From: Methanomassiliicoccales archaeon
GTDB lineage: Archaea; Thermoplasmatota; Thermoplasmata; Methanomassiliicoccales; JACIVX01
Reading direction: 5' to 3'
Assembly: GCA_029907465.1 (NCBI GenBank)
Contig: JARYLV010000010.1
Coordinates: 1-54,371, forward strand
DNA length: 54,371 bases
The position numbers were made by a program, and so were the translations under genes. Positions 1-54,371 of the stretch are shown piece by piece (positions within the stretch are counted from its first letter, which is position 1; every line of letters begins with the position of its first letter). A model generated the notes under the pieces. It saw nothing but the letters and a program-made list of their open reading frames with translations. It was not told where the DNA came from and made no database searches.

Positions 1-459
1 CTCGTGCGCAACGGCAGCGCGATGTATGATATCATGGAATACCACCATCAGTTCCGCGTCAAGGTAATGAGCGCGATCAAGAATCGAATTGCGCTCGAGG
101 TGTCTTCGGAGAATCATGAAGGAAAACTGGTGCTCGTCAATGTCGATAAGAACACTCTCCAAATGAAAAATTCCAATCTGGTCGTGAAGATTGATGGAAA
201 AATGATTAAGGAGACGACAAGGCCACTGGAGGTCCTTTTTGCATCTGGATCAGGAGAAAGTGATGCGGTGTATACGGTGCTTCATAACGACGAGATTTCT
301 CAGATCCTCATTTACGTTCCGAGTTTTTCAACTCACACAATCGAAATTGAAAGCGCTTCAGTCCTCGCAAGTATTTTTTCTCCATTAGGAATTACGGCGG
401 TTCTCTCTGCATTTGCGATCGTTTGTGTTTCAGCGATCGTACTCATTAAGAAGAAATGA
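1..459 (+). CDS. C-terminal part of a membrane-anchored surface protein (5' end outside window)
   Basis: The frame is open from the first base, so the gene is cut by the window edge; the internal GTG at base 4 need not be the start. The visible 152 codons give a polar, beta-rich stretch followed by one hydrophobic segment (about the last 25 residues) and a terminal KKK. This is the layout of an extracellular domain held by a C-terminal membrane helix with a positive cytoplasmic stop-transfer tail. No family is recognised. The gene ends in TGA and is followed by a long gene-poor stretch. Function unknown. Confidence 0.6.
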   Translation, partial: LVRNGSAMYDIMEYHHQFRVKVMSAIKNRIALEVSSENHEGKLVLVNVDKNTLQMKNSNLVVKIDGKMIKETTRPLEVLFASGSGESDAVYTVLHNDEISQILIYVPSFSTHTIEIESASVLASIFSPLGITAVLSAFAIVCVSAIVLIKKK

Positions 460-841
460 TAAATGCGAAGTTTTATCGACCCCCGTTTTTATTAGAAATG
501 ATTGCGCACTATTCTATTTCGGTCGCGCTGGCAATTAGGCAAAATTACCAATGTACGTATATATGCATCACATCTGTTGATTTCCTGTGCAATACCGGAG
601 GTTCCCACAAAACCGCATTTTGCTTGTCGATATCCTCTTCGATCTTCACCGTCTAACCTCTTGTAGAAGCGCTCTTTATGAAGCTTCTAATTCAAATACC
701 AATCTCATGTTGCGTCAAACCTAATAGGCGCGATTGGGTCATCCGTTGATTTTCAGAGCAGAATAACTACATAAACATTGTCTAGTTTAGTTACCATAGT
801 GAAATAATCGCGAACTAAATCCACAAGCAGTGGATATTTTC

Positions 842-916
842 AGGTTATCACTGTGTCAACTGGTACGAGAGCACTAAATGCTCTCATATTGATTAATTAT
901 CTGCTACTGATAACCT
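842..916. repeat. Nested inverted repeat (outer 9-bp and inner 7-bp stems)
   Basis: A perfect outer pair, AGGTTATCA (842-850) and TGATAACCT (908-916), encloses a perfect inner hairpin, GAGAGCA (867-873) and TGCTCTC (879-885) with loop CTAAA. As RNA or cruciform DNA it would form a 75-base two-stem element. It lies in the gene-poor stretch. It may be a small RNA, a mobile-element end or chance. Confidence 0.4.
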
Positions 917-1701
917 ACAGCCAGACCAAAGAGTTACCTTATTTATCGATGCAATCTAAATCCTTATTTGTGTTGGTGGCTATTTTCGCTAAAGATGAGA
1001 ATGCTACGACTGGTAGATTTGCTCATGACATACAAACCTTCTCAATTGAAGCCACAATCGTGTGATTGCCTGGCACTGACCGATGCCTACAGCGATCTCG
1101 ATAGCAGAGATATTTCTCCCTAGCGATGTCACGGGGTATTCGTCGTAAACAATACGAGGTCTACTGGGTCGCTACATACCGGATCAATCATCCGATATTC
1201 TATCACTTCGGCAATAACATGTAATGAAATGTCAAGAGATGCTACATGGTCGATCGAGATCTTGACAGTCGCTTTTTCCGCTAGACAGAGTTTCACACTG
1301 ACTGCATCTAGAGTGTGTGGGGTCGCTTCGTTATCGGTTATGCGCATATTCTCTAAGTTTAAATAATTAGCATAAACGGCAGTACTACGAGAAGGCAAGC
1401 GATGAAAATCAAGACGATGGCGACATTTCTCTTCTCATTAAGCGAATCCCTTCGATTTTCGGTTTCTTTGAATTGCCGTAGATTCATCTATCGCTCATGA
1501 TACCCTCCTAGCGCGATAAGGTAGAACCACATTGTTCAGGCTTACAGCACAACGATTAGTATCATCAAAACGGCGGGCAGAATAAGGAGTCGTTTAGACA
1601 GACGGCTGAAATAAGCGTATTCCAGCTGTGAGATGCCTTGAACGTGTTCATGTAACGCTTTGAGCAGTATATGATCACTCCATATCAAGGCGGTGAATAA
1701 A

Positions 1702-1929
1702 ATGAAAAAGAAATAATAAAATTGAGGAGGACGAACAGGGCACTACTAATGAAAACAAAACAGAAGAAAGGCTTGTCGTCGAGAAAATGATAAAGCGGTT
1801 CAAAGAACTGAGAAGCAAGGTTACATACTTGAGGCGGCAAGAGAAATGGCAAAACTATGTCCCAATGAGTATGCCGCTAATTACGACAAGATATAGTGTG
1901 ATCTGGAGAAAAAGGTCTTCACGTGTTAA
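1702..1929 (+). pseudogene. Relic of a small charged protein gene
   Basis: A short start (MKKK) and a charged stretch containing RLVVEKMIKRFKELRSK read in different frames; after a further shift near 1818 the text continues as YILEAAREMAKLCPNEYAA and then meets an in-frame TAG. The amphipathic, TPR-like composition across a frame change suggests a decayed gene rather than random sequence. Its original function cannot be told. Confidence 0.3.
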
Positions 1930-2118
1930 ACCTGATCATAAATTCAGAGCCATGTAGAAAATGGGGAGAATGCTAATCAAGCACCGAAGAGACGTTACTG
2001 GATGAATAAGAAATAAACACCGATTTTCCACATATCCAACTTAAAATTGTTATTACCATAATTTGATTTTTCATCATGCTTAATAACCGAATAGTATATG
2101 TTTGATCAGGCTGGATTT

Positions 2119-2175
2119 ATGAAATACCAAGTTCTCTTAGTCAGTGGTTAGCCACCAATAACACTTAGTTCTTAT
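2119..2175 (+). other. Upstream start and 5' codons of the next glycosyltransferase, broken by an in-frame TAG
   Basis: An ATG at 2119 opens the same frame as the gene at 2176 and reads MKYQVLLVSG, then TAG (2149-2151), then PPITLSSYVQLLTKILKE into the annotated gene. A TATA-like TATAT at 2095-2099 sits about 22 bases before the ATG, as expected for a leaderless archaeal gene. The text VLLVSG-x-PPIT resembles the first beta strand and loop of GT-B glycosyltransferases, so the promoter and start seem intact but codon 11 is now a stop. Amber read-through is possible but unlikely, since TAG is a common terminator in this window. Confidence 0.5.
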
Positions 2176-3486
2176 GTGCAACTCTTAACGAAAATCCTTA
2201 AAGAAACGATGATATACCCAGAACCGAACTTTAAAACATTAGAAATTGTGAGCGGAATGCAGAACCTGAATGCTATAAGATTGGAATTTGAAAATCTATC
2301 CGACAAGATAAATAAAATGGATAGCTCTCCTTCAAAATTGAGAATTACAATGATCGGAACACTCCCCCCATTAAAGGGGATAAGCCGCTACTGTTACTTT
2401 CTTTGCTCCGCATTGTCCAATTTGGTAGACATAGAATTTGTCTCTTTTAGGAAATTGTACCCCAATTTTCTCTATCCAGGAGGAGTTGATACAGAAAAAA
2501 AATCAGAAGAGCTGATTATGAAATTTAGAAGAAGGAATGATTTACATGGTTATAATCCATTAACCTGGCTCAAGACAGGGATTTATTGCTCTGGAGATGT
2601 GGTACATGCGCAGTGGTGGAGTCCCCTTCTTTTTCCTGCATATTTTACAATCCTCATATTAGCTAGAGTCCGATGTAAGCGTGTTGTTATTACCGTTCAC
2701 AATGTGATACCTCACGAAAATACGAAAATAGGAAAGGTTCTAACTAGTATGCTGCTCAAATTCGCGGACTTTATCATTGTTCATAGCGATTCGAACAAGG
2801 AGATCTTGTTTAAAGAGTACCGCAATTTAGATAGAGATCATGTTTTTGTTGTACCGCACGGGTTGCTTTCTTTTCCCAATGCACCTTACGACAAAAGGAA
2901 AGCAAAAGATATACTCGGTATTCCTATCAGCGCAAAGGCTATCCTTTTTTTTGGAAATATCAGGCCATATAAAGGCCTAAAGAATCTGATTAAAGCTATG
3001 GAGAAAGTTACCAAAACTTTGCCGAACACAATGCTTATAATAGCAGGTCACTGTTGGGAAGACTGGCATGAATATGAACGATTGATTAAAGAACTCAATA
3101 TCGAGGACAAAATCATTGTTAGGAAAGGATATGTCGAACCAATGGACGTACCTCTTTTATTCGCAGCGACTGATCTTGTGGTTCTTCCATATGAAACATT
3201 TGATGCCCAAAGTGGTGTTGGACTTGCAGCATTGAACTATTGTAAACCGATGATCGTTACTGCGGTGGGTGGGCTCCCTGAGTTGGTTTTGGACTCTATA
3301 TCAGTTGTCGAGCCGAAAAATCACGAATTGCTAGCAAGTAGAATAATAATGATTCTGAGGGATCCACGATTATTATCAAAATTGGAAGAAGACTCTAAGA
3401 AGATTAGGGAAGAATATGGATGGCAAAGAATCGCAGAAATAACTTATAGGATATACGAGGAATTGCTACGACCAACAGAAAAATGA
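2176..3486 (+). CDS. GT4-family (group 1) glycosyltransferase
   Basis: GT-B fold enzyme expected to transfer a sugar from a nucleotide donor to a lipid-linked or surface glycan at the inner face of the membrane. A second Rossmann-like start, ITMIGTLPPLKGISRY, lies near residue 58; the C-terminal domain has FFGNIRPYKGLKNLIKAM (acceptor/donor hinge) and the donor-site text PYETFDAQSGVGLAALNYCKP, where the usual E-x7-E is partly kept. The frame begins at GTG 2176; ATG 2317 is an alternative and would give a normal family N-terminus. About 65 residues before that seem to be the remainder of a preceding GT N-terminus behind an amber codon. AT-rich like its neighbours. Donor and acceptor unknown. 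Confidence 0.8.
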   Translation: MQLLTKILKETMIYPEPNFKTLEIVSGMQNLNAIRLEFENLSDKINKMDSSPSKLRITMIGTLPPLKGISRYCYFLCSALSNLVDIEFVSFRKLYPNFLYPGGVDTEKKSEELIMKFRRRNDLHGYNPLTWLKTGIYCSGDVVHAQWWSPLLFPAYFTILILARVRCKRVVITVHNVIPHENTKIGKVLTSMLLKFADFIIVHSDSNKEILFKEYRNLDRDHVFVVPHGLLSFPNAPYDKRKAKDILGIPISAKAILFFGNIRPYKGLKNLIKAMEKVTKTLPNTMLIIAGHCWEDWHEYERLIKELNIEDKIIVRKGYVEPMDVPLLFAATDLVVLPYETFDAQSGVGLAALNYCKPMIVTAVGGLPELVLDSISVVEPKNHELLASRIIMILRDPRLLSKLEEDSKKIREEYGWQRIAEITYRIYEELLRPTEK

Positions 3487-3733
3487 TTCAAAAATCACGC
3501 TCATGCATTATGGGATAAATTCGCAGTATCAATCAATTATTTTTTGGTACCCACCTATGATGCATGCACTAGTTCCAACGACGTATTCTTTTTTTAAATC
3601 GTGAATCGCATAATTATTTTTAGTGCTGAAATAGTTCTGGATAATTCTTGAATCGTATCTAAATTAAAGGTCCTTATTAAAAGTTGCACATAAGTAAAAT
3701 ATATATGTTTATGAATTGCGAAGCTCAATAAGA

Positions 3734-4897
3734 TCATCTTTTCGAGGACGAGGAAAAGCAATTAATCGCATCTCTATAAACATTCATGTATTCCGACAAA
3801 GTATGTCTCCAGTCAAACTTCTGTCTCAAGAAGGAAATACAATTACTGCTGAGCCTTGAGTAATTGACCGAATCAAGAACGTATTCGACGGAAAGAATTA
3901 AGTCCTTTAAAGATCCGGGTTCAAACAACTTGCCATTTTGACCGTCTTGGACAATTTCTGGAAGACCGCCAATTCTGGATGCCACAACCGGTAAACCAAA
4001 GGACATAGCCTCAAGAGGAGCAGTTGGCAAGTTTTCTGGCCAGATTGATGGAAACACCATCACTCCCCCTCTTAAATATTCTTGTTCGACATTTTCGACG
4101 AATCCTCTAAAAGAAATTACTTTAGCATCCTTATATTCGGCCATCAATGACTGCAACATTTTGCCATCACCTATAACATCCAGTGGTATCTCAGTGAGCC
4201 TTGAGACTTCGCATACGAGCTTTACGCCCTTTTCTTCAGTAATTCTTCCTACAAAAAGCATTCTTTTATCGTATTTAGGAAGGATTATTTCATCTGGTAA
4301 ATCGATTCCATTGTAAATTCGCCTCACGTTATTATATCCAGCTTTTGTGAGTTTTGAAAACATATAGTCACTCGGTGCCACGAGAAAGACCTTCTGAAGA
4401 TGTTTCATTTTGATTAATCTCGTAATTCCTGCTATAGGGAATTTGCATTTCCAACAATCCAAACTGCAGATACAACCCGATCTTATCATGATACTATTAA
4501 AGCAAAAAGGCCAGTAATCATGGATGGTCGCAATCGTTGGCAAGCTCTCGGCAGCTGCTGCAAAGAGATTTGTCCCAGCTCCATACACATTATGAAAATG
4601 AACAATGTCCGGTTTGATCTCTCGCACTACATTACGCAATATTTCTATATTTTTGAGATGAAAATAATCGGCAATAGATTTTCTCACTACTCGATTCTTA
4701 ACAACTTTCAACTCATCGATGATTTCAATATTTTCGGATAATTCCTTGACCGGAAACTCTTCAGATCGCATGTTCGAAGTAAGAATTGCAACTTCTATTC
4801 CGCTTTGCGATAGTTTCATAGATAATTTCCTGCAGAATTCCTCAGCGCCACCGTATTTTCTTGAGGGGGGCAAACTAGAGATCATTAACACTTTCAT
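3734..4897 (-). CDS. GT4-family (group 1) glycosyltransferase
   Basis: A 387-residue GT-B enzyme of normal family length. The N-terminus MKVLMISSLPPSRKYGGAEE is the classic glycine-rich start of GT4 enzymes; VHFHNVYGAGTNLFA and TIHDYWPFC follow. FVGRITEEKGVKL marks the start of the donor domain and PSIWPENLPTAPLEAMSFG carries the E-x7-E motif (ENLPTAPLE) that binds the nucleotide sugar. A cysteine pair cluster (CICSLDCWKC, about residues 142-151) is an insertion found in some surface-polysaccharide GT4 enzymes. It stands alone on the minus strand, about 190 bases downstream of the start of the next gene's 3' end. Likely role: one step in building a surface glycan. Confidence 0.85.
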   Translation of the reverse strand: MKVLMISSLPPSRKYGGAEEFCRKLSMKLSQSGIEVAILTSNMRSEEFPVKELSENIEIIDELKVVKNRVVRKSIADYFHLKNIEILRNVVREIKPDIVHFHNVYGAGTNLFAAAAESLPTIATIHDYWPFCFNSIMIRSGCICSLDCWKCKFPIAGITRLIKMKHLQKVFLVAPSDYMFSKLTKAGYNNVRRIYNGIDLPDEIILPKYDKRMLFVGRITEEKGVKLVCEVSRLTEIPLDVIGDGKMLQSLMAEYKDAKVISFRGFVENVEQEYLRGGVMVFPSIWPENLPTAPLEAMSFGLPVVASRIGGLPEIVQDGQNGKLFEPGSLKDLILSVEYVLDSVNYSRLSSNCISFLRQKFDWRHTLSEYMNVYRDAINCFSSSSKR

Positions 4898-5081
4898 ATC
4901 AGCTGTAAATATATTATTCCAACAGGCTACTTATATTATTCCCTCAATTGCAAATACTCTGTAATTGGATCGCGCAAACTTGAATTGACGCGGTCGATAT
5001 CTATTTTAATTATCGTGATATGGGATACATATCAAATTCAAAGGGATATTAATTAGATATCCGAAGAACCACAAAAAGAGT

Positions 5082-7064
5082 CTACATTCCCAGATGTTTT
5101 CCAACAATCTCCAAACCCCCAAACCATAATGACCCATTCTGAATTTCAAAAGTAATTTCAAATTCACCTCTCAGTACTTTTGAAAAATCAAGACGATAGT
5201 ACTCAAACCACCATTCCCATCCTTTTAAATGCGTTCCTGTGATTCTCACGCTATCCAAAACGTTCTCTTCGTTTCTGAGTGACATAGTAATATTTGCCGA
5301 AGGTGACAGTTTGAGCTTAAGATAGACTGAAATAAAGGACAGATTGTCTGGGTTAACGGATCTTAACTTTATTGAGCAAAATTTCGATGTTGATTCATAA
5401 TATGCTATTGATTGCTTTTTCACGATACCATGTGCATCCTCTGAAATATTATACAATTTCATATCAGAGAAACCCAAATAAACCAGCTCATCATTCTCAG
5501 CCGGGATATTGATCCATTGAATTCCGTTATAAAATTGAATATAATAAATAATTAGTTTAGAATTAAAAAATTTAAATATGGTTAGGTTTATGAATGGAGC
5601 CTTTAATAACTCAACTCCCTTGTCGGGAAATGGGTAGTAATAACCACTTAATTTGTCATAAATGAAGTACTTAGCATCAATTTCATAACAACGTTCAGCA
5701 ACATTTTCGCTATTCTGAATCATCACAGAAAAGTCGTACAAATTACTAGAAGGCACGAGCGAATAGGAATGTACAAAAGAAGGCCAATAAATGTATAAGA
5801 TTGATTCTTGGCCGATTGCCTCTTTTGTGAATTCACCTGCAACTGATCTTAAACCGTAAGATTCCGAAACCCATCTCTTGAAATTCGCATAATTAGGAGC
5901 GTAATTTATGATGGGTAAAACGAGCAATACAATTAAAATAATAATAAATAAAAACCTCAAGTATTTTCGAGATTGGAATCTTATTTTTTCAAATCTAATA
6001 AATAATATATAAACGAAAAAACTAGAAAGGAGTATGATGGCTGGAAAGAATTGTAAATGATATCTGGAACGATGACTATATGAAGCAGGAATTATCATCA
6101 AAATAATTAGATTTAATACTAACCATATCATGAAAAATAGGATAACTGGATAAATCTTTCTGTAATAGATTGCAAGTAAACTGCCCAGAATCGTTGTTAG
6201 CAACAGTGATATCTGGAAAAAAGAAGGCAATAAGGCAAGATACTCTGTTCCCAAAAAAACTGGTTCGTTGGTGAAACTGTAGCTAACTCCTGGAAGATAA
6301 ATCGCTACGGCTTTAAAGAATGTAAGAGCGCCGCCAAATATGAACCAAAAGGAAATGCCGAGCAGAATCAAAAAGAAGTTTTTCTTACTAATAAGATATC
6401 TAGGTTTCTTTTCAACGACTAAAGATACAAAAATGTAACCAACAATAAGCATCGCTACAAATACATTCCCAAAATTGTGGGCCAGACTTAGACAGCCGCA
6501 CGAAGCAAAGCATAGTATTAGATGCGCAGTTTTTCTAGTTCTCCAAAATTTAACAAAAAAAAAGGTCGACCCTGTCAAAAGCAGTACCAGTAGCGCATCA
6601 ACTGGTGAGAATGATGTGACCCATAATACATTATAACTACCAAAAATGAATAAAAACGACATGAAAAATGGTAAGAATCGATCCTGAAATAGATTCATTC
6701 CTATGGCATACACTATCGCCACTGAAAAAGCTTGAAAAATATACGGAAGTATCTTGAACCAGTTTTCATTGCCTATTGGCGAAATGGAGTTCAATATTGA
6801 GGATATAAGCGCAAGGAGTGGGGGGGAATCTCCTACACGTGCTTCCATTCTTGCAAATTCATTAAAAATATATCCACTTTTAGAAATTGTATCGCTAAAA
6901 ATTAGATTGGAATAAACATCTTCCGTAGCGAAATGCTCAAAAAACAGTAAACCAAACACGTATCTGACAATAAAAAGAATAATGATGCATGATAGCATGG
7001 AAAATTCAGGGATGTACTTACGGAACAGTAATACTGCCTTTTTCCAAATAAGATAAGATATCAT
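5082..7064 (-). CDS. GT-C type polytopic membrane glycosyltransferase-like protein
   Basis: A 660-residue protein with about 11 membrane segments in the first 400 residues and a soluble, beta-rich C-terminal part of about 260 residues that ends in a carbohydrate-binding-like sandwich. The first outer loop has acidic residues (FATEDVYSN), as in GT-C enzymes that use a lipid-phosphate sugar. The start is fixed by a strong ribosome site (GAGGGGGG) six bases upstream, so the gene overlaps the end of the preceding glycosyltransferase by 47 bases and is probably translationally coupled to it. It ends in TAG. Expected to act on the outer face of the membrane. The exact family (PMT-like or DUF6541-like) is not certain. 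Confidence 0.65.
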   Translation of the reverse strand: MISYLIWKKAVLLFRKYIPEFSMLSCIIILFIVRYVFGLLFFEHFATEDVYSNLIFSDTISKSGYIFNEFARMEARVGDSPPLLALISSILNSISPIGNENWFKILPYIFQAFSVAIVYAIGMNLFQDRFLPFFMSFLFIFGSYNVLWVTSFSPVDALLVLLLTGSTFFFVKFWRTRKTAHLILCFASCGCLSLAHNFGNVFVAMLIVGYIFVSLVVEKKPRYLISKKNFFLILLGISFWFIFGGALTFFKAVAIYLPGVSYSFTNEPVFLGTEYLALLPSFFQISLLLTTILGSLLAIYYRKIYPVILFFMIWLVLNLIILMIIPASYSHRSRYHLQFFPAIILLSSFFVYILFIRFEKIRFQSRKYLRFLFIIILIVLLVLPIINYAPNYANFKRWVSESYGLRSVAGEFTKEAIGQESILYIYWPSFVHSYSLVPSSNLYDFSVMIQNSENVAERCYEIDAKYFIYDKLSGYYYPFPDKGVELLKAPFINLTIFKFFNSKLIIYYIQFYNGIQWINIPAENDELVYLGFSDMKLYNISEDAHGIVKKQSIAYYESTSKFCSIKLRSVNPDNLSFISVYLKLKLSPSANITMSLRNEENVLDSVRITGTHLKGWEWWFEYYRLDFSKVLRGEFEITFEIQNGSLWFGGLEIVGKHLGM

Positions 7065-8214
7065 TTACGACCCCCCTCACGATATAACGCCAGTCATACT
7101 CATGCAGATCGTAAGGAATTAAATATTTAAATTCGTTAGGACGGGTCGCGAGCTTAACCATTAACTCGGAGAATTTGTCCCAATCATCCGTTATCTGAAG
7201 CCAATCTCCAAAGCTATCTCTTTCCAATCCTTCAGCACCAATTCCAGTTGATACAACAGGCCTTCCGCAAAAAATGGCTTCAAGTATTTTTATCCTCGTA
7301 CCTCCACCACTTTTCAAAGGACATATTACCACATCGCATCCGCTGATCAGTTCTGCGATATTGGGATAGATGCCTGTAAAAATAAACGTTGGATCATTGC
7401 AAACATCAAGGGGTGGATTGTCGCCGGCTATAACAAATAATGCAGATGGGTGGAATTTCTTTACACGAGGAGCTAATTCGCGCTTAATTATATCAACGGC
7501 TTGTTTATTTGGAGCATAATCTAGTTTTCCATGAAAAAGATAAACAGGATCATGAATAGGTAGACCGATCTTCTTTCTCGACGTCAACTTATCACAAGCA
7601 TTCATACGCAACACCGCGCTATCCACCCCATTACGAACAAGCAGAACGCGTTCCTTCGGTACTTTAAAGGTTGAGATGATTAACTCGCGGTCTGGCTTAG
7701 ACACGCAAAAAACTTTTGCGGCAGAACGCAGTAAGAAGCCTTCGTATAATTTTAGCAAAAACCTACTAATCCTATTTCCTTTTTTTATTCTTTCAAATCT
7801 CTGAAATTCGACGTTGTGTTCGTCAATGATCAAGATTGCACCAGTGATCCGGCAAACAATCAATGAGATAAACCCGAGCCATGGAAACTCCACCAAAACA
7901 ACTCGAGCTTTGGAAGTTTTTATTGCAAGTAGTAGATAAAAAGCAAGTAAAGGATTGAAAATCTGTGAATATCGAGAGAAAGCCTTCACCATTTTTATTT
8001 TGACACCCTCTCTTTCAAGAGCATGCATATAGAATTGAGAGTCTCTTTCGCAACAATCTACTTGAACCAGATCGTTACAAACGATGATTACATAGAAGTA
8101 ATCACTAAGGAATCGAGCCAAATTAAAGACCCTTGCTGCCCCACCAAAATATGGAGGAAACGGATTAAAGGGACAAACAATTATAATTGTTTCTTTGTTC
8201 GATTTATCACTCAT
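7018..8214 (-). CDS. GT4-family (group 1) glycosyltransferase
   Basis: GT-B enzyme of about 398 residues. Near the N-terminus CPFNPFPPYFGGAARVFNLA is the glycine-rich acceptor-domain loop; IDEHNVEFQRFERIKKG is typical of the GT4 subgroup that includes WcaI/RfaG-like enzymes; the donor domain has CPLKSGGGTRIKILEAIFCG, where GGGTRIKILEA is the characteristic nucleotide-sugar motif. ATG 8214 is chosen over GTG 8220 because AAGGT lies just before it and overlaps the GTG. It is the first gene of a two-gene unit, its stop codon lying inside the GT-C gene. Probably works with that protein on the same glycan. Confidence 0.85.
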   Translation of the reverse strand: MSDKSNKETIIIVCPFNPFPPYFGGAARVFNLARFLSDYFYVIIVCNDLVQVDCCERDSQFYMHALEREGVKIKMVKAFSRYSQIFNPLLAFYLLLAIKTSKARVVLVEFPWLGFISLIVCRITGAILIIDEHNVEFQRFERIKKGNRISRFLLKLYEGFLLRSAAKVFCVSKPDRELIISTFKVPKERVLLVRNGVDSAVLRMNACDKLTSRKKIGLPIHDPVYLFHGKLDYAPNKQAVDIIKRELAPRVKKFHPSALFVIAGDNPPLDVCNDPTFIFTGIYPNIAELISGCDVVICPLKSGGGTRIKILEAIFCGRPVVSTGIGAEGLERDSFGDWLQITDDWDKFSELMVKLATRPNEFKYLIPYDLHEYDWRYIVRGVVNDILSYLEKGSITVP

Positions 8215-8346
8215 TTTCACCTTAAAATGTCGTCTCAGTTAAAAAGATTTCTAGTATTCATGAAGCCCAAATTGATATAATAAATTTATCTAGTTGAAAA
8301 AGTCTCGATTAATCAAACGCTTATCTAAATTGTCATACTCGGCATT

Positions 8347-8655
8347 TCAATCGTCACCGATCATTCGGTTTCTTTTTTTATTATATGAAACTCCCAAGAG
8401 ACCCAGAGCAGATACTATTCCAACAGACAAAAATGTGGATGTTGCGCTAATTCTCATACCGAAGAATACATTAAATCCAATAATAAGAAGTGGAACGGTA
8501 ACCAAAGATATGAGATAACTGAAAATTATTCTTTCTCCAAAGGACAGCCTGTCTCTGCTACCATTTTTTTCAGGCCATATCGCATAGGTCCATATGAGGC
8601 CAGGGAGCAAGAGCACCAATACAAATGCTAAAATTGATGTGATCATTTCAAACAT
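8347..8655 (-). CDS. Short DUF1616-like membrane protein
   Basis: A 102-residue protein with three predicted membrane helices. The text VLLLPGLIWTYAIWP followed by FGERIIFSYLISLVTVPLL matches the start of DUF1616 proteins (a PGY/PGL turn after helix 1, then an E-R-hydrophobic stretch before helix 2). It lacks the long C-terminal region of full DUF1616 proteins. A paralogue of similar size lies at 10434-10784 in the opposite orientation. Both accompany membrane glycosyltransferases, as DUF1616 proteins often do in archaeal surface-glycan loci. Function unknown. Confidence 0.55.
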   Translation of the reverse strand: MFEMITSILAFVLVLLLPGLIWTYAIWPEKNGSRDRLSFGERIIFSYLISLVTVPLLIIGFNVFFGMRISATSTFLSVGIVSALGLLGVSYNKKRNRMIGDD

Positions 8656-8793
8656 CGTATGCTGTGTAGATACTAATTCCTATTTTTGCCTTCCGTAACT
8701 TATCATTCTCTTAAAGCAATCTCTGATGGGTCGATGTACGTATATTCAAGTCAACAAGAGTGAATACCGCTTGCTCAAGGTCGACCTTTATAT

Positions 8794-8863
8794 AGCATAG
8801 CTTTTCTGCTTGAGAGAAAGAATGCGTTTCGAAACAGGGTATGAGATTAAAGGGAGCTATGCT
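8794..8863 (+). repeat. Long imperfect stem-loop, possible small RNA
   Basis: AGCATAGCT (8794-8802) pairs perfectly with AGCTATGCT (8855-8863), and three more G-U pairs extend the stem to about 12 bp. The loop contains the palindrome GTTTCGAAAC. The 3' arm is followed by TTTTT and a TATA-like TTTATATAG (8787-8795) overlaps the 5' arm. It could be a terminator-like structure or a small RNA; expression is not shown by sequence. Confidence 0.3.
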
Positions 8864-9859
8864 TTTTCACATCGCTAGAAAGATGTAAGAATGGTTCAAA
8901 TACTTGGGCATTTCATTAAAATCGAAATTCCTAGCTAATTTGTATTGAGATTACCGTTGCATTTTATCGTTGTCTGAAACTGGCTTATTAAAGTTTCCAC
9001 TCAATATCCGTTTCAAGAGAAGCCACGGAGGGTATTAAAGTTTCTCGATTCGGCTAAAAAGTGTAGGATTTTTCCACAAGAAGAGAAGGAGGTTTCCCTT
9101 AGTCGCTTTTATCATGCGATGTAATACTCTGATATGTGGACTTTACGAGTCCCCGAACCTGACACACTCAGAATCCATCTTGGGTATATGACGCAACAAC
9201 AGTAAAACAAACAAAGGAAATTTAGATTGCGTTTCGATCTACAGGATGCAAAACCGCAAATTAAAGCGGGCCGCAAGTTATCTCTTGCCTCCCGCCGTCG
9301 GCGAAAAAAGTGTTGCCTTCTCGCCGAGAATTTATTTATGACCGATGATCTACCTCCCGGTACCATTCCTTTGGATCTGGGTTTTCGAGGGCAAAATGGG
9401 ATAGTTATGCGCGTTAACGCGAACCGAGTCGTAATGGTAAGTTGAAATGCGTTAGCTCGTCAATGAATGCTTAAGACTACGATCGCCATTTCTAGATAAG
9501 TAAACCAGCATGGAATTAGGACGCTTAGGAAACACTGGAAAGGCAAATAGGTTATTTCGGCTAGCGTATCCAGTAGTTGTTCAGCTCTTCAGCAACCGTT
9601 CTATGAAAGCTATCATAATTGCAAAAAAGATGCCGGGTTCTCACAATGATCTCACTAAAAGATTGACAAAAGCTGAATAATTGTTTTTTTGGCATGATCA
9701 TAAAACATAAGTCGAAAGACTCTGATAATTCGTTAGCAAGAAGACTTTCCATATGATATAAGTTATACTTTCCAACGAAGATAATTCCTTCAGAAAATTA
9801 TTTCTTATGGCATTTTGTGATTGGACGCAAGATGCGAAGATCACAAAAAATCCAAGTAA

Positions 9860-9964
9860 CCTTCTAACTACTCATTCCTTGACGAGGCTGCTAATATCAA
9901 TGGAAAAATCAGCTACAATATCTTGATCGAATCTGCAAATTTGGAAAAGCAAGAGATAATTTAG
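9860..9964 (+). pseudogene. Gene relic A (shares the IESANL peptide with relic B)
   Basis: A 34-codon open stretch between stop codons reads SFLDEAANINGKIS, then YNILIESANLEKQEII and TAG. The last 15 residues resemble the relic at 12695-12802 (ISLNAIIESANLKAAT) in the same relative position before a stop. The shared pattern L-x-x-A ... IS-x-N-x-(L/I)-IESANL suggests two copies of the C-terminus of one lost gene family. The family is not recognised. Confidence 0.3.
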
Positions 9965-10433
9965 AATAGGGTTCCTATCGATATGATCTATGTCTACAAA
10001 CTGCGGGATTGATCTGTTTTGTTCGATTTACATTTGAATCACTTATTCTATTGTTAAAATTTCAATAGGCCCGATTGCTTTAGATTTCGTTTAGAACAAC
10101 CAAAGTGTCCTATCTCACCCATCATTACAGGATTAGAATTTCCCATTAGCAATAATAAATATCGTCAAACCCGATAAAAATCAGAACAAGTGGAGGATTA
10201 AGAAAAAAGAACCATTCTTGGGCAAACGATTGTTTTTCTTTGTTGCATAGATCTAAATATGCAAGGGCAGAACTATTTAGCTTGCGCGTTGATCAAACAA
10301 TAGGATAAATTCAAATACATGGCAAGAAGGGCAACAACCAAATCGTCTGAAACGCGAAAATTAAATCTATTTTAAATGAAAATGAGTTGACTTACGATAT
10401 TTAATATAACCACCAATCAATTCCGCTAGAGAG

Positions 10434-10784
10434 ATGATTGTAGAATTATTGTTGGTGGCAATCGGAACGATTCTCGTTTATTTCCTCCCAGGATTCGTGT
10501 GGTCCTATTTGCTGCTTGAGCAGGAAAATATTTTGGATAAATCTCCGCACGAGAGATTTTTTAGAATCATCGAACGGATCGCGGTTTCATTTGCTCTATC
10601 TCTAGTGCTTATTCCTCTAACAGTCTTTCTTTTGAATTTGGTCATTGATGTCGGTCCTTCGATTCTTGATTCCCTCATGATATCTCTAATACCGATTGTT
10701 GTCGGAGCTCTGTTTCTACTGGCGAAGAAGAATAGAATACATGAAAGCATCATAGGAAAAATAAAGGAATTGCTGAAAAATTGA
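10434..10784 (+). CDS. Short DUF1616-like membrane protein
   Basis: A 116-residue protein with three predicted membrane helices and a basic C-terminal tail. Helix 1 ends in LVYFLPGFVWSYLLL, the same PG turn as in the paralogue at 8347-8655, followed by FFRIIERIAVSFALSLVLIPL, which fits the second conserved block of DUF1616. The start at 10434 has no strong ribosome site; a TATA-like element about 30 bases upstream suggests a leaderless or nearly leaderless transcript. It converges on a GT-C protein, its stop lying 9 bases from that gene's stop. Function unknown; possibly a helper of surface-glycan enzymes. Confidence 0.55.
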   Translation: MIVELLLVAIGTILVYFLPGFVWSYLLLEQENILDKSPHERFFRIIERIAVSFALSLVLIPLTVFLLNLVIDVGPSILDSLMISLIPIVVGALFLLAKKNRIHESIIGKIKELLKN

Positions 10785-10793
10785 TGTTTATCA

Positions 10794-12458
10794 TCAATGA
10801 GGTTCATCACCCGAATGACCAACGTATTTGTAAATGCAAAGGATCTCAGCGTACCCGTGATAAACACACTTGAAGTAAGGACTGGAAGCATAGTCATCAA
10901 CGGGAATCAATTTCTTGGTCACCACGAGGGGGCGGTCGAGGTCCCAAGTTCCCCAAAGTACGTAGATCTCCTTTTCTTTGTACGCTGGATTGTCAGTCAG
11001 AAATTTCTCTATATAAGTGAGATTTGTCGGTGCATTAAGCATGAATTCCTCTGCAATGGCCATCGGATGATCGTTTTCTCTAGTCAAGGAAAAGTCCCAG
11101 ACAGCCATTAAGTAGCCGAGCTGAATGAGATCGGCGGAGAGGTAATCTGGTGCAAAAATCACCGCGTTGTCCTTAGACATGTTCTTTTCGATCCAATCAA
11201 TTGCCTCGGTGTTTTCTTTTATGTAAGGCGCCTTATTGAGCTGGCTATCAATCGAAAAACATGCGGATGGAACAACAAGCACTGAAGCCATCAAAACGAC
11301 GCCTATAACCTGTATTTTGCTTCCATATTTCCTTAAGGTATTCTTATAAAAGTACACAATTGCAAATGGTGCAATGACACAAAGTAATAGATCAAGATTC
11401 AAGATAAATCGATTTCCGAAGAAGAGCCAAAGGCCGATATAAAACCATAGTACGATCGACAGGGCTGGTAACGTGTAATGGAGCTTATGTTTTGTCCAAA
11501 GAATGTAATAACTCATAATTGAAAAAACGACGAGAGGGAAAAAGAATATCAGATATCCAACCAGGATATGTGGATATGACCAAAATAGACTCGGGATCGC
11601 TCCACCTCCAGCCCAGAGACCTTCCCCGGAAGACAGGGTTGAGGTTCTCCAGACAGATGTCGATATCGCTGCAATGAATGTGGTCAAAATATCTCCAAAT
11701 CTCGGTATCCAAGCGGGCGCAGATATCAGTATCGCAGAAATGATTGAGAGACCAATCGACCTTATTGCTTTCCTATCTTTGGTCCAAATGAAAAAGATGA
11801 GCGATATCAAGTATGCAAAAGAAACGAACAAGGATACAGCAATATGATAAGCAACTGTCCCGGATGCGAGGACAGTAAATAATGCGAGATCACTGGTTTT
11901 TCTAGTCTCAAGATACTTGTCTAAATAGACGAGCGACATAACTAATATTACTGAGGCGAAAATCTGCCTATAATAAGATTCAGTTACCGCATCAATTTGA
12001 ACGTATGAAAAAGAAACTAATAGAGCGGAGATTCCACCACCGATGTTCGATCGCGTGAGATTTTTGCCAGCCACAAAAGAAGTCAAAGTAGCAATTGCCC
12101 CCACAATTCCCGGAAGATAGTATCTGAACAACCAGTGGATGTCGACGCCCATAACCCCATTTGAAACAGAAACCATAACGAAGAAGCCAGGTTCCACCCA
12201 TTTAGTATATACTTGATAGGGCATAGGAAACTCGGGATAAGCGGGTAATACTCTCCAGGCATCAGAATTACTCCAGAATGTTACTAATTGTTCATATATG
12301 CCTGTATCAAATCCAAGTTCAAAGCGATAATCGTGGATCAAGTAAGAAAAGAACCTGCTCACAGTTGCGAAAATCACTAGGATTACGAGAACCCCTATTG
12401 CCAAAGAAGGGCTCAATGATTTTAGAAACTTACGTTTGATATGATTCTCTGGAGTCAC
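10794..12458 (-). CDS. GT-C type polytopic membrane glycosyltransferase-like protein
   Basis: A protein of about 554 residues with some 10-12 membrane segments, then a C-terminal soluble domain of about 140 residues. The first outer loop reads FELGFDTGIYEQLVTFW; the FD-x-GIY-x-Q motif with its acidic residue is typical of GT-C/PMT-like sugar transferases that use dolichol-linked donors. The soluble end has EAIDWIEKNMSKDNAVIFAP, common in archaeal GT-C proteins. GTG 12458 is chosen because AGGAG lies 8 bases before it, whereas TTG 12464 is only 2 bases away from that site. A TATA-like TTATAAAAA (minus strand, 12511-12519) lies upstream, next to a 21-base palindrome. Acceptor unknown. Confidence 0.7.
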   Translation of the reverse strand: MTPENHIKRKFLKSLSPSLAIGVLVILVIFATVSRFFSYLIHDYRFELGFDTGIYEQLVTFWSNSDAWRVLPAYPEFPMPYQVYTKWVEPGFFVMVSVSNGVMGVDIHWLFRYYLPGIVGAIATLTSFVAGKNLTRSNIGGGISALLVSFSYVQIDAVTESYYRQIFASVILVMSLVYLDKYLETRKTSDLALFTVLASGTVAYHIAVSLFVSFAYLISLIFFIWTKDRKAIRSIGLSIISAILISAPAWIPRFGDILTTFIAAISTSVWRTSTLSSGEGLWAGGGAIPSLFWSYPHILVGYLIFFFPLVVFSIMSYYILWTKHKLHYTLPALSIVLWFYIGLWLFFGNRFILNLDLLLCVIAPFAIVYFYKNTLRKYGSKIQVIGVVLMASVLVVPSACFSIDSQLNKAPYIKENTEAIDWIEKNMSKDNAVIFAPDYLSADLIQLGYLMAVWDFSLTRENDHPMAIAEEFMLNAPTNLTYIEKFLTDNPAYKEKEIYVLWGTWDLDRPLVVTKKLIPVDDYASSPYFKCVYHGYAEILCIYKYVGHSGDEPH

Positions 12459-12523
12459 AACCAATACTCCTGACTAATGAACTATTAGTTAGATAAGTGA
12501 ACAATTTTGATTTTTATAAGTCT

Positions 12524-12544
12524 TTCATTTAATCATTAAATGAA
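12524..12544. promoter_or_regulatory. 21-base palindrome upstream of the GT-C gene
   Basis: TTCATTTAAT (12524-12533), a central C, and ATTAAATGAA (12535-12544) form a perfect dyad. It abuts the minus-strand TATA-like element at 12511-12519 on its upstream side, so a dimeric regulator bound here could affect the GT-C gene start at 12458. The low base complexity makes chance possible. Confidence 0.35.
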
Positions 12545-12975
12545 TAATAGAATGCTAATCACAAGTTGTGCCGCATCAGCGTAGGATTCTAAATCTGATG
12601 AAAACTTCGCTACACTTACGATTGAGCCCAAAAAAAAGAACCAATTGTACAACCAGAAGAGGTAACATAAAAATGATGATTCTTAAAAAAAAGTGTCTAT
12701 CTTTTATCAGGAGCATATTATTACGCAATATTAAACAAGGCTTTTAGTGAAATTTCGCTTAACGCTATTATAGAATCCGCAAATTTGAAGGCAGCAACAT
12801 AGCAAAAGGAGAAGTATAACTAAGACTGTCAGATTCACTCAATTTGGAGCTTAATTACCCTGATTCATTTATTATTTCTCTTAATATATGCCCTCACACC
12901 AGATATCCTTGCTAAGGAATTATGCCATCAATTTAATGTAATTGTTTTGATTTATAGGAGTAATAAAGAAAGACC
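12545..12975. other. Gene-free stretch between the two glycosylation blocks
   Basis: About 430 bases with no intact gene. It holds relic B (12695-12802) and, at the right end, the TATA-like TTTATA (12951-12956) that precedes the GT2 gene by about 22 bases. It also marks a visible shift from AT-rich to more GC-rich sequence. Confidence 0.5.
12695..12802 (+). pseudogene. Gene relic B (shares the IESANL peptide with relic A)
   Basis: A 35-codon open stretch reads VYLLSGAYYYAILNKAFSE and then ISLNAIIESANLKAAT before TAG. The composition is protein-like and the last part resembles the relic at 9860-9964. No start codon or ribosome site belongs to it, so it is probably the 3' end of a lost gene. 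Confidence 0.3.
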
Positions 12976-13908
12976 ATGAAGACATTTGCTGTAATCCCAG
13001 CGTTCAACGAGAGGGCAATGATCAGCCAGGTGATCGAACAGACTAAAAATTTTGTCGATCAGATCATTGTCATTGACGATGGAAGCTCTGATGACACCGC
13101 AACCATCGCGCGCAGTGCTGGTGCAGTCGTGATTTCTCATCCACGAAACATGGGCGTAGGCGCGGCCTTCGCAACAGGAGTCGAAAAAGCGCTATCATTA
13201 GGCGCGGATATTGTTGTTACTTTAGATGCGGACGGACAATTTCAACCGAGCGATATTCCAAGATTAATTCAGCCGATCATCGAAGGAAAGGCGGATTTTG
13301 TCACGGGTTCACGATTTATGAACAATGAACCCGTCTCTGGTATGAATGGTGTAAAAAGAATCGGCAATAGGTTTTTCACAAGACTAACGAGCTGGCTGAC
13401 TGGAATGAAATTCACCGATACTCAATGTGGGTTTAGAGCCTATTCCAAAGAGGCATTGTTACGCATAACAACCTTTGGCCGATTCACGTACACTCAGGAA
13501 GTTTTTCTAGATCTTGTCAACAAAAATATGAGAGTCGTCGAAGTACCAATTAGGGTCCTTCCCCGTCAATGCGGAAAATCGAAAGTCGTCAAAAACCCAT
13601 TTTCATACGGACTCCGCGCTCTGAAGATTATCATGCAAACTGAAAGAGATCATCACCCACTTCGATTTTTTACAGCAATTTCAATGTTTTTTGTCGTCCC
13701 TTCAATAACAATGTTTGCATTTGTTTTGGCACATTGGCTACTTTCCGGAAAAACAAGTCCCTTCACCTCCCTGTTGTCATTATCAGGGACATTATTTCTT
13801 GTCGGTATAATTTTTATAGTCCTCGCCCTTATCGCTGATATGCAAGGCAGACAGAGAAAAATGCAGGAGGAAATACTATACCTTTTAAGAAGACAAAGAT
13901 ATTCCTAA
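12976..13908 (+). CDS. GT2 family glycosyltransferase, dolichol-phosphate mannose/glucose synthase-like
   Basis: A 310-residue enzyme: GT-A domain (about residues 1-220) followed by two membrane helices (about 232-255 and 268-290). Motifs are VIPAFNERAMI, VIDDGSSDDT (nucleotide binding), TLDADGQFQPSDI (DAD metal site) and TGSRFMNNEPVSGMN. This is the DPM1/GtrB class, which moves a sugar from GDP- or UDP-sugar to dolichol phosphate, making the donor used by GT-C enzymes. A TATA-like TTTATA about 22 bases before the ATG and the lack of a close ribosome site suggest a leaderless transcript. It leads a four-gene plus-strand run and is 22 bases from the UDP-sugar dehydrogenase. Confidence 0.85.
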   Translation: MKTFAVIPAFNERAMISQVIEQTKNFVDQIIVIDDGSSDDTATIARSAGAVVISHPRNMGVGAAFATGVEKALSLGADIVVTLDADGQFQPSDIPRLIQPIIEGKADFVTGSRFMNNEPVSGMNGVKRIGNRFFTRLTSWLTGMKFTDTQCGFRAYSKEALLRITTFGRFTYTQEVFLDLVNKNMRVVEVPIRVLPRQCGKSKVVKNPFSYGLRALKIIMQTERDHHPLRFFTAISMFFVVPSITMFAFVLAHWLLSGKTSPFTSLLSLSGTLFLVGIIFIVLALIADMQGRQRKMQEEILYLLRRQRYS

Positions 13909-13930
13909 CAATTAACGAGGGATCGACAAC

Positions 13931-15325
13931 ATGAACTCGAGAATCGCCTCCATTTCCGATAAAATCCAACAAAAAGATGCGAAAATCGCGGTCATTGGTC
14001 TTGGCTATGTGGGTCTAAATGTATCGATCAGTTTCGCGTGCGAGGGGTTCCAGGTTTATGGATTCGATGTGGACGAAAGAAAAATAGATTCGCTGCGAAA
14101 GGGAATCAATTACATCCCTGAGGAAGGATTCATCTCGGAAATGCTTCCCAGAGTTATTTCAAGAAGTTTTTTTGTTTCCACCGATGTCGATGAGGCTTCA
14201 GCGATCGGTGATGTGATCATCATCATCGTGCCAACGGCAAACGGCAACACACCAACGATGGAGTATCTGCAGAATGCGCTTGACTCAATCATCAAGAACG
14301 ATATTACTGGAAAACTCATCGTTTTGGAAAGCACCGTCAAAGTCGGTACCACAGAAGAGATTGTCGTACCGGCACTCGAAAAAACTGGGCTCATTGCTGG
14401 TAAAGACTTCTTCGTCGGCTATTCACCAGAGAGAATAGACCCAGGGAATAAAGAAAGATCGCTCAGGAATATACCAAAAGTCGTCAGTGGCATCAACCCA
14501 GAATCAGCGGAGATCACTGCTAAACTTTACAAGAATATCGTAAATGAGGTTGTCCTTGTCTCATCAACGAGGACGGCGGAATTCATCAAACTTATGGAAA
14601 ATGTCCAAAGAGATGTCAACATCGCCTTAATGAACCTCTTCGCAATGATGTGCGAAAAGGCCAATATTGACATTGAAGAGGCGATTTTCGCCGCATCCAC
14701 AAAATGGAATTTCCACCCTTACAAAGCCAGCTGTGGAGTTGGCGGCCATTGCCTCAAAAAGGATCCCCTGCTCCTTGCGCATTCTTTTGATGGAGAAGGA
14801 ATCGATCTCGGACTCATTTATGCCGCAAGGAAAATCAATGACTTGATGCCGACCTTTACAGCAGAAAAGGCATTATCAATCTGCCGCGACAAGATTGGCA
14901 AGAATGTTTCTGAGACGAAATTTGGCATTTTGGGATTGTCCTATAAGAAGAATTCATCGGATACAAGAAATGCCCCCGCATTCTACATTATCGATCATCT
15001 AAGGAAAAACGGAGCACAACACATTTACCCGTATGATCCTCTCGTCAAAAATGGCATCGAACAGGCCGAAGTTTCAGATATCCTCAACTCAGACATCATA
15101 ATTTTAACAGCGGCACACGATTGCTTTTCTGGGCTCCTTGACAATTATCGTGGTTTTATTGTCGATGGGACGAATACTCTCGAACCCTCAGAAAAGGTTA
15201 TTGGCATCGGTCGGAATCACATCGATATGAAATCCAAAAACAAGGCGTTTGATGATTCAGTATTATTTGGAATGCTCACTCATCAGAAGAAGGAACTCGC
15301 GTCGCCAAAGATTAACCATAGTTAA
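13931..15325 (+). CDS. UDP-N-acetyl sugar dehydrogenase (UDP-ManNAc/UDP-GlcNAc 6-dehydrogenase family)
   Basis: NAD-dependent enzyme that oxidises C6 of a UDP-sugar to the uronic acid. It has the N-terminal NAD motif VIGLGYVGLNVSISFA, the family text VGYSPERIDPGNKERSL, and the catalytic cysteine in CGVGGHCLKKDP (about C274). YSPERIDPGN points to the WecC/WbpA branch rather than UDP-glucose dehydrogenase. At 464 residues it is slightly long, with about 30 extra C-terminal residues. AGGGAT lies 9 bases before the ATG. The uronate made here would feed the adjacent glycosyltransferases, consistent with acidic sugars of archaeal N-glycans. The exact substrate cannot be fixed from sequence. Confidence 0.85.
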   Translation: MNSRIASISDKIQQKDAKIAVIGLGYVGLNVSISFACEGFQVYGFDVDERKIDSLRKGINYIPEEGFISEMLPRVISRSFFVSTDVDEASAIGDVIIIIVPTANGNTPTMEYLQNALDSIIKNDITGKLIVLESTVKVGTTEEIVVPALEKTGLIAGKDFFVGYSPERIDPGNKERSLRNIPKVVSGINPESAEITAKLYKNIVNEVVLVSSTRTAEFIKLMENVQRDVNIALMNLFAMMCEKANIDIEEAIFAASTKWNFHPYKASCGVGGHCLKKDPLLLAHSFDGEGIDLGLIYAARKINDLMPTFTAEKALSICRDKIGKNVSETKFGILGLSYKKNSSDTRNAPAFYIIDHLRKNGAQHIYPYDPLVKNGIEQAEVSDILNSDIIILTAAHDCFSGLLDNYRGFIVDGTNTLEPSEKVIGIGRNHIDMKSKNKAFDDSVLFGMLTHQKKELASPKINHS

Positions 15326-15373
15326 TTTAGCGGGAAAATTATATATCAAGAAAAGAAAGTCAATGGCGGGGTT

Positions 15374-16483
15374 ATGATCGAGCAACGGCCTTCTAACGGG
15401 GATTTCACGATTATACTACCGACTCTTAACGAGAGCCAGAATATAATACCGATGCTCGAAACGCTCAATTCCCTATATCCATCGGCGAAAATCCTTGTCA
15501 TCGACGATTCATCGACCGACGGCACGCAAGCAAAAGTCAGGGATTATGCGCATATCCACAACCAAGTCTCTCTCATTGAGAGGAATATAGAAGACCGCGG
15601 TCTAACCGCAAGCGTCATGGACGGCATCCTTTTATCAGAGACGCCCTACTTTGTTGTCCTTGACGCCGATTTTCAACACCCGCCTGAGGCAATTAAAGAC
15701 ATCATCTACGCGCTGAGAGAGGGAAATGACATCGTTGTCGGCGTCAGGAAGAACAAAAGAAAACTCTCTTTCACGAGAAAAATCTCCTCCTGGGGTGCGC
15801 ATTGCCTCGCGTCGTTATATTTGCGAGCGAAAAGAAAGCGGAGATCGAGGGACACGATGAGCGGTTTCTTTGGCGGGAGGACTGAATTCTGCAAGAAGAT
15901 TGTTGCTGAGAATTATGAGAAGTTCGAGCGGCGGGGCTTCAAAATTCTTTTTGATATCCTCAAATTCTCTCCTGAGTGGACAAAGGTCTCGGAAATCGAG
16001 TTTGAGTTCGGGGAGCGGCGCGGCGGTTCTTCGAAGCTCGACGCAAAGGTCGTACTGTCGATCATGAGACAGTGTGGCGTCTTCGGTAAAGGGCTGGCTG
16101 CAGCAACCTCGTTCTTCTTATTAAGCATGCTAGGGCGGTTTATTGCCGCATTCATCCTCGGGATTCTGACAACGATAGTTTTTCTAACACTGACTAATCA
16201 GCCCTGGCACACGCTGGGAATTTTTCCAACTGTCATCTCGTTCCTTATCGCAGTCGGCTACGTAGTCGTCGCCAACGAGTTCTTTGCGGGAAGGAGGAAG
16301 AGGGCGGGATTAATCAAAGGCCTCCAGATCATGTTTACAGTGTTCACCGGATACCTCATCAACCTTGGTCTCTTCTACATCATCGCTTCTGACTTACTGG
16401 ACCTCCAACTCGTACCAATGTTTATCGGCTTTAGTCTATCAGCTTTTTATGATACCGTTGGATGCAGCATCGACGCTGGTTAA
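15374..16483 (+). CDS. GT2 glycosyltransferase with C-terminal GtrA-like membrane domain
   Basis: Residues 1-230 form a DPM1-like GT-A domain with IILPTLNESQNI, VIDDSSTDGTQ, VLDADFQHPPEAI and EFGERRGGSSKLDAK. Residues 235-360 form four membrane helices of GtrA type, which are thought to help move the lipid-linked sugar across the membrane. The bacterial-style fusion of polyprenyl-phosphate sugar synthase and GtrA is known in archaea. GGGG lies just before the ATG and a TATA-like TTATATAT about 35 bases upstream suggests its own promoter besides the operon. The last 15 residues diverge from the usual GtrA ending. Confidence 0.8.
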   Translation: MIEQRPSNGDFTIILPTLNESQNIIPMLETLNSLYPSAKILVIDDSSTDGTQAKVRDYAHIHNQVSLIERNIEDRGLTASVMDGILLSETPYFVVLDADFQHPPEAIKDIIYALREGNDIVVGVRKNKRKLSFTRKISSWGAHCLASLYLRAKRKRRSRDTMSGFFGGRTEFCKKIVAENYEKFERRGFKILFDILKFSPEWTKVSEIEFEFGERRGGSSKLDAKVVLSIMRQCGVFGKGLAAATSFFLLSMLGRFIAAFILGILTTIVFLTLTNQPWHTLGIFPTVISFLIAVGYVVVANEFFAGRRKRAGLIKGLQIMFTVFTGYLINLGLFYIIASDLLDLQLVPMFIGFSLSAFYDTVGCSIDAG

Positions 16484-16533
16484 CCTATATTATGAACGAA
16501 AATTATCTATTGGGAGTGTGACTTGTAGAGTCG

Positions 16534-17418
16534 ATGCAATCTGTGACGATAGGCGTCTGCGCTCACAACGAAGAGAAGAATATCGAAAATTCGCTGAGCG
16601 CGATCTCGTCGCAGAAAGTGAAAGATTTCAAAATTGAAGAAATTCTCGTCGTTTCAAGTGGTAGCACTGACCGGACTGATGAGATTGTTAAAGAATATAT
16701 GAAAAAGGATCGGCGGGTGAGACTCATCGTCCAGGAGAGGAGGGAGGGGAAGTATTCCGCCGTCAATCTGATTATCAGAGAAGGGAGGGGAGAGATCATC
16801 GTGCTTGCAAACGCTGATAATGTCCTCGCCGAAAATTCCCTTTCATCCTTGCTCTCTCCCTTCAACGATGATCATGTCGGCATGACAGGTGGTCATCCCA
16901 TCCCCGTGAATTCGTCCGAGACAATTACTGGTTTTGCCGTAATGATGCTATGGGACCTACACCATCGCCTCTCCCTGATCGTGCCGAAAACGGGAGAGCT
17001 CATTGCTTTTCGAAATCTTGGATTCCAGCTCCCAAAAGGCACGAATACTGATGAGGACTGGATAAGAATGGAGATCGAGAGGCGAGGCTACAGAGTCGTG
17101 TATGTCCCAGAAGCGATCGTTTATAATAAGGGACCTGAAACGATTGAAGAGTTCCTCAAGCAAAGGACCAGGGTCAACATCGGTGAGATGTATATGAAGA
17201 AGCGGTTCGACTTCACGGTCCCGACCTGGAAACCCTCTTACCTCATGCCAGCACTCGCGTCTTTCTGCAGGGAGCATCGCTCACAAATTGACAAGATCGC
17301 AGCGGCAATCGCCCTCGAGGCAATCGCGAGAATATATGCAACAGTGCACGTCGCACTCAACCGCCCTGATAAACACATCTGGGAAATCGCTGAGTCAACG
17401 AAGAAATTCTCTCCCTAA
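16534..17418 (+). CDS. GT2 family glycosyltransferase (processive-type motifs)
   Basis: A 294-residue GT-A enzyme. It has VTIGVCAHNEEKNIENSL, VVSSGSTDRTDEIVKEY, LANADNVLAENSL (NAD instead of DXD at the metal site), NTDEDWIRMEIERRGY (the ED acceptor/base motif) and FLKQRTRVNIGEMY (a QxxR variant of the QxxRW motif). The motif set resembles polysaccharide synthases such as IcaA/HAS but without their membrane helices. It is the last gene of the run; its stop overlaps the 3' end of the convergent secreted-protein gene by four bases. Likely adds one sugar to the glycan made by this block. Confidence 0.8.
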   Translation: MQSVTIGVCAHNEEKNIENSLSAISSQKVKDFKIEEILVVSSGSTDRTDEIVKEYMKKDRRVRLIVQERREGKYSAVNLIIREGRGEIIVLANADNVLAENSLSSLLSPFNDDHVGMTGGHPIPVNSSETITGFAVMMLWDLHHRLSLIVPKTGELIAFRNLGFQLPKGTNTDEDWIRMEIERRGYRVVYVPEAIVYNKGPETIEEFLKQRTRVNIGEMYMKKRFDFTVPTWKPSYLMPALASFCREHRSQIDKIAAAIALEAIARIYATVHVALNRPDKHIWEIAESTKKFSP

Positions 17419-18440
17419 TGAGCATAAACCTCAACAATGTGCCTTGCGTAGGTAGCCGTGGTACCTACTGTGGAAATAGCGAGAACCGAAACGAACTGTG
17501 GGTCCTCGAATGTCGCATGTAAAACGCCGCTGATCTCGCCGAGCCTTCCTTCAGCGCTCTCGAATACGATCGGACCGGATATCCACTGGAGTTGGCTAAC
17601 AACGATCCTAGCGATGTCCGTGGCGATCACATCCTCAGCGCTCGTCAAATAGGGGGCGGAGACGGGGCCAGAAAAAGCGATGAGCGCCCCATCGCCGATA
17701 TGAAAGAGCGCCGCGGACACGAGGACGCGATCCCTCTCGTAGTAATAACCAATAACCCTCCCACCGTAATGCTCAACATCTGCGACATCAATCCCCATGA
17801 TTGGAGCGGTGAACTTGAAATCGAGCGCCTCGGCGACGCTCGATGGTGTCACGCACTCGCCACCAAGAAAATCGAGCGGGTAGAACCGAATTCCGAGAAA
17901 TCCCTCTTCATCAACTCCACTGTTCGACTCCCTTGCAAGAAAAGGAATTGACTCATTCCCCAAGGTAATCAAAACACCGCCCCTTTCGACCCATTGGAGT
18001 GCAAGAAGAGCGAACTCCGTTCCATTGGGAACCCCTCCAGCAAGAACGACGGTCGCAGGACTGCCGGAGAAGACTTCTAGCAAGGGTTCAAACGGGACAA
18101 TCGAGACCTCGATCTCGGCGTTCATAAGATCGAACTCCGCACGCAAGTGATCATACAGGCCGTGAATGCACCTTGAAAGGTAGACGTCGACGTATCTGGG
18201 ATCATCGAACAGGAGAATCCGGTCGAACCTCATTTTAGAAATCGGGAAGCTCGCGACATTGAAACTTCCATAAACCCCCGGAGCACTAATTGCGTATGAG
18301 ACATTGAGTTGAACTTGCTCATCCACTAAGGCCTCAACATTGAGATCGATATGGAGCTTTGTGATACCGCCCTGGACGAAAGCACCGCCTAGGAAAAGGA
18401 AAAGGACGAAGAGCGAGAACAGAATATGAGCTAGTTTCAT
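17415..18440 (-). CDS. Secreted or membrane-anchored protein of unknown function in the glycosylation block
   Basis: A 341-residue protein beginning MKLAHILFSLFVLFLFLGG, a signal peptide or anchor. ATG 18440 is supported by GGAGGAAGGG six bases upstream and by an ATGA overlap with the GT-C gene before it. The body alternates strands and helices: RILLFDDPRYVDVYL, VVLAGGVPNGTEFALLALQW and VERGGVLITLGNE look like a glutamine-amidotransferase-like (DUF4350-type) fold outside the cell. No catalytic residues are evident. It is the third gene of a coupled run GT2, GT-C, secreted protein, so it may bind or present the glycan or its carrier. No family is firmly recognised. Confidence 0.6.
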   Translation of the reverse strand: MKLAHILFSLFVLFLFLGGAFVQGGITKLHIDLNVEALVDEQVQLNVSYAISAPGVYGSFNVASFPISKMRFDRILLFDDPRYVDVYLSRCIHGLYDHLRAEFDLMNAEIEVSIVPFEPLLEVFSGSPATVVLAGGVPNGTEFALLALQWVERGGVLITLGNESIPFLARESNSGVDEEGFLGIRFYPLDFLGGECVTPSSVAEALDFKFTAPIMGIDVADVEHYGGRVIGYYYERDRVLVSAALFHIGDGALIAFSGPVSAPYLTSAEDVIATDIARIVVSQLQWISGPIVFESAEGRLGEISGVLHATFEDPQFVSVLAISTVGTTATYARHIVEVYAH

Positions 18441-19897
18441 TCCCTTCCTCCTTTCATTGGGACCAATCGGTTCCAAATCCGATCTACGAAGTCGTATTTC
18501 TTTGGAAGTAAGATTGAGAGGATCGTGAGGCCGCCGAGCATCGCCGAAGCGATGACGAGCGATTCCCTCGAGAAGATTCCTGCGGTCGTGTAGTAATTTA
18601 TGATCGCTGTGTTGAGAAACTCGAGGTCCACAAGGTTGCTATAAGCCGCCGCGGGATAGATCAGAGCGTATGCAGACTGAAGCCAAATGAAATAGAGAAG
18701 GGCGAGAACCGTTAAGAGGTAAAGCTTCCTCTCGTAGCGTTTGTCGTCGACAAGAGCGATCAGCAGCATTGGAAATATCCAGAGCATGTGTTGGGGATTT
18801 GTGACAGGCTGCAGGAACAGGATGAGGGCGATCACGGCGATATTACCGAGAGTCATTGACCTCAATTCGTCCAGCTCTTTGTTAGCGTATTGCCTTACGA
18901 TGAGAGCGGACACGAGGAAAATCAGAATAATCATGAGAATGAAGACGAAGGTTGGAAGCCCGATCACACTTGGCAAGATATCTGGTAAGAGGCCTTCACT
19001 GGGAAGGGCAGGAACAAAAAACCAGAAATTCAACCCACCATAGCTTGTTGATCCCGTCCTCCTGAAGATGAAGTCGAGCATTTTGTCAGAGGTCAGGAAA
19101 AAGGGGAGGACGGCGATCAAACTTATCAGTCCTCCGACCACCATTGCATAGAATCCTCTGAGTCTCAGGAGACTCGCCTGTACACATCGACTATCAAACT
19201 CCCTCGAGAAGAGGAACGTTAGGTAAAAAATAAAGAGGTAAATTGGATAGATTTTAAGAAAGACGCCAATACCAAGTGCCAGACCTGCGAAAAAGTATTC
19301 GCGACGGTAGAAATTGATGAGCGCGATCACAGTCATGAATGCTGGCAACACGTCTATTTGGCCTGCGACAGAGCTGATCCAAATAACGAGCGGATTGAGA
19401 AACCAGAGGACAAACACCTTCTCCGCCAAGTCCTTACCCTTTCTCTCGCGCACGAATCGATAAAGTGTGATGCCCAGCAGAAGATCTGAAATGATCAGGG
19501 GTAGCTTGAAGGACAGGTTGAAAAGGGGATGGGTCACAAAAGGGACAAGCATCCCAGTAGTCTGCGCAACCCCAACCATAGAATACTGGATGGAGCCGAA
19601 GTCCGACGGGTCAAGAAATAGCGAGAGCATCGCGATGAAGGGATAAGATATAATGACGGAAAGAGGGGGGTAGGACAGGTAAGCGTGGCCATAAACGCCC
19701 AACCCAGCCAGCTTGTCGACCGATGCCTTGTAAAAAGGATAGATATCGTATGGACAGGAGGTCCACGGCGCCACGATCAACCTCACGATCAGACCGACGA
19801 GAATGATTAATAGAAGATTGCGTACACCGCCAAAGCGCAGTGGAAAAAGGGATGTGGTTTTCCGGCTGATCGTTGCTGAGAAGGCGCTAGTCTTCAA
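18437..19897 (-). CDS. GT-C type mannosyltransferase-like membrane protein
   Basis: About 486 residues with roughly 11 membrane helices. The first outer loop has TSCPYDIYPFYKA, matching the YD-x-YPFY text of ALG6/PIG-M-like enzymes, and later AGQIDVLPAFMTVIAL corresponds to the conserved GQFD/GQxD motif of these dolichol-sugar-dependent transferases; FLKIYPIYLF is also typical. TTG 19897 is preferred because GGGAGGGAG lies about 10 bases before it; the longer TTG 19918 has no site. It overlaps the upstream GT2 gene by 11 bases and the next gene by ATGA. Expected to add a sugar outside the membrane from a dolichol-phosphate donor such as those made by the convergent DPM-like genes. Confidence 0.75.
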   Translation of the reverse strand: MKTSAFSATISRKTTSLFPLRFGGVRNLLLIILVGLIVRLIVAPWTSCPYDIYPFYKASVDKLAGLGVYGHAYLSYPPLSVIISYPFIAMLSLFLDPSDFGSIQYSMVGVAQTTGMLVPFVTHPLFNLSFKLPLIISDLLLGITLYRFVRERKGKDLAEKVFVLWFLNPLVIWISSVAGQIDVLPAFMTVIALINFYRREYFFAGLALGIGVFLKIYPIYLFIFYLTFLFSREFDSRCVQASLLRLRGFYAMVVGGLISLIAVLPFFLTSDKMLDFIFRRTGSTSYGGLNFWFFVPALPSEGLLPDILPSVIGLPTFVFILMIILIFLVSALIVRQYANKELDELRSMTLGNIAVIALILFLQPVTNPQHMLWIFPMLLIALVDDKRYERKLYLLTVLALLYFIWLQSAYALIYPAAAYSNLVDLEFLNTAIINYYTTAGIFSRESLVIASAMLGGLTILSILLPKKYDFVDRIWNRLVPMKGGRE

Positions 19898-20813
19898 CTG
19901 GCTCTCTCCCTCCCACAACGAATTTCAGGCCATCGATGATTCCCCGAATGTAGGCGAGATAGGCCCCCCTTATCTTCTGCAATGCGATCATGAAGAAGTA
20001 ATAAGGGAAACGGATTGCAAATTGTCCGATGATGCATGTGATAAATTTTCCACCTTTGATCCTCTTCGAGGTCAAAATAAACATGTTCCTCGCGTAGTGG
20101 TACGCTCTGAACGGCGTCATAAGATTTGACCCGGCAACCCCTGTAGAACTCGAAACTTCGTGATAAACCACTGACGAGGGTATGTACCACGATTCGTAAC
20201 CTCGCTCTGCAGCGCGCAGACAAAAATCGAGGTCTTCCGCGTAGATATCATAATCCTGGTCGAAAAGCCCCACTTCCTCGAAAACTTCTCTCCGAACGAG
20301 CATTGCACACCCTGTCACGAAATCTACTTTCTCATCTATCTGATCGCCATCGTCCTCCGAGTCCATCATCGGATGCCTGCTGTATCCCAACCACTCATTG
20401 AATTCGCCACCAGCGTACCAGATTCTTCTCCCATCTGGATAGAGGATCTTCGGCCCAACGATACCGGCATTCTGATGGCGTTCCATGCCTTTAAGAAGTT
20501 CAGTGATGAAGCCACGCGACCCGTAGGCATCGTTGTTGATGACTAGGATAAAAGACGGCCTGCTTTCCATTGCTTTGGATATACCAAAATTGATCCCCTT
20601 TACGTAACCAAGATTCTTGCCCATCTCAAAGACAAAAGCGTCTGGAACCTCTCGCCTAATAAGGTCAATGTCATTGCCATTAGACCCGTTATCGACAACA
20701 TAGATCGTGATATCTTCGACCCCCCCTTCTTTTAATGACTTGATGCACCGTACCGTCTCGAGGGGTTTATTCCAGTTAACAGTAACCGCAGTGATCGATG
20801 AGGAGGATCGCAT
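19887..20813 (-). CDS. GT2 family glycosyltransferase (rhamnosyltransferase-like)
   Basis: A GT-A enzyme with SITAVTVNWNKPLETVRCI, YVVDNGSNGNDIDLIRRE, NLGYVKGINFG, LVINNDAYGSRGF (NDA metal-site variant), VDFVTGCAMLVRREVFEEV and IYAEDLDFCLRAAERGY (the ED motif). These are diagnostic of the GT2 group that includes rhamnosyltransferases (COG1216). ATG 20813 gives a normal family start; the frame runs back to a TTG at 20864 and neither has a clear ribosome site. It ends in TAG within the start of the GT-C gene, so the three minus-strand genes form one transcription unit. The sugar is not predictable. Confidence 0.8.
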   Translation of the reverse strand: MRSSSSITAVTVNWNKPLETVRCIKSLKEGGVEDITIYVVDNGSNGNDIDLIRREVPDAFVFEMGKNLGYVKGINFGISKAMESRPSFILVINNDAYGSRGFITELLKGMERHQNAGIVGPKILYPDGRRIWYAGGEFNEWLGYSRHPMMDSEDDGDQIDEKVDFVTGCAMLVRREVFEEVGLFDQDYDIYAEDLDFCLRAAERGYESWYIPSSVVYHEVSSSTGVAGSNLMTPFRAYHYARNMFILTSKRIKGGKFITCIIGQFAIRFPYYFFMIALQKIRGAYLAYIRGIIDGLKFVVGGREPVED

Positions 20814-20909
20814 TGACAACGCATCGCTAATTATTCTATTAACTTCTTTGCCATTTTTTGGCAACGAAGGCGCAGACTATTTTAGCAGGGAGGATCAATA
20901 TTTTTACTA

Positions 20910-21305
20910 ATGATGATGAAGCAATTCGAAATTTATGTGCAAAACAGGCCCGGAGAAGTGGCCTGGATTGCGGAGATTCTGGCGAAAAACTCGGTGAACA
21001 TCCGCGGGATTTCGACCGACCTCGGCTCGAATCGGCCGATGATCCGCGTCATCACCGACGATGAGAACAGTGCAAGAAGCGCTCTGAAAAATGCAGGGCT
21101 CGAGTTTTCCGAGCGAGAAGTGCTTGTTGTTTCCCTGAGCGACAAACCAGGGGAGCTCGCAAAGTTGACAAAAAAGTTGGCGAGAGCGGGCATAAACATC
21201 GAGTCGATTTTCATTCTCGGTGCGAGAACACCGAAGGAAGAAATTGCGATAGGCGTCGACCAGCCGGAAAAAGCTGCGGAAGTGCTGGCCAAGTATACGT
21301 CTTGA
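20910..21305 (+). CDS. Tandem ACT-domain protein
   Basis: A 131-residue protein made of two ACT domains (about residues 4-65 and 70-128). FEIYVQNRPGEVAWIAEIL and VVSLSDKPGELAKLTKKLA carry the conserved N-x-PGE/DKPGEL turn that binds amino-acid ligands, and the central text on each repeat (NSVNIRGIS, AGINIESIF) fits ACT beta-alpha-beta units. Stand-alone ACT pairs usually sense amino acids and may regulate a partner enzyme. Three ATGs start the frame; GGGAGG lies about 15 bases upstream, further than usual. It is divergent from the GT2 gene and probably unrelated to it. Confidence 0.8.
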   Translation: MMMKQFEIYVQNRPGEVAWIAEILAKNSVNIRGISTDLGSNRPMIRVITDDENSARSALKNAGLEFSEREVLVVSLSDKPGELAKLTKKLARAGINIESIFILGARTPKEEIAIGVDQPEKAAEVLAKYTS

Positions 21306-21326
21306 ACAACACCACGATATAAATCC

Positions 21327-22196
21327 TCATTTTCTATTTCGCTTTACTGATATAATAACGATAGCGAAGACAATGAAACCTCCCCCGACCCAAGTGGCAA
21401 TGGTCGGAATTTCCTGCAAAATGAGGAAGGCGAAGACCATGGCGAAAACGATCTCGAGTAGGAGGATGATTGAGGCGATCGTCGCGCCCATTCCTTTCAG
21501 CCCGTAATTGTATAGAAGGAAGGCGAGGCCCGTGCAAATGATTCCGGTGTAAACCGCACTCATACCACCAGACAAATCGACTTGATAATCCCCGGTGAAT
21601 ATCAAGGTTAAAGGAACTAGAATGATCGTCGTTACCAGAATCACAGCACAGGTAACGAGAAGGACATCATGCTCCCTCATGAGAACCTTTTTCTGATAAA
21701 CGATGTAGAACGCCCAGAGAACACCAGCGCAGAAGACCATTGCATTGCCGAGGAAACTCCCAGTGAAGATTGCTGATAGATCGCCGTTCGTCGAGACGAT
21801 CACCACGCCAACAAGACCACTCACAAGACCTATGACAACCTTCTTGGAGATCTCTTCGGCAAGAACGAAAAAGGCAATGATGGCGACGAAGACCACATTA
21901 ATGTCGATGAGAAGCACGGCATTCGTCGCGCTCGTCATTGTCATACCTAGGTGCTGCAGTTCCAGCGCAACGGCATTGAATCCCGCGATCCCCCATACGA
22001 GCTTGTCATTGAAAATCCGCCAGCTGAATCTCTTTGACACTGCCAAGACAAAAAGGAGTACGACTGATGCGAGGACGAACCGTAGGAACGAAAAAAGGAA
22101 CGGGTCGATATGTTCGACGCCGATCTTCGCTGAGACGAATGATGTACCCCAGATGAAGCTCGATGCGATGAGGGCCGCTTCGTGTTTCGCGTTCAC
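21327..22196 (-). CDS. EamA/DMT-family transporter
   Basis: A 289-residue membrane protein with ten predicted helices in two EamA repeats, the normal length for the drug/metabolite transporter superfamily. The first repeat has SSFIWGTSFVSAKIGVEHIDP and FLRFVLASVVLLFV, the second begins with FCAGVLWAFYIVYQKK and ends in LLLEIVFAMVFAFLILQEIP. The C-terminus is basic (KRNRK). It starts with GTG and converges on the ACT gene 22 bases away. Such proteins export amino acids, nucleosides or other metabolites; the substrate is unknown. Confidence 0.85.
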   Translation of the reverse strand: MNAKHEAALIASSFIWGTSFVSAKIGVEHIDPFLFSFLRFVLASVVLLFVLAVSKRFSWRIFNDKLVWGIAGFNAVALELQHLGMTMTSATNAVLLIDINVVFVAIIAFFVLAEEISKKVVIGLVSGLVGVVIVSTNGDLSAIFTGSFLGNAMVFCAGVLWAFYIVYQKKVLMREHDVLLVTCAVILVTTIILVPLTLIFTGDYQVDLSGGMSAVYTGIICTGLAFLLYNYGLKGMGATIASIILLLEIVFAMVFAFLILQEIPTIATWVGGGFIVFAIVIISVKRNRK

Positions 22197-22262
22197 CCAG
22201 CGGCAATCCCTGCAGAACTATTTAACCGAAGCGCTCGAATCAATCGCGCCGAGTCGCTCGGC

Positions 22263-23324
22263 TCACTCTTCTGTGGCGCCCTCTAGTGAACGGGGACCCT
22301 TGATCTCGATGCCGTCGCCCAGGACGCTTCTCACAATTCTTGCGCCAGGTCCGATCACGCATCCCTCCCCGAGGATGCTTTCACTGATCACACAGTTGTT
22401 TGAAATGTGGCATCGGCCCAATACCAAGGAGTTGACAATTTCGCTCCCATCACCAATCATGCTCTCTTTTCCGATTACCGATGAAGAGATGACGCAACCT
22501 TCGCCGAGAGCGACATCCCGCCCGACATAGGAGCTGCCGACGATCTTCGCACTTCCCTTGACAAAACGATCGCCCGATGGCACCAATCCATCCCGAAAAT
22601 GTGCTTGCGTCCGATCCGCCATCTTGATATTCGCCTCTAAGAGGTCAAAGGGCCTTCCGATATCCTTCCAGAATCCGGGGATCCTAAAGCCAAACAATTT
22701 CCTTTCTGCCGCAAGGAGCCTCGGAAATAGATTCCTCGAGAAGTCGAACTTTTCACCGAAAGGTATCTCCGCCAGGACCTCTTTTTTCAACACGTAAATA
22801 CCAGCGTTAATGAGGTTCGAAAAGACCTCTTGTGGGGAGGGCTTTTCCTTGAACTTCAAAATCCGTCCTTGATCATCTAGACCGACGATGCCAAACTCCT
22901 CAGGTCTTTCCACCTGTGTAAGGGCGATTGTGACATCAGCCTCGTGACGCTCGTGGAACTCGATGAGCGACTTTATGTCGACGTCTGCGAGCACGTCCCC
23001 GCTCGCGACGACAAAAGTCTCGTCAAGCTTTTCTTCCAAGAGCTTAACAGCGCCAGCAGTTCCCATCGGCTCCTCTTCAAAAGAATAGATGATACGGGCA
23101 CCGAGTCTCTCGCCATTCCCAATTGCAGCGACAACATCTGCCGACCTATATGAACATGTCAAAAAAATATCACTGATGCCGGCCCTCGACAAAGATTCGA
23201 TCACGTATTCGAGACAGGGCCTGTCGAGAATCGGTAGCAAAGGCTTCGGCCTCGTGTTCGTCAGTGGCTTCAACCTCGTGCCCTCGCCACCAGCGAGTAC
23301 GACTGCCTGGTCAATCCTCCGCAT
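22263..23324 (-). CDS. Sugar-1-phosphate nucleotidyltransferase with left-handed beta-helix domain
   Basis: Makes a nucleotide sugar from NTP and a sugar 1-phosphate. The N-terminal 235 residues are the transferase domain: VLAGGEGTRLKPLTNTRPKP (GGxGTRLxPLT signature and catalytic K), FVVASGDVLADVD, KEKPSPQEVFSNLINAGIYV and GFWKDIGRPFDLLEAN. The rest forms hexapeptide coils (GEGCVISSS, GKESMIGDGSEI, LGEGCVIGPGARI). The layout matches archaeal mannose-1-phosphate guanylyltransferase/GlmU-like proteins. ATG 23324 follows GGAG by 8 bases. It probably supplies the donor for the glycosylation genes some kilobases away. Sugar and base specificity are not certain. Confidence 0.85.
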   Translation of the reverse strand: MRRIDQAVVLAGGEGTRLKPLTNTRPKPLLPILDRPCLEYVIESLSRAGISDIFLTCSYRSADVVAAIGNGERLGARIIYSFEEEPMGTAGAVKLLEEKLDETFVVASGDVLADVDIKSLIEFHERHEADVTIALTQVERPEEFGIVGLDDQGRILKFKEKPSPQEVFSNLINAGIYVLKKEVLAEIPFGEKFDFSRNLFPRLLAAERKLFGFRIPGFWKDIGRPFDLLEANIKMADRTQAHFRDGLVPSGDRFVKGSAKIVGSSYVGRDVALGEGCVISSSVIGKESMIGDGSEIVNSLVLGRCHISNNCVISESILGEGCVIGPGARIVRSVLGDGIEIKGPRSLEGATEE

Positions 23325-23442
23325 CAACTCATCTCCGAGACGAACGTTTCAAAACGGATATACACGGAAGTAATAAAAAGGTGGCATAATGAAACCATGT
23401 CGGACGATCCATTTAACCGATATCGTTTTCGATAAGGATCTC

Positions 23443-24507
23443 TCAATCCTCGCTGACGATCAAATTGACACCAAGACCTGGAGATCCGCTCGTATACAGT
23501 CTACCATCCCTGAACTCGACGCCATTGGTCGGATCATTCACAAAAGAAAAATGCGAGTCCAGATCGGCGTATTTGACCGCCTTTCCTGAGAGAGCAAAAT
23601 GGAGGCCGCCGGCAATCGACGCCGCGCACTCCGACATGCAACCAACCTGAATACCAATACCATGATCCTTGCAAAGCGTATCTATGATAACTGCTGAGTG
23701 AATTCCGCCGAATTTGACGAGTTTAAGGTTGATCATCGATGCACAGTCCTCCCTGATGATCCTGTTCACGTCATCTAGCGTCTTGGCCGATTCATCGGCC
23801 ATAATCGGAATCGACGATATCGAAGAGAGTTTCTTCATCGACTCAAAATCGCTTGCTGAAACTGGTTGCTCGACGAATTCGACATCCAGGCAATCAAGCT
23901 CCTCGACAAATCGCTTCGCTTCTTCGAAGCTATACCCCTGGTTACAGTCAACCCTAAGCCTGATTCCTGATCCAACAACATCCCTGATCGCCCCGACCCG
24001 ACGGATATCTCCGTTGACGTCCAGCCCCGTTTTAATCTTGAGAACGCGAAAGCCTGACTTGACAGCATTCGCCGCTTTTTTGACAGATGTTTCGAGATCC
24101 TCTATACCGATCGTGAACGATGTCTCTATACAATCGCGCATCCGGCCGAGCATATCGCAGACCTCGAACCCTTTTAATTTTCCAATGAGGTCGTAAATCG
24201 CGAGGTCGACGCCGCTTTCGACCGCGGGATACCCTGGGAGTTTCCTGTCCAAAATGTTATGGATTCCATCGATATCCTCGGCATCGCAACCTATGAGTAT
24301 ACCCCTGACCTTCAAAATCGAGTTCTCGATTGATTCAGCTGTTTCTTTCGTTACGGAATTTGGCACGGCCACGCCCAGGCCATCAATATCGCCGGCATGG
24401 ATTATGATCAAGAAATTGACTGTATCTTTCGATACTCCCGTCGCAATGCGGAAGGGTTCTTCCCTTTCGAGCCTTATCTTCATGAAATCAACCGATTCGA
24501 TTTTCAT
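23443..24507 (-). CDS. Enolase-superfamily enzyme, dipeptide epimerase/muconate-cycloisomerase-like
   Basis: A 354-residue MR/MLE-subgroup protein. The capping domain begins MKIESVDFMKIRLEREEPF; the barrel carries LKIKTG (KxK catalytic lysines, about K160-K162), VDCNQGY (metal Asp), EFVEQPV (metal Glu), MADES (metal Asp) and NLKLVKFGG (second catalytic Lys). This set is typical of dipeptide epimerases and o-succinylbenzoate synthases. ATG 24507 is chosen because it gives the usual family N-terminus; GTG 24531 is possible and starts right after the stop of the DUF89 gene. The two genes form a unit. The C-terminal DSH motif fits dipeptide-epimerase-like enzymes, but the substrate is unknown. 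Confidence 0.75.
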   Translation of the reverse strand: MKIESVDFMKIRLEREEPFRIATGVSKDTVNFLIIIHAGDIDGLGVAVPNSVTKETAESIENSILKVRGILIGCDAEDIDGIHNILDRKLPGYPAVESGVDLAIYDLIGKLKGFEVCDMLGRMRDCIETSFTIGIEDLETSVKKAANAVKSGFRVLKIKTGLDVNGDIRRVGAIRDVVGSGIRLRVDCNQGYSFEEAKRFVEELDCLDVEFVEQPVSASDFESMKKLSSISSIPIMADESAKTLDDVNRIIREDCASMINLKLVKFGGIHSAVIIDTLCKDHGIGIQVGCMSECAASIAGGLHFALSGKAVKYADLDSHFSFVNDPTNGVEFRDGRLYTSGSPGLGVNLIVSED

Positions 24508-24531
24508 CGCTTGACACCGCCAGCCGGACAC

Positions 24532-25395
24532 CTATTCAACGACTCTGACGACATTGTCATTGATTCTCGCGCCTATTGCCCTTGCGACGGGTCTGCACTT
24601 CGCTCGCAGAATATACGCAATCGGTTTGAACGCATAATCCGAAAGTGCCTCGAAGTTTGCCATTCCCTTTGAGACGATAAGGTCTGCCTTTTCGAATTTA
24701 TTCCTGAGTTCCGCAGACATTCTTAAAACGTTGATGCCAATCGCAAACATGCCAGTTGTGTCCAGATCGTCAACGAGGGACGCGACTGAAGTTTCAACCG
24801 CGTCTTCTCGTGTCGCGTCCGTTAGGATCGGTTCTCCCTTCACGACGCCTATCACCTTCGCCCCAAAGGACTTGATCTGCTCTATCAACAACTTATCGAA
24901 CACGATCTCCCCGCAATTGTCGAAAAGATAAACCACACTGTCCGCCCCTTCAAGGATTCTTTTCATTCTGGGTGTGTCGTCTACATCGAGTCCCTGCGCG
25001 ACGATCGAGTCGAAGGCATTCGAAAACAGCTCAGGTCCTTCCACCGACGCGCGGATACCGAAATCGAGGACATTGCCGGCGATCGAACACAAACAGGCGG
25101 CTTTCAATTTATCGTTCGCGGAATACACATAGGATCGCGCCCTTTCGAACATTGAGAGCGCTGTCAGATTGCTCTTTCTCTTCAAATCCTTGTATGGATC
25201 AGGGCAAAGAAGGTCATATGCTCGCCGGTGCACATGAGTCGCCACATCGGCCGAATTCGCGCCGATCCTAAATTTCTCACACAGCGTCTTCAGGCACTCT
25301 ACCATCACCTCTTCCTTCCGATCGGGCGCGCAGAGGCGTGTCTCGTAAAGCACGCGACCAAGGAGGCAGGGCACGCACTCAGCATCCATCTGCAT
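24532..25395 (-). CDS. DUF89 (ARMT1-like) metal-dependent phosphatase family protein
   Basis: A 287-residue protein of the archaeal DUF89 family. An N-terminal MQMDAECVPCLLGR holds a CxxC pair; the C-terminal Rossmann-like part has VVYLFDNCGEIVFDKLLIEQ (metal-binding Asp-Asn) and LIVSKGMANFEALSD (Lys and Asn of the active site), which are the family signatures. DUF89 members dephosphorylate damaged or side-product phosphometabolites such as sugar phosphates. It is followed directly by the enolase-superfamily gene, whose coding frame abuts this TAG stop. The pairing hints at a shared small-molecule clean-up or salvage step, which is inference. Confidence 0.8.
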   Translation of the reverse strand: MQMDAECVPCLLGRVLYETRLCAPDRKEEVMVECLKTLCEKFRIGANSADVATHVHRRAYDLLCPDPYKDLKRKSNLTALSMFERARSYVYSANDKLKAACLCSIAGNVLDFGIRASVEGPELFSNAFDSIVAQGLDVDDTPRMKRILEGADSVVYLFDNCGEIVFDKLLIEQIKSFGAKVIGVVKGEPILTDATREDAVETSVASLVDDLDTTGMFAIGINVLRMSAELRNKFEKADLIVSKGMANFEALSDYAFKPIAYILRAKCRPVARAIGARINDNVVRVVE

Positions 25396-25532
25396 GTTCG
25401 GGACTCATGTCTTCCCCCCGCATTAATCCTTTGTGTTCAAAATCGAAATTTTAAGATAACTTGTGAAGGCCAGGGGTCAGGAAGGTTTAAGACTCGCTGA
25501 AGCATTGTGCAGTCAAAGAATGTGGGGGTAAT

Positions 25533-27731
25533 ATGGCAGAGTCCGTGACCCTGAGGGTGGCTCGCGCCCAGCACCAATCTGAAGTTGGACTCGGAAGGGC
25601 AAGGATCGACGCAAAGACGAGAAGGGAATTGGGAGTTGAGGTCGGAGACGTCATTGAGATCGTTGGAAAGAAGAGAACTGTCGCGAAAGTATTTAGAGCA
25701 TCTCAGGAGGACGAAGGAAAAGGGATCATTCGTATCGATGGCATGATCAGGTCAAACGCTGGTGTCTCGATCGGGGAGAAGGTCACCGTCTCCAGGGCGG
25801 ACCCGCAGCCAGCATCGAAGGTTGTCGTCGCGCCGAAGATCCCCCAAGGGAAGAAGGTCAGATTCGGCCAGGGCGTTGAGGAACTTTTCAGGAAGGGGCT
25901 CATTAACCGACCGCTGATCAAGGGCGATGAGATCATCATCCCAAACATCGCATTGATGGGCGGATTCCTGCCATTCATCGTCGTCAACACACAGCCCTCT
26001 GGCGTGGTCGTCGTGGGGGAGCATACAGAACTTTCTGTGAAAACAGAACCTGTGGAGACGACAGAGGTCGTTACACCGTCTGTCACTTACGATGACATCG
26101 GCGGCCTAGAGTACGAGTTACAAAGAGTACGCGAAATGATTGAGCTACCACTCAAACACCCTGAGCTTTTCGATCGTCTCGGCATCGATCCACCTAAGGG
26201 TGTCCTTCTCTTTGGTCCACCAGGAACTGGAAAAACACTCATTGCGAAGGCCGTGGCGAACGAGGCGGGCGCAAACTTCTACGCGATACAGGGCCCCGAG
26301 ATCATGAGCAAGTATTACGGTCAGAGTGAGCAGAAACTGCGCGAGAAGTTCGAGGAAGCCGAGAAAAATGCGCCTTCAATCATTTTCATCGATGAGATCG
26401 ACTCGATCGCACCAAAACGCGAGGAAGTTCAGGGCGAAGTGGAGCGGAGAGTCGTGGCTCAGCTTCTTACGCTTATGGACGGGCTCGGTGGACGTGGGCA
26501 GGTCATCGTCATTGGTGCGACGAATCGTGAGGACGCACTCGATCCCGCTTTGAGACGACCCGGGCGGTTTGATCGAGAGATTGAAATTGGCGTCCCGACC
26601 AAAGAAGGCAGGAAAGAGATATTGCAGATTCACACACGAGGGATGCCACTTGCTGAGGACGTCGATCTTGATAAGTACGCAAGCTTGACACATGGATTCG
26701 TCGGAGCGGATCTCGCCGCCCTTGCGAGGGAAGCTGCTATGAAATGTCTCGCGCGGTATGTGCCGGAACTCGATCTCGATAAACCCGTTCCGCCGGAACT
26801 GCTGGAAAAGATGAAGGTCACCGCAAGAGACTTCGATGAAGCTCTGAAGGAAGTCGAGCCGAGCGCGATGAGAGAAGTGCTCATCGAGATCCCGAGGGTT
26901 ACATGGGACGACATTGGCGGACTCGAAGATGTGAAACAGCAGTTGAAGGAAATGGTCGAGATGCCCCTCGAAGACCCTGAGGCGTTCCGCAGGATGGGCA
27001 TCAAGCCTCCTAAGGGGATCCTTCTTTATGGACCGCCTGGTACTGGGAAGACGCTGATCGCCAGGGCTGTCGCGACTGAGTCGAAGGCAAACTTCATCTC
27101 GATTAAAGGGCCGGAGATCATGAGCAAGTGGGTTGGGGAGAGTGAGAAGGCGGTCCGCCAGATTTTCAAGCGTGCAAAGCAGGTTGCTCCCTCGATTGTT
27201 TTCCTTGATGAGATCGATGCTATTGCACCGAAACGGGGGCTCAGCGGCGATACGAAAGTCGTCGAACGTGTTGTCAACCAGCTGCTGACGAGCATGGATG
27301 GACTCGAGAGCCTCGATCGGGTCACGGTGATCGCCGCAACCAACCGCCCAGATATCGTGGATCCTGCGATTCTCAGGCCAGGAAGGTTCGACCGCCTCGT
27401 TCTGATCCCAGTGCCCGACCTGGAGGCGAGGTTGGCGATCTTGAAGATTCATACGCGATCGATGCCGTTGAAGGACGTCGATCTGGGGTCAATCGCTGCG
27501 AGGACAGAGGGATTCGTCGGAGCGGATCTCGAAAACCTTTGCAGGGAAGCCGCGATGAACGCGCTGAGAGAGAACAAGGATGCGTGCCATGTGGAGATGC
27601 GCCATTTCGATGCAGCACTCAAAATCGTCCGGCCTTCAGCAGATAAGAATACCATGAAGCAGTACGAGAGTATCGGCCATACACTTCAGAAGGCAAAGAC
27701 CGGATGGGAAGAACTTGGCGCCTACAGGTGA
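25533..27731 (+). CDS. CDC48/VAT AAA+ ATPase (archaeal p97)
   Basis: A 732-residue double-ring AAA unfoldase. Residues 1-190 form the N domain (double-psi barrel plus beta-clam). D1 has GPPGTGKT near residue 228, [10 protein letters not shown] near 282 and [21 protein letters not shown]2 has GPPGTGKT near 500, [15 protein letters not shown] and [19 protein letters not shown] with both arginine fingers. It extracts and unfolds proteins in the cytoplasm, handing them to the proteasome or other partners. GTGGGGGT lies 5 bases before the ATG and a TATA-like GTTTAAGA is about 45 bases upstream. It is monocistronic between convergent genes. Length and motifs are complete. Confidence 0.97.
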
Positions 27732-27755
27732 ATACCTGTTACCAGTATTCCCGGA

Positions 27756-28193
27756 TCAAGGTAGCGTCTTCTCCATTCTCAGTCCGTCAACTCCCCCGGA
27801 ATAATAGTTCTCAAGTTTCTTAACAGTCCTGAATCCAAGCGCTTGATAGAATGCTATCGCATCGGAATTCAATTCGCTGACCTCGAGCGTCATCTTCGTG
27901 CACTTTCGCTCAACGGCCAGTCTTTCCGCAGCCCGCATCAGTTCCGTACCTATTCCCATCTTACGATACGCAGGATGAACACAAATCGAATAGACCCGAG
28001 CAGCTGGTGTATCCATTCTGAATAGCAGGAGGATGTAGCCACGAATTCCATTGTTCTCGTAGACTAGCGTTGCAGATTGAGCTTTCTTGATAAGATAGGA
28101 CATCCGCCGGTGTGAAAAGGCATCGATATTGAAAGATTCGTCCTCGAGTTTCTGAATTTCAGGAATATCCTGGGGAGACGCTGTCCTGATCAC
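27756..28193 (-). CDS. GNAT-family N-acetyltransferase (RimI-like), third gene of the amidoligase cassette
   Basis: A 145-residue GNAT protein: MIRTASPQDIPEIQKLEDES at the start, the acetyl-CoA loop in YRKMGIGTELMRAAERLA (Q/R-x-x-G-x-G/A pattern), and LEVSELNSDAIAFYQALGF followed by ENYYSGGVDGLRMEKTL. The E-V-x-x-x-N and FY-x-x-x-GF text is close to RimI N-alpha-acetyltransferases of protein N-termini. GTG 28193 follows AGGTGG and starts three bases after the ATP-grasp stop, so the two are co-translated. In this place it may act on the product of the ATP-grasp ligase; a general RimI role is the alternative. Confidence 0.85.
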   Translation of the reverse strand: MIRTASPQDIPEIQKLEDESFNIDAFSHRRMSYLIKKAQSATLVYENNGIRGYILLLFRMDTPAARVYSICVHPAYRKMGIGTELMRAAERLAVERKCTKMTLEVSELNSDAIAFYQALGFRTVKKLENYYSGGVDGLRMEKTLP

Positions 28194-28196
28194 TTT

Positions 28197-29072
28197 TTAG
28201 CCACCTGCTAGGTATCGTATGATCCTCTCGTAGACCTCCGGGTTCTTTGCGTCCTCGCCTCCCGCGTCGATATTAGGATTGTCGTTGACCTCGATGACCA
28301 GGTATTCCCCATCGACTTCTTTTATATCAACTCCATACAGGCCTTTCCCGATAGCAGCGGATGCTTCGATACCTGTTTCGATTAATTCTGGATCGACTTC
28401 TTTGAGGTCCATTGCCTGGATTCTCGCCCATGTCACGTGTCCATTTTCTCTATGTTGGATTTTCCAACTACTCGGGGGCATGATGTACTTGCAGACAAAG
28501 AGCACTTCTCCGTTAAGCGTCGTAACACGCCAGTCAAAGTTAGAAGGGACAAAGCGTTGGGCGACAATGGCGCTCGTTCTCCGGAAGTATCTCCTCGCAG
28601 TCTCCAGGAACTCGGATAGATTCTCTACCTTCTCGACGTAAGTTGAAAAACTGCTGAACGGTGCTTTCAACACAACAGGGCATCCAAGCTCTTCGAAAAC
28701 TCTTCTGGCCGTGTCAGGATTCAAAGTGTTTTTATCGAGGAAGCGCGTCTCTGGAACTCTCAGCCCGTTCTTCTGCAATCTAAGATACATATTGATTTTA
28801 TCGCAGCAAATGATGATCGAATCGGGATCATCGATCACCCTAAGGCCGTTCATTTCCGCTATGCGAGAGGCGACGTATGACGCGTTCATCGGGTCGGTTG
28901 TAGATCTGATGAAGAGTGCATCGAACTCAGGAATCCTGTGAATTTCCGACCTGAAAATATAGTCAAAACGATGTCCTAGGTTGAGCGCTGTGACCTTGAA
29001 ATTCGTGAGGGCGTTAAGTTCCTCTGAACGATTAATCGTATAGCGCTCAACGAAGCACGCTATATTTGCCAT
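28197..29072 (-). CDS. RimK-like ATP-grasp ligase
   Basis: A 291-residue ATP-grasp enzyme that would join a carboxylate to an amine through an acyl phosphate. After a preATP-grasp part (ALFIRSTTDPMNASYVASR, typical of RimK with an RLAN partner), it has VIDDPDSIIICCDKINMYLR, GCPVVLKAPFSSFSTYV (ATP-binding lysine and loop), SAIVAQRFVPSNFDWRVT and YLVIEVNDNPNIDAGGEDA (metal-binding E-x-N). Related bacterial proteins have the RLAN domain fused in front; here RLAN is a separate gene that overlaps this one by 13 bases. Substrates are unknown; RimK relatives add amino acids, often glutamate, to proteins or small molecules. Confidence 0.85.
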   Translation of the reverse strand: MANIACFVERYTINRSEELNALTNFKVTALNLGHRFDYIFRSEIHRIPEFDALFIRSTTDPMNASYVASRIAEMNGLRVIDDPDSIIICCDKINMYLRLQKNGLRVPETRFLDKNTLNPDTARRVFEELGCPVVLKAPFSSFSTYVEKVENLSEFLETARRYFRRTSAIVAQRFVPSNFDWRVTTLNGEVLFVCKYIMPPSSWKIQHRENGHVTWARIQAMDLKEVDPELIETGIEASAAIGKGLYGVDIKEVDGEYLVIEVNDNPNIDAGGEDAKNPEVYERIIRYLAGG

Positions 29073-29665
29073 TCGTTCGCCTTCCTGAGGAGTTTCAGCT
29101 CCTTACTCTTGAGCTGATGGAGCGGTAATGGTTCAATTGCGCTGAGCAGGACCTCGCCATCCTCGATGACCCTCACTTTACAGATTGGCAGGTGAAAGAG
29201 ATTCCAGATCTGATTAGCGATCGTTTCGAACTCGTCGGTTGTTGTAGTGCCGAGAATACATTTGAATTCCCTGATCGATGCATCCTCTCTAATTCTCTGG
29301 ACAAGTATTGGATACTTGTAATTCCTCGTCAACGATTTGCCGATAGTCTTCACGTGCCCTTCTTTGTAAACAACGCTGTGTCGTCGCATGAAAGGATTAA
29401 TAGGGTATATGATTGCAGGAGGCTCAAAGAATCCGTTCGAGATATAATATTCTGGAACTGGGATGCCGGCTCGTTTAGCCCTTTCCATGCACAATGGAAC
29501 AACATACGCATCAAGCGCTTCCTTCACCCGCGGATAAACAGGGATTTCTTGCACCTCAGCTTCGACACTCTCGTAGTGCCCTTCGCTGAGATATCGGTAG
29601 TCACCAGCAATGTTAACGAAAGCACTCTCTTTTGATTGATAATGAAGCTTGTAGCTTAAGCCCAT
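29060..29665 (-). CDS. RLAN-domain protein (RimK-like ATP-grasp N-terminal domain)
   Basis: A 201-residue protein matching the RLAN domain, normally found fused to RimK-like ATP-grasp enzymes. Family-like text includes SAFVNIAGDYRYLSEGHYESV near the N-terminus, VPLCMERAKRAGIPVPEYYI, and the C-terminal YKYPILVQRIREDASIREF and IWNLFHLPICKVRV. It is the first gene of the RLAN, ATP-grasp, GNAT cassette; its TAG stop lies 13 bases inside the ATP-grasp gene. The domain probably helps bind the substrate of the ligase, but its job is unproven. Upstream lies a 345-base gap with a possible structured element. Confidence 0.75.
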   Translation of the reverse strand: MGLSYKLHYQSKESAFVNIAGDYRYLSEGHYESVEAEVQEIPVYPRVKEALDAYVVPLCMERAKRAGIPVPEYYISNGFFEPPAIIYPINPFMRRHSVVYKEGHVKTIGKSLTRNYKYPILVQRIREDASIREFKCILGTTTTDEFETIANQIWNLFHLPICKVRVIEDGEVLLSAIEPLPLHQLKSKELKLLRKANEWQI

Positions 29666-29755
29666 GGGTAACGACCCGTTTTACGAGACTTTTTAATCTC
29701 CCTCGGGAGAAGCTTAAGAAGAAGCCCAGCTAATAAACCTTTCCGTTCTATCACC

Positions 29756-29827
29756 CAGCATTTACATTTTTTTGGTTTGTCTCGAATGCGAGTTACCAGT
29801 CAGATCACTCCGGTACGGGAAATGCTG
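29756..29827. other. 72-base multibranched inverted-repeat element
   Basis: CAGCATTT (29756-29763) and AAATGCTG (29820-29827) form a perfect 8-bp closing stem. Inside are CTCG-AATG-CGAG (29781-29792) and CCG-GTA-CGG (29810-29818). The size resembles a tRNA but there is no T-loop or anticodon arm. It sits in the 345-base gap (29666-30019) between divergent genes, which otherwise holds only promoter-like AT-rich sequence. It may be a small RNA, a decayed tRNA or chance. Confidence 0.25.
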
Positions 29828-30019
29828 AGGCTTCGGAAGGCACCTGCAGGGAATGATTATTAGGCAACATCATGGAATGATAAGAATTTCTATAATGGCG
29901 CCAATACGTCCTGCCCTTCCCAGATTAGATAGCTTATCCAGACCCTATGAGATAAAGCTAAATATGGACAATATCATTCATATAACCAGTTATCAAAATC
30001 ATTATAGAAGGTGCTCGTA

Positions 30020-30259
30020 ATGAGGAAGTTCATCACGGAGTTGAAGGGTAAAACTGTAATGACAAATGATGGGCAGATCTTGGGGATGATTGACAACTTT
30101 GTTATCGATACGACAACGGGAGAAATTCAGCATGTGCTTGTGGTGCCAGCAGAAGAGATTGAAACCCGATTATACAAGACTGACGCACAGGGCAGACTCA
30201 TCTTACCCTTCAGCGAGATGCGGGCCGTGCGCGACGTCGTCGTGATGAACATTAGCTGA
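30020..30259 (+). CDS. PRC-barrel domain protein
   Basis: A 79-residue single PRC-barrel. MRKFITELKGKTVMTNDGQ and LGMIDNFVIDTTTGEIQHVL give the expected strands, with GRLILPFSEMRAVRDVVVM as the final strand pair. ATG 30020 is chosen because AAGGTG lies 6 bases before it; the frame also has a GTG at 30011. Archaeal stand-alone PRC-barrels are small and widespread, and have been linked to RNA processing and cell division (CdpB-like), but paralogues vary. A second PRC-barrel gene is at 41135-41398. It converges on the TPR gene. Confidence 0.85.
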   Translation: MRKFITELKGKTVMTNDGQILGMIDNFVIDTTTGEIQHVLVVPAEEIETRLYKTDAQGRLILPFSEMRAVRDVVVMNIS

Positions 30260-30282
30260 GATTTTTTGCGTACTTATTGGCC

Positions 30283-32499
30283 TTATTTCTTACCTTCTTT
30301 GACAATACTCAGCACGCGGTCGCGATTCGCAATTGCATCATGAAATTTTGGGTTCTTTTCAATTGCCGCGTTATAAAGCTCAAGAGCTTTGATGAACTCT
30401 TTTTTTCTCTCCGCCACGATTCCTAGGCAGTTGAGCGCATCAGCGCTCTGCTCAATGCGCAACGCGGAGGTGAACGAGTCAGACGCGCCCTCAAGATCGT
30501 CAATTGCGAGTTGACATATCCCCTTGTTGAGATGGAAGGAGGGGCGTTTCTCAAGCAATAACGCTTCCTCAAAACACTTTAACGCTTGTGCATAATCCGC
30601 TTGGAGATAATTGACGCATCCGAGGTTGTTCCACGCATCGGCATATGCCGGGGCGAGCGATATCGCGTCTCTAAACGCCTTTGCAGATCGCTCGAAATCG
30701 CCCAGGAGACGATAACATACGCCAAGATTGTTCATCAACTCAGGTGTGATCTCCCCTTTAGCAACGATCTCTTCGATTTCCTCAACAGCCTTCCCGTAGT
30801 TTCCAGATGCTATGAGTAAAAGAATGCGCAGCTCACGCATAATCCATGTCTCATTTTTTATGAGAGAGATATCAAGCCGCTCGAGCCGGTTCATTTCAAG
30901 CAGAAGTAACAATCGCCTGGCATCGGATTCGATGGAGTCATGAAGTCCTTCCAGGATCCTCAGACACTCCTCTTTTTTCCCAAGGCGATAGGTGACTGCC
31001 TCAAGATCAAGAAGGTTGAATACGTCTCCTGGGATCTCTCTGACACTTTCCTTGATAGAGATGAGCGCTTCCTCAAACCGGCCGAGATCGAGCAGCAGTT
31101 CGCCACGCAGCCGATGCGCCTCTGGCGTCAGAGGTTCTATCTTGAGACACTTTTCGACCTCCATCAATGCCTCCTCTGGTCTTCCCATCGCCCGAAGGAT
31201 GATCGCCGCATTCAAAAATTCCCTGGCTATGCCAGTGTCTCGTTTTCTTTCTGGGGGAGCAGTCATATCTGCCGCAGCCAGTGCTTCATCACGCTCAATA
31301 ACCGCTTCAGAAAGACTTGGATTCAGAACGAGGGCAACACCAAACGACTTGGCCGCATCATCGAAAAGGCCTGCCGCCTTCTGGGCCCTCCCGAGATTTA
31401 GCCAGAGTTCTGCTTTACCGCCCTCAACTCTCACGACTTCCTGCCATGCATCGACAGCTTCGCCAACTGAACCGAATTCGGACAAAAGGGATGCGCGATT
31501 AATCAACGCCTCAAGATTCTTAGGATCGCTCTTGATCGCGAGCTCGAAGGAATGGAGCGCGTCAGTCAGTCGACCGAGAGCCTTGAGTACGAGACCACGG
31601 TTGTTGAGAGCTTGAGCATCCCCAGGGTATGATTTTAGCATTAGTTCATAAACCTTCAGCGCTTCGTCGAACATGCCGAGCTGGTAGAGTGCAGCGCCTT
31701 TGTTGAGGAGTACCGGACGCATCGCAGGTGATAACCTCAAGGCATTATCGTATGCAGCCAATTCGCCCTTGAAGTCGCTGAGCCTGCCGAGGAAGACCCC
31801 GAGCAGATACCATGAGTATGCGTCATCGGGCTTCAGCTCTATCGCTTTCCTGCAGGCCTCCACCGCTTTTTCATTCCTTCCAATTTCTGCAAGAGCGATC
31901 GCTTTCTTCTGCCAGGCCACAAAATGATCTGGTTTCAATCGGAGTGCCTCTTCTATGTGGACGAGCGCTTTCTCGTAGTTCTTCTGTCTCATCGCCTCCT
32001 CCGCGGCACCGAGCACTGCGTCAAATCTCCCTATACTCGGAAGGTATCTCGCACCCTCCTGCTCCAGTATGCGACGGTCGATTTCCTTGAGCAATTTAGA
32101 CCCAATTCCAAATTTCTTAACCAACGATAGAAAACGAGATTGATCAGCGTAAGCGATCTGGTTATCGGTTGCAAGTTGCCGCGCGTCTTCATCAAAGTCA
32201 CCTAAAACGATGAGAGCAGGGCGTCTTCCCTCAAGCTCAGCTTTTTCCTTGATCTTCCTGAGCCCTTCTGAAGAGGCATCAGCGGCACGTCTGGAGACCA
32301 TGACGAGATATTTTCCCTCCTTGCCTTCGCCTTCGACGAGCACAGTATCGTCGGAGTAGATTGCTCCAGTGACCCTGAGTTCCATTAGACCCAGCAATTC
32401 AATAACGGTGTCTCTGAATTCCTCATCACTCAGTGTCCTCAGCGCATTGGCGATTCTCGCATCAAGTCTCTCCTCGAGGATCTCTTCAATTTCTTTCAT
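30283..32499 (-). CDS. TPR-repeat protein with N-terminal Mrr-like (restriction-endonuclease-like) domain
   Basis: A 738-residue cytoplasmic protein. Residues 20-140 resemble an Mrr/PD-(D/E)xK fold: EFRDTVIELLGLMELRVTG, then DDTVLVEGEGKEGKYLVMV, where the expected catalytic (D/E)xK at the end of the strand is replaced (MVSR), so cleavage activity is doubtful. From about residue 165 to the end there are some 14 tetratricopeptide repeats, such as YEKALVHIEEALRLKPDHF and FDEALKVYELMLKSYPGDA. It overlaps the upstream zinc-ribbon gene by ATGA, so both are co-translated. It looks like a scaffold that may bind DNA or RNA through the dead nuclease head. Function unknown. Confidence 0.8.
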   Translation of the reverse strand: MKEIEEILEERLDARIANALRTLSDEEFRDTVIELLGLMELRVTGAIYSDDTVLVEGEGKEGKYLVMVSRRAADASSEGLRKIKEKAELEGRRPALIVLGDFDEDARQLATDNQIAYADQSRFLSLVKKFGIGSKLLKEIDRRILEQEGARYLPSIGRFDAVLGAAEEAMRQKNYEKALVHIEEALRLKPDHFVAWQKKAIALAEIGRNEKAVEACRKAIELKPDDAYSWYLLGVFLGRLSDFKGELAAYDNALRLSPAMRPVLLNKGAALYQLGMFDEALKVYELMLKSYPGDAQALNNRGLVLKALGRLTDALHSFELAIKSDPKNLEALINRASLLSEFGSVGEAVDAWQEVVRVEGGKAELWLNLGRAQKAAGLFDDAAKSFGVALVLNPSLSEAVIERDEALAAADMTAPPERKRDTGIAREFLNAAIILRAMGRPEEALMEVEKCLKIEPLTPEAHRLRGELLLDLGRFEEALISIKESVREIPGDVFNLLDLEAVTYRLGKKEECLRILEGLHDSIESDARRLLLLLEMNRLERLDISLIKNETWIMRELRILLLIASGNYGKAVEEIEEIVAKGEITPELMNNLGVCYRLLGDFERSAKAFRDAISLAPAYADAWNNLGCVNYLQADYAQALKCFEEALLLEKRPSFHLNKGICQLAIDDLEGASDSFTSALRIEQSADALNCLGIVAERKKEFIKALELYNAAIEKNPKFHDAIANRDRVLSIVKEGKK

Positions 32500-33302
32500 T
32501 TCAATCCGCCCAGGAGCAATCGGAGTCTGTTAACCCTCCTTCCTTGAGCATCTTTCGGCAGTTCTCCCATGACTTTGGTTGCTTCCGCATGCCTACCCAA
32601 ATCCAGAAATATGCTCGCTTTCCAGATCAGTATGTTATTCTTTTCCTCGACAAAATCCTCAGAGTCGAGGAGCTGATCGAGCCTCTTGATCGCTTCATCG
32701 CTTGATCCGATGAAATGAAGGATAACCGCCTTGTTCACCTCAGTGATCTTCTTCAGACCGGGATAAGGCGCGCCATGCCCATACCGCTTCATTGCACTTT
32801 CTGCCATCGATTTCGCAAAAGGGATCGAAGCCGACGGTTCAATCGGCAGGTTCATCACCTCTCTGGCAGTAATTGCCTCAATATTGCCCAATCTAATAGA
32901 AGCACGAGCCCATGATTCCCCAGAAAAAGTTAGGTCTGAAGTCACATCAACAATCTGGCGCAAGAAAGCCCTCCGCGGCAAACGTTCGTCACCATTCAAT
33001 CTAAGATCAATCCCAAGCATCGAGAGGTATCGATCAATGAGGATCGGCAGCTGATCTTTATTATCCGCCATCGAAAGCTCTCTAAATCTAGTGATCGTCT
33101 CAAGACCCTTGCCAAAGGCGACATCAGAATCGGAAAAGGGGCCAATCCTCATCGATACGCTACAGAGACGATTTAGCCTTACGTCAGCGGTCGGATCGAG
33201 AGATGATGGTAGAAGCGCGAAGGGGTCTTTCAGTCGCTCAAAACATGCCTTGCACAGTAGTACATTTTCGGCCGTTTTTTCACCGCAGCTGATACACCCC
33301 AA
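32496..33302 (-). CDS. Zinc-ribbon protein with TPR-like C-terminus
   Basis: A 268-residue protein. The N-terminus MGCISCGEKTAENVLLCKAC contains CxxC-x11-CxxC, a zinc ribbon. The middle part is helical without known motifs, and residues 185-268 resemble degenerate TPR units (VILHFIGSSDEAIKRLDQLL, KASIFLDLGRHAEATKVM). Its stop codon overlaps the start of the TPR/Mrr-like gene by ATGA, which suggests that the two proteins work together. Not recognised as a named family. Confidence 0.7.
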   Translation of the reverse strand: MGCISCGEKTAENVLLCKACFERLKDPFALLPSSLDPTADVRLNRLCSVSMRIGPFSDSDVAFGKGLETITRFRELSMADNKDQLPILIDRYLSMLGIDLRLNGDERLPRRAFLRQIVDVTSDLTFSGESWARASIRLGNIEAITAREVMNLPIEPSASIPFAKSMAESAMKRYGHGAPYPGLKKITEVNKAVILHFIGSSDEAIKRLDQLLDSEDFVEEKNNILIWKASIFLDLGRHAEATKVMGELPKDAQGRRVNRLRLLLGGLK

Positions 33303-33365
33303 TAAAACACCAAATTATGCATCATCACTGTGAAATAAAAATATTGGTTTTTGAACTACAAACGA

Positions 33366-34970
33366 TCAAAGTCGTTTCGCCATATACACGCCATCCCGCA
33401 CATATCCCATGGAGGAATAGTATCGCCTCGCACCGACGCCACTTGTGACCTTTATCTCCCTGCAACCTCTTTCGCGCGCGATCCGCTCCGCCTCAGCGAT
33501 CAGCTGTCTGCCGAACCCCCGGTGTTGCCATGATTCTCCACTCTGACCGATTGGCAACATCTGGCCAAAGACCTTTAACTCTCTTAAATGCGCGGTGTCA
33601 TTCAAAGGCGAATCATTGATCCTTAACCTTGCATAGCCAACAAGTGCGTTTTGATCTGGTAACTCATAGGAAATGAAATACTCGTCACCGTCGGAGGCCC
33701 GGTATTTGATGATCTTGAGTTCAGCATTTAATTGTTCGTTGAGGTCGACGCCGAGTAACCCCACTTCTCTGCACCTAATGCACTGACAGCTCGCTCCGTC
33801 CTCCTTCATTTTTTCTCTGACGAGCTCCCTCAGGTGTCCCTTGTCGACCCCTGCCTCAATCAACGGCACAGGTATATCCCTTTGAATCCTCTGGATACGG
33901 ACATACGGAGGCACAATTTTTTTCATCTCGGCGATGACTTCCACGGCTTCTTCAGTCGAATAAGGCCTGTATTTCCCGCCCTTCCAGAGATCATAGAGTG
34001 GCGTCCCTTTAACTACAAGCGTCGGGTAGATCTTCAACATGTCTGGCCTGAATCTTTCATCTTCGAACATCTTCGAAAAACTCGCGAGGTCTTTTTCTCT
34101 CGATGAGCCGGGTAGGCCAGGCATAATATGGTAGCAGACTTTTAGCCCCAATTCCTTTGCGATGCGCGTCGCCTTGACGACCTCCGACACGCCGTGCCCC
34201 CGTTTCACCACGCTTAGTATCTCGTCGTCAAGTATTTGCACGCCAAACTCAACTCTCGTGGCGCCCAGATACATCGAGAACTCTGCTTTCTCTCGATCGA
34301 ACGAATCGGGCCTTGTCTCGACGGTCATTCCGATACATCGGTGATCGGCCGTTTCATTGATCTCGTGCGCCTCTTCGAGCGACTCGCTGCTTTTTGAATT
34401 CAGGGCATCAAAGCATCCCTTCACAAATGATAGCTGGTATTCCCTTGGACGTGTTGTAAATGTCCCACCCATGATGATCAGATCTATCTTGTCGGTAGGG
34501 TGGCCGATGGCCTCGAGCTGTGCGATCCTGCTCCTCACCTGTCGAAATGCATCATACTCATTGGCCGAGGCCCTTCTCGCCGCTGGTTCCTTTCCAGTGT
34601 AGGATTGCGGGGATCCGTATTCAACCCCGCCAGGGCAATAGATACATTTACCATGCGGACACGGCGCAGGCGAAGTCATTACAGCGATGACCGCCACCCC
34701 GCTCAGAGTTCTCGTGGGCTTCCTTCGCAATAACCTTAAGACGAGTGGATACTCCTCCTCATCTGCAACTGCTAAAGTCTCTGAGTTAGGCGGTATTTCG
34801 CTGAGGTTGAACTGTTTTGCCAGTGTAATCTTCGCGGTCTGGAGACTCTTCCTATCTTTTATCGCTCCTCCGACGATCTGCCTGATCAAGGCTTCATGGT
34901 AACTCCAACGATTCCGATCAACCTGGTTTGTTTTGGAGTGTTCCCGATCAATGGAAAAGTGGTTCATCAT
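33366..34970 (-). CDS. elp3: Elp3-family tRNA uridine(34) acetyltransferase (radical SAM plus GNAT)
   Basis: A 534-residue protein that modifies the wobble uridine of tRNA with a carboxymethyl group. The radical SAM domain has CPHGKCIYC (C104, C109, C112 bind the 4Fe-4S cluster) with PGGVEYGSPQSYTGKEPAA, then GGTFTTRPREYQ and VETRPDSFDREKA. CQCIRCREVG (about residues 388-397) adds the family zinc site. The C-terminal GNAT domain has SGESWQHRGFGRQLIAEAE with the acetyl-CoA loop and GVGARRYYSSMGY. Archaeal Elp3 works alone. It is third in a run after a winged-helix and an Sm-like gene, 10 bases downstream of the latter. Confidence 0.95.
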   Translation of the reverse strand: MMNHFSIDREHSKTNQVDRNRWSYHEALIRQIVGGAIKDRKSLQTAKITLAKQFNLSEIPPNSETLAVADEEEYPLVLRLLRRKPTRTLSGVAVIAVMTSPAPCPHGKCIYCPGGVEYGSPQSYTGKEPAARRASANEYDAFRQVRSRIAQLEAIGHPTDKIDLIIMGGTFTTRPREYQLSFVKGCFDALNSKSSESLEEAHEINETADHRCIGMTVETRPDSFDREKAEFSMYLGATRVEFGVQILDDEILSVVKRGHGVSEVVKATRIAKELGLKVCYHIMPGLPGSSREKDLASFSKMFEDERFRPDMLKIYPTLVVKGTPLYDLWKGGKYRPYSTEEAVEVIAEMKKIVPPYVRIQRIQRDIPVPLIEAGVDKGHLRELVREKMKEDGASCQCIRCREVGLLGVDLNEQLNAELKIIKYRASDGDEYFISYELPDQNALVGYARLRINDSPLNDTAHLRELKVFGQMLPIGQSGESWQHRGFGRQLIAEAERIARERGCREIKVTSGVGARRYYSSMGYVRDGVYMAKRL

Positions 34971-34980
34971 TTGATCGCAT

Positions 34981-35265
34981 TTACCTGAAATAAACTTCTC
35001 TCTCCTCGCTTTCCTTTTTCTCCTCTTCTTTTTTCAAATGCAACAGATCGATCGAAAGAACGGCGATGCATGGGATCAATCTGATTCTCCCCGCTTCTTC
35101 TCCATGGGAGTCGTCTAGTTCAATACTGATAGCCGTATCATGTCCGAAAGCAACGTACCCCTTGAACTCACCAGTTGTCAATAATGGCTGCCCCTCGCCA
35201 CCTTTGCTGATCACCCTGCACTTCGAGCCCTTTGTGAGATTTGGTTCGAGATCTTTGCCAGTCAT
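34981..35265 (-). CDS. Small beta-rich protein, possibly Sm/SH3-like
   Basis: A 94-residue protein starting MTGKDLEPNLTKGSKCRVIS. The core (LLTTGEFKGYVAFGHDTAIS, IRLIPCIAVLSIDLLHL) predicts a five-strand barrel of Sm or SH3 type, followed by a charged tail of alternating K and E. GAGGAGG lies about 9 bases before the ATG, which immediately follows the stop of the winged-helix gene. It is tightly placed between that regulator and elp3, so a role in RNA binding or in control of tRNA modification is possible but inferred. No named family is recognised with certainty. Confidence 0.6.
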   Translation of the reverse strand: MTGKDLEPNLTKGSKCRVISKGGEGQPLLTTGEFKGYVAFGHDTAISIELDDSHGEEAGRIRLIPCIAVLSIDLLHLKKEEEKKESEEREVYFR

Positions 35266-35718
35266 CTACCTTGCCTCCTCGATTAATTTTTGGAGATGAT
35301 CAACCGTTTTGCGGTAATTATCCATCGCCATCTGCACATTTGCTTCGGTGAAGCTCCATGCCTTGCGGAGATCACCGTATCGAATGCGGTATCCCTTCTT
35401 TGTTTGCCCATCGCGCATAGTCTCCACTTCTTCGATCAAATCCATCGATTTCAGTTTGTTGAGATGTCTGTAAACTGTTGGCTTCGTTGTTTTGAGATAG
35501 ATTGCCAACTCTTCGACAAGCCAGACACGTTTCATATTTTTTATGAAGCACTCTACGAAGAGCTTGTAGGGAATCCCCTCTGTCGAATTTCCCCTCTTCT
35601 TTTTCGGATCAAAATTCATTGGCAGGTATCCTATCTGCTTGAGGAACTCAGTAGCGACTTCCTCGACGTCATTAATTGGTGTCAGGGGTGTGTTGCTTAC
35701 CACGTTGAGCTGGAACAT
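35266..35718 (-). CDS. Winged-helix transcriptional regulator
   Basis: A 150-residue protein. The winged-helix domain is at about residues 60-115: VWLVEELAIYLKTTKPTVYR is the helix-turn-helix with recognition helix KPTVYRHLNKLKSMDLIEE and the wing follows (ETMRDGQTKKGYRIRYG). A C-terminal helix (MAMDNYRKTVDHLQKLIEEA) probably makes a dimer. It resembles ArsR/MarR-like archaeal regulators. It is the first gene of the regulator, Sm-like, elp3 run and ends in TAG one base before the next start. Target unknown; autoregulation is likely for such a position. Confidence 0.75.
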   Translation of the reverse strand: MFQLNVVSNTPLTPINDVEEVATEFLKQIGYLPMNFDPKKKRGNSTEGIPYKLFVECFIKNMKRVWLVEELAIYLKTTKPTVYRHLNKLKSMDLIEEVETMRDGQTKKGYRIRYGDLRKAWSFTEANVQMAMDNYRKTVDHLQKLIEEAR

Positions 35719-36059
35719 AATATCGGATAACTCGAGATTATTAAAGCTTATTAATTTTTTTCTTTCGCTATTGCAATTCTTTTTTCACGATATACCGAAA
35801 TAATCGCAAAAACCTCTCATGATGAATGAAATTGGATGAATTGAAAATCAATATCGAACTCTGATATCTATCAAGAAAAAGCATTAGCTGTGTCATTCAA
35901 GAGTCGCACCTTGCTTAAAAAATCCAATACCTCTAGGGATCAGTCTATCAAATACCATTGTGTGGAATTGAGGAGAAAAAATGTACAAGTAGGACAAATT
36001 TTTTCCTTCTAGGGAGAAACCATTTATAGACCAGTTAAACTATAGAAATCGGTGACCTC
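35719..36059. promoter_or_regulatory. Divergent intergenic region with the promoter of the ABC transporter operon
   Basis: About 340 AT-rich bases. On the right, TTTATA (36023-36028) lies about 35 bases before the ATG at 36060, and GGTGA (36051-36055) is a ribosome site 4 bases before it, giving a very short 5' leader. On the left, AT-rich runs near 35740-35765 probably contain the promoter of the winged-helix gene. No riboswitch-like structure was seen. Confidence 0.5.
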
Positions 36060-37145
36060 ATGAAGCGATCGGCAATTTATGCAATTATTGTAGCTATTAT
36101 AGCAATTCTCGCCGTTGTGGCCGCCGCAGTTTTGTACAAGCCAGCAGCGGAGGAAAAAGTGATATACTGGAGTGCCGTCGCACCGGCGAACCAGCGTGCT
36201 GCATTGCAGACCAACACCGTCCAAGGAGCTGTCAGCTGGGAACCTTATGTTTCGGATTCCTTAGTGGACGGTACCGCCAACGTCATCGCATGGTCAAACG
36301 ACATATGGCCACACCATCCATGCTGTGTCATCGCTGTGAAAACGAGCTTTGCCGAATCAGATGCCGCGAAGAACAACGATCTTGTTGCAAGAGTTATTAG
36401 AGCGCACATCGATGCGACGAACTGGATCATCGAAACGATCGAAAACGGTGGCGAGAATTACACGAAACTTTTGGAGATTGGAGCAGAGTTCAGTAACAGG
36501 AATACAACGGTCGTAGAGTCTGCGATTGAGCACATCGAATTCAACTACGAGATTACGAAACCGGTGAAGAAATGGTTTGAAAACTATACTTCAATGTTTG
36601 CCGACTTAGGACAGATCACTTCCCTCAGCGGATACGCGAATGTGACAGCTTTTGTCGATTCCATTGTCAACACGAGCTACTTGGAAAAAGCGATGACTGT
36701 CGAGCCGAGCGACACGATTCTCGGTACCGTGAGATTGGGTTACCTGATGGGCGACCTCCATCAGTTCGCGAGAGTTGTTGCGGCGAATGAAACGTTGTGG
36801 GGCGGAAAGACGCTATTTGAGAAGTATGGTGTGGAGATTCAATCGCCCCTACCCTATGCAAACGGTGCATTCTTGATGGACGGTTTCGCTCGAGATGAAA
36901 TCGATATGGGTTACCTTGGAAGCCCGCCAGCGCTCTTAAAACGCATCAACGCGAACATCCCGATAGAAATCGTTTCATTAGTCAACAGCGGCGGGTCGGC
37001 GATCGTCGCTAAAGCAGGGATCACGAGCTTCAGCGAGTTGAATGGCCAGACGGTTGCAACACCGGGACCTGGTTCAATACAGCATCTGTTGCTGATGTTC
37101 TACGCAAACGAGCACGGTTACAAGCTCAAACTCAAGGGGACGTAA
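36060..37145 (+). CDS. Circularly permuted NMT1/TauA-type ABC substrate-binding protein
   Basis: A 361-residue membrane-anchored binding protein (signal anchor at residues 5-25). Residues 33-212 match the second half of the nitrate/sulfonate/taurine binding-protein fold: APANQRAAL, AVSWEPYVSDSL, SNDIWPHHPCCVIAV and the usual last helix VDSIVNTSYLEKAM. Residues 223-361 match the first half: VRLGYLMGDLHQFARVV, FARDEIDMGYLGSPPALL, SGGSAIVAK, FSELNGQTVATPGPGSIQHL. The order is therefore reversed relative to the family. It is one uninterrupted frame with its own promoter and a TAA stop 39 bases before the permease. Expected outside the membrane, delivering ligand to the permease. Ligand unknown. 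Confidence 0.85.
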   Translation: MKRSAIYAIIVAIIAILAVVAAAVLYKPAAEEKVIYWSAVAPANQRAALQTNTVQGAVSWEPYVSDSLVDGTANVIAWSNDIWPHHPCCVIAVKTSFAESDAAKNNDLVARVIRAHIDATNWIIETIENGGENYTKLLEIGAEFSNRNTTVVESAIEHIEFNYEITKPVKKWFENYTSMFADLGQITSLSGYANVTAFVDSIVNTSYLEKAMTVEPSDTILGTVRLGYLMGDLHQFARVVAANETLWGGKTLFEKYGVEIQSPLPYANGAFLMDGFARDEIDMGYLGSPPALLKRINANIPIEIVSLVNSGGSAIVAKAGITSFSELNGQTVATPGPGSIQHLLLMFYANEHGYKLKLKGT

Positions 37146-37184
37146 GGTCCCTCCAAACCTTTTTCTCTTTTGATTTAATAAGGG

Positions 37185-38012
37185 ATGCAGATGATTTCAC
37201 CTTGGGAAAGGCTCAAGAAGAAGTGGAGGAAGATCTCCGAAACTGGAACCCTCCGGATTTTATGGATCACACCCCTTTCCCTGGCTGGATTCCTGGTCGT
37301 GTGGTGGCTCTTTTCAATAGTTATCAACCGCGCATATTTGCCCGGGCCCTATGAAGTCTTTCAGGCGTTCGTCGATTCATTTCTTACGCCAGCGCCGTCC
37401 CTTGGCATCACGATGGACGACAACATCGCATCGAGCCTCCAGCGTTTTCTACTCGGTTTTGTCCTTGCATTTTGTGTCGCAGTCCCACTGGGTCTGATGA
37501 TGGGATTTTTCAGGACGGCAGAAACCGTCGCAAAGCCAGTGATCGAGGTTTTCAGACCCATACCCCCGATTGCGTGGGTACCAGTATTTCTCCTCATCTT
37601 CAAGCTCTTTTGGGGCCCCGTCATGGTCATCTTCATTGGCGTCTTCTTCCCTCTTCTCTCAAATGTCATCTTCGGTGTGAAATCGGTTGATCCAACCCTC
37701 ATAGATGCGGCGCGTACACTCGGTGCCGATCGGATAAGACTCTTCACAAAGGTGATTTTCCCATCAACCGTTCCGTTCCTCATGACCGGCATCACAATCG
37801 GTCTGGGTATTGGTTGGATGTGTATAGTAGCTGCTGAAATGATTGGCGCCGTGGGAGGCGGAGTAGGTTACTATATTTACTTCATGGAGCAACTCGGTAA
37901 ATATGAATACATGTATGCCGGAATGGTCGTCATTGCAATTCTGGGGATCTTGACGGTGGGCATTAGCAGGTATATTGAGCAGTACTTGTCGCGATTGATG
38001 GGGATGAAATGA
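37185..38012 (+). CDS. ABC transporter permease, nitrate/sulfonate/bicarbonate type
   Basis: A 275-residue membrane protein with six predicted helices, a normal length for SsuC/TauC-like permeases. The EAA loop that contacts the ATPase is [20 protein letters not shown] at about residues 172-191, followed by [35 protein letters not shown] is also a family hallmark. It is the middle gene of the operon and overlaps the ATPase gene by ATGA. It would form the membrane channel for the ligand brought by the permuted binding protein. Confidence 0.92.
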
Positions 38013-38776
38013 CGCTGACCATTGAGAAACTTGAAAAGAGATTTCCGAAGGACGATGAGGAACTCGTCGCGATCACCGATTTCACCCTCGAGGTTAAGGA
38101 CCACGAATTTGTATGCGTTCTTGGCCCTTCTGGCTGCGGAAAGACCACGCTCCTTCGCATCGTGGCCGGACTTGAATCAAAGACCTCTGGCTCCGTGAAA
38201 CTTGATGGTGTCGAGATTACTGGGCCAGGTTCCGATCGCGGCATGGTGTTTCAAGAGTTCGCTCTGTTTCCCTGGCGAACGGTCAGGAAAAACATTGAAT
38301 TTGGACTTGAGATTAGAAAAGTACCAAAAGAAAAGCGAAGGGCGATTTCCGATAAATACATCGAGCTCGTCGGTCTCAAAGGTTTTGAGGACTCACATCC
38401 ATACGAGCTCTCCGGTGGAATGAAACAGCGGGTGGGGATCGCACGCGCGCTAGCAAATGATCCGAAAATTCTCCTGATGGATGAACCGTTCGGCGCACTT
38501 GATGCGCAGACACGAAATATGATGCAAAAGGAGCTCCTGCGGATATGGGCCGAAACAAAGAAAACCGTGCTTTTCGTGACGCATTCAGTCGATGAGGCGG
38601 TTTATTTAGCTGATCGTATAGTAGTCATGACTGCACGGCCAGGGACGATCAAAGAGATTTTCGAAATCACGATGCCTCGTCCTAGAGATAGAGCGAGCGT
38701 CGAATTTGCGTCACTCAGAAAACACATTTTGGCGGAGCTGGAAAGAGAGGTTGTCAGGCCGACACCATCGGCCTAA
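38009..38776 (+). CDS. ABC transporter ATP-binding protein, nitrate/sulfonate/bicarbonate type
   Basis: A 255-residue ATPase that powers the importer. It has the Walker [14 protein letters not shown]-loop [13 protein letters not shown], signature [17 protein letters not shown], Walker [18 protein letters not shown] and switch histidine in [36 protein letters not shown] is typical of SsuB/TauB/NrtD-like proteins. It overlaps the permease by ATGA and ends 2 bases from the convergent HTH gene. All motifs are intact, so the transporter is likely functional despite the unusual binding protein. Confidence 0.95.
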
Positions 38777-38777
38777 T

Positions 38778-39299
38778 TCAATACACTTTTTTCGCCGCCA
38801 GTTCGATCGCCCTTAACACGGAGTCGTGCGGAATCACGACCGTCACTGGCACCGATAGAATTTTTTCGACTGTTGGAGCAACGATAGGGGCGCAGACGAC
38901 CGCGAGGGCACCATCCTTCTCAGCCCTCACAGCAGAAATGATCGCTTCCTCCATAGTCGCCGCAGGGTATTCTTTAACTCTGATGTTCTTACCGCCGATC
39001 TTAATCGTGCGTTCCTCAATTTTCTCAAGGACTGGCCTACTTGCAATGACAGCGATGAAATTGCCTGTCGGATGTTTCTCAAGTTTGCGTACTGCCAGAA
39101 TGATATTCCTCACTGTCCGCAGATTTGGCTCTCTCTTATCCTGCATGATTTTGTAAATTGTGCTCATCGAAAGTCCCGTCTTTGCACAGAACTCAGAAAC
39201 ACTCATCTGGAGGTCTTCTTCGAGTACCTTTCTTAACGCCTCTCTAAATCCGCCTTCGCCCCGAAGTATTCCCGCGATCAACTCGTTTTCAAGGGCCAT
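38778..39299 (-). CDS. HTH (XRE-type) regulator with C-terminal sensor-like domain
   Basis: A 173-residue protein. Residues 30-75 form a Cro/CI-type helix-turn-helix: MSVSEFCAKTGLSMSTIYKI followed by MQDKREPNLRTVRNIILAV. Residues 80-173 form an alpha/beta domain (FIAVIASRPVLEKIEERTIK, YPAATMEEAIISAVRAEKDG, VPVTVVIPHDSVLRAIELA) that looks like a small ligand- or phosphate-sensing fold. It converges with the ABC operon two bases away and lies 9 bases downstream of the thioredoxin-reductase-like gene on the same strand, so it may be co-transcribed with that redox operon. It may control either neighbour. Confidence 0.75.
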   Translation of the reverse strand: MALENELIAGILRGEGGFREALRKVLEEDLQMSVSEFCAKTGLSMSTIYKIMQDKREPNLRTVRNIILAVRKLEKHPTGNFIAVIASRPVLEKIEERTIKIGGKNIRVKEYPAATMEEAIISAVRAEKDGALAVVCAPIVAPTVEKILSVPVTVVIPHDSVLRAIELAAKKVY

Positions 39300-39308
39300 A
39301 TCAAAAAA

Positions 39309-40208
39309 TCAACCCTCCTGGTTCTTGACGAACTCTGCTGCCTTGAGGCCTGCGATGCAGCCCTGCCCCACCGCCTTTGCCAGTTGCCATGGTTGGCCCG
39401 TCACATCTCCACAGGCAAAGGCGCCGTCGACTTCTGTTTTGCAATCATGATCGACTGTAATCAGCCCACTTGGGTCTGGTATGATTCCGATTTCGAGCGC
39501 AAGTTCGATCGAACCCTTGGCACCGAGTTCAATGAAGACACCATCAAGATCGAGCTTCCGGCCGTCGTTGAGCTCTAGACCAGTGACGACCTCGTCGCCA
39601 TAGATTCTTACAGGTGTCGCGGGAGAAATGATCTCGATCGTTGTTGATTTGACCTTGTCGAGCAACGGTTTCGCGACCTTCATTTCTCTTGAAATCCAAA
39701 ATACCTTGCTGGCGTATTCTTTCAAGAGAAGCGCGGATGATGCGGCGACACTCTCATCACCTATAACAGCAACCCTCTTGCCCTTGAAGAAATTACAGTC
39801 ACAAGATGCACAGTAACTGACACCCCGGCCAAGGAATTCTTTTTCGCCCTTGATACCAAGCTTAACTCTTGAAATACCAGGTGCCAGTATGAGGGCTTTT
39901 GCGATTATCTTTCTTTCATGGTCAGTCTCGATTAAAAAACGCTTTTCATCCTTGCTTACCTTAATCACATCCTCCTCCAGAATTTGAGCGCCAAATCTCT
40001 TTGCCTGGCTTACCCCAGTTTTCAATATTTCTTCGCCTTCTGCCGATTCGATCCCGAGGTAATTCTCGACCCTCGACTTCACAAGCGCGCTTCTCTCTGG
40101 ATGGCCAATAAGTGTAACCTTCACTTTGCTCCTCGCGGCATGAATGGCAGCTTGGAGCCCAGCTGGCCCACATCCGATAACCGCAACATCCGTTTCCAAA
40201 TCCTTCAT
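39309..40208 (-). CDS. Thioredoxin-reductase-like flavoprotein with atypical pyridine-nucleotide site
   Basis: A 299-residue flavoprotein. DVAVIGCGPAGLQAAIHAAR binds FAD, YCASCDCNFFKGKR holds the redox pair CxxC (C133, C136) and GAFACGDVTGQPWQLAKAVG is the second FAD motif. The usual NADPH motif GGGDSA is changed to GDESVA and the HRRxxxR arginine cluster is missing, so the electron donor may not be NADPH. ATG 40208 is chosen because TTATAA (40232-40237) lies 24 bases upstream on this strand, fitting a leaderless start; the longer frame begins at TTG. It would reduce the thioredoxin encoded just upstream. Confidence 0.85.
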   Translation of the reverse strand: MKDLETDVAVIGCGPAGLQAAIHAARSKVKVTLIGHPERSALVKSRVENYLGIESAEGEEILKTGVSQAKRFGAQILEEDVIKVSKDEKRFLIETDHERKIIAKALILAPGISRVKLGIKGEKEFLGRGVSYCASCDCNFFKGKRVAVIGDESVAASSALLLKEYASKVFWISREMKVAKPLLDKVKSTTIEIISPATPVRIYGDEVVTGLELNDGRKLDLDGVFIELGAKGSIELALEIGIIPDPSGLITVDHDCKTEVDGAFACGDVTGQPWQLAKAVGQGCIAGLKAAEFVKNQEG

Positions 40209-40231
40209 CAAATGAAAATGATGTTGTGCCG

Positions 40232-40237
40232 TTATAA
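40232..40237 (-). promoter_or_regulatory. TATA box for the thioredoxin-reductase-like gene
   Basis: TTATAA on the minus strand, 24 bases before the ATG at 40208 with no ribosome binding site between them. This is the spacing of archaeal leaderless promoters and it argues that the reductase has its own promoter besides any read-through from the thioredoxin gene. Confidence 0.5.
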
Positions 40238-40290
40238 CAGTTATTCTGCACAACTCGAAAATTTGATCAACAAAAAATCTGGAACCGGCG

Positions 40291-40455
40291 CTATTGTCTT
40301 CCTATAATCTTTTTCAGGGCGGCTATTTCATCGCGCAGTTCGTCAATTCTCATTTCGAGAGATAGTTTGGGAGAGTGAGCTGGCCGATTTGCCTCCAACT
40401 CGGCGAGCTCCTTTTCAAGTTTCTCAAGCCTTATGCGATGCTCTTCATCCCTCAT
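40291..40455 (-). CDS. 54-residue coiled-coil microprotein
   Basis: A short frame starting at ATG 40455 and ending in TAG. It begins MRDEEHRIRLEKLEKELAEL and ends RIDELRDEIAALKKIIGRQ, giving two heptad-rich helices separated by a Pro-containing turn near residues 25-30. The protein is highly charged and has no cysteine. Its start lies 9 bases after the thioredoxin stop. The regular heptads and tight spacing support a real gene. It may form a coiled-coil adaptor or oligomer for the thioredoxin system. No family is recognised. Confidence 0.65.
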   Translation of the reverse strand: MRDEEHRIRLEKLEKELAELEANRPAHSPKLSLEMRIDELRDEIAALKKIIGRQ

Positions 40456-40464
40456 TTCTACGCC

Positions 40465-40866
40465 CTACATGAATTTCTGAATTCTTTTCATAATCTGGTC
40501 TTTTGGCATGGCGCCAACGATTCTGTCGACGAGCTTCCCATTCTTGAAAACGAGGAGCGTTGGGATAGCCTGTATTCGATACTGCAAGGCAATTCTTTGA
40601 TTTTCATCTGTGTTTAGTTTGCCAAAGGCAACACGCCCTTGGAGCTCCCTAGCCAAACTATCTATGACAGGCGCGATCATCCGACACGGACCGCACCATG
40701 GCGCCCAGCAGTCCACGACGGCGACCTCGTATCTATTTACAAAACCATCAAAACCGACATCGTCGATCACGATGGGCTCTGAGGGCCATTGAGAGTCAGT
40801 GTGCCTCTCGGCAGCTTCCATCAATTCCTTGATTTTCTTTCTTCGAATTTCTTCCAATTCGTCCAT
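40465..40866 (-). CDS. trxA: Thioredoxin
   Basis: A 133-residue thioredoxin. The active site WCGPCRMI has C58 and C61; VVDCWAPWCGP, FGKLNTDENQRIALQYRIQA, IPTLLVFKNGKLV (cis-Pro) and VGAMPKDQIMKRI are the expected blocks. It carries about 38 extra N-terminal residues, a charged helix (MDELEEIRRKKIKELMEAAE) not found in standard thioredoxins of about 105 residues. GGTGA lies 7 bases before the ATG, and a TATA-like element is about 50 bases upstream near 40912-40920. It reduces protein disulfides and is expected to be recharged by the flavoprotein downstream. Confidence 0.95.
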   Translation of the reverse strand: MDELEEIRRKKIKELMEAAERHTDSQWPSEPIVIDDVGFDGFVNRYEVAVVDCWAPWCGPCRMIAPVIDSLARELQGRVAFGKLNTDENQRIALQYRIQAIPTLLVFKNGKLVDRIVGAMPKDQIMKRIQKFM

Positions 40867-41134
40867 ACCATGATCACCTATCGGTTGTGTTCGATTTAGA
40901 CAAAACCGATAATATAGCGCCGGCTATTAAACTTTCTGCCTGATATTTCGGGGAATAAGAGCACCATTGCCTATAAGCTCGAAAGAATATGGAAATCGTG
41001 CGCATCTAACCATGAAATTCGGCCAAATAATAATTCATAAACTTATGGCCCCGCAACAATTGATCCATAAAATCTTCTTGATTCCACGTCAAATCCGAAG
41101 GCTTTTTAAGAAGTAACAGACATATGGATAGCTG

Positions 41135-41398
41135 ATGTTGGAGGAAGCTTCAGAACTCATTGGGTTGCAGGTTTATACCCCAAACGGCATCTTCGTCGGG
41201 AATGTTAACAACCTCGTCATCGAACTGGAGAAGAAATGTGTTGATGGCATTTTCATTAGCGAGACAAATCCACTACTCGTCGAGGATTCGAAGGCCATTA
41301 ACATCCCTTACCGGTGGATCCAAGCTGTTGGTGACGTGATCATCCTTAAGTATTTCCCGAAAAGGGTAACGACAAAGAAACCTCCTGTGAAACTATAA
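41135..41398 (+). CDS. PRC-barrel domain protein
   Basis: An 87-residue single PRC-barrel: MLEEASELIGLQVYTPNGIF, VGNVNNLVIELEKKCVDGIF and INIPYRWIQAVGDVIILKYF give the six-strand barrel. The C-terminal tail is basic (KRVTTKKPPVK), which could bind nucleic acid. This group of short archaeal PRC-barrels occurs in several copies per genome. It stands alone, 55 bases upstream of the hexapeptide-repeat gene on the same strand. A TATA-like CTTTTTAA lies about 30 bases before the ATG. It differs from the PRC-barrel at 30020 in its YRWI and basic tail. Confidence 0.85.
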   Translation: MLEEASELIGLQVYTPNGIFVGNVNNLVIELEKKCVDGIFISETNPLLVEDSKAINIPYRWIQAVGDVIILKYFPKRVTTKKPPVKL

Positions 41399-41453
41399 CG
41401 GAAAAGGAAAACGGGGGAGAAGTTTTTTCCTTTAGACTTCATTCGGGGCGCTC

Positions 41454-41963
41454 ATGGCAATCAATATCAAAGGGAAAGTTTTCATCGATCCCACGGCTGT
41501 CATCATAGGCAATGTCAGTATAGAGGAAGGGGTCAGTATCTGGCCCTATGCTGTTTTAAGGGGAGATTTGAATTCGATAACGGTTGGTGAAGGTTCGAAT
41601 ATCCAGGAGCACGTAACCATTCACGGCGATGAAGATTTTCCGAATGTCATAGGGAAAAACGTATCGATTGGTCACGGTGCCGTGATTCATGGTGCAACGA
41701 TCGGCGATTACTGTATCATCGGTATGCACTCAACGATTCTGAACGGGGCGATCGTTGGCGATGAGTGCATCATTGGTGCTGGTGCATTGATCACAGCGGG
41801 GACGAAGATACCGCCGAGATCGATTGTCGTCGGTGTCCCAGGAAAAATCGTCAAACAAGATGATCCGGGTATCCGAGATCGTGCTGCTCGAAATGCTGAA
41901 GAATATCACAAACTCAGGGATCTGTACCTTGCTGGAGAATATACTCGCTACACGACCCGCTGA
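41454..41963 (+). CDS. Gamma-carbonic-anhydrase-like hexapeptide-repeat protein
   Basis: A 169-residue left-handed beta-helix protein of the YrdA/PaaY/CaiE group. Hexapeptide coils include IGNVSIEEGVSIWPYAVLRG. The three zinc-ligand histidines of gamma-carbonic anhydrases are present: in HVTIHGDEDFPN, in SIGHGAVIHGATIG, with GMHSTILNGAIVG after them. The C-terminal helix ([18 protein letters not shown]) closes the trimer. Carbonic anhydrase activity is plausible, but many such proteins lack it. It overlaps the convergent HD gene by 50 bases. Confidence 0.85.
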   Translation: MAINIKGKVFIDPTAVIIGNVSIEEGVSIWPYAVLRGDLNSITVGEGSNIQEHVTIHGDEDFPNVIGKNVSIGHGAVIHGATIGDYCIIGMHSTILNGAIVGDECIIGAGALITAGTKIPPRSIVVGVPGKIVKQDDPGIRDRAARNAEEYHKLRDLYLAGEYTRYTTR

Positions 41964-42510
41964 ACTTCACACGTCTCTTGAGAGGAAAAAGCAGTTCGTC
42001 GATATCCCTGTCGCATAATCGGGACAGTTCTTCGTGCATCATCTTCATTCTCTTAGCGGCATCGAGGAAACCACGCCTCTCAAAATCCGCAGAAGCGTCC
42101 CAGACCGATCTCACACCGTTTTCATCAACGAGATTGTCAGCGTGTGTAACGATCTTTTCCTCGAGTGTCTCTGGCATGTAGTTACCCGGCGGGAAACCGA
42201 GTAGCTCCGCTTCTTTCTCCGTCAACCCCGCGCCAAGATGTCTCTGAATGATTCTCACGACCTCAACAGGCAAATTCCTTTCCATCGCGATTTTCATACC
42301 TTCGATCACATGGTCAAGGCCATGCGTCCGCGTCCTTCCGATATCGTGAAGGAGCGCACCGGCGATTACAAGCCTAATGTCAGCACCGCAACACTCTCCG
42401 ATCCTTTTAGCTACCTCTTTGACAATGCAGCAGTGTTCGACAATACTGCGATTCGCTCCTTCTTCGATGAGAATCCGAAGACATTCCCCTTCAGTCGGAA
42501 TCGCTGACAA
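41914..42510 (-). CDS. HD-domain hydrolase (TIGR00295-like)
   Basis: A 198-residue HD-superfamily protein. Metal-binding residues are H25 ([16 protein letters not shown]), the HD pair in [21 protein letters not shown] and the later D in [20 protein letters not shown]. This is the archaeal TIGR00295 group of putative phosphohydrolases acting on nucleotides or phosphates. It overlaps the upstream aTrm56 gene by 20 bases, and a winged-helix gene precedes both, so these three form one unit. It also overlaps the convergent hexapeptide gene. Substrate unknown. Confidence 0.8.
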
Positions 42511-43009
42511 CCCTCTTCCCCCTCTCGCACGGGATGATTTTCATCCGCCCTTTGAAGTCTTTTCTGAGCCCCTCGCCCTTAAGAAACCTATCAAGGAATA
42601 CTGCTAGGGCCGCTACTTCAGAATGCGGCTGATTTCCTACAGCGACGTTGAAAGTTGCGAGCTCATACATCTCCGGCGGTACCTTTTCTGCACCGACGAC
42701 TATGAGCAATCGCTCAGACCTTATCTTCGGGAGTGCATCGTCGATATGTATGCCGTACATCGTCAGATGGACGACATCCCCGTCAAAACTCTTTACAAAT
42801 TCTTTCCAGTTTCTGATTCCTGTCCTTATCTCGAAGTCCCCGCCGAACCGCTCATTAACGCTTCGGATCCCCTGCTCTAATTTCTCATCCTTCGTCGTGA
42901 CGATAATTCCCTTCGCACCGAAAGCTCGCGCTGTTAGAGCTACATGGGTCGTCACCCTCTTATCTCTCTCTGGGCGATGACCGAGTCTCAATACCCAAAT
43001 CTCTGCCAT
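42491..43009 (-). CDS. trm56: tRNA (cytidine(56)-2'-O)-methyltransferase aTrm56
   Basis: A 172-residue SPOUT-class enzyme that methylates the 2'-hydroxyl of C56 in the T loop of archaeal tRNAs using S-adenosylmethionine. The start [20 protein letters not shown] and the knot text [20 protein letters not shown] followed by [20 protein letters not shown] are diagnostic. Length is normal for the archaeal family (160-200). It shares an operon with an HD protein and a winged-helix protein. This is an archaea-specific gene. Confidence 0.95.
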
Positions 43010-43026
43010 CGAAAAGCTTCCAAAAT

Positions 43027-43524
43027 TCAGTCTTTGATCCGTTCAATCCTGTGACCACGGTAATCGAGTCTGACTGAGCGCTTTACCAGGCTCTTCAGCA
43101 TCGTCGAAGTGATACCAAGGGCTTCAGCAACGTCGCCAGCGAATTTGCCCTCTGATCCTACGAGGTCCAGAATCTTCCTTTCGATCTCCTGAAATTCTTC
43201 TTCAGGCATCATAGCAGCTGCTAGGACATCGCTGATTTCGTATACTGGCCAAGATGCGTTGATATGAAAGGATGTATAATAGGTATGGTACGCCTTATCA
43301 GGATGAGACCCAGCGACTGATTGCCACTTCGTTTCGACAAGCTTCATTTTCTCAAAGAATTTCAGTGCTTCCTTACCCTCTGGGCCAAATTTCTCTTCAA
43401 TCTCCTTCGAAGTGCGCCATTCAAGCGTCACTTCTTTGAGTACTTCCCGTTTTATCTTGGTATCAACTGCCCTCAACATTGGCACTAGATCAGAGGGGTC
43501 GTTGATAACCTTGATCCTGTTCAT
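43027..43524 (-). CDS. Winged-helix (ArsR-like) archaeal transcriptional regulator
   Basis: A 165-residue protein. Residues 15-60 form a winged helix ([40 protein letters not shown]), and a second HTH-like segment sits near residues 130-155 ([20 protein letters not shown]). The pattern matches archaeal ArsR-type regulators that carry two DNA-binding parts. ATG 43524 is chosen because AAGGT lies 6 bases before it; the longer frame from 43617 would run through the promoter of the divergent zinc-finger gene. It heads the regulator, aTrm56, HD unit. Confidence 0.75.
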
Positions 43525-43627
43525 ACGGTACCTTATTGAATTGTGAAAATATAAAAGGATAGCATGCATAAGAAAGGCCAGAAGCCAAGAAATAATGTGA
43601 GGCTGGCATCGCTGCATCCTGCAAATG

Positions 43628-43636
43628 TATTATAAA
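43628..43636 (+). promoter_or_regulatory. TATA box for the zinc-finger microprotein
   Basis: TATTATAAA, centred about 28 bases before the ATG at 43661. This is the spacing expected for an archaeal leaderless or nearly leaderless transcript and it supports the small gene that follows. Confidence 0.5.
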
Positions 43637-43660
43637 CCTCTTTGGAGTTTCCGGAAAGGG

Positions 43661-43801
43661 ATGAAAGTGGTCTATCAGTGTCTCGTTTGCGATAAGGTGC
43701 ACGATACAATTGAGGACGCTCAGAAATGCCACAATGGCCCTATTCAAATCATTCAGAGGGGAATAACCAGATACCCAAAGAAATCGTTTTTCGGGCGGTG
43801 A
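43661..43801 (+). CDS. 46-residue zinc-finger microprotein
   Basis: A short frame starting MKVVYQCLVCDKVHDTIEDA with CxxC at C7 and C10, then QKCHNG with C23 and H24, and a basic tail ITRYPKKSFFGR. The four ligands suit one zinc ion and a C2H2-like or treble-clef microfold. A TATA box lies about 28 bases upstream, and a GGAAAGGG run abuts the ATG. It sits alone between the winged-helix gene and the dolichol-kinase-like gene. Small archaeal proteins of this kind are common but mostly uncharacterised. Nucleic-acid binding is likely by composition. Confidence 0.65.
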   Translation: MKVVYQCLVCDKVHDTIEDAQKCHNGPIQIIQRGITRYPKKSFFGR

Positions 43802-43821
43802 TTAATCCTCATAATTCATAT

Positions 43822-44388
43822 TTATTTGACAAGAGCGAATGTCATAGCGATTCCGATCAGTGGTACAATGATCATGAGAAAATCATCGTCGACGAATCTT
43901 GATTTGATTCTCTCAATACCAACAGCAAGGAATGTTGCAACAACCGCTGCGATAAAAACCGAGGGGGTCATCCCGATCAAATAAATCATTGAAGAAAAAG
44001 CAATTGCAAAATAGACAATGAGGGGGGCCAGTGGATAGAAATGACTTTTTCTCTTTCTTAGCTCTCCAATGAGCGGATCAACCCAGCCCATTCCCATGAG
44101 AACTGGCGCCGAGTATTCGAGAGGGAAGAAAAGAAAGGCAATGGCCATGCCAACAGCTGCCCAAACTGCCGCACATATCTGGTATTGCTCATATTCTCTT
44201 AAACCGATGATGCGTGGTTTAAAGATTAAGCGTAGAGCCTCAGCAACGAGGATGATTGAAAGAAGAAGGAGCAACGCAGATTCTCTTTCAAGACCTCCAA
44301 CCCAAAGAGGGTCAGGTAAAAAATAGTAAACGAGAAAAGCCGGTGTAAACATGTGAACTACTCGCCTCAACACGCTTCCTCGATCCAT
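43822..44388 (-). CDS. Dolichol kinase/cytidylyltransferase-like membrane protein (SEC59 family)
   Basis: A 188-residue protein with about six membrane helices. RRVVHMFTPAFLVYYFLP, GMGWVDPLIGELRKRKSHFY and IKSRFVDDDFLMIIVPL match the conserved blocks of the archaeal SEC59/dolichol-kinase and CTP-dependent cytidylyltransferase family, the D-D-D-x-x-x-I-x-x-P block being the CTP-binding site. It would phosphorylate a polyprenol, or activate a lipid with CTP, at the membrane. GGAGGT lies about 8 bases before the ATG, and a TATA-like TTAATAAAAA is about 45 bases upstream. It could supply dolichol phosphate for the glycosylation genes elsewhere in the window. Confidence 0.7.
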   Translation of the reverse strand: MDRGSVLRRVVHMFTPAFLVYYFLPDPLWVGGLERESALLLLLSIILVAEALRLIFKPRIIGLREYEQYQICAAVWAAVGMAIAFLFFPLEYSAPVLMGMGWVDPLIGELRKRKSHFYPLAPLIVYFAIAFSSMIYLIGMTPSVFIAAVVATFLAVGIERIKSRFVDDDFLMIIVPLIGIAMTFALVK

Positions 44389-44564
44389 TTTTCAAAACCT
44401 CCGACTTAACGAGATCAACAGTTCCCAGTTTTTATTAAGGTAGTCGTTCAATGGTTTGGTAACGTACATGTTACGGCCGTATGATTTTATTCATTAGCAA
44501 ACGAAAATTGAAGAGACAACTAAAATCCACAAATGATGAATATGGTGATAGAAAGATCTACAAA

Positions 44565-44588
44565 AGTCATCGATGATCATTGATGACT
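44565..44588. promoter_or_regulatory. 24-base near-perfect palindrome, putative operator
   Basis: The half-site AGTCATCGATGA is mirrored by TCATTGATGACT; 11 of 12 positions are symmetric and the odd pair would be G-U as RNA. It lies about 110 bases upstream of the TATA box of the giant surface-protein gene and 177 bases upstream of the SEC59-like gene. A dimeric regulator binding site is the simplest reading. Confidence 0.45.
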
Positions 44589-44699
44589 TGCCTACTGCTC
44601 GAAACTATGTAAGGAAAAACTCGTTTGGTTCAACTGTTCCCTCTTGAAATCGTGAGGTTTGGTAGTAAACATATGACGTATGATAATTACCACACAATA

Positions 44700-44707
44700 T
44701 TTATATA
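44700..44707 (+). promoter_or_regulatory. TATA box of the giant surface-protein gene
   Basis: TTTATATA within an AT-rich run. Transcription would start near 44730, leaving a 5' leader of about 60 bases, which is long for this organism where several genes look leaderless. The leader contains the hairpin at 44758-44781. Confidence 0.55.
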
Positions 44708-44757
44708 CAATCAATCTATAAAATATATGAGAGTTGTGTCATCAGGTATCAAGAGAG

Positions 44758-44781
44758 AACCTTTTTATTAATCAAAAGGTT
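44758..44781 (+). promoter_or_regulatory. Perfect hairpin overlapping the ribosome binding site
   Basis: AACCTTTT (44758-44765) pairs with AAAAGGTT (44774-44781) around an 8-base loop. The 3' arm contains the AAAGGT ribosome site of the gene starting at 44793. Folding would hide the site, so translation may depend on temperature, a protein or an RNA. Confidence 0.5.
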
Positions 44782-44792
44782 GGTATAGTATC

Positions 44793-47700
44793 ATGATGAG
44801 TAAGCGCATTTCAAGAATTCGGGAGCGGAGTGGGGTTTCCGAGATCGTTGGCAACATTATGATACTTGCTATAACGGTGACTTTGTTTTCTGGGGTATTT
44901 TGGTATGTTGGCACGATGCCGCCACCTGCAAAAGAGGTTAATGCCGATTTTTTGACAGAAACTCGGATCTCATCAGACGGCACGTGCTGGATCAATATAA
45001 CTCATCGCGGGGGACAACCTCTCGCGGAGTTTAAAACAAAGATCTACTTATCTGTGAACGATGACATTAAAACTCTTAATATATCCGATAGCCTGAACAA
45101 CATTGGAACATACTGGGAGACAGGTGAGACATGGTCGTATAAATTAACAGGTATCACTTCGTCAACACGACTTAGTATTATGATAATTGACTATGTCGAA
45201 AACTCAGTCGTATGGAGTTCAGTTCTCGCAGGCGAAACCGAGAAATTCCCACCGATTATCGGTGAGAGAGGTACGACTCCGAGTCCATCATATCACACTG
45301 ACCCTATCAGATTTTACGCTTTTGTTACCGACCCTGATGGTGACCTCGATAGAAGTGGTGTCATTTTGAATGCGACTTCGATTGGTCTGCCGGCATCCAT
45401 TCCCCTTGAAGATTCTGATAACGATGGAATTTTCCTTTCCCAAGAGTTCACTGCAGATATCAGTTGGAACGGGAAGATTGTCTTTGTTAGCGCATCCGAC
45501 CTCTCTGGACATTCCGCAATTGCCAGGATTACATTGAATGTCCAACTTAAGCCGTCTGGGGGAACGACGACTTATGGCCCATATTATAATTACAGTCATT
45601 ATTTCGTAAATGGGACGTATCCGCCTGATGCGAGTGGTGGTGAAAGCGGTTCAGAAACGGGTCGAGTTGGAACCACTTTTTACTATATAAGAAGGGCATC
45701 AGACTATTCAATCACTCGGAACTTCAATCCAAACGAGAGAGTCCTGGTTGAATTGTATAGCGATGCGCTGGCAAATCTAGCATTGCAGAACAGCTTCTTC
45801 CTGTATCACCCGATCACGGGCGAGCCGATGACTCCTCAATCTTCTTTGGAGGCATTTGAATACGGAGGGATCTATGGTACATTCCATCGATATGTGTATT
45901 ATTTCGATGCACCGTCATCTGCCTATATTTATCCAATTCAGTTTATATTAAAAGACAATCGAGGAACGGTTATTAACATCGCGGATTCAATTCAGGTCTC
46001 GTCAGTAAATTATCCGAAAATATTGACTTACAAACTGGTTGGCAACTCTTTGATTCAAACATCAGACTTCAATCACACTGATACCATGTATGTGAGAGTT
46101 GTAACAAAGGACGTCGATCTCCTATCTAGTACTGTTTACATGAGCGATATTGAGATCAGCGATTACTCTGGCAGATATATCATTAAGAAAATACCGCCCT
46201 CTTATACATCGCCACCTACTTATTCTGCTCCTCTGAGCAGCATATTCAAAACAGCCGGCACAAACCCGACACCATCGTATGAGGGGTCAAATAACGGAAT
46301 TTACACTTTCTATGTCGGGCTAAAAGACGCTTATCAGGGTTGGTGGTTACCTAAGAAAAATGCATATAATCTTAAGATCCTGCAATTTTCAGATACTGGT
46401 AGCGGCTCCACAACCGGTGAGGTTTATTACAGTCTGTGCATCCAGATAAACGTCACAGCTCCGTTAACAACGATGGATATTCTCGCCAGCGTGGGTTCTG
46501 GTTCATTTACATGGAGCGATTCTGGGGCTTACTGGGAAGATAACAAGATTGCCTGGTATAAAGGTGGAGAACAATGGGATGAAACAATAATAGACAACAG
46601 CCCTAACAAGGGACCAATCGGCATGGCGCTAGCAGACATCAATGGGGACGGACGCCTCGATGTTGTTGTTGGGTGTCAGGACCCCGATTATGCCAATATC
46701 GTATGGTACGAGAATTTAGATCCAGATGGAAAGAGTTGGTCCTCTGCGAGACCTGTAACGATGCCGTTTGACGCATATTCGGGCACTCAGACCGCCTATA
46801 ACAACGATCTTGGAAATGCCAACGAAGATGCAACGGTTTGGAGCACAAGACTAGGAAGATTTGCAACTGGTTATTCTTCAATTTACGAATTATGTGGTGC
46901 AATTGCAGTGGGCGACTTTGATGGTGATGGTGATGGCGATATTGTTGCTAGCTTCATTCATGTCGTTGTCTATACAACCGCATTAGGATCAAGCGATGCA
47001 GATTACACGAATACATGGGGAATGTATTTCAATCGCGGCATCTACGTTTTCTGGAATGACGGTACCTGGAGAAAAACGGCTTTACACAGCACATTGGATT
47101 GGATAAGTTCCAATGCTGCTAATAAGAATACAAATCCTGCCGCGATGGACATTGCGACTGGCGATTTCAATAGAGATGGTTACGATGATATTGTCGCAGT
47201 ATACGAAACCGGCGACACAAAAGTTTGGCTAAATCAATGGGGTAGATCATCGGGTGATGCTCAACAGCGCCAGAATGCCGCGTTCGGTTCTGCTTCATCA
47301 TTGAGAAGCTTACCTTCAGTAGCTGGGAAGAATCCGTGGGATCACGTACAATATATCCCACGTGTGAGGGTTGCAGATGTGAATTTAGATCAGTATCCAG
47401 ACATCATCAGAACAAGCACAGCTGATAAAAGTGTAACAATTTTTTACACACAGGCTTCCACATCAGAGATTATTGATCGATATCCTGTCGTCGAGTATCA
47501 ACTCGATCCAAACGGAAGCGCGTCAAGGAGTGGCAGCAAGTCTGATTTAACCGCAAGCGACGATATTTACGAATCTTTGACAGAAGTTTATGATAATTAT
47601 CCGCCGTACACCTCGTTGCCGACGTCCAAAGGAGTCTACGATACAACGCATGAGATACTCCAAAATTTGACAGCTGATGACGGTGACTATTATAATGTCG

Positions 47701-48932
47701 ACGCAGGAGAACAGCTGTTCATATCACAGTTTAATCTTGATACCAGTTACCAAAACTGCATCCCCTCAAGGGTTGTCCTAAAGGTCAAATATTCTGTTGA
47801 CACTAATTACAATGCCGATGATTATGTGATGTGGGGATATGCAGGAGGGCAGTTCCAGAACACGACAATAAAGCCCATGGCAGGACAATCGAACACTGTC
47901 AGCGAATTCGATCTTCTAGCAAATGGGGTCAACACTTGGAACAAGATTAACAGTCTCAACATTCGCTTCAAGAATAACGACACAGGTGGGAATTCTGTCA
48001 GATTCGATTATATGTGGATTGAAGTGACATTTGTCAAGACACGCTGGTTGGGCTGGCAATGGGAAATACAGAACGAGAATAGAGAATATCATAACCTTAC
48101 GATTGAGATCAGAAAGGGCCTCGAGAGTTCCGAAGAGTTCATGCTTCAATATTCACCAGACAACAGCACATTCTTTAACTTGACTAAAATTACAGTAACT
48201 GCAGATACAGAATTGAATTTTGACTTGCCCTACACACCCAATGCCTACTATTACATAAGAATCATCGACATGAACCGGCTCGTCTCCGACTCTGTGAATG
48301 ATACAATCTACGTTGATCGGCTTCTCATCAGACATTATGCAAGAGCCGTGTATTGGGATGCGCAACATACATACAAAATACCATGGACAGCCCCTGATTA
48401 CATCACGGCAATCGCGGTTGGCGATCTTGGACGTCAGCTAGCCGATTATGAACCGGATGGATGGCCAGATATCGCTGTCGCTACAGCAAGAGTTGGCGGC
48501 GGCGACGATCGAAATACACTTTTTATCCTCACACAAACAACAGGCGGCAGCTTTGATCCCAGACCGGTCTATACGACAACCCTAGCTATCATGTGCCCAG
48601 ATAATGGGGTTTACGACGTAAAGGATATCGAGCTCGGTGATACAGATGGAGATTATGATCTAGACATTGTATTGGTCGTTGGGGCAGCACCTGGTCGTAC
48701 GCCGGGAACAGGTCCGACACTGTGGCATTACGAAAACAATCAATTGTTTGCTACAGTCGGTGGCGCGTGGCAATATGGAGAGAGTTATTTGAACGTTCTC
48801 GCCAGCAAGGGTGAATCTGCCATCAATGTCGAAGTTGGAAACATTGACCTCACAGTGCTATTGCCATTTCTGAGCATAATGGGAGTCATCATCGCTGAGG
48901 CGTTTGTAGAGAGGTTCAGAAAGAGTCGGTAG
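44793..48932 (+). CDS. Giant type IV pilin-like surface protein with FG-GAP/VCBS repeats
   Basis: A 1379-residue secreted protein. The N-terminus is an archaeal class III signal: basic RISRIRERSG, then VSEIVGNIMILAITVTLFSG, typical of prepilin-peptidase substrates. Ca-binding FG-GAP/VCBS-like repeats lie near residues 615 (DINGDGRLDVVVG), 708 (DFDGDGDGDIVAS), 791 (DFNRDGYDDIVAV), 863, 1220 and 1283 (DTDGDYDLDIVLV), suggesting a beta-propeller formed by sequence-distant blades. Between 863 and 1220 is a beta-sandwich part. A second hydrophobic segment near the C-terminus (LLPFLSIMGVIIAEAFVERF) and basic end may anchor it. Many N-x-S/T sites suit N-glycosylation. Probably an adhesin or cell-surface receptor. 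Confidence 0.8.
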   Translation: MMSKRISRIRERSGVSEIVGNIMILAITVTLFSGVFWYVGTMPPPAKEVNADFLTETRISSDGTCWINITHRGGQPLAEFKTKIYLSVNDDIKTLNISDSLNNIGTYWETGETWSYKLTGITSSTRLSIMIIDYVENSVVWSSVLAGETEKFPPIIGERGTTPSPSYHTDPIRFYAFVTDPDGDLDRSGVILNATSIGLPASIPLEDSDNDGIFLSQEFTADISWNGKIVFVSASDLSGHSAIARITLNVQLKPSGGTTTYGPYYNYSHYFVNGTYPPDASGGESGSETGRVGTTFYYIRRASDYSITRNFNPNERVLVELYSDALANLALQNSFFLYHPITGEPMTPQSSLEAFEYGGIYGTFHRYVYYFDAPSSAYIYPIQFILKDNRGTVINIADSIQVSSVNYPKILTYKLVGNSLIQTSDFNHTDTMYVRVVTKDVDLLSSTVYMSDIEISDYSGRYIIKKIPPSYTSPPTYSAPLSSIFKTAGTNPTPSYEGSNNGIYTFYVGLKDAYQGWWLPKKNAYNLKILQFSDTGSGSTTGEVYYSLCIQINVTAPLTTMDILASVGSGSFTWSDSGAYWEDNKIAWYKGGEQWDETIIDNSPNKGPIGMALADINGDGRLDVVVGCQDPDYANIVWYENLDPDGKSWSSARPVTMPFDAYSGTQTAYNNDLGNANEDATVWSTRLGRFATGYSSIYELCGAIAVGDFDGDGDGDIVASFIHVVVYTTALGSSDADYTNTWGMYFNRGIYVFWNDGTWRKTALHSTLDWISSNAANKNTNPAAMDIATGDFNRDGYDDIVAVYETGDTKVWLNQWGRSSGDAQQRQNAAFGSASSLRSLPSVAGKNPWDHVQYIPRVRVADVNLDQYPDIIRTSTADKSVTIFYTQASTSEIIDRYPVVEYQLDPNGSASRSGSKSDLTASDDIYESLTEVYDNYPPYTSLPTSKGVYDTTHEILQNLTADDGDYYNVDAGEQLFISQFNLDTSYQNCIPSRVVLKVKYSVDTNYNADDYVMWGYAGGQFQNTTIKPMAGQSNTVSEFDLLANGVNTWNKINSLNIRFKNNDTGGNSVRFDYMWIEVTFVKTRWLGWQWEIQNENREYHNLTIEIRKGLESSEEFMLQYSPDNSTFFNLTKITVTADTELNFDLPYTPNAYYYIRIIDMNRLVSDSVNDTIYVDRLLIRHYARAVYWDAQHTYKIPWTAPDYITAIAVGDLGRQLADYEPDGWPDIAVATARVGGGDDRNTLFILTQTTGGSFDPRPVYTTTLAIMCPDNGVYDVKDIELGDTDGDYDLDIVLVVGAAPGRTPGTGPTLWHYENNQLFATVGGAWQYGESYLNVLASKGESAINVEVGNIDLTVLLPFLSIMGVIIAEAFVERFRKSR

Positions 48933-48942
48933 TCTTACATGC

Positions 48943-50223
48943 GTGAATTCAATTCGCGAAGAGGTGGCTTCACTGAGTCTCCACTATGACGTTATCATCA
49001 GTGGTGCCGGTCCTTCAGGAGCTTATTCAGCGATCCAATGCGCAAGAAAAGGATTGAGAACGCTGCTGCTCGAAAAAGAGAAGATGCCTCGAGACAAATG
49101 TTGTGGGGGCGGCATATTAGAAAGGGCCTTGAAGTACCTTGATGTAAGAATTCCAGATTCCATTATCGAAAAGGAGATCTACGGTGTAAGATTATTTGGA
49201 GACTCCTCACACAATGAAATTCGGTCGAAAAGCAGGATTGCATTAACCGTCGTAAGGAGACGATTTGATGCTTTTCTTGCTGAAACGGCAGAAAAAGAGG
49301 GTGCAGACTTCATTGAGGAAGAGGTAACAGATGTTACAGAATACCCTGATCATATTGAAGTCAGTACAAACAATTCGATGTATGAAGGCAAATGCTTGAT
49401 TCTCGCGGAAGGCGCCCACAGTCGTTCTGCCAACAAATTACTAGGGCCGTACAAAAGAAATATCTTCGCATCTGGGATGTCAAAATACATCTCGCTATCT
49501 GCAGATCCTGGCAATATGATGGAATTCTATTGTTTTACTCTCGAGAGAGAAAGATCTTTTTTGGAGTTTAAACCACCAGCCTATGGCTATGGATGGCTAT
49601 TCCCATGTTCAGGAAGTGCTAATATAGGTGCTGGCGGTGTTGGATTGAATAAGAAGGTGATTCAGAATATCATCAAAAAAATTGAAACAAAATGTGCTAA
49701 TGAGGATTGTAGCGTGACAAATTCTGACACCTTTCTTGCCGGGTCAATTCCACTTTCAGTGAGAAAGAAAATCCATACCAAGAGAGCGATTGCCGTCGGC
49801 GATGCAGCAGGTCTCACGAATCCAATAACGGGTGAGGGGATGACCTATTCTTTCATTTCCGCTTTAAGAGGGGGCGAGGCCGTTTGGAACTTCATTACAC
49901 ATGAAGAAGATTGGAGACACCTAAGAGATTATGCAAAGGCGATCGAAAATGATATCTTAAGAGATATCAAGGCGGCCTCAATAATCGAGCCACTATTGCG
50001 CCGAGTGCTAGGGACGTTGGCTCTAGATTCATTTCTTGATAACTTCTGTAAGATTGAAATACTCTCTGCGGATTGCGCAAAGATTGCGAGAGGAGCGGGA
50101 ACATGGAAAGAATTATTATTGCATATCATTCCTATGATTCCTTCGCTCTATTTTTCATCAATTCAAAGGGACTTACGTATCAATTTTACATCAAATGCCA
50201 ACGAACAAATTGAGATACCTTAG
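48943..50223 (+). CDS. Geranylgeranyl reductase family FAD enzyme
   Basis: A 426-residue flavoprotein that reduces double bonds of isoprenoid chains, as in archaeal membrane lipids or quinones. It has the FAD motif VIISGAGPSGAYSAIQCARK, RDKCCGGGILERALK (the CCGGG loop of archaeal reductases), YGYGWLFPCSGSANIGAGG (the YxWxFP isoprenoid-binding motif) and AVGDAAGLTNPITGEGMTYS. It starts with GTG 10 bases after the giant surface gene and ends in TAG, overlapping the convergent UbiA gene by 33 bases. Length matches the family. Electron donor unknown; archaeal relatives use ferredoxin or F420H2. Confidence 0.88.
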   Translation: MNSIREEVASLSLHYDVIISGAGPSGAYSAIQCARKGLRTLLLEKEKMPRDKCCGGGILERALKYLDVRIPDSIIEKEIYGVRLFGDSSHNEIRSKSRIALTVVRRRFDAFLAETAEKEGADFIEEEVTDVTEYPDHIEVSTNNSMYEGKCLILAEGAHSRSANKLLGPYKRNIFASGMSKYISLSADPGNMMEFYCFTLERERSFLEFKPPAYGYGWLFPCSGSANIGAGGVGLNKKVIQNIIKKIETKCANEDCSVTNSDTFLAGSIPLSVRKKIHTKRAIAVGDAAGLTNPITGEGMTYSFISALRGGEAVWNFITHEEDWRHLRDYAKAIENDILRDIKAASIIEPLLRRVLGTLALDSFLDNFCKIEILSADCAKIARGAGTWKELLLHIIPMIPSLYFSSIQRDLRINFTSNANEQIEIP

Positions 50224-51882
50224 TGCAGCATAGATTAACCCAATGAACGCGATGAACATTACCATGTCCGATCTTCTCAAGCGATTGAATGAGACAGCGG
50301 CGGCGATTCCTAAGAATGGGAAGACCACCAAATCGATTATGTTCCTGAATATTGCAAGAGGAGTTAATGATGCAAAAAATATCAAGAAAGCCACAACGCG
50401 AACTCCTGTTTCAAACCCCAAGACCGTGTAGACCGTTTTCACACCGCCCCGTATATCCTCTTTATAACCCTCTATGTCAGTTATCATCGAGCCGATAAGA
50501 ATGCCTAAGAACATAAAGAAACCAATAATCACTCCATCCGATGTCAAATTAGGGATCAGAATAGCTCCAGTGAGATGCGGGGCGTATATTCCTCCGGTCG
50601 TGTATTCTTCAACAACACTGAATGGTGTGACGAACCCATAAATGAAGGCAAGAAAAGCCCCGATCCCTATCAATGCTGACCTCAACATATGTTGTTTCAA
50701 TCGGATCAAATTAGATGAGTAGGCAATTGAGATGAGAAAAACTATTGATAGGAGAAACAATTGAACAAATGATAATAAAAGTGCACAGAATAGTGAAATA
50801 GCCGCTAGAACGACCGATGTTTCTAGAGCGGTCTTTTCATCAATCAATCCAGACGCAAGAGCCCTACCCATGCGTGTTGGGACGTCTGTGAAACGATCAC
50901 TTAGATCATTCCAAATGACACAAACTAACCACGCGAGTACCGCTGAAATTATCGATATGCCAACAAATGAAAGATTGACCCAGTACGGGGTTTCGAAAAT
51001 ATGAGTGACGTATACGATTGAGCCAGAAGAAGATCTCCAGCCGCTGACAACTCCCGCAGCAACGATGATCCCAAAAAACAAAGTCTGAAAAGGCCGCAGG
51101 CTCATGAAGAGTCTTGTAAAAATCGTTTTCTTCGCGATATAAACGATTCCTAAAGAGAGAATCAAACCAACAATCAGATACCAAGAAAATAAGAAAAGGT
51201 GGGTCTGTCTGTACTTAACAAGGTCAAAAGCGGGAAATTGAGGGATCCCACCAACTGTACCAACTGGAAGATACAGTCCTGGCGTCGAAAGAAAGAACAT
51301 CGATAGAAACGCAAAGAAGAGTAGAAATGCGACCCGTAAGATTGTAACGAGGCGCCCTCTGATATCAAAGAACTTACTTCTTTGCGTCCAGATCGGGTAT
51401 GAAAAAAGTACGAACAAGATTACTGCAACTTCTATTAATTGCCCATAGTGTAACCTATCTCCGCTAAAATGGAATAGTGCATTGGCAAAATCCGTTGGCG
51501 AAAAATACGCGTAATTCTCACGAACGCCGAAAACGAAATAATCCAAAAATGGCGGAAGAAGAATAATCCAATAAAAGCTTGCAAGAAAATTCACGGACTT
51601 TTCAAGCCCGCGACCAGAAAATGCCGTCAAAAGGAGCGTTAATCCTAAAAACACAACAACGTAAAAAGCTACATGATGTGCGATGCTGTAAATCCATGGA
51701 TGTGGCGTGGTGACGAATTCTGGGTCAAGTAGAAAATATTCAGATAAATCTCTGACGACGGCAAGAAAGACTATGTAAGCAAATAATGCAATAATAGATA
51801 TGCGCCTTCGTTCGAGATAATTAATAAATGAATCAATCTTTTGGCTTAGGGTTTTTTCAAAAGAGTTGTCTTCACTTTCCAC
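50191..51882 (-). CDS. UbiA prenyltransferase with long N-terminal membrane extension
   Basis: A 563-residue membrane protein, about twice the usual UbiA length. The C-terminal half (about residues 280-563) is UbiA: the first Asp-rich motif is NDLSDRFTD (NDxxDxxxD) and the second is DIEGYKEDIRGGVKT (DxxGYKxDxxxGxxT). The N-terminal 270 residues add about seven membrane helices of no recognised family, with an inner soluble turn. UbiA enzymes move a prenyl chain onto an aromatic or lipid acceptor in the membrane. It converges on geranylgeranyl reductase, with a TATA box about 25 bases before its GTG. Acceptor unknown; digeranylgeranylglyceryl-phosphate synthase and quinone enzymes are related. 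Confidence 0.8.
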   Translation of the reverse strand: MESEDNSFEKTLSQKIDSFINYLERRRISIIALFAYIVFLAVVRDLSEYFLLDPEFVTTPHPWIYSIAHHVAFYVVVFLGLTLLLTAFSGRGLEKSVNFLASFYWIILLPPFLDYFVFGVRENYAYFSPTDFANALFHFSGDRLHYGQLIEVAVILFVLFSYPIWTQRSKFFDIRGRLVTILRVAFLLFFAFLSMFFLSTPGLYLPVGTVGGIPQFPAFDLVKYRQTHLFLFSWYLIVGLILSLGIVYIAKKTIFTRLFMSLRPFQTLFFGIIVAAGVVSGWRSSSGSIVYVTHIFETPYWVNLSFVGISIISAVLAWLVCVIWNDLSDRFTDVPTRMGRALASGLIDEKTALETSVVLAAISLFCALLLSFVQLFLLSIVFLISIAYSSNLIRLKQHMLRSALIGIGAFLAFIYGFVTPFSVVEEYTTGGIYAPHLTGAILIPNLTSDGVIIGFFMFLGILIGSMITDIEGYKEDIRGGVKTVYTVLGFETGVRVVAFLIFFASLTPLAIFRNIIDLVVFPFLGIAAAVSFNRLRRSDMVMFIAFIGLIYAALRYLNLFVGI

Positions 51883-51901
51883 GCGTGTTCAATGACTAAT
51901 T

Positions 51902-51910
51902 CTTTATATA
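51902..51910 (-). promoter_or_regulatory. TATA box of the UbiA gene
   Basis: TTATATAAA on the minus strand about 20-25 bases before the GTG at 51882, without a ribosome site between them. It fits a leaderless archaeal promoter and so supports that GTG as the start. The remaining gap to 52179 holds nothing recognisable. Confidence 0.55.
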
Positions 51911-52179
51911 AGGCTTGCCAGTTTTCAGCCTGCCAGAGGATATCATTATACCCTATAAACACGAATGATTCTTTTTTATCGCATATACAATTTGTTGATG
52001 CTCTGTCCTCTTACCAAGTCCATTCTATTCTTTAATTATTTTCTAAAATGCTTATCGAGATCAAAATGGTAAACGAGCCTGACAAACAGTTGGATTAGAA
52101 AAAATGCTTAGCTCGGAAAGAAATTGATCGAGTCTATGATGAACATCCCAACAAAAGAGATAGAATAAAATATCAACAC

Positions 52180-52515
52180 ATGTTATCACGTCTCTTGGAG
52201 AAGAAAATGCGAGGAAGAAGCATTCTGACAAGCAAAATCGAAAGCGAGATCGATTTACTCCAGAGACACGTGACAATGCTCAAAGCAATCATGACACACG
52301 AACCGATCGGTATAATAAGATTGTCAGAATTATTGAACTGCCCCCAGCATAAAGTACGGTATTCGCTCAGGATTCTTGAACAGGAAGGACTCATAAAGCC
52401 CTCTCCTGAAGGAGCTGTCACGACGGATAAATTGCAGCCATTCCTCGACAATCTCAAGAAAACACTAGATTCGATGAGCAACACCGTCAAAGAGCTTCGC
52501 GAATCGCTTGGCTAA
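52180..52515 (+). CDS. Small winged-helix regulator with coiled-coil tail
   Basis: A 111-residue protein. LLQRHVTMLKAIMTHEPIGI, then IRLSELLNCPQHKVRYSLRI and LEQEGLIKPSPEGAVTT form a winged helix (about residues 25-85) whose recognition helix is PQHKVRYSLRIL. The C-terminus (LQPFLDNLKKTLDSMSNTVK) is a coiled coil that would dimerise. This type of short wHTH protein is common in methanogens and halophiles. It stands alone between the UbiA gene and tRNA-Asn. ATG 52180 is the first in-frame start. Target unknown. Confidence 0.75.
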   Translation: MLSRLLEKKMRGRSILTSKIESEIDLLQRHVTMLKAIMTHEPIGIIRLSELLNCPQHKVRYSLRILEQEGLIKPSPEGAVTTDKLQPFLDNLKKTLDSMSNTVKELRESLG

Positions 52516-52672
52516 ACGATGAATTGTTGCCGATTTCAGACCTTCTATCCATGAGCTAACGATTCCTCCAACAGATTTCGCTGAAAATTCATCCTCGGTT
52601 GCAATAAGAATCAATCAAAGTAAGGAAAAAGGATTAATATGAGGCTGGCATTTTAGAGCGTCGCCCAATTAT

Positions 52673-52765
52673 GCCGTCGTAGCTCAGCTGGTAGAGCGTG
52701 TGGCTGTTAATCCCCCCTAGGGAGTTGAAACCACAAGGTCAGCGGTTCGATCCCGCTCGACGGCG
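52673..52765 (+). tRNA. tRNA-Asn (GUU) with intron
   Basis: Acceptor arms GCCGTCG (52673-52679) and CGACGGC (52758-52764) pair perfectly with discriminator G at 52765. D arm GCTC...GAGC, anticodon arm TGTGG (52699-52703) and CCACA (52731-52735), anticodon GTT (52706-52708), and T arm GCGGTTCGATCCCGC are normal. About 20 bases (roughly 52710-52729) are inserted after position 37, the canonical archaeal intron site, to be cut by the splicing endonuclease. CCA is not encoded. A TATA-like TTAATAT lies about 35 bases upstream near 52634. Confidence 0.93.
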
Positions 52766-52889
52766 CTCCGCCTTCAATCATTTTTTTCAAGGAAACTGTA
52801 GACATGTCAACAATCCGTCATAATATTATTTGAAAACCTTTTAAAAAGGAAGAAAAAGATGTATACCAAGCAATCGTTTTGCTCCCCCA

Positions 52890-53507
52890 TCAATCTACAA
52901 GGAGCAAACCTAACCACACAGGCGTCGTCTTTGCGAAGAATTTTAGATCAATTCCGGCATTCTTTGCTGTTTGGATCACGTCAATACCAACTGCTTCCAT
53001 CGAGGGTCTCGCTACGAAAGGGTGTCTGCAAGGTTTTCCAGAATGCTGTCCGACGCATTCTTCACAAAGCCTGCAGGTTCCAGCCGATAGACCCGTAGCG
53101 AACCTGTAACCCATTTCAAGACAATCCTTCTCGAGTTTGCATAGAATCTCAATGAGTTGTCTATCACCTTTCGATAATAAATTTCGATAATTCTGATCTT
53201 CTCGGATCTCCGACAACGACTTTCCCTGACCAAGGATCTTCACGAAATCATTATTGATTGTTAATGGTACCTGCACAAGAATCGCATGACGATAGAGTGA
53301 AAGGATTTTTGCAAACTCTTCTGGACTTATGACGTTGGGAGGACACATAAGGTTAACGCCATAACTCGCGCATAGCGGAATCATACATTTGAGACGGACT
53401 CTCGGATCGACAACGATCCTGTCAGCAGAAATGATTGTTGCCTTCGATGCACCATACTGTTTCGCCTTCTCACAGAGTATTGCGAGGTCTTCTTCCAAAG
53501 TACTCAA
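52890..53507 (-). CDS. DUF2284 cysteine-rich (predicted metal-binding) protein
   Basis: About 205 residues with the family pattern RVRLKCMIPLCASYGVNLMC followed by PPN, then CRLCEECVGQHSGKPCRHP. The two Cys groups (C-x5-C-x8-C and C-x2-C-x2-C-x8-C) suit iron-sulfur or zinc binding; DUF2284 members are thought to be redox or metal-handling proteins. TTG 53507 is chosen because GAGGGG lies about 9 bases before it and this avoids a 98-base overlap; the frame runs back to 53639 within the upstream gene. It follows the sulfite-oxidase-like gene by 34 bases, likely as one unit. Confidence 0.75.
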   Translation of the reverse strand: MSTLEEDLAILCEKAKQYGASKATIISADRIVVDPRVRLKCMIPLCASYGVNLMCPPNVISPEEFAKILSLYRHAILVQVPLTINNDFVKILGQGKSLSEIREDQNYRNLLSKGDRQLIEILCKLEKDCLEMGYRFATGLSAGTCRLCEECVGQHSGKPCRHPFVARPSMEAVGIDVIQTAKNAGIDLKFFAKTTPVWLGLLLVD

Positions 53508-53541
53508 GGCTAATCGCCCCTCTAATCCACCAAATCCTTTT

Positions 53542-54108
53542 TCAGTGACTGCTGTATCGTTCTTCTTTCCAAGGGTCAGCGGCGTCGCTGTATCCTCTCC
53601 CTTCCCAATAACCGACTTTCTGCTCTGCCATAAAATCAATTCGCCTGATCCATTTTATCGATTTATACGCATACTTCCTTGGAATCACGAGTCTCAAAGG
53701 ACCACCATGATTTAGGTCAAGCGGCCTATCTTCGAATTTGTAGGTGAGGAGAACATCGTCTTCCATCAGGTCTCGAAGAAACACGCTGGTCGTATATCCA
53801 TCATCGGCGGTCATGTAGACGCTTTTCGCGTCGGGAAGTGGGTCAGCCATTTTCGCAATTGTTACGAATCTTACACCAGTCCATTGATTATCCAGTCTGC
53901 TCCAACCTATCACACAATGAAAATCGCTCGTTACGCTGATAAATGGAAGGGCGAGGAGCTCATCCCAAGTCAATCTCAATTTATTCCTCACCAATCCTTC
54001 CACAGTGAGATCCCATTTCGATAGATCAATGCACGGTACCTCGCCATAACTTAATACCGGGAATTCCCGAATCGGCTTCTGACCAGGAGGGATCCGGCGC
54101 CCTTCCAT
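53542..54108 (-). CDS. Sulfite-oxidase-family molybdopterin protein
   Basis: About 188 residues covering only the molybdopterin-binding domain of the SUOX/YedY family. WDLTVEGLVRNKLRLTWDEL and DFHCVIGWSRLDNQWTGVRF carry the conserved cysteine that binds molybdenum (FHCVxxW), and SVYMTADDGYTTSVFLRDLM with HGGPLRLVIPRKYAYKSIKW complete the fold. No Tat or Sec signal is seen, so it is probably cytoplasmic. ATG 54108 is chosen because AAGGAG lies 6 bases before it; the frame extends to 54135. It is the first gene before the DUF2284 gene. Substrate unknown. Confidence 0.85.
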   Translation of the reverse strand: MEGRRIPPGQKPIREFPVLSYGEVPCIDLSKWDLTVEGLVRNKLRLTWDELLALPFISVTSDFHCVIGWSRLDNQWTGVRFVTIAKMADPLPDAKSVYMTADDGYTTSVFLRDLMEDDVLLTYKFEDRPLDLNHGGPLRLVIPRKYAYKSIKWIRRIDFMAEQKVGYWEGRGYSDAADPWKEERYSSH

Positions 54109-54214
54109 AAACATCTCCTTCAGCAGTATAAACATTTGAATAAGAAATATAATGAGTTATCGCCAAGGGTTAACAACTGAAGTTGCCATTTGATAGCTGA
54201 CAAAGGACAACACC

Positions 54215-54221
54215 TTTATAT
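54215..54221 (+). promoter_or_regulatory. TATA box of tRNA-Met
   Basis: TTTATAT preceded by the purine-poor ACACC, about 38 bases before the first tRNA base at 54256. The spacing fits a promoter with a short 5' leader that is removed by RNase P. Confidence 0.5.
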
Positions 54222-54255
54222 GAATCCGCATTATAACCTGAATCCGTAAACCAAA

Positions 54256-54344
54256 GGGCCCGTAGCTTAGTCTGGCGGAGCGTCTGGCTCATAAGATCCT
54301 TCTGAGAGACCAGATGGTCGTCGGTTCAAATCCGACCGGGCCCA
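54256..54344 (+). tRNA. tRNA-Met (CAU, elongator) with intron
   Basis: Acceptor arms GGGCCCG (54256-54262) and CGGGCCC (54337-54343) pair perfectly, discriminator A at 54344. Anticodon arm TCTGG (54283-54287) and CCAGA (54310-54314), anticodon CAT (54290-54292), T arm TCGGTTCAAATCCGA. About 15 bases (roughly 54294-54308) form an intron after position 37. The first pair is G-C, not the A-U of archaeal initiator tRNA, so this is the elongator; tRNA-Ile2, which shares the CAU anticodon, is a less likely alternative. CCA is not encoded. Confidence 0.9.
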
Positions 54345-54371
54345 TCCTTCTTGCTGGCTTCCTTTTTCCAC

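Follow-up and report, generated by a model that had tools for sequence, protein, structure and literature searches.

The window, a stretch of 54,371 nucleotides from a Methanomassiliicoccales archaeon, contains at positions 36060-37145 of the forward strand an open reading frame (ATG start, TAA stop, 361 amino acids) that is uninterrupted, as the original prediction had stated. A TATA-like stretch and a GGTGA ribosome site were noted by eye on its 5' side. The product is a substrate-binding protein (SBP) of the NMT1/TauA/NrtA type in which the second half of the canonical chain (segment B, residues 33-212) comes ahead of the first (segment A, residues 220-361, divided into A1 and A2). Segment B holds a WEPY motif and an invariant HPCC motif, and closes with the normal last helices. 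The linker that joins the old C-terminus to the old N-terminus is assigned neither helix nor strand in the predicted model. At the position of the predicted N-terminal anchor, two relatives from the family of the window genome (L005 and L006) have a lipobox, AAAGC. The window genome contains a single gene of this permuted kind; it has one other, distant NMT1-type match (L169, G000:C19:2301-2735).

Table 1. Segments of the binding-protein gene and neighbouring genes in the window
Feature	Position	Strand	Basis
Elp3-like radical SAM/acetyltransferase protein (by eye), at the left edge of the conserved slot	33366..34970	-	ORF; synteny
Small conserved protein of the slot	34981..35265	-	tblastn synteny
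Winged-helix-like regulator (by eye), neighbour conserved across the order	35266..35718	-	tblastn synteny
N-terminal signal anchor, residues 1-32	36060..36155	+	Predicted helix 3-25 (model secondary structure)
Segment B, residues 33-212, canonical second half	36156..36695	+	NMT1_2 positions 151-239; segment model scan; alignment of 50 relatives
Linker, residues 213-219, old C-terminus to old N-terminus	36696..36716	+	Gap between B and A1
Segment A1, residues 220-295, canonical N-terminus, GDLHQ to YLGSPP	36717..36944	+	Segment model scan; NMT1 16-116 match begins inside
Segment A2, residues 298-361, hinge strand plus initial part of second lobe, end ..KLKGT	36951..37142	+	Segment model scan
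Cognate ABC permease, BPD_transp_1 (TauC/SsuC/NtrB type)	37185..38012	+	Pfam 74.8 bits; PRK10160 TauC 7.8e-41
Cognate ABC ATPase (SaoA/NrtCD/TauB type)	38009..38776	+	Pfam ABC_tran 114.8 bits; SaoA 9e-84, below curated cut-off
XRE-like regulator (by eye), right side of the slot	38778..39299	-	ORF; synteny

The permease and the ATPase are intact, as had been claimed, according to their Pfam and NCBIfam-type matches and to synteny. The genes lie in a slot with the order Elp3, small protein (DUF), winged-helix regulator (HTH), SBP, permease, ATPase, XRE and TrxR.

The rotated order of the binding protein was apparent from its profile matches. Positions 151-239 of Pfam NMT1_2 match residues 32-124, and positions 16-116 of NMT1 match residues 253-353, that is, in reversed order. 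The NMT1_2 match (PF13379) scores 70.4 bits, above the curated cut-off of 24.7. The reversal is also found in the matches to the NCBIfam models TIGR01728 and TIGR01729. With SsuA_fam TIGR01728 (aliphatic sulfonate binding), the score of 88.1 bits is below the cut-off of 163.5, because a linear model is unable to score a permuted chain fully. When a 50-row profile of the relatives was compared with solved structures, residues 246-351 were aligned with the start of TauA (6ssy, chain positions 15-119), and residues 33-127 with the middle of NrtA/CmpA (about 184-284). The natively canonical orthologue L055 is collinear with TauA 37-236 (E 1e-12).

A doubling test was performed with a profile made exclusively from natively canonical proteins (archaeal orthologues and bacterial homologues, five of each). 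Stripped of its anchor, the window chain scored 163 bits, over one half. Written twice, it scored 335 bits in one alignment spanning model positions 8-328. No gain upon doubling was observed for the natively canonical controls (L053-L056, L093-L096 and L099). Both a chance match and a simple two-domain protein are ruled out by this result. The chain does not follow the canonical A-B order but is arranged B-A1-A2. Joining end to start thus restores one full-length alignment to the canonical profile, as anticipated, and the doubling test, the reversed profile order and the segment scan concur with the proposal that residues 33-212 are the second half and precede the first. The break was expected in the loop between HGYKLKLKG and the strand before APANQRAAL; the chain indeed ends in ..HGYKLKLKGT and starts with EEKVIYWSAVAPANQRAAL.

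The structure of the window protein was predicted by AlphaFold with the 50-row alignment (mean pLDDT 95.3, pTM 0.88). The model starts at the strand before APANQRAAL and reaches the last helices (195-211), which are followed by the normal first strand VRLGYL (222-227), so that the predicted strands and helices come in the expected permuted order. The chain would be expected to fold into the usual two-lobed clamp of type II binding proteins, with its new ends located in the loop that connects the A2 helix to the first B strand. In a sequential Foldseek comparison of the model with the PDB, the matches to binding proteins were no more than partial, the best being with OpuAC (TM 0.34/0.45, rmsd 9.6). 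Low scores are expected for a permuted chain but are no proof of it, and this comparison neither confirms nor refutes the permutation. By analogy with the family, the anchored clamp would close its two lobes on the ligand and hand it to the adjoining permease and ATPase.

The order in close relatives, which had been proposed as a check, was examined. The full-length permuted order is present in all six genomes of the window's family, the other five proteins being 48-91% identical to that of the window, and it recurs across the order, in other families of the class and in other classes of the phylum. A public metagenome-assembled genome record, Methanomassiliicoccales archaeon (L007), contains the permuted protein with 91% identity. 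Between this close relative and the window, dN is 0.040 and dS 0.98, with the two halves alike; both halves are under purifying selection.

An assembly or binning artefact, in which a collapsed tandem of two canonical genes would mimic the half-swap, has a negligible probability. The window genome is a draft of 44 contigs, which could favour such an error, but the identical order is found in the five other genomes of the family (48-91%), in L007 and in dozens more, some of them single-contig, and purifying selection acts on either half. The artefact is ruled out by these independent genomes, which also exclude that a canonical N-terminal half was missed upstream. The natural circular permutation put forward originally is therefore supported by the conserved order, the doubling test, the confident predicted fold, the selection and the intact permease and ATPase.

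Comparison of the relatives revealed four circular orders, which were assigned by scanning with segment models for B, A1 and A2, by reading of the sequences, and from the location of the chain ends on the rotated model. Type I is the canonical order A1-A2-B, found in L053, L054, L055, L056 and L099, as well as in every bacterial homologue examined. Type II, B-A1-A2, comprises the window protein and about 60 others, with chain ends at model position 139. Type III, A2-B-A1, is that of nearly all members of family f5, with chain ends at position 81. Type IV, B2-A1-A2-B1, occurs in seven genomes from two genera of f5, with chain ends at position 180; the B1 strand and the WEP motif sit at the extreme C-terminus (..GIIWEPQFQRVIQES before the stop). 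The AlphaFold model of a type IV protein is likewise of reasonable confidence, with a pLDDT of 86.1 and a pTM of 0.83. A seemingly permuted bacterial homologue from Thermomicrobium roseum, where tblastn covered 93% of the permuted query, was rejected, the protein itself being in canonical order.

The conserved gene slot, whole or in large part, surrounds binding proteins of type I (L053, L054, L055), type II (window, L166, L167) and type III (L061, L062), and a tandem form of type II (L058) described below. That types I, II and III share the slot indicates that they are one gene whose circular order varies. At most of the f5 loci examined, the binding protein, permease and ATPase are kept and the Elp3/HTH/XRE/TrxR neighbourhood is lost.

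Some loci have additional peculiarities. In two genomes, a permuted B-A binding protein is fused to an extension of 450-500 residues, which by eye consists of fibronectin-III-like repeats and a C-terminal membrane helix in one (L060 2169-4880, G126:C31) and of PKD/right-handed-helix-like repeats in the other (L059, G127:C70); each of these genomes also has a copy of normal length. At L072 (4823-6040, G015), an additional secreted-protein-like gene separates the binding protein, which forms a long branch, from the permease.

Permutation by duplication predicts functional tandem-fused intermediates and multiple cut points (PMC3320104). Tandem fusions were found in the relatives. In G144 (L021/L058), B-A-B-A is encoded in one frame of 709 residues, and in four f5 genomes (L081, L085, L088, L089) the unit A2-B-A1 is present twice, in frame, in about 755 residues. 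The first unit of the 709-residue fusion has diverged (319 versus 433 bits) and has LEPY and HPGS in place of WEPY and HPCC, both of which suggest that binding of the same ligand has been lost. Every new order can be read as an internal stretch of the preceding order's tandem: A1-A2-B and A2-B-A1 are both contained in B-A-B-A, and B2-A1-A2-B1 in the type III tandem. For this reason, each step is consistent with a proposed mechanism in which the mature domain would have been duplicated in frame and in tandem, the outer parts then being lost. The in-frame fusions support the tandem-duplication route that had been proposed from the window. In a tree of 94 SBP rows, none of the tandem clades is placed as the direct sister of a newly permuted clade. 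The fusions thus show that such an intermediate is viable, although these particular genes need not be ancestral and could be by-products instead of actual intermediates.

Fission and fusion, by which once-separate halves would have been rejoined in different orders in different lineages, is another known route to permutation (PMC3320104), but is improbable here. In none of the genomes looked at were the halves found as separate intact genes. The only split case (L057 2587-3682, G009) consists of two frames beside unresolved bases and looks like a frameshift or an assembly gap. Tandem fusions are seen instead, and four cut points would require several different fissions.

The number of changes of order was examined with trees. 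The SBP tree of 94 rows, based on rotated sequences with L161 left out, needs six changes of order. Types III and IV together have a single origin, adjoining the type II binding protein from G007 (support 99); type IV is divided into two groups by type III rows. A 64-row SBP tree needs seven changes. Holding type IV together was rejected (p 8e-5), as was holding all of type I together (p 0.005), both p values being somewhat flattering as the constrained groups were defined once the first tree was known. The permease and ATPase, which are not permuted, provide an independent tree. It also needs seven changes, splits type IV again, and places canonical L053/L054 beside type II L022/L023 (support 82), L023 being of the same genus. 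The two kinds of tree agree on six to seven changes of order.

With canonical bacterial outgroups, the trees suggest a first step from type I to type II, then II to III to IV, together with changes from II back to I. The permutation would be ancient in this archaeal lineage: A1-A2-B would have become B-A1-A2, then A2-B-A1 in one family, from which B2-A1-A2-B1 would have arisen on two occasions; at least one or two reversions to A1-A2-B would also have occurred. Repeated gains of type II from type I, instead of returns to the canonical order, are possible because L055, L056 and L099 are weakly placed.

A small number of permutations combined with horizontal replacement by differently ordered genes would spare the locus from having been re-permuted many times. 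Such a scenario could account for the placement of some binding proteins in disagreement with their family labels (f6 g30 and f1 are each found in separate groups). It is unlikely, as an order-level clade with support of 100 unites canonical L053-L055 with permuted rows, the gene slot is identical, and the permease and ATPase tree repeats the pattern; moreover, transfer within the group still requires each order to have arisen.

The window gene is very probably an ancient circular permutant of the SBP of a TauA/SsuA/NrtA-type importer, and one step in a single-locus series generated by tandem duplication. With somewhat less confidence, it appears likely that tandem fusions allowed one orthologous gene to be re-permuted at its own locus on at least five to six occasions, giving four orders, returns to the canonical one, and the fourth order twice.

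Among characterized proteins, TauA, SsuA, NrtA and CmpA (type II SBPs, cluster F; NMT1_2 and NMT1) are homologous to the window protein over its whole chain once rotated and have the same permease and ATPase partners. The window protein differs from them by its B-A1-A2 order instead of A1-A2-B, its invariant HPCC and, putatively, the location of its anchor on the other lobe. Permuted SBPs are already known in cluster B and among betaine binders. TpMglB-2 of Treponema pallidum (Tp0684, 'Type Ic') is likewise a tethered ABC binding protein with a natural circular permutation, which occurs in several lineages (PMC4990184). It is, however, a Type I, cluster B sugar binder, for which one permuted order was described, and it is unrelated in sequence to the window protein, which gave matches of TauA/NrtA type only in Pfam and in the PDB profile search. 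The glycine-betaine binders OpuAC and ProX are related by a circular permutation that was detected structurally among type II SBPs (CPSARST, PMC2395249), and the best Foldseek match of the window model was to OpuAC. That pair is very diverged (<24% identity) and has another function, no series of orders at one locus being reported for it (PMC2395249); neither protein was matched by sequence in the PDB search with the 50-row profile. Permutation by duplication has been described for saposin/swaposin and DNA methyltransferases (PMC3320104), whereas here four orders and tandem fusions are present in one orthologous group, three of the orders in one slot. What is unusual is this repeated re-permutation into four orders with tandem fusions alongside. 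In the literature searched, most subscription papers being out of reach, no permuted protein of NMT1/TauA type was found, nor any SBP with several circular orders.

As B begins in the second lobe according to the homology with TauA, the membrane tether would be shifted from the first lobe to the second, where the anchor of the window protein is now presumed to be. A possible link between permutation and tethering was proposed by the authors of the TpMglB-2 study (PMC4990184). Although their orders differ, the types observed have either a lipobox or a hydrophobic anchor at the N-terminus, so that the position of the tether is best regarded as permissive and not as a demonstrated cause. The point of attachment of the tether on the clamp may perhaps have shaped the permutations.

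Regarding the substrate, TauA is the best solved-structure match for both the permuted and the canonical profiles. Taurine differs from coenzyme M by an NH2 in place of an SH. In TauA, the sulfonate is contacted by Gln30, Gly61, Gly79 and Thr132, and the amine by Glu106, Thr132 and Asp205 (PMC6906117). Equivalent residues were counted along the alignments, with an inferred numbering offset of 21. On this basis, Gly61 and Gly79 correspond to the invariant G269 and G287 of the window protein, and Asp205 to the second cysteine of HPCC, with no apparent conservation of Gln30 and Glu106 in the alignments. HPCC (residues 86-89, positions 36315-36326) is invariant in 50 permuted relatives and present in the canonical archaeal orthologues; the Thermomicrobium and Variovorax homologues have HACC. 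On balance, the ligand is probably a small sulfonate, although this assignment is weak, as the transporter and the HPCC-type motif are also present in relatives without methyl-CoM reductase.

Specific import of coenzyme M, with the cysteine pair at the position of TauA Asp205 recognizing the thiol, would be compatible with the permutation history preferred above and is a tentative candidate, with about one chance in three. It would accord with TauA as the best structural match and with the alignment of the amine-contacting Asp205 with a cysteine. The window genome has methyl-CoM reductase (MCR) and gave no match to ComD, which is above cut-off in 16 of the order's 147 genomes. In a review, ssuABC is given as the transporter by which methanogens import coenzyme M (PMC10658910). 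Against this specificity, the gene is kept in relatives without MCR as well as in genomes with ComD, and the cysteine pair also occurs in distant bacterial homologues. Coenzyme M as the sole substrate is unsupported by this distribution across MCR-less and ComD-bearing genomes.

Known natural circular permutants usually consist of one pair of distant proteins. With four orders, tandem fusions and close canonical controls, a single family makes it possible to test directly by which steps permutation by duplication proceeds, where the chain is cut and what the fitness effects are; if re-permutation in place is true, this family would be a natural laboratory of the process. The circular permutation also accounts for the split matches and low scores of these transporters with linear family models. 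Finally, the transporter may bear on how methanogens without coenzyme M synthesis obtain that cofactor.
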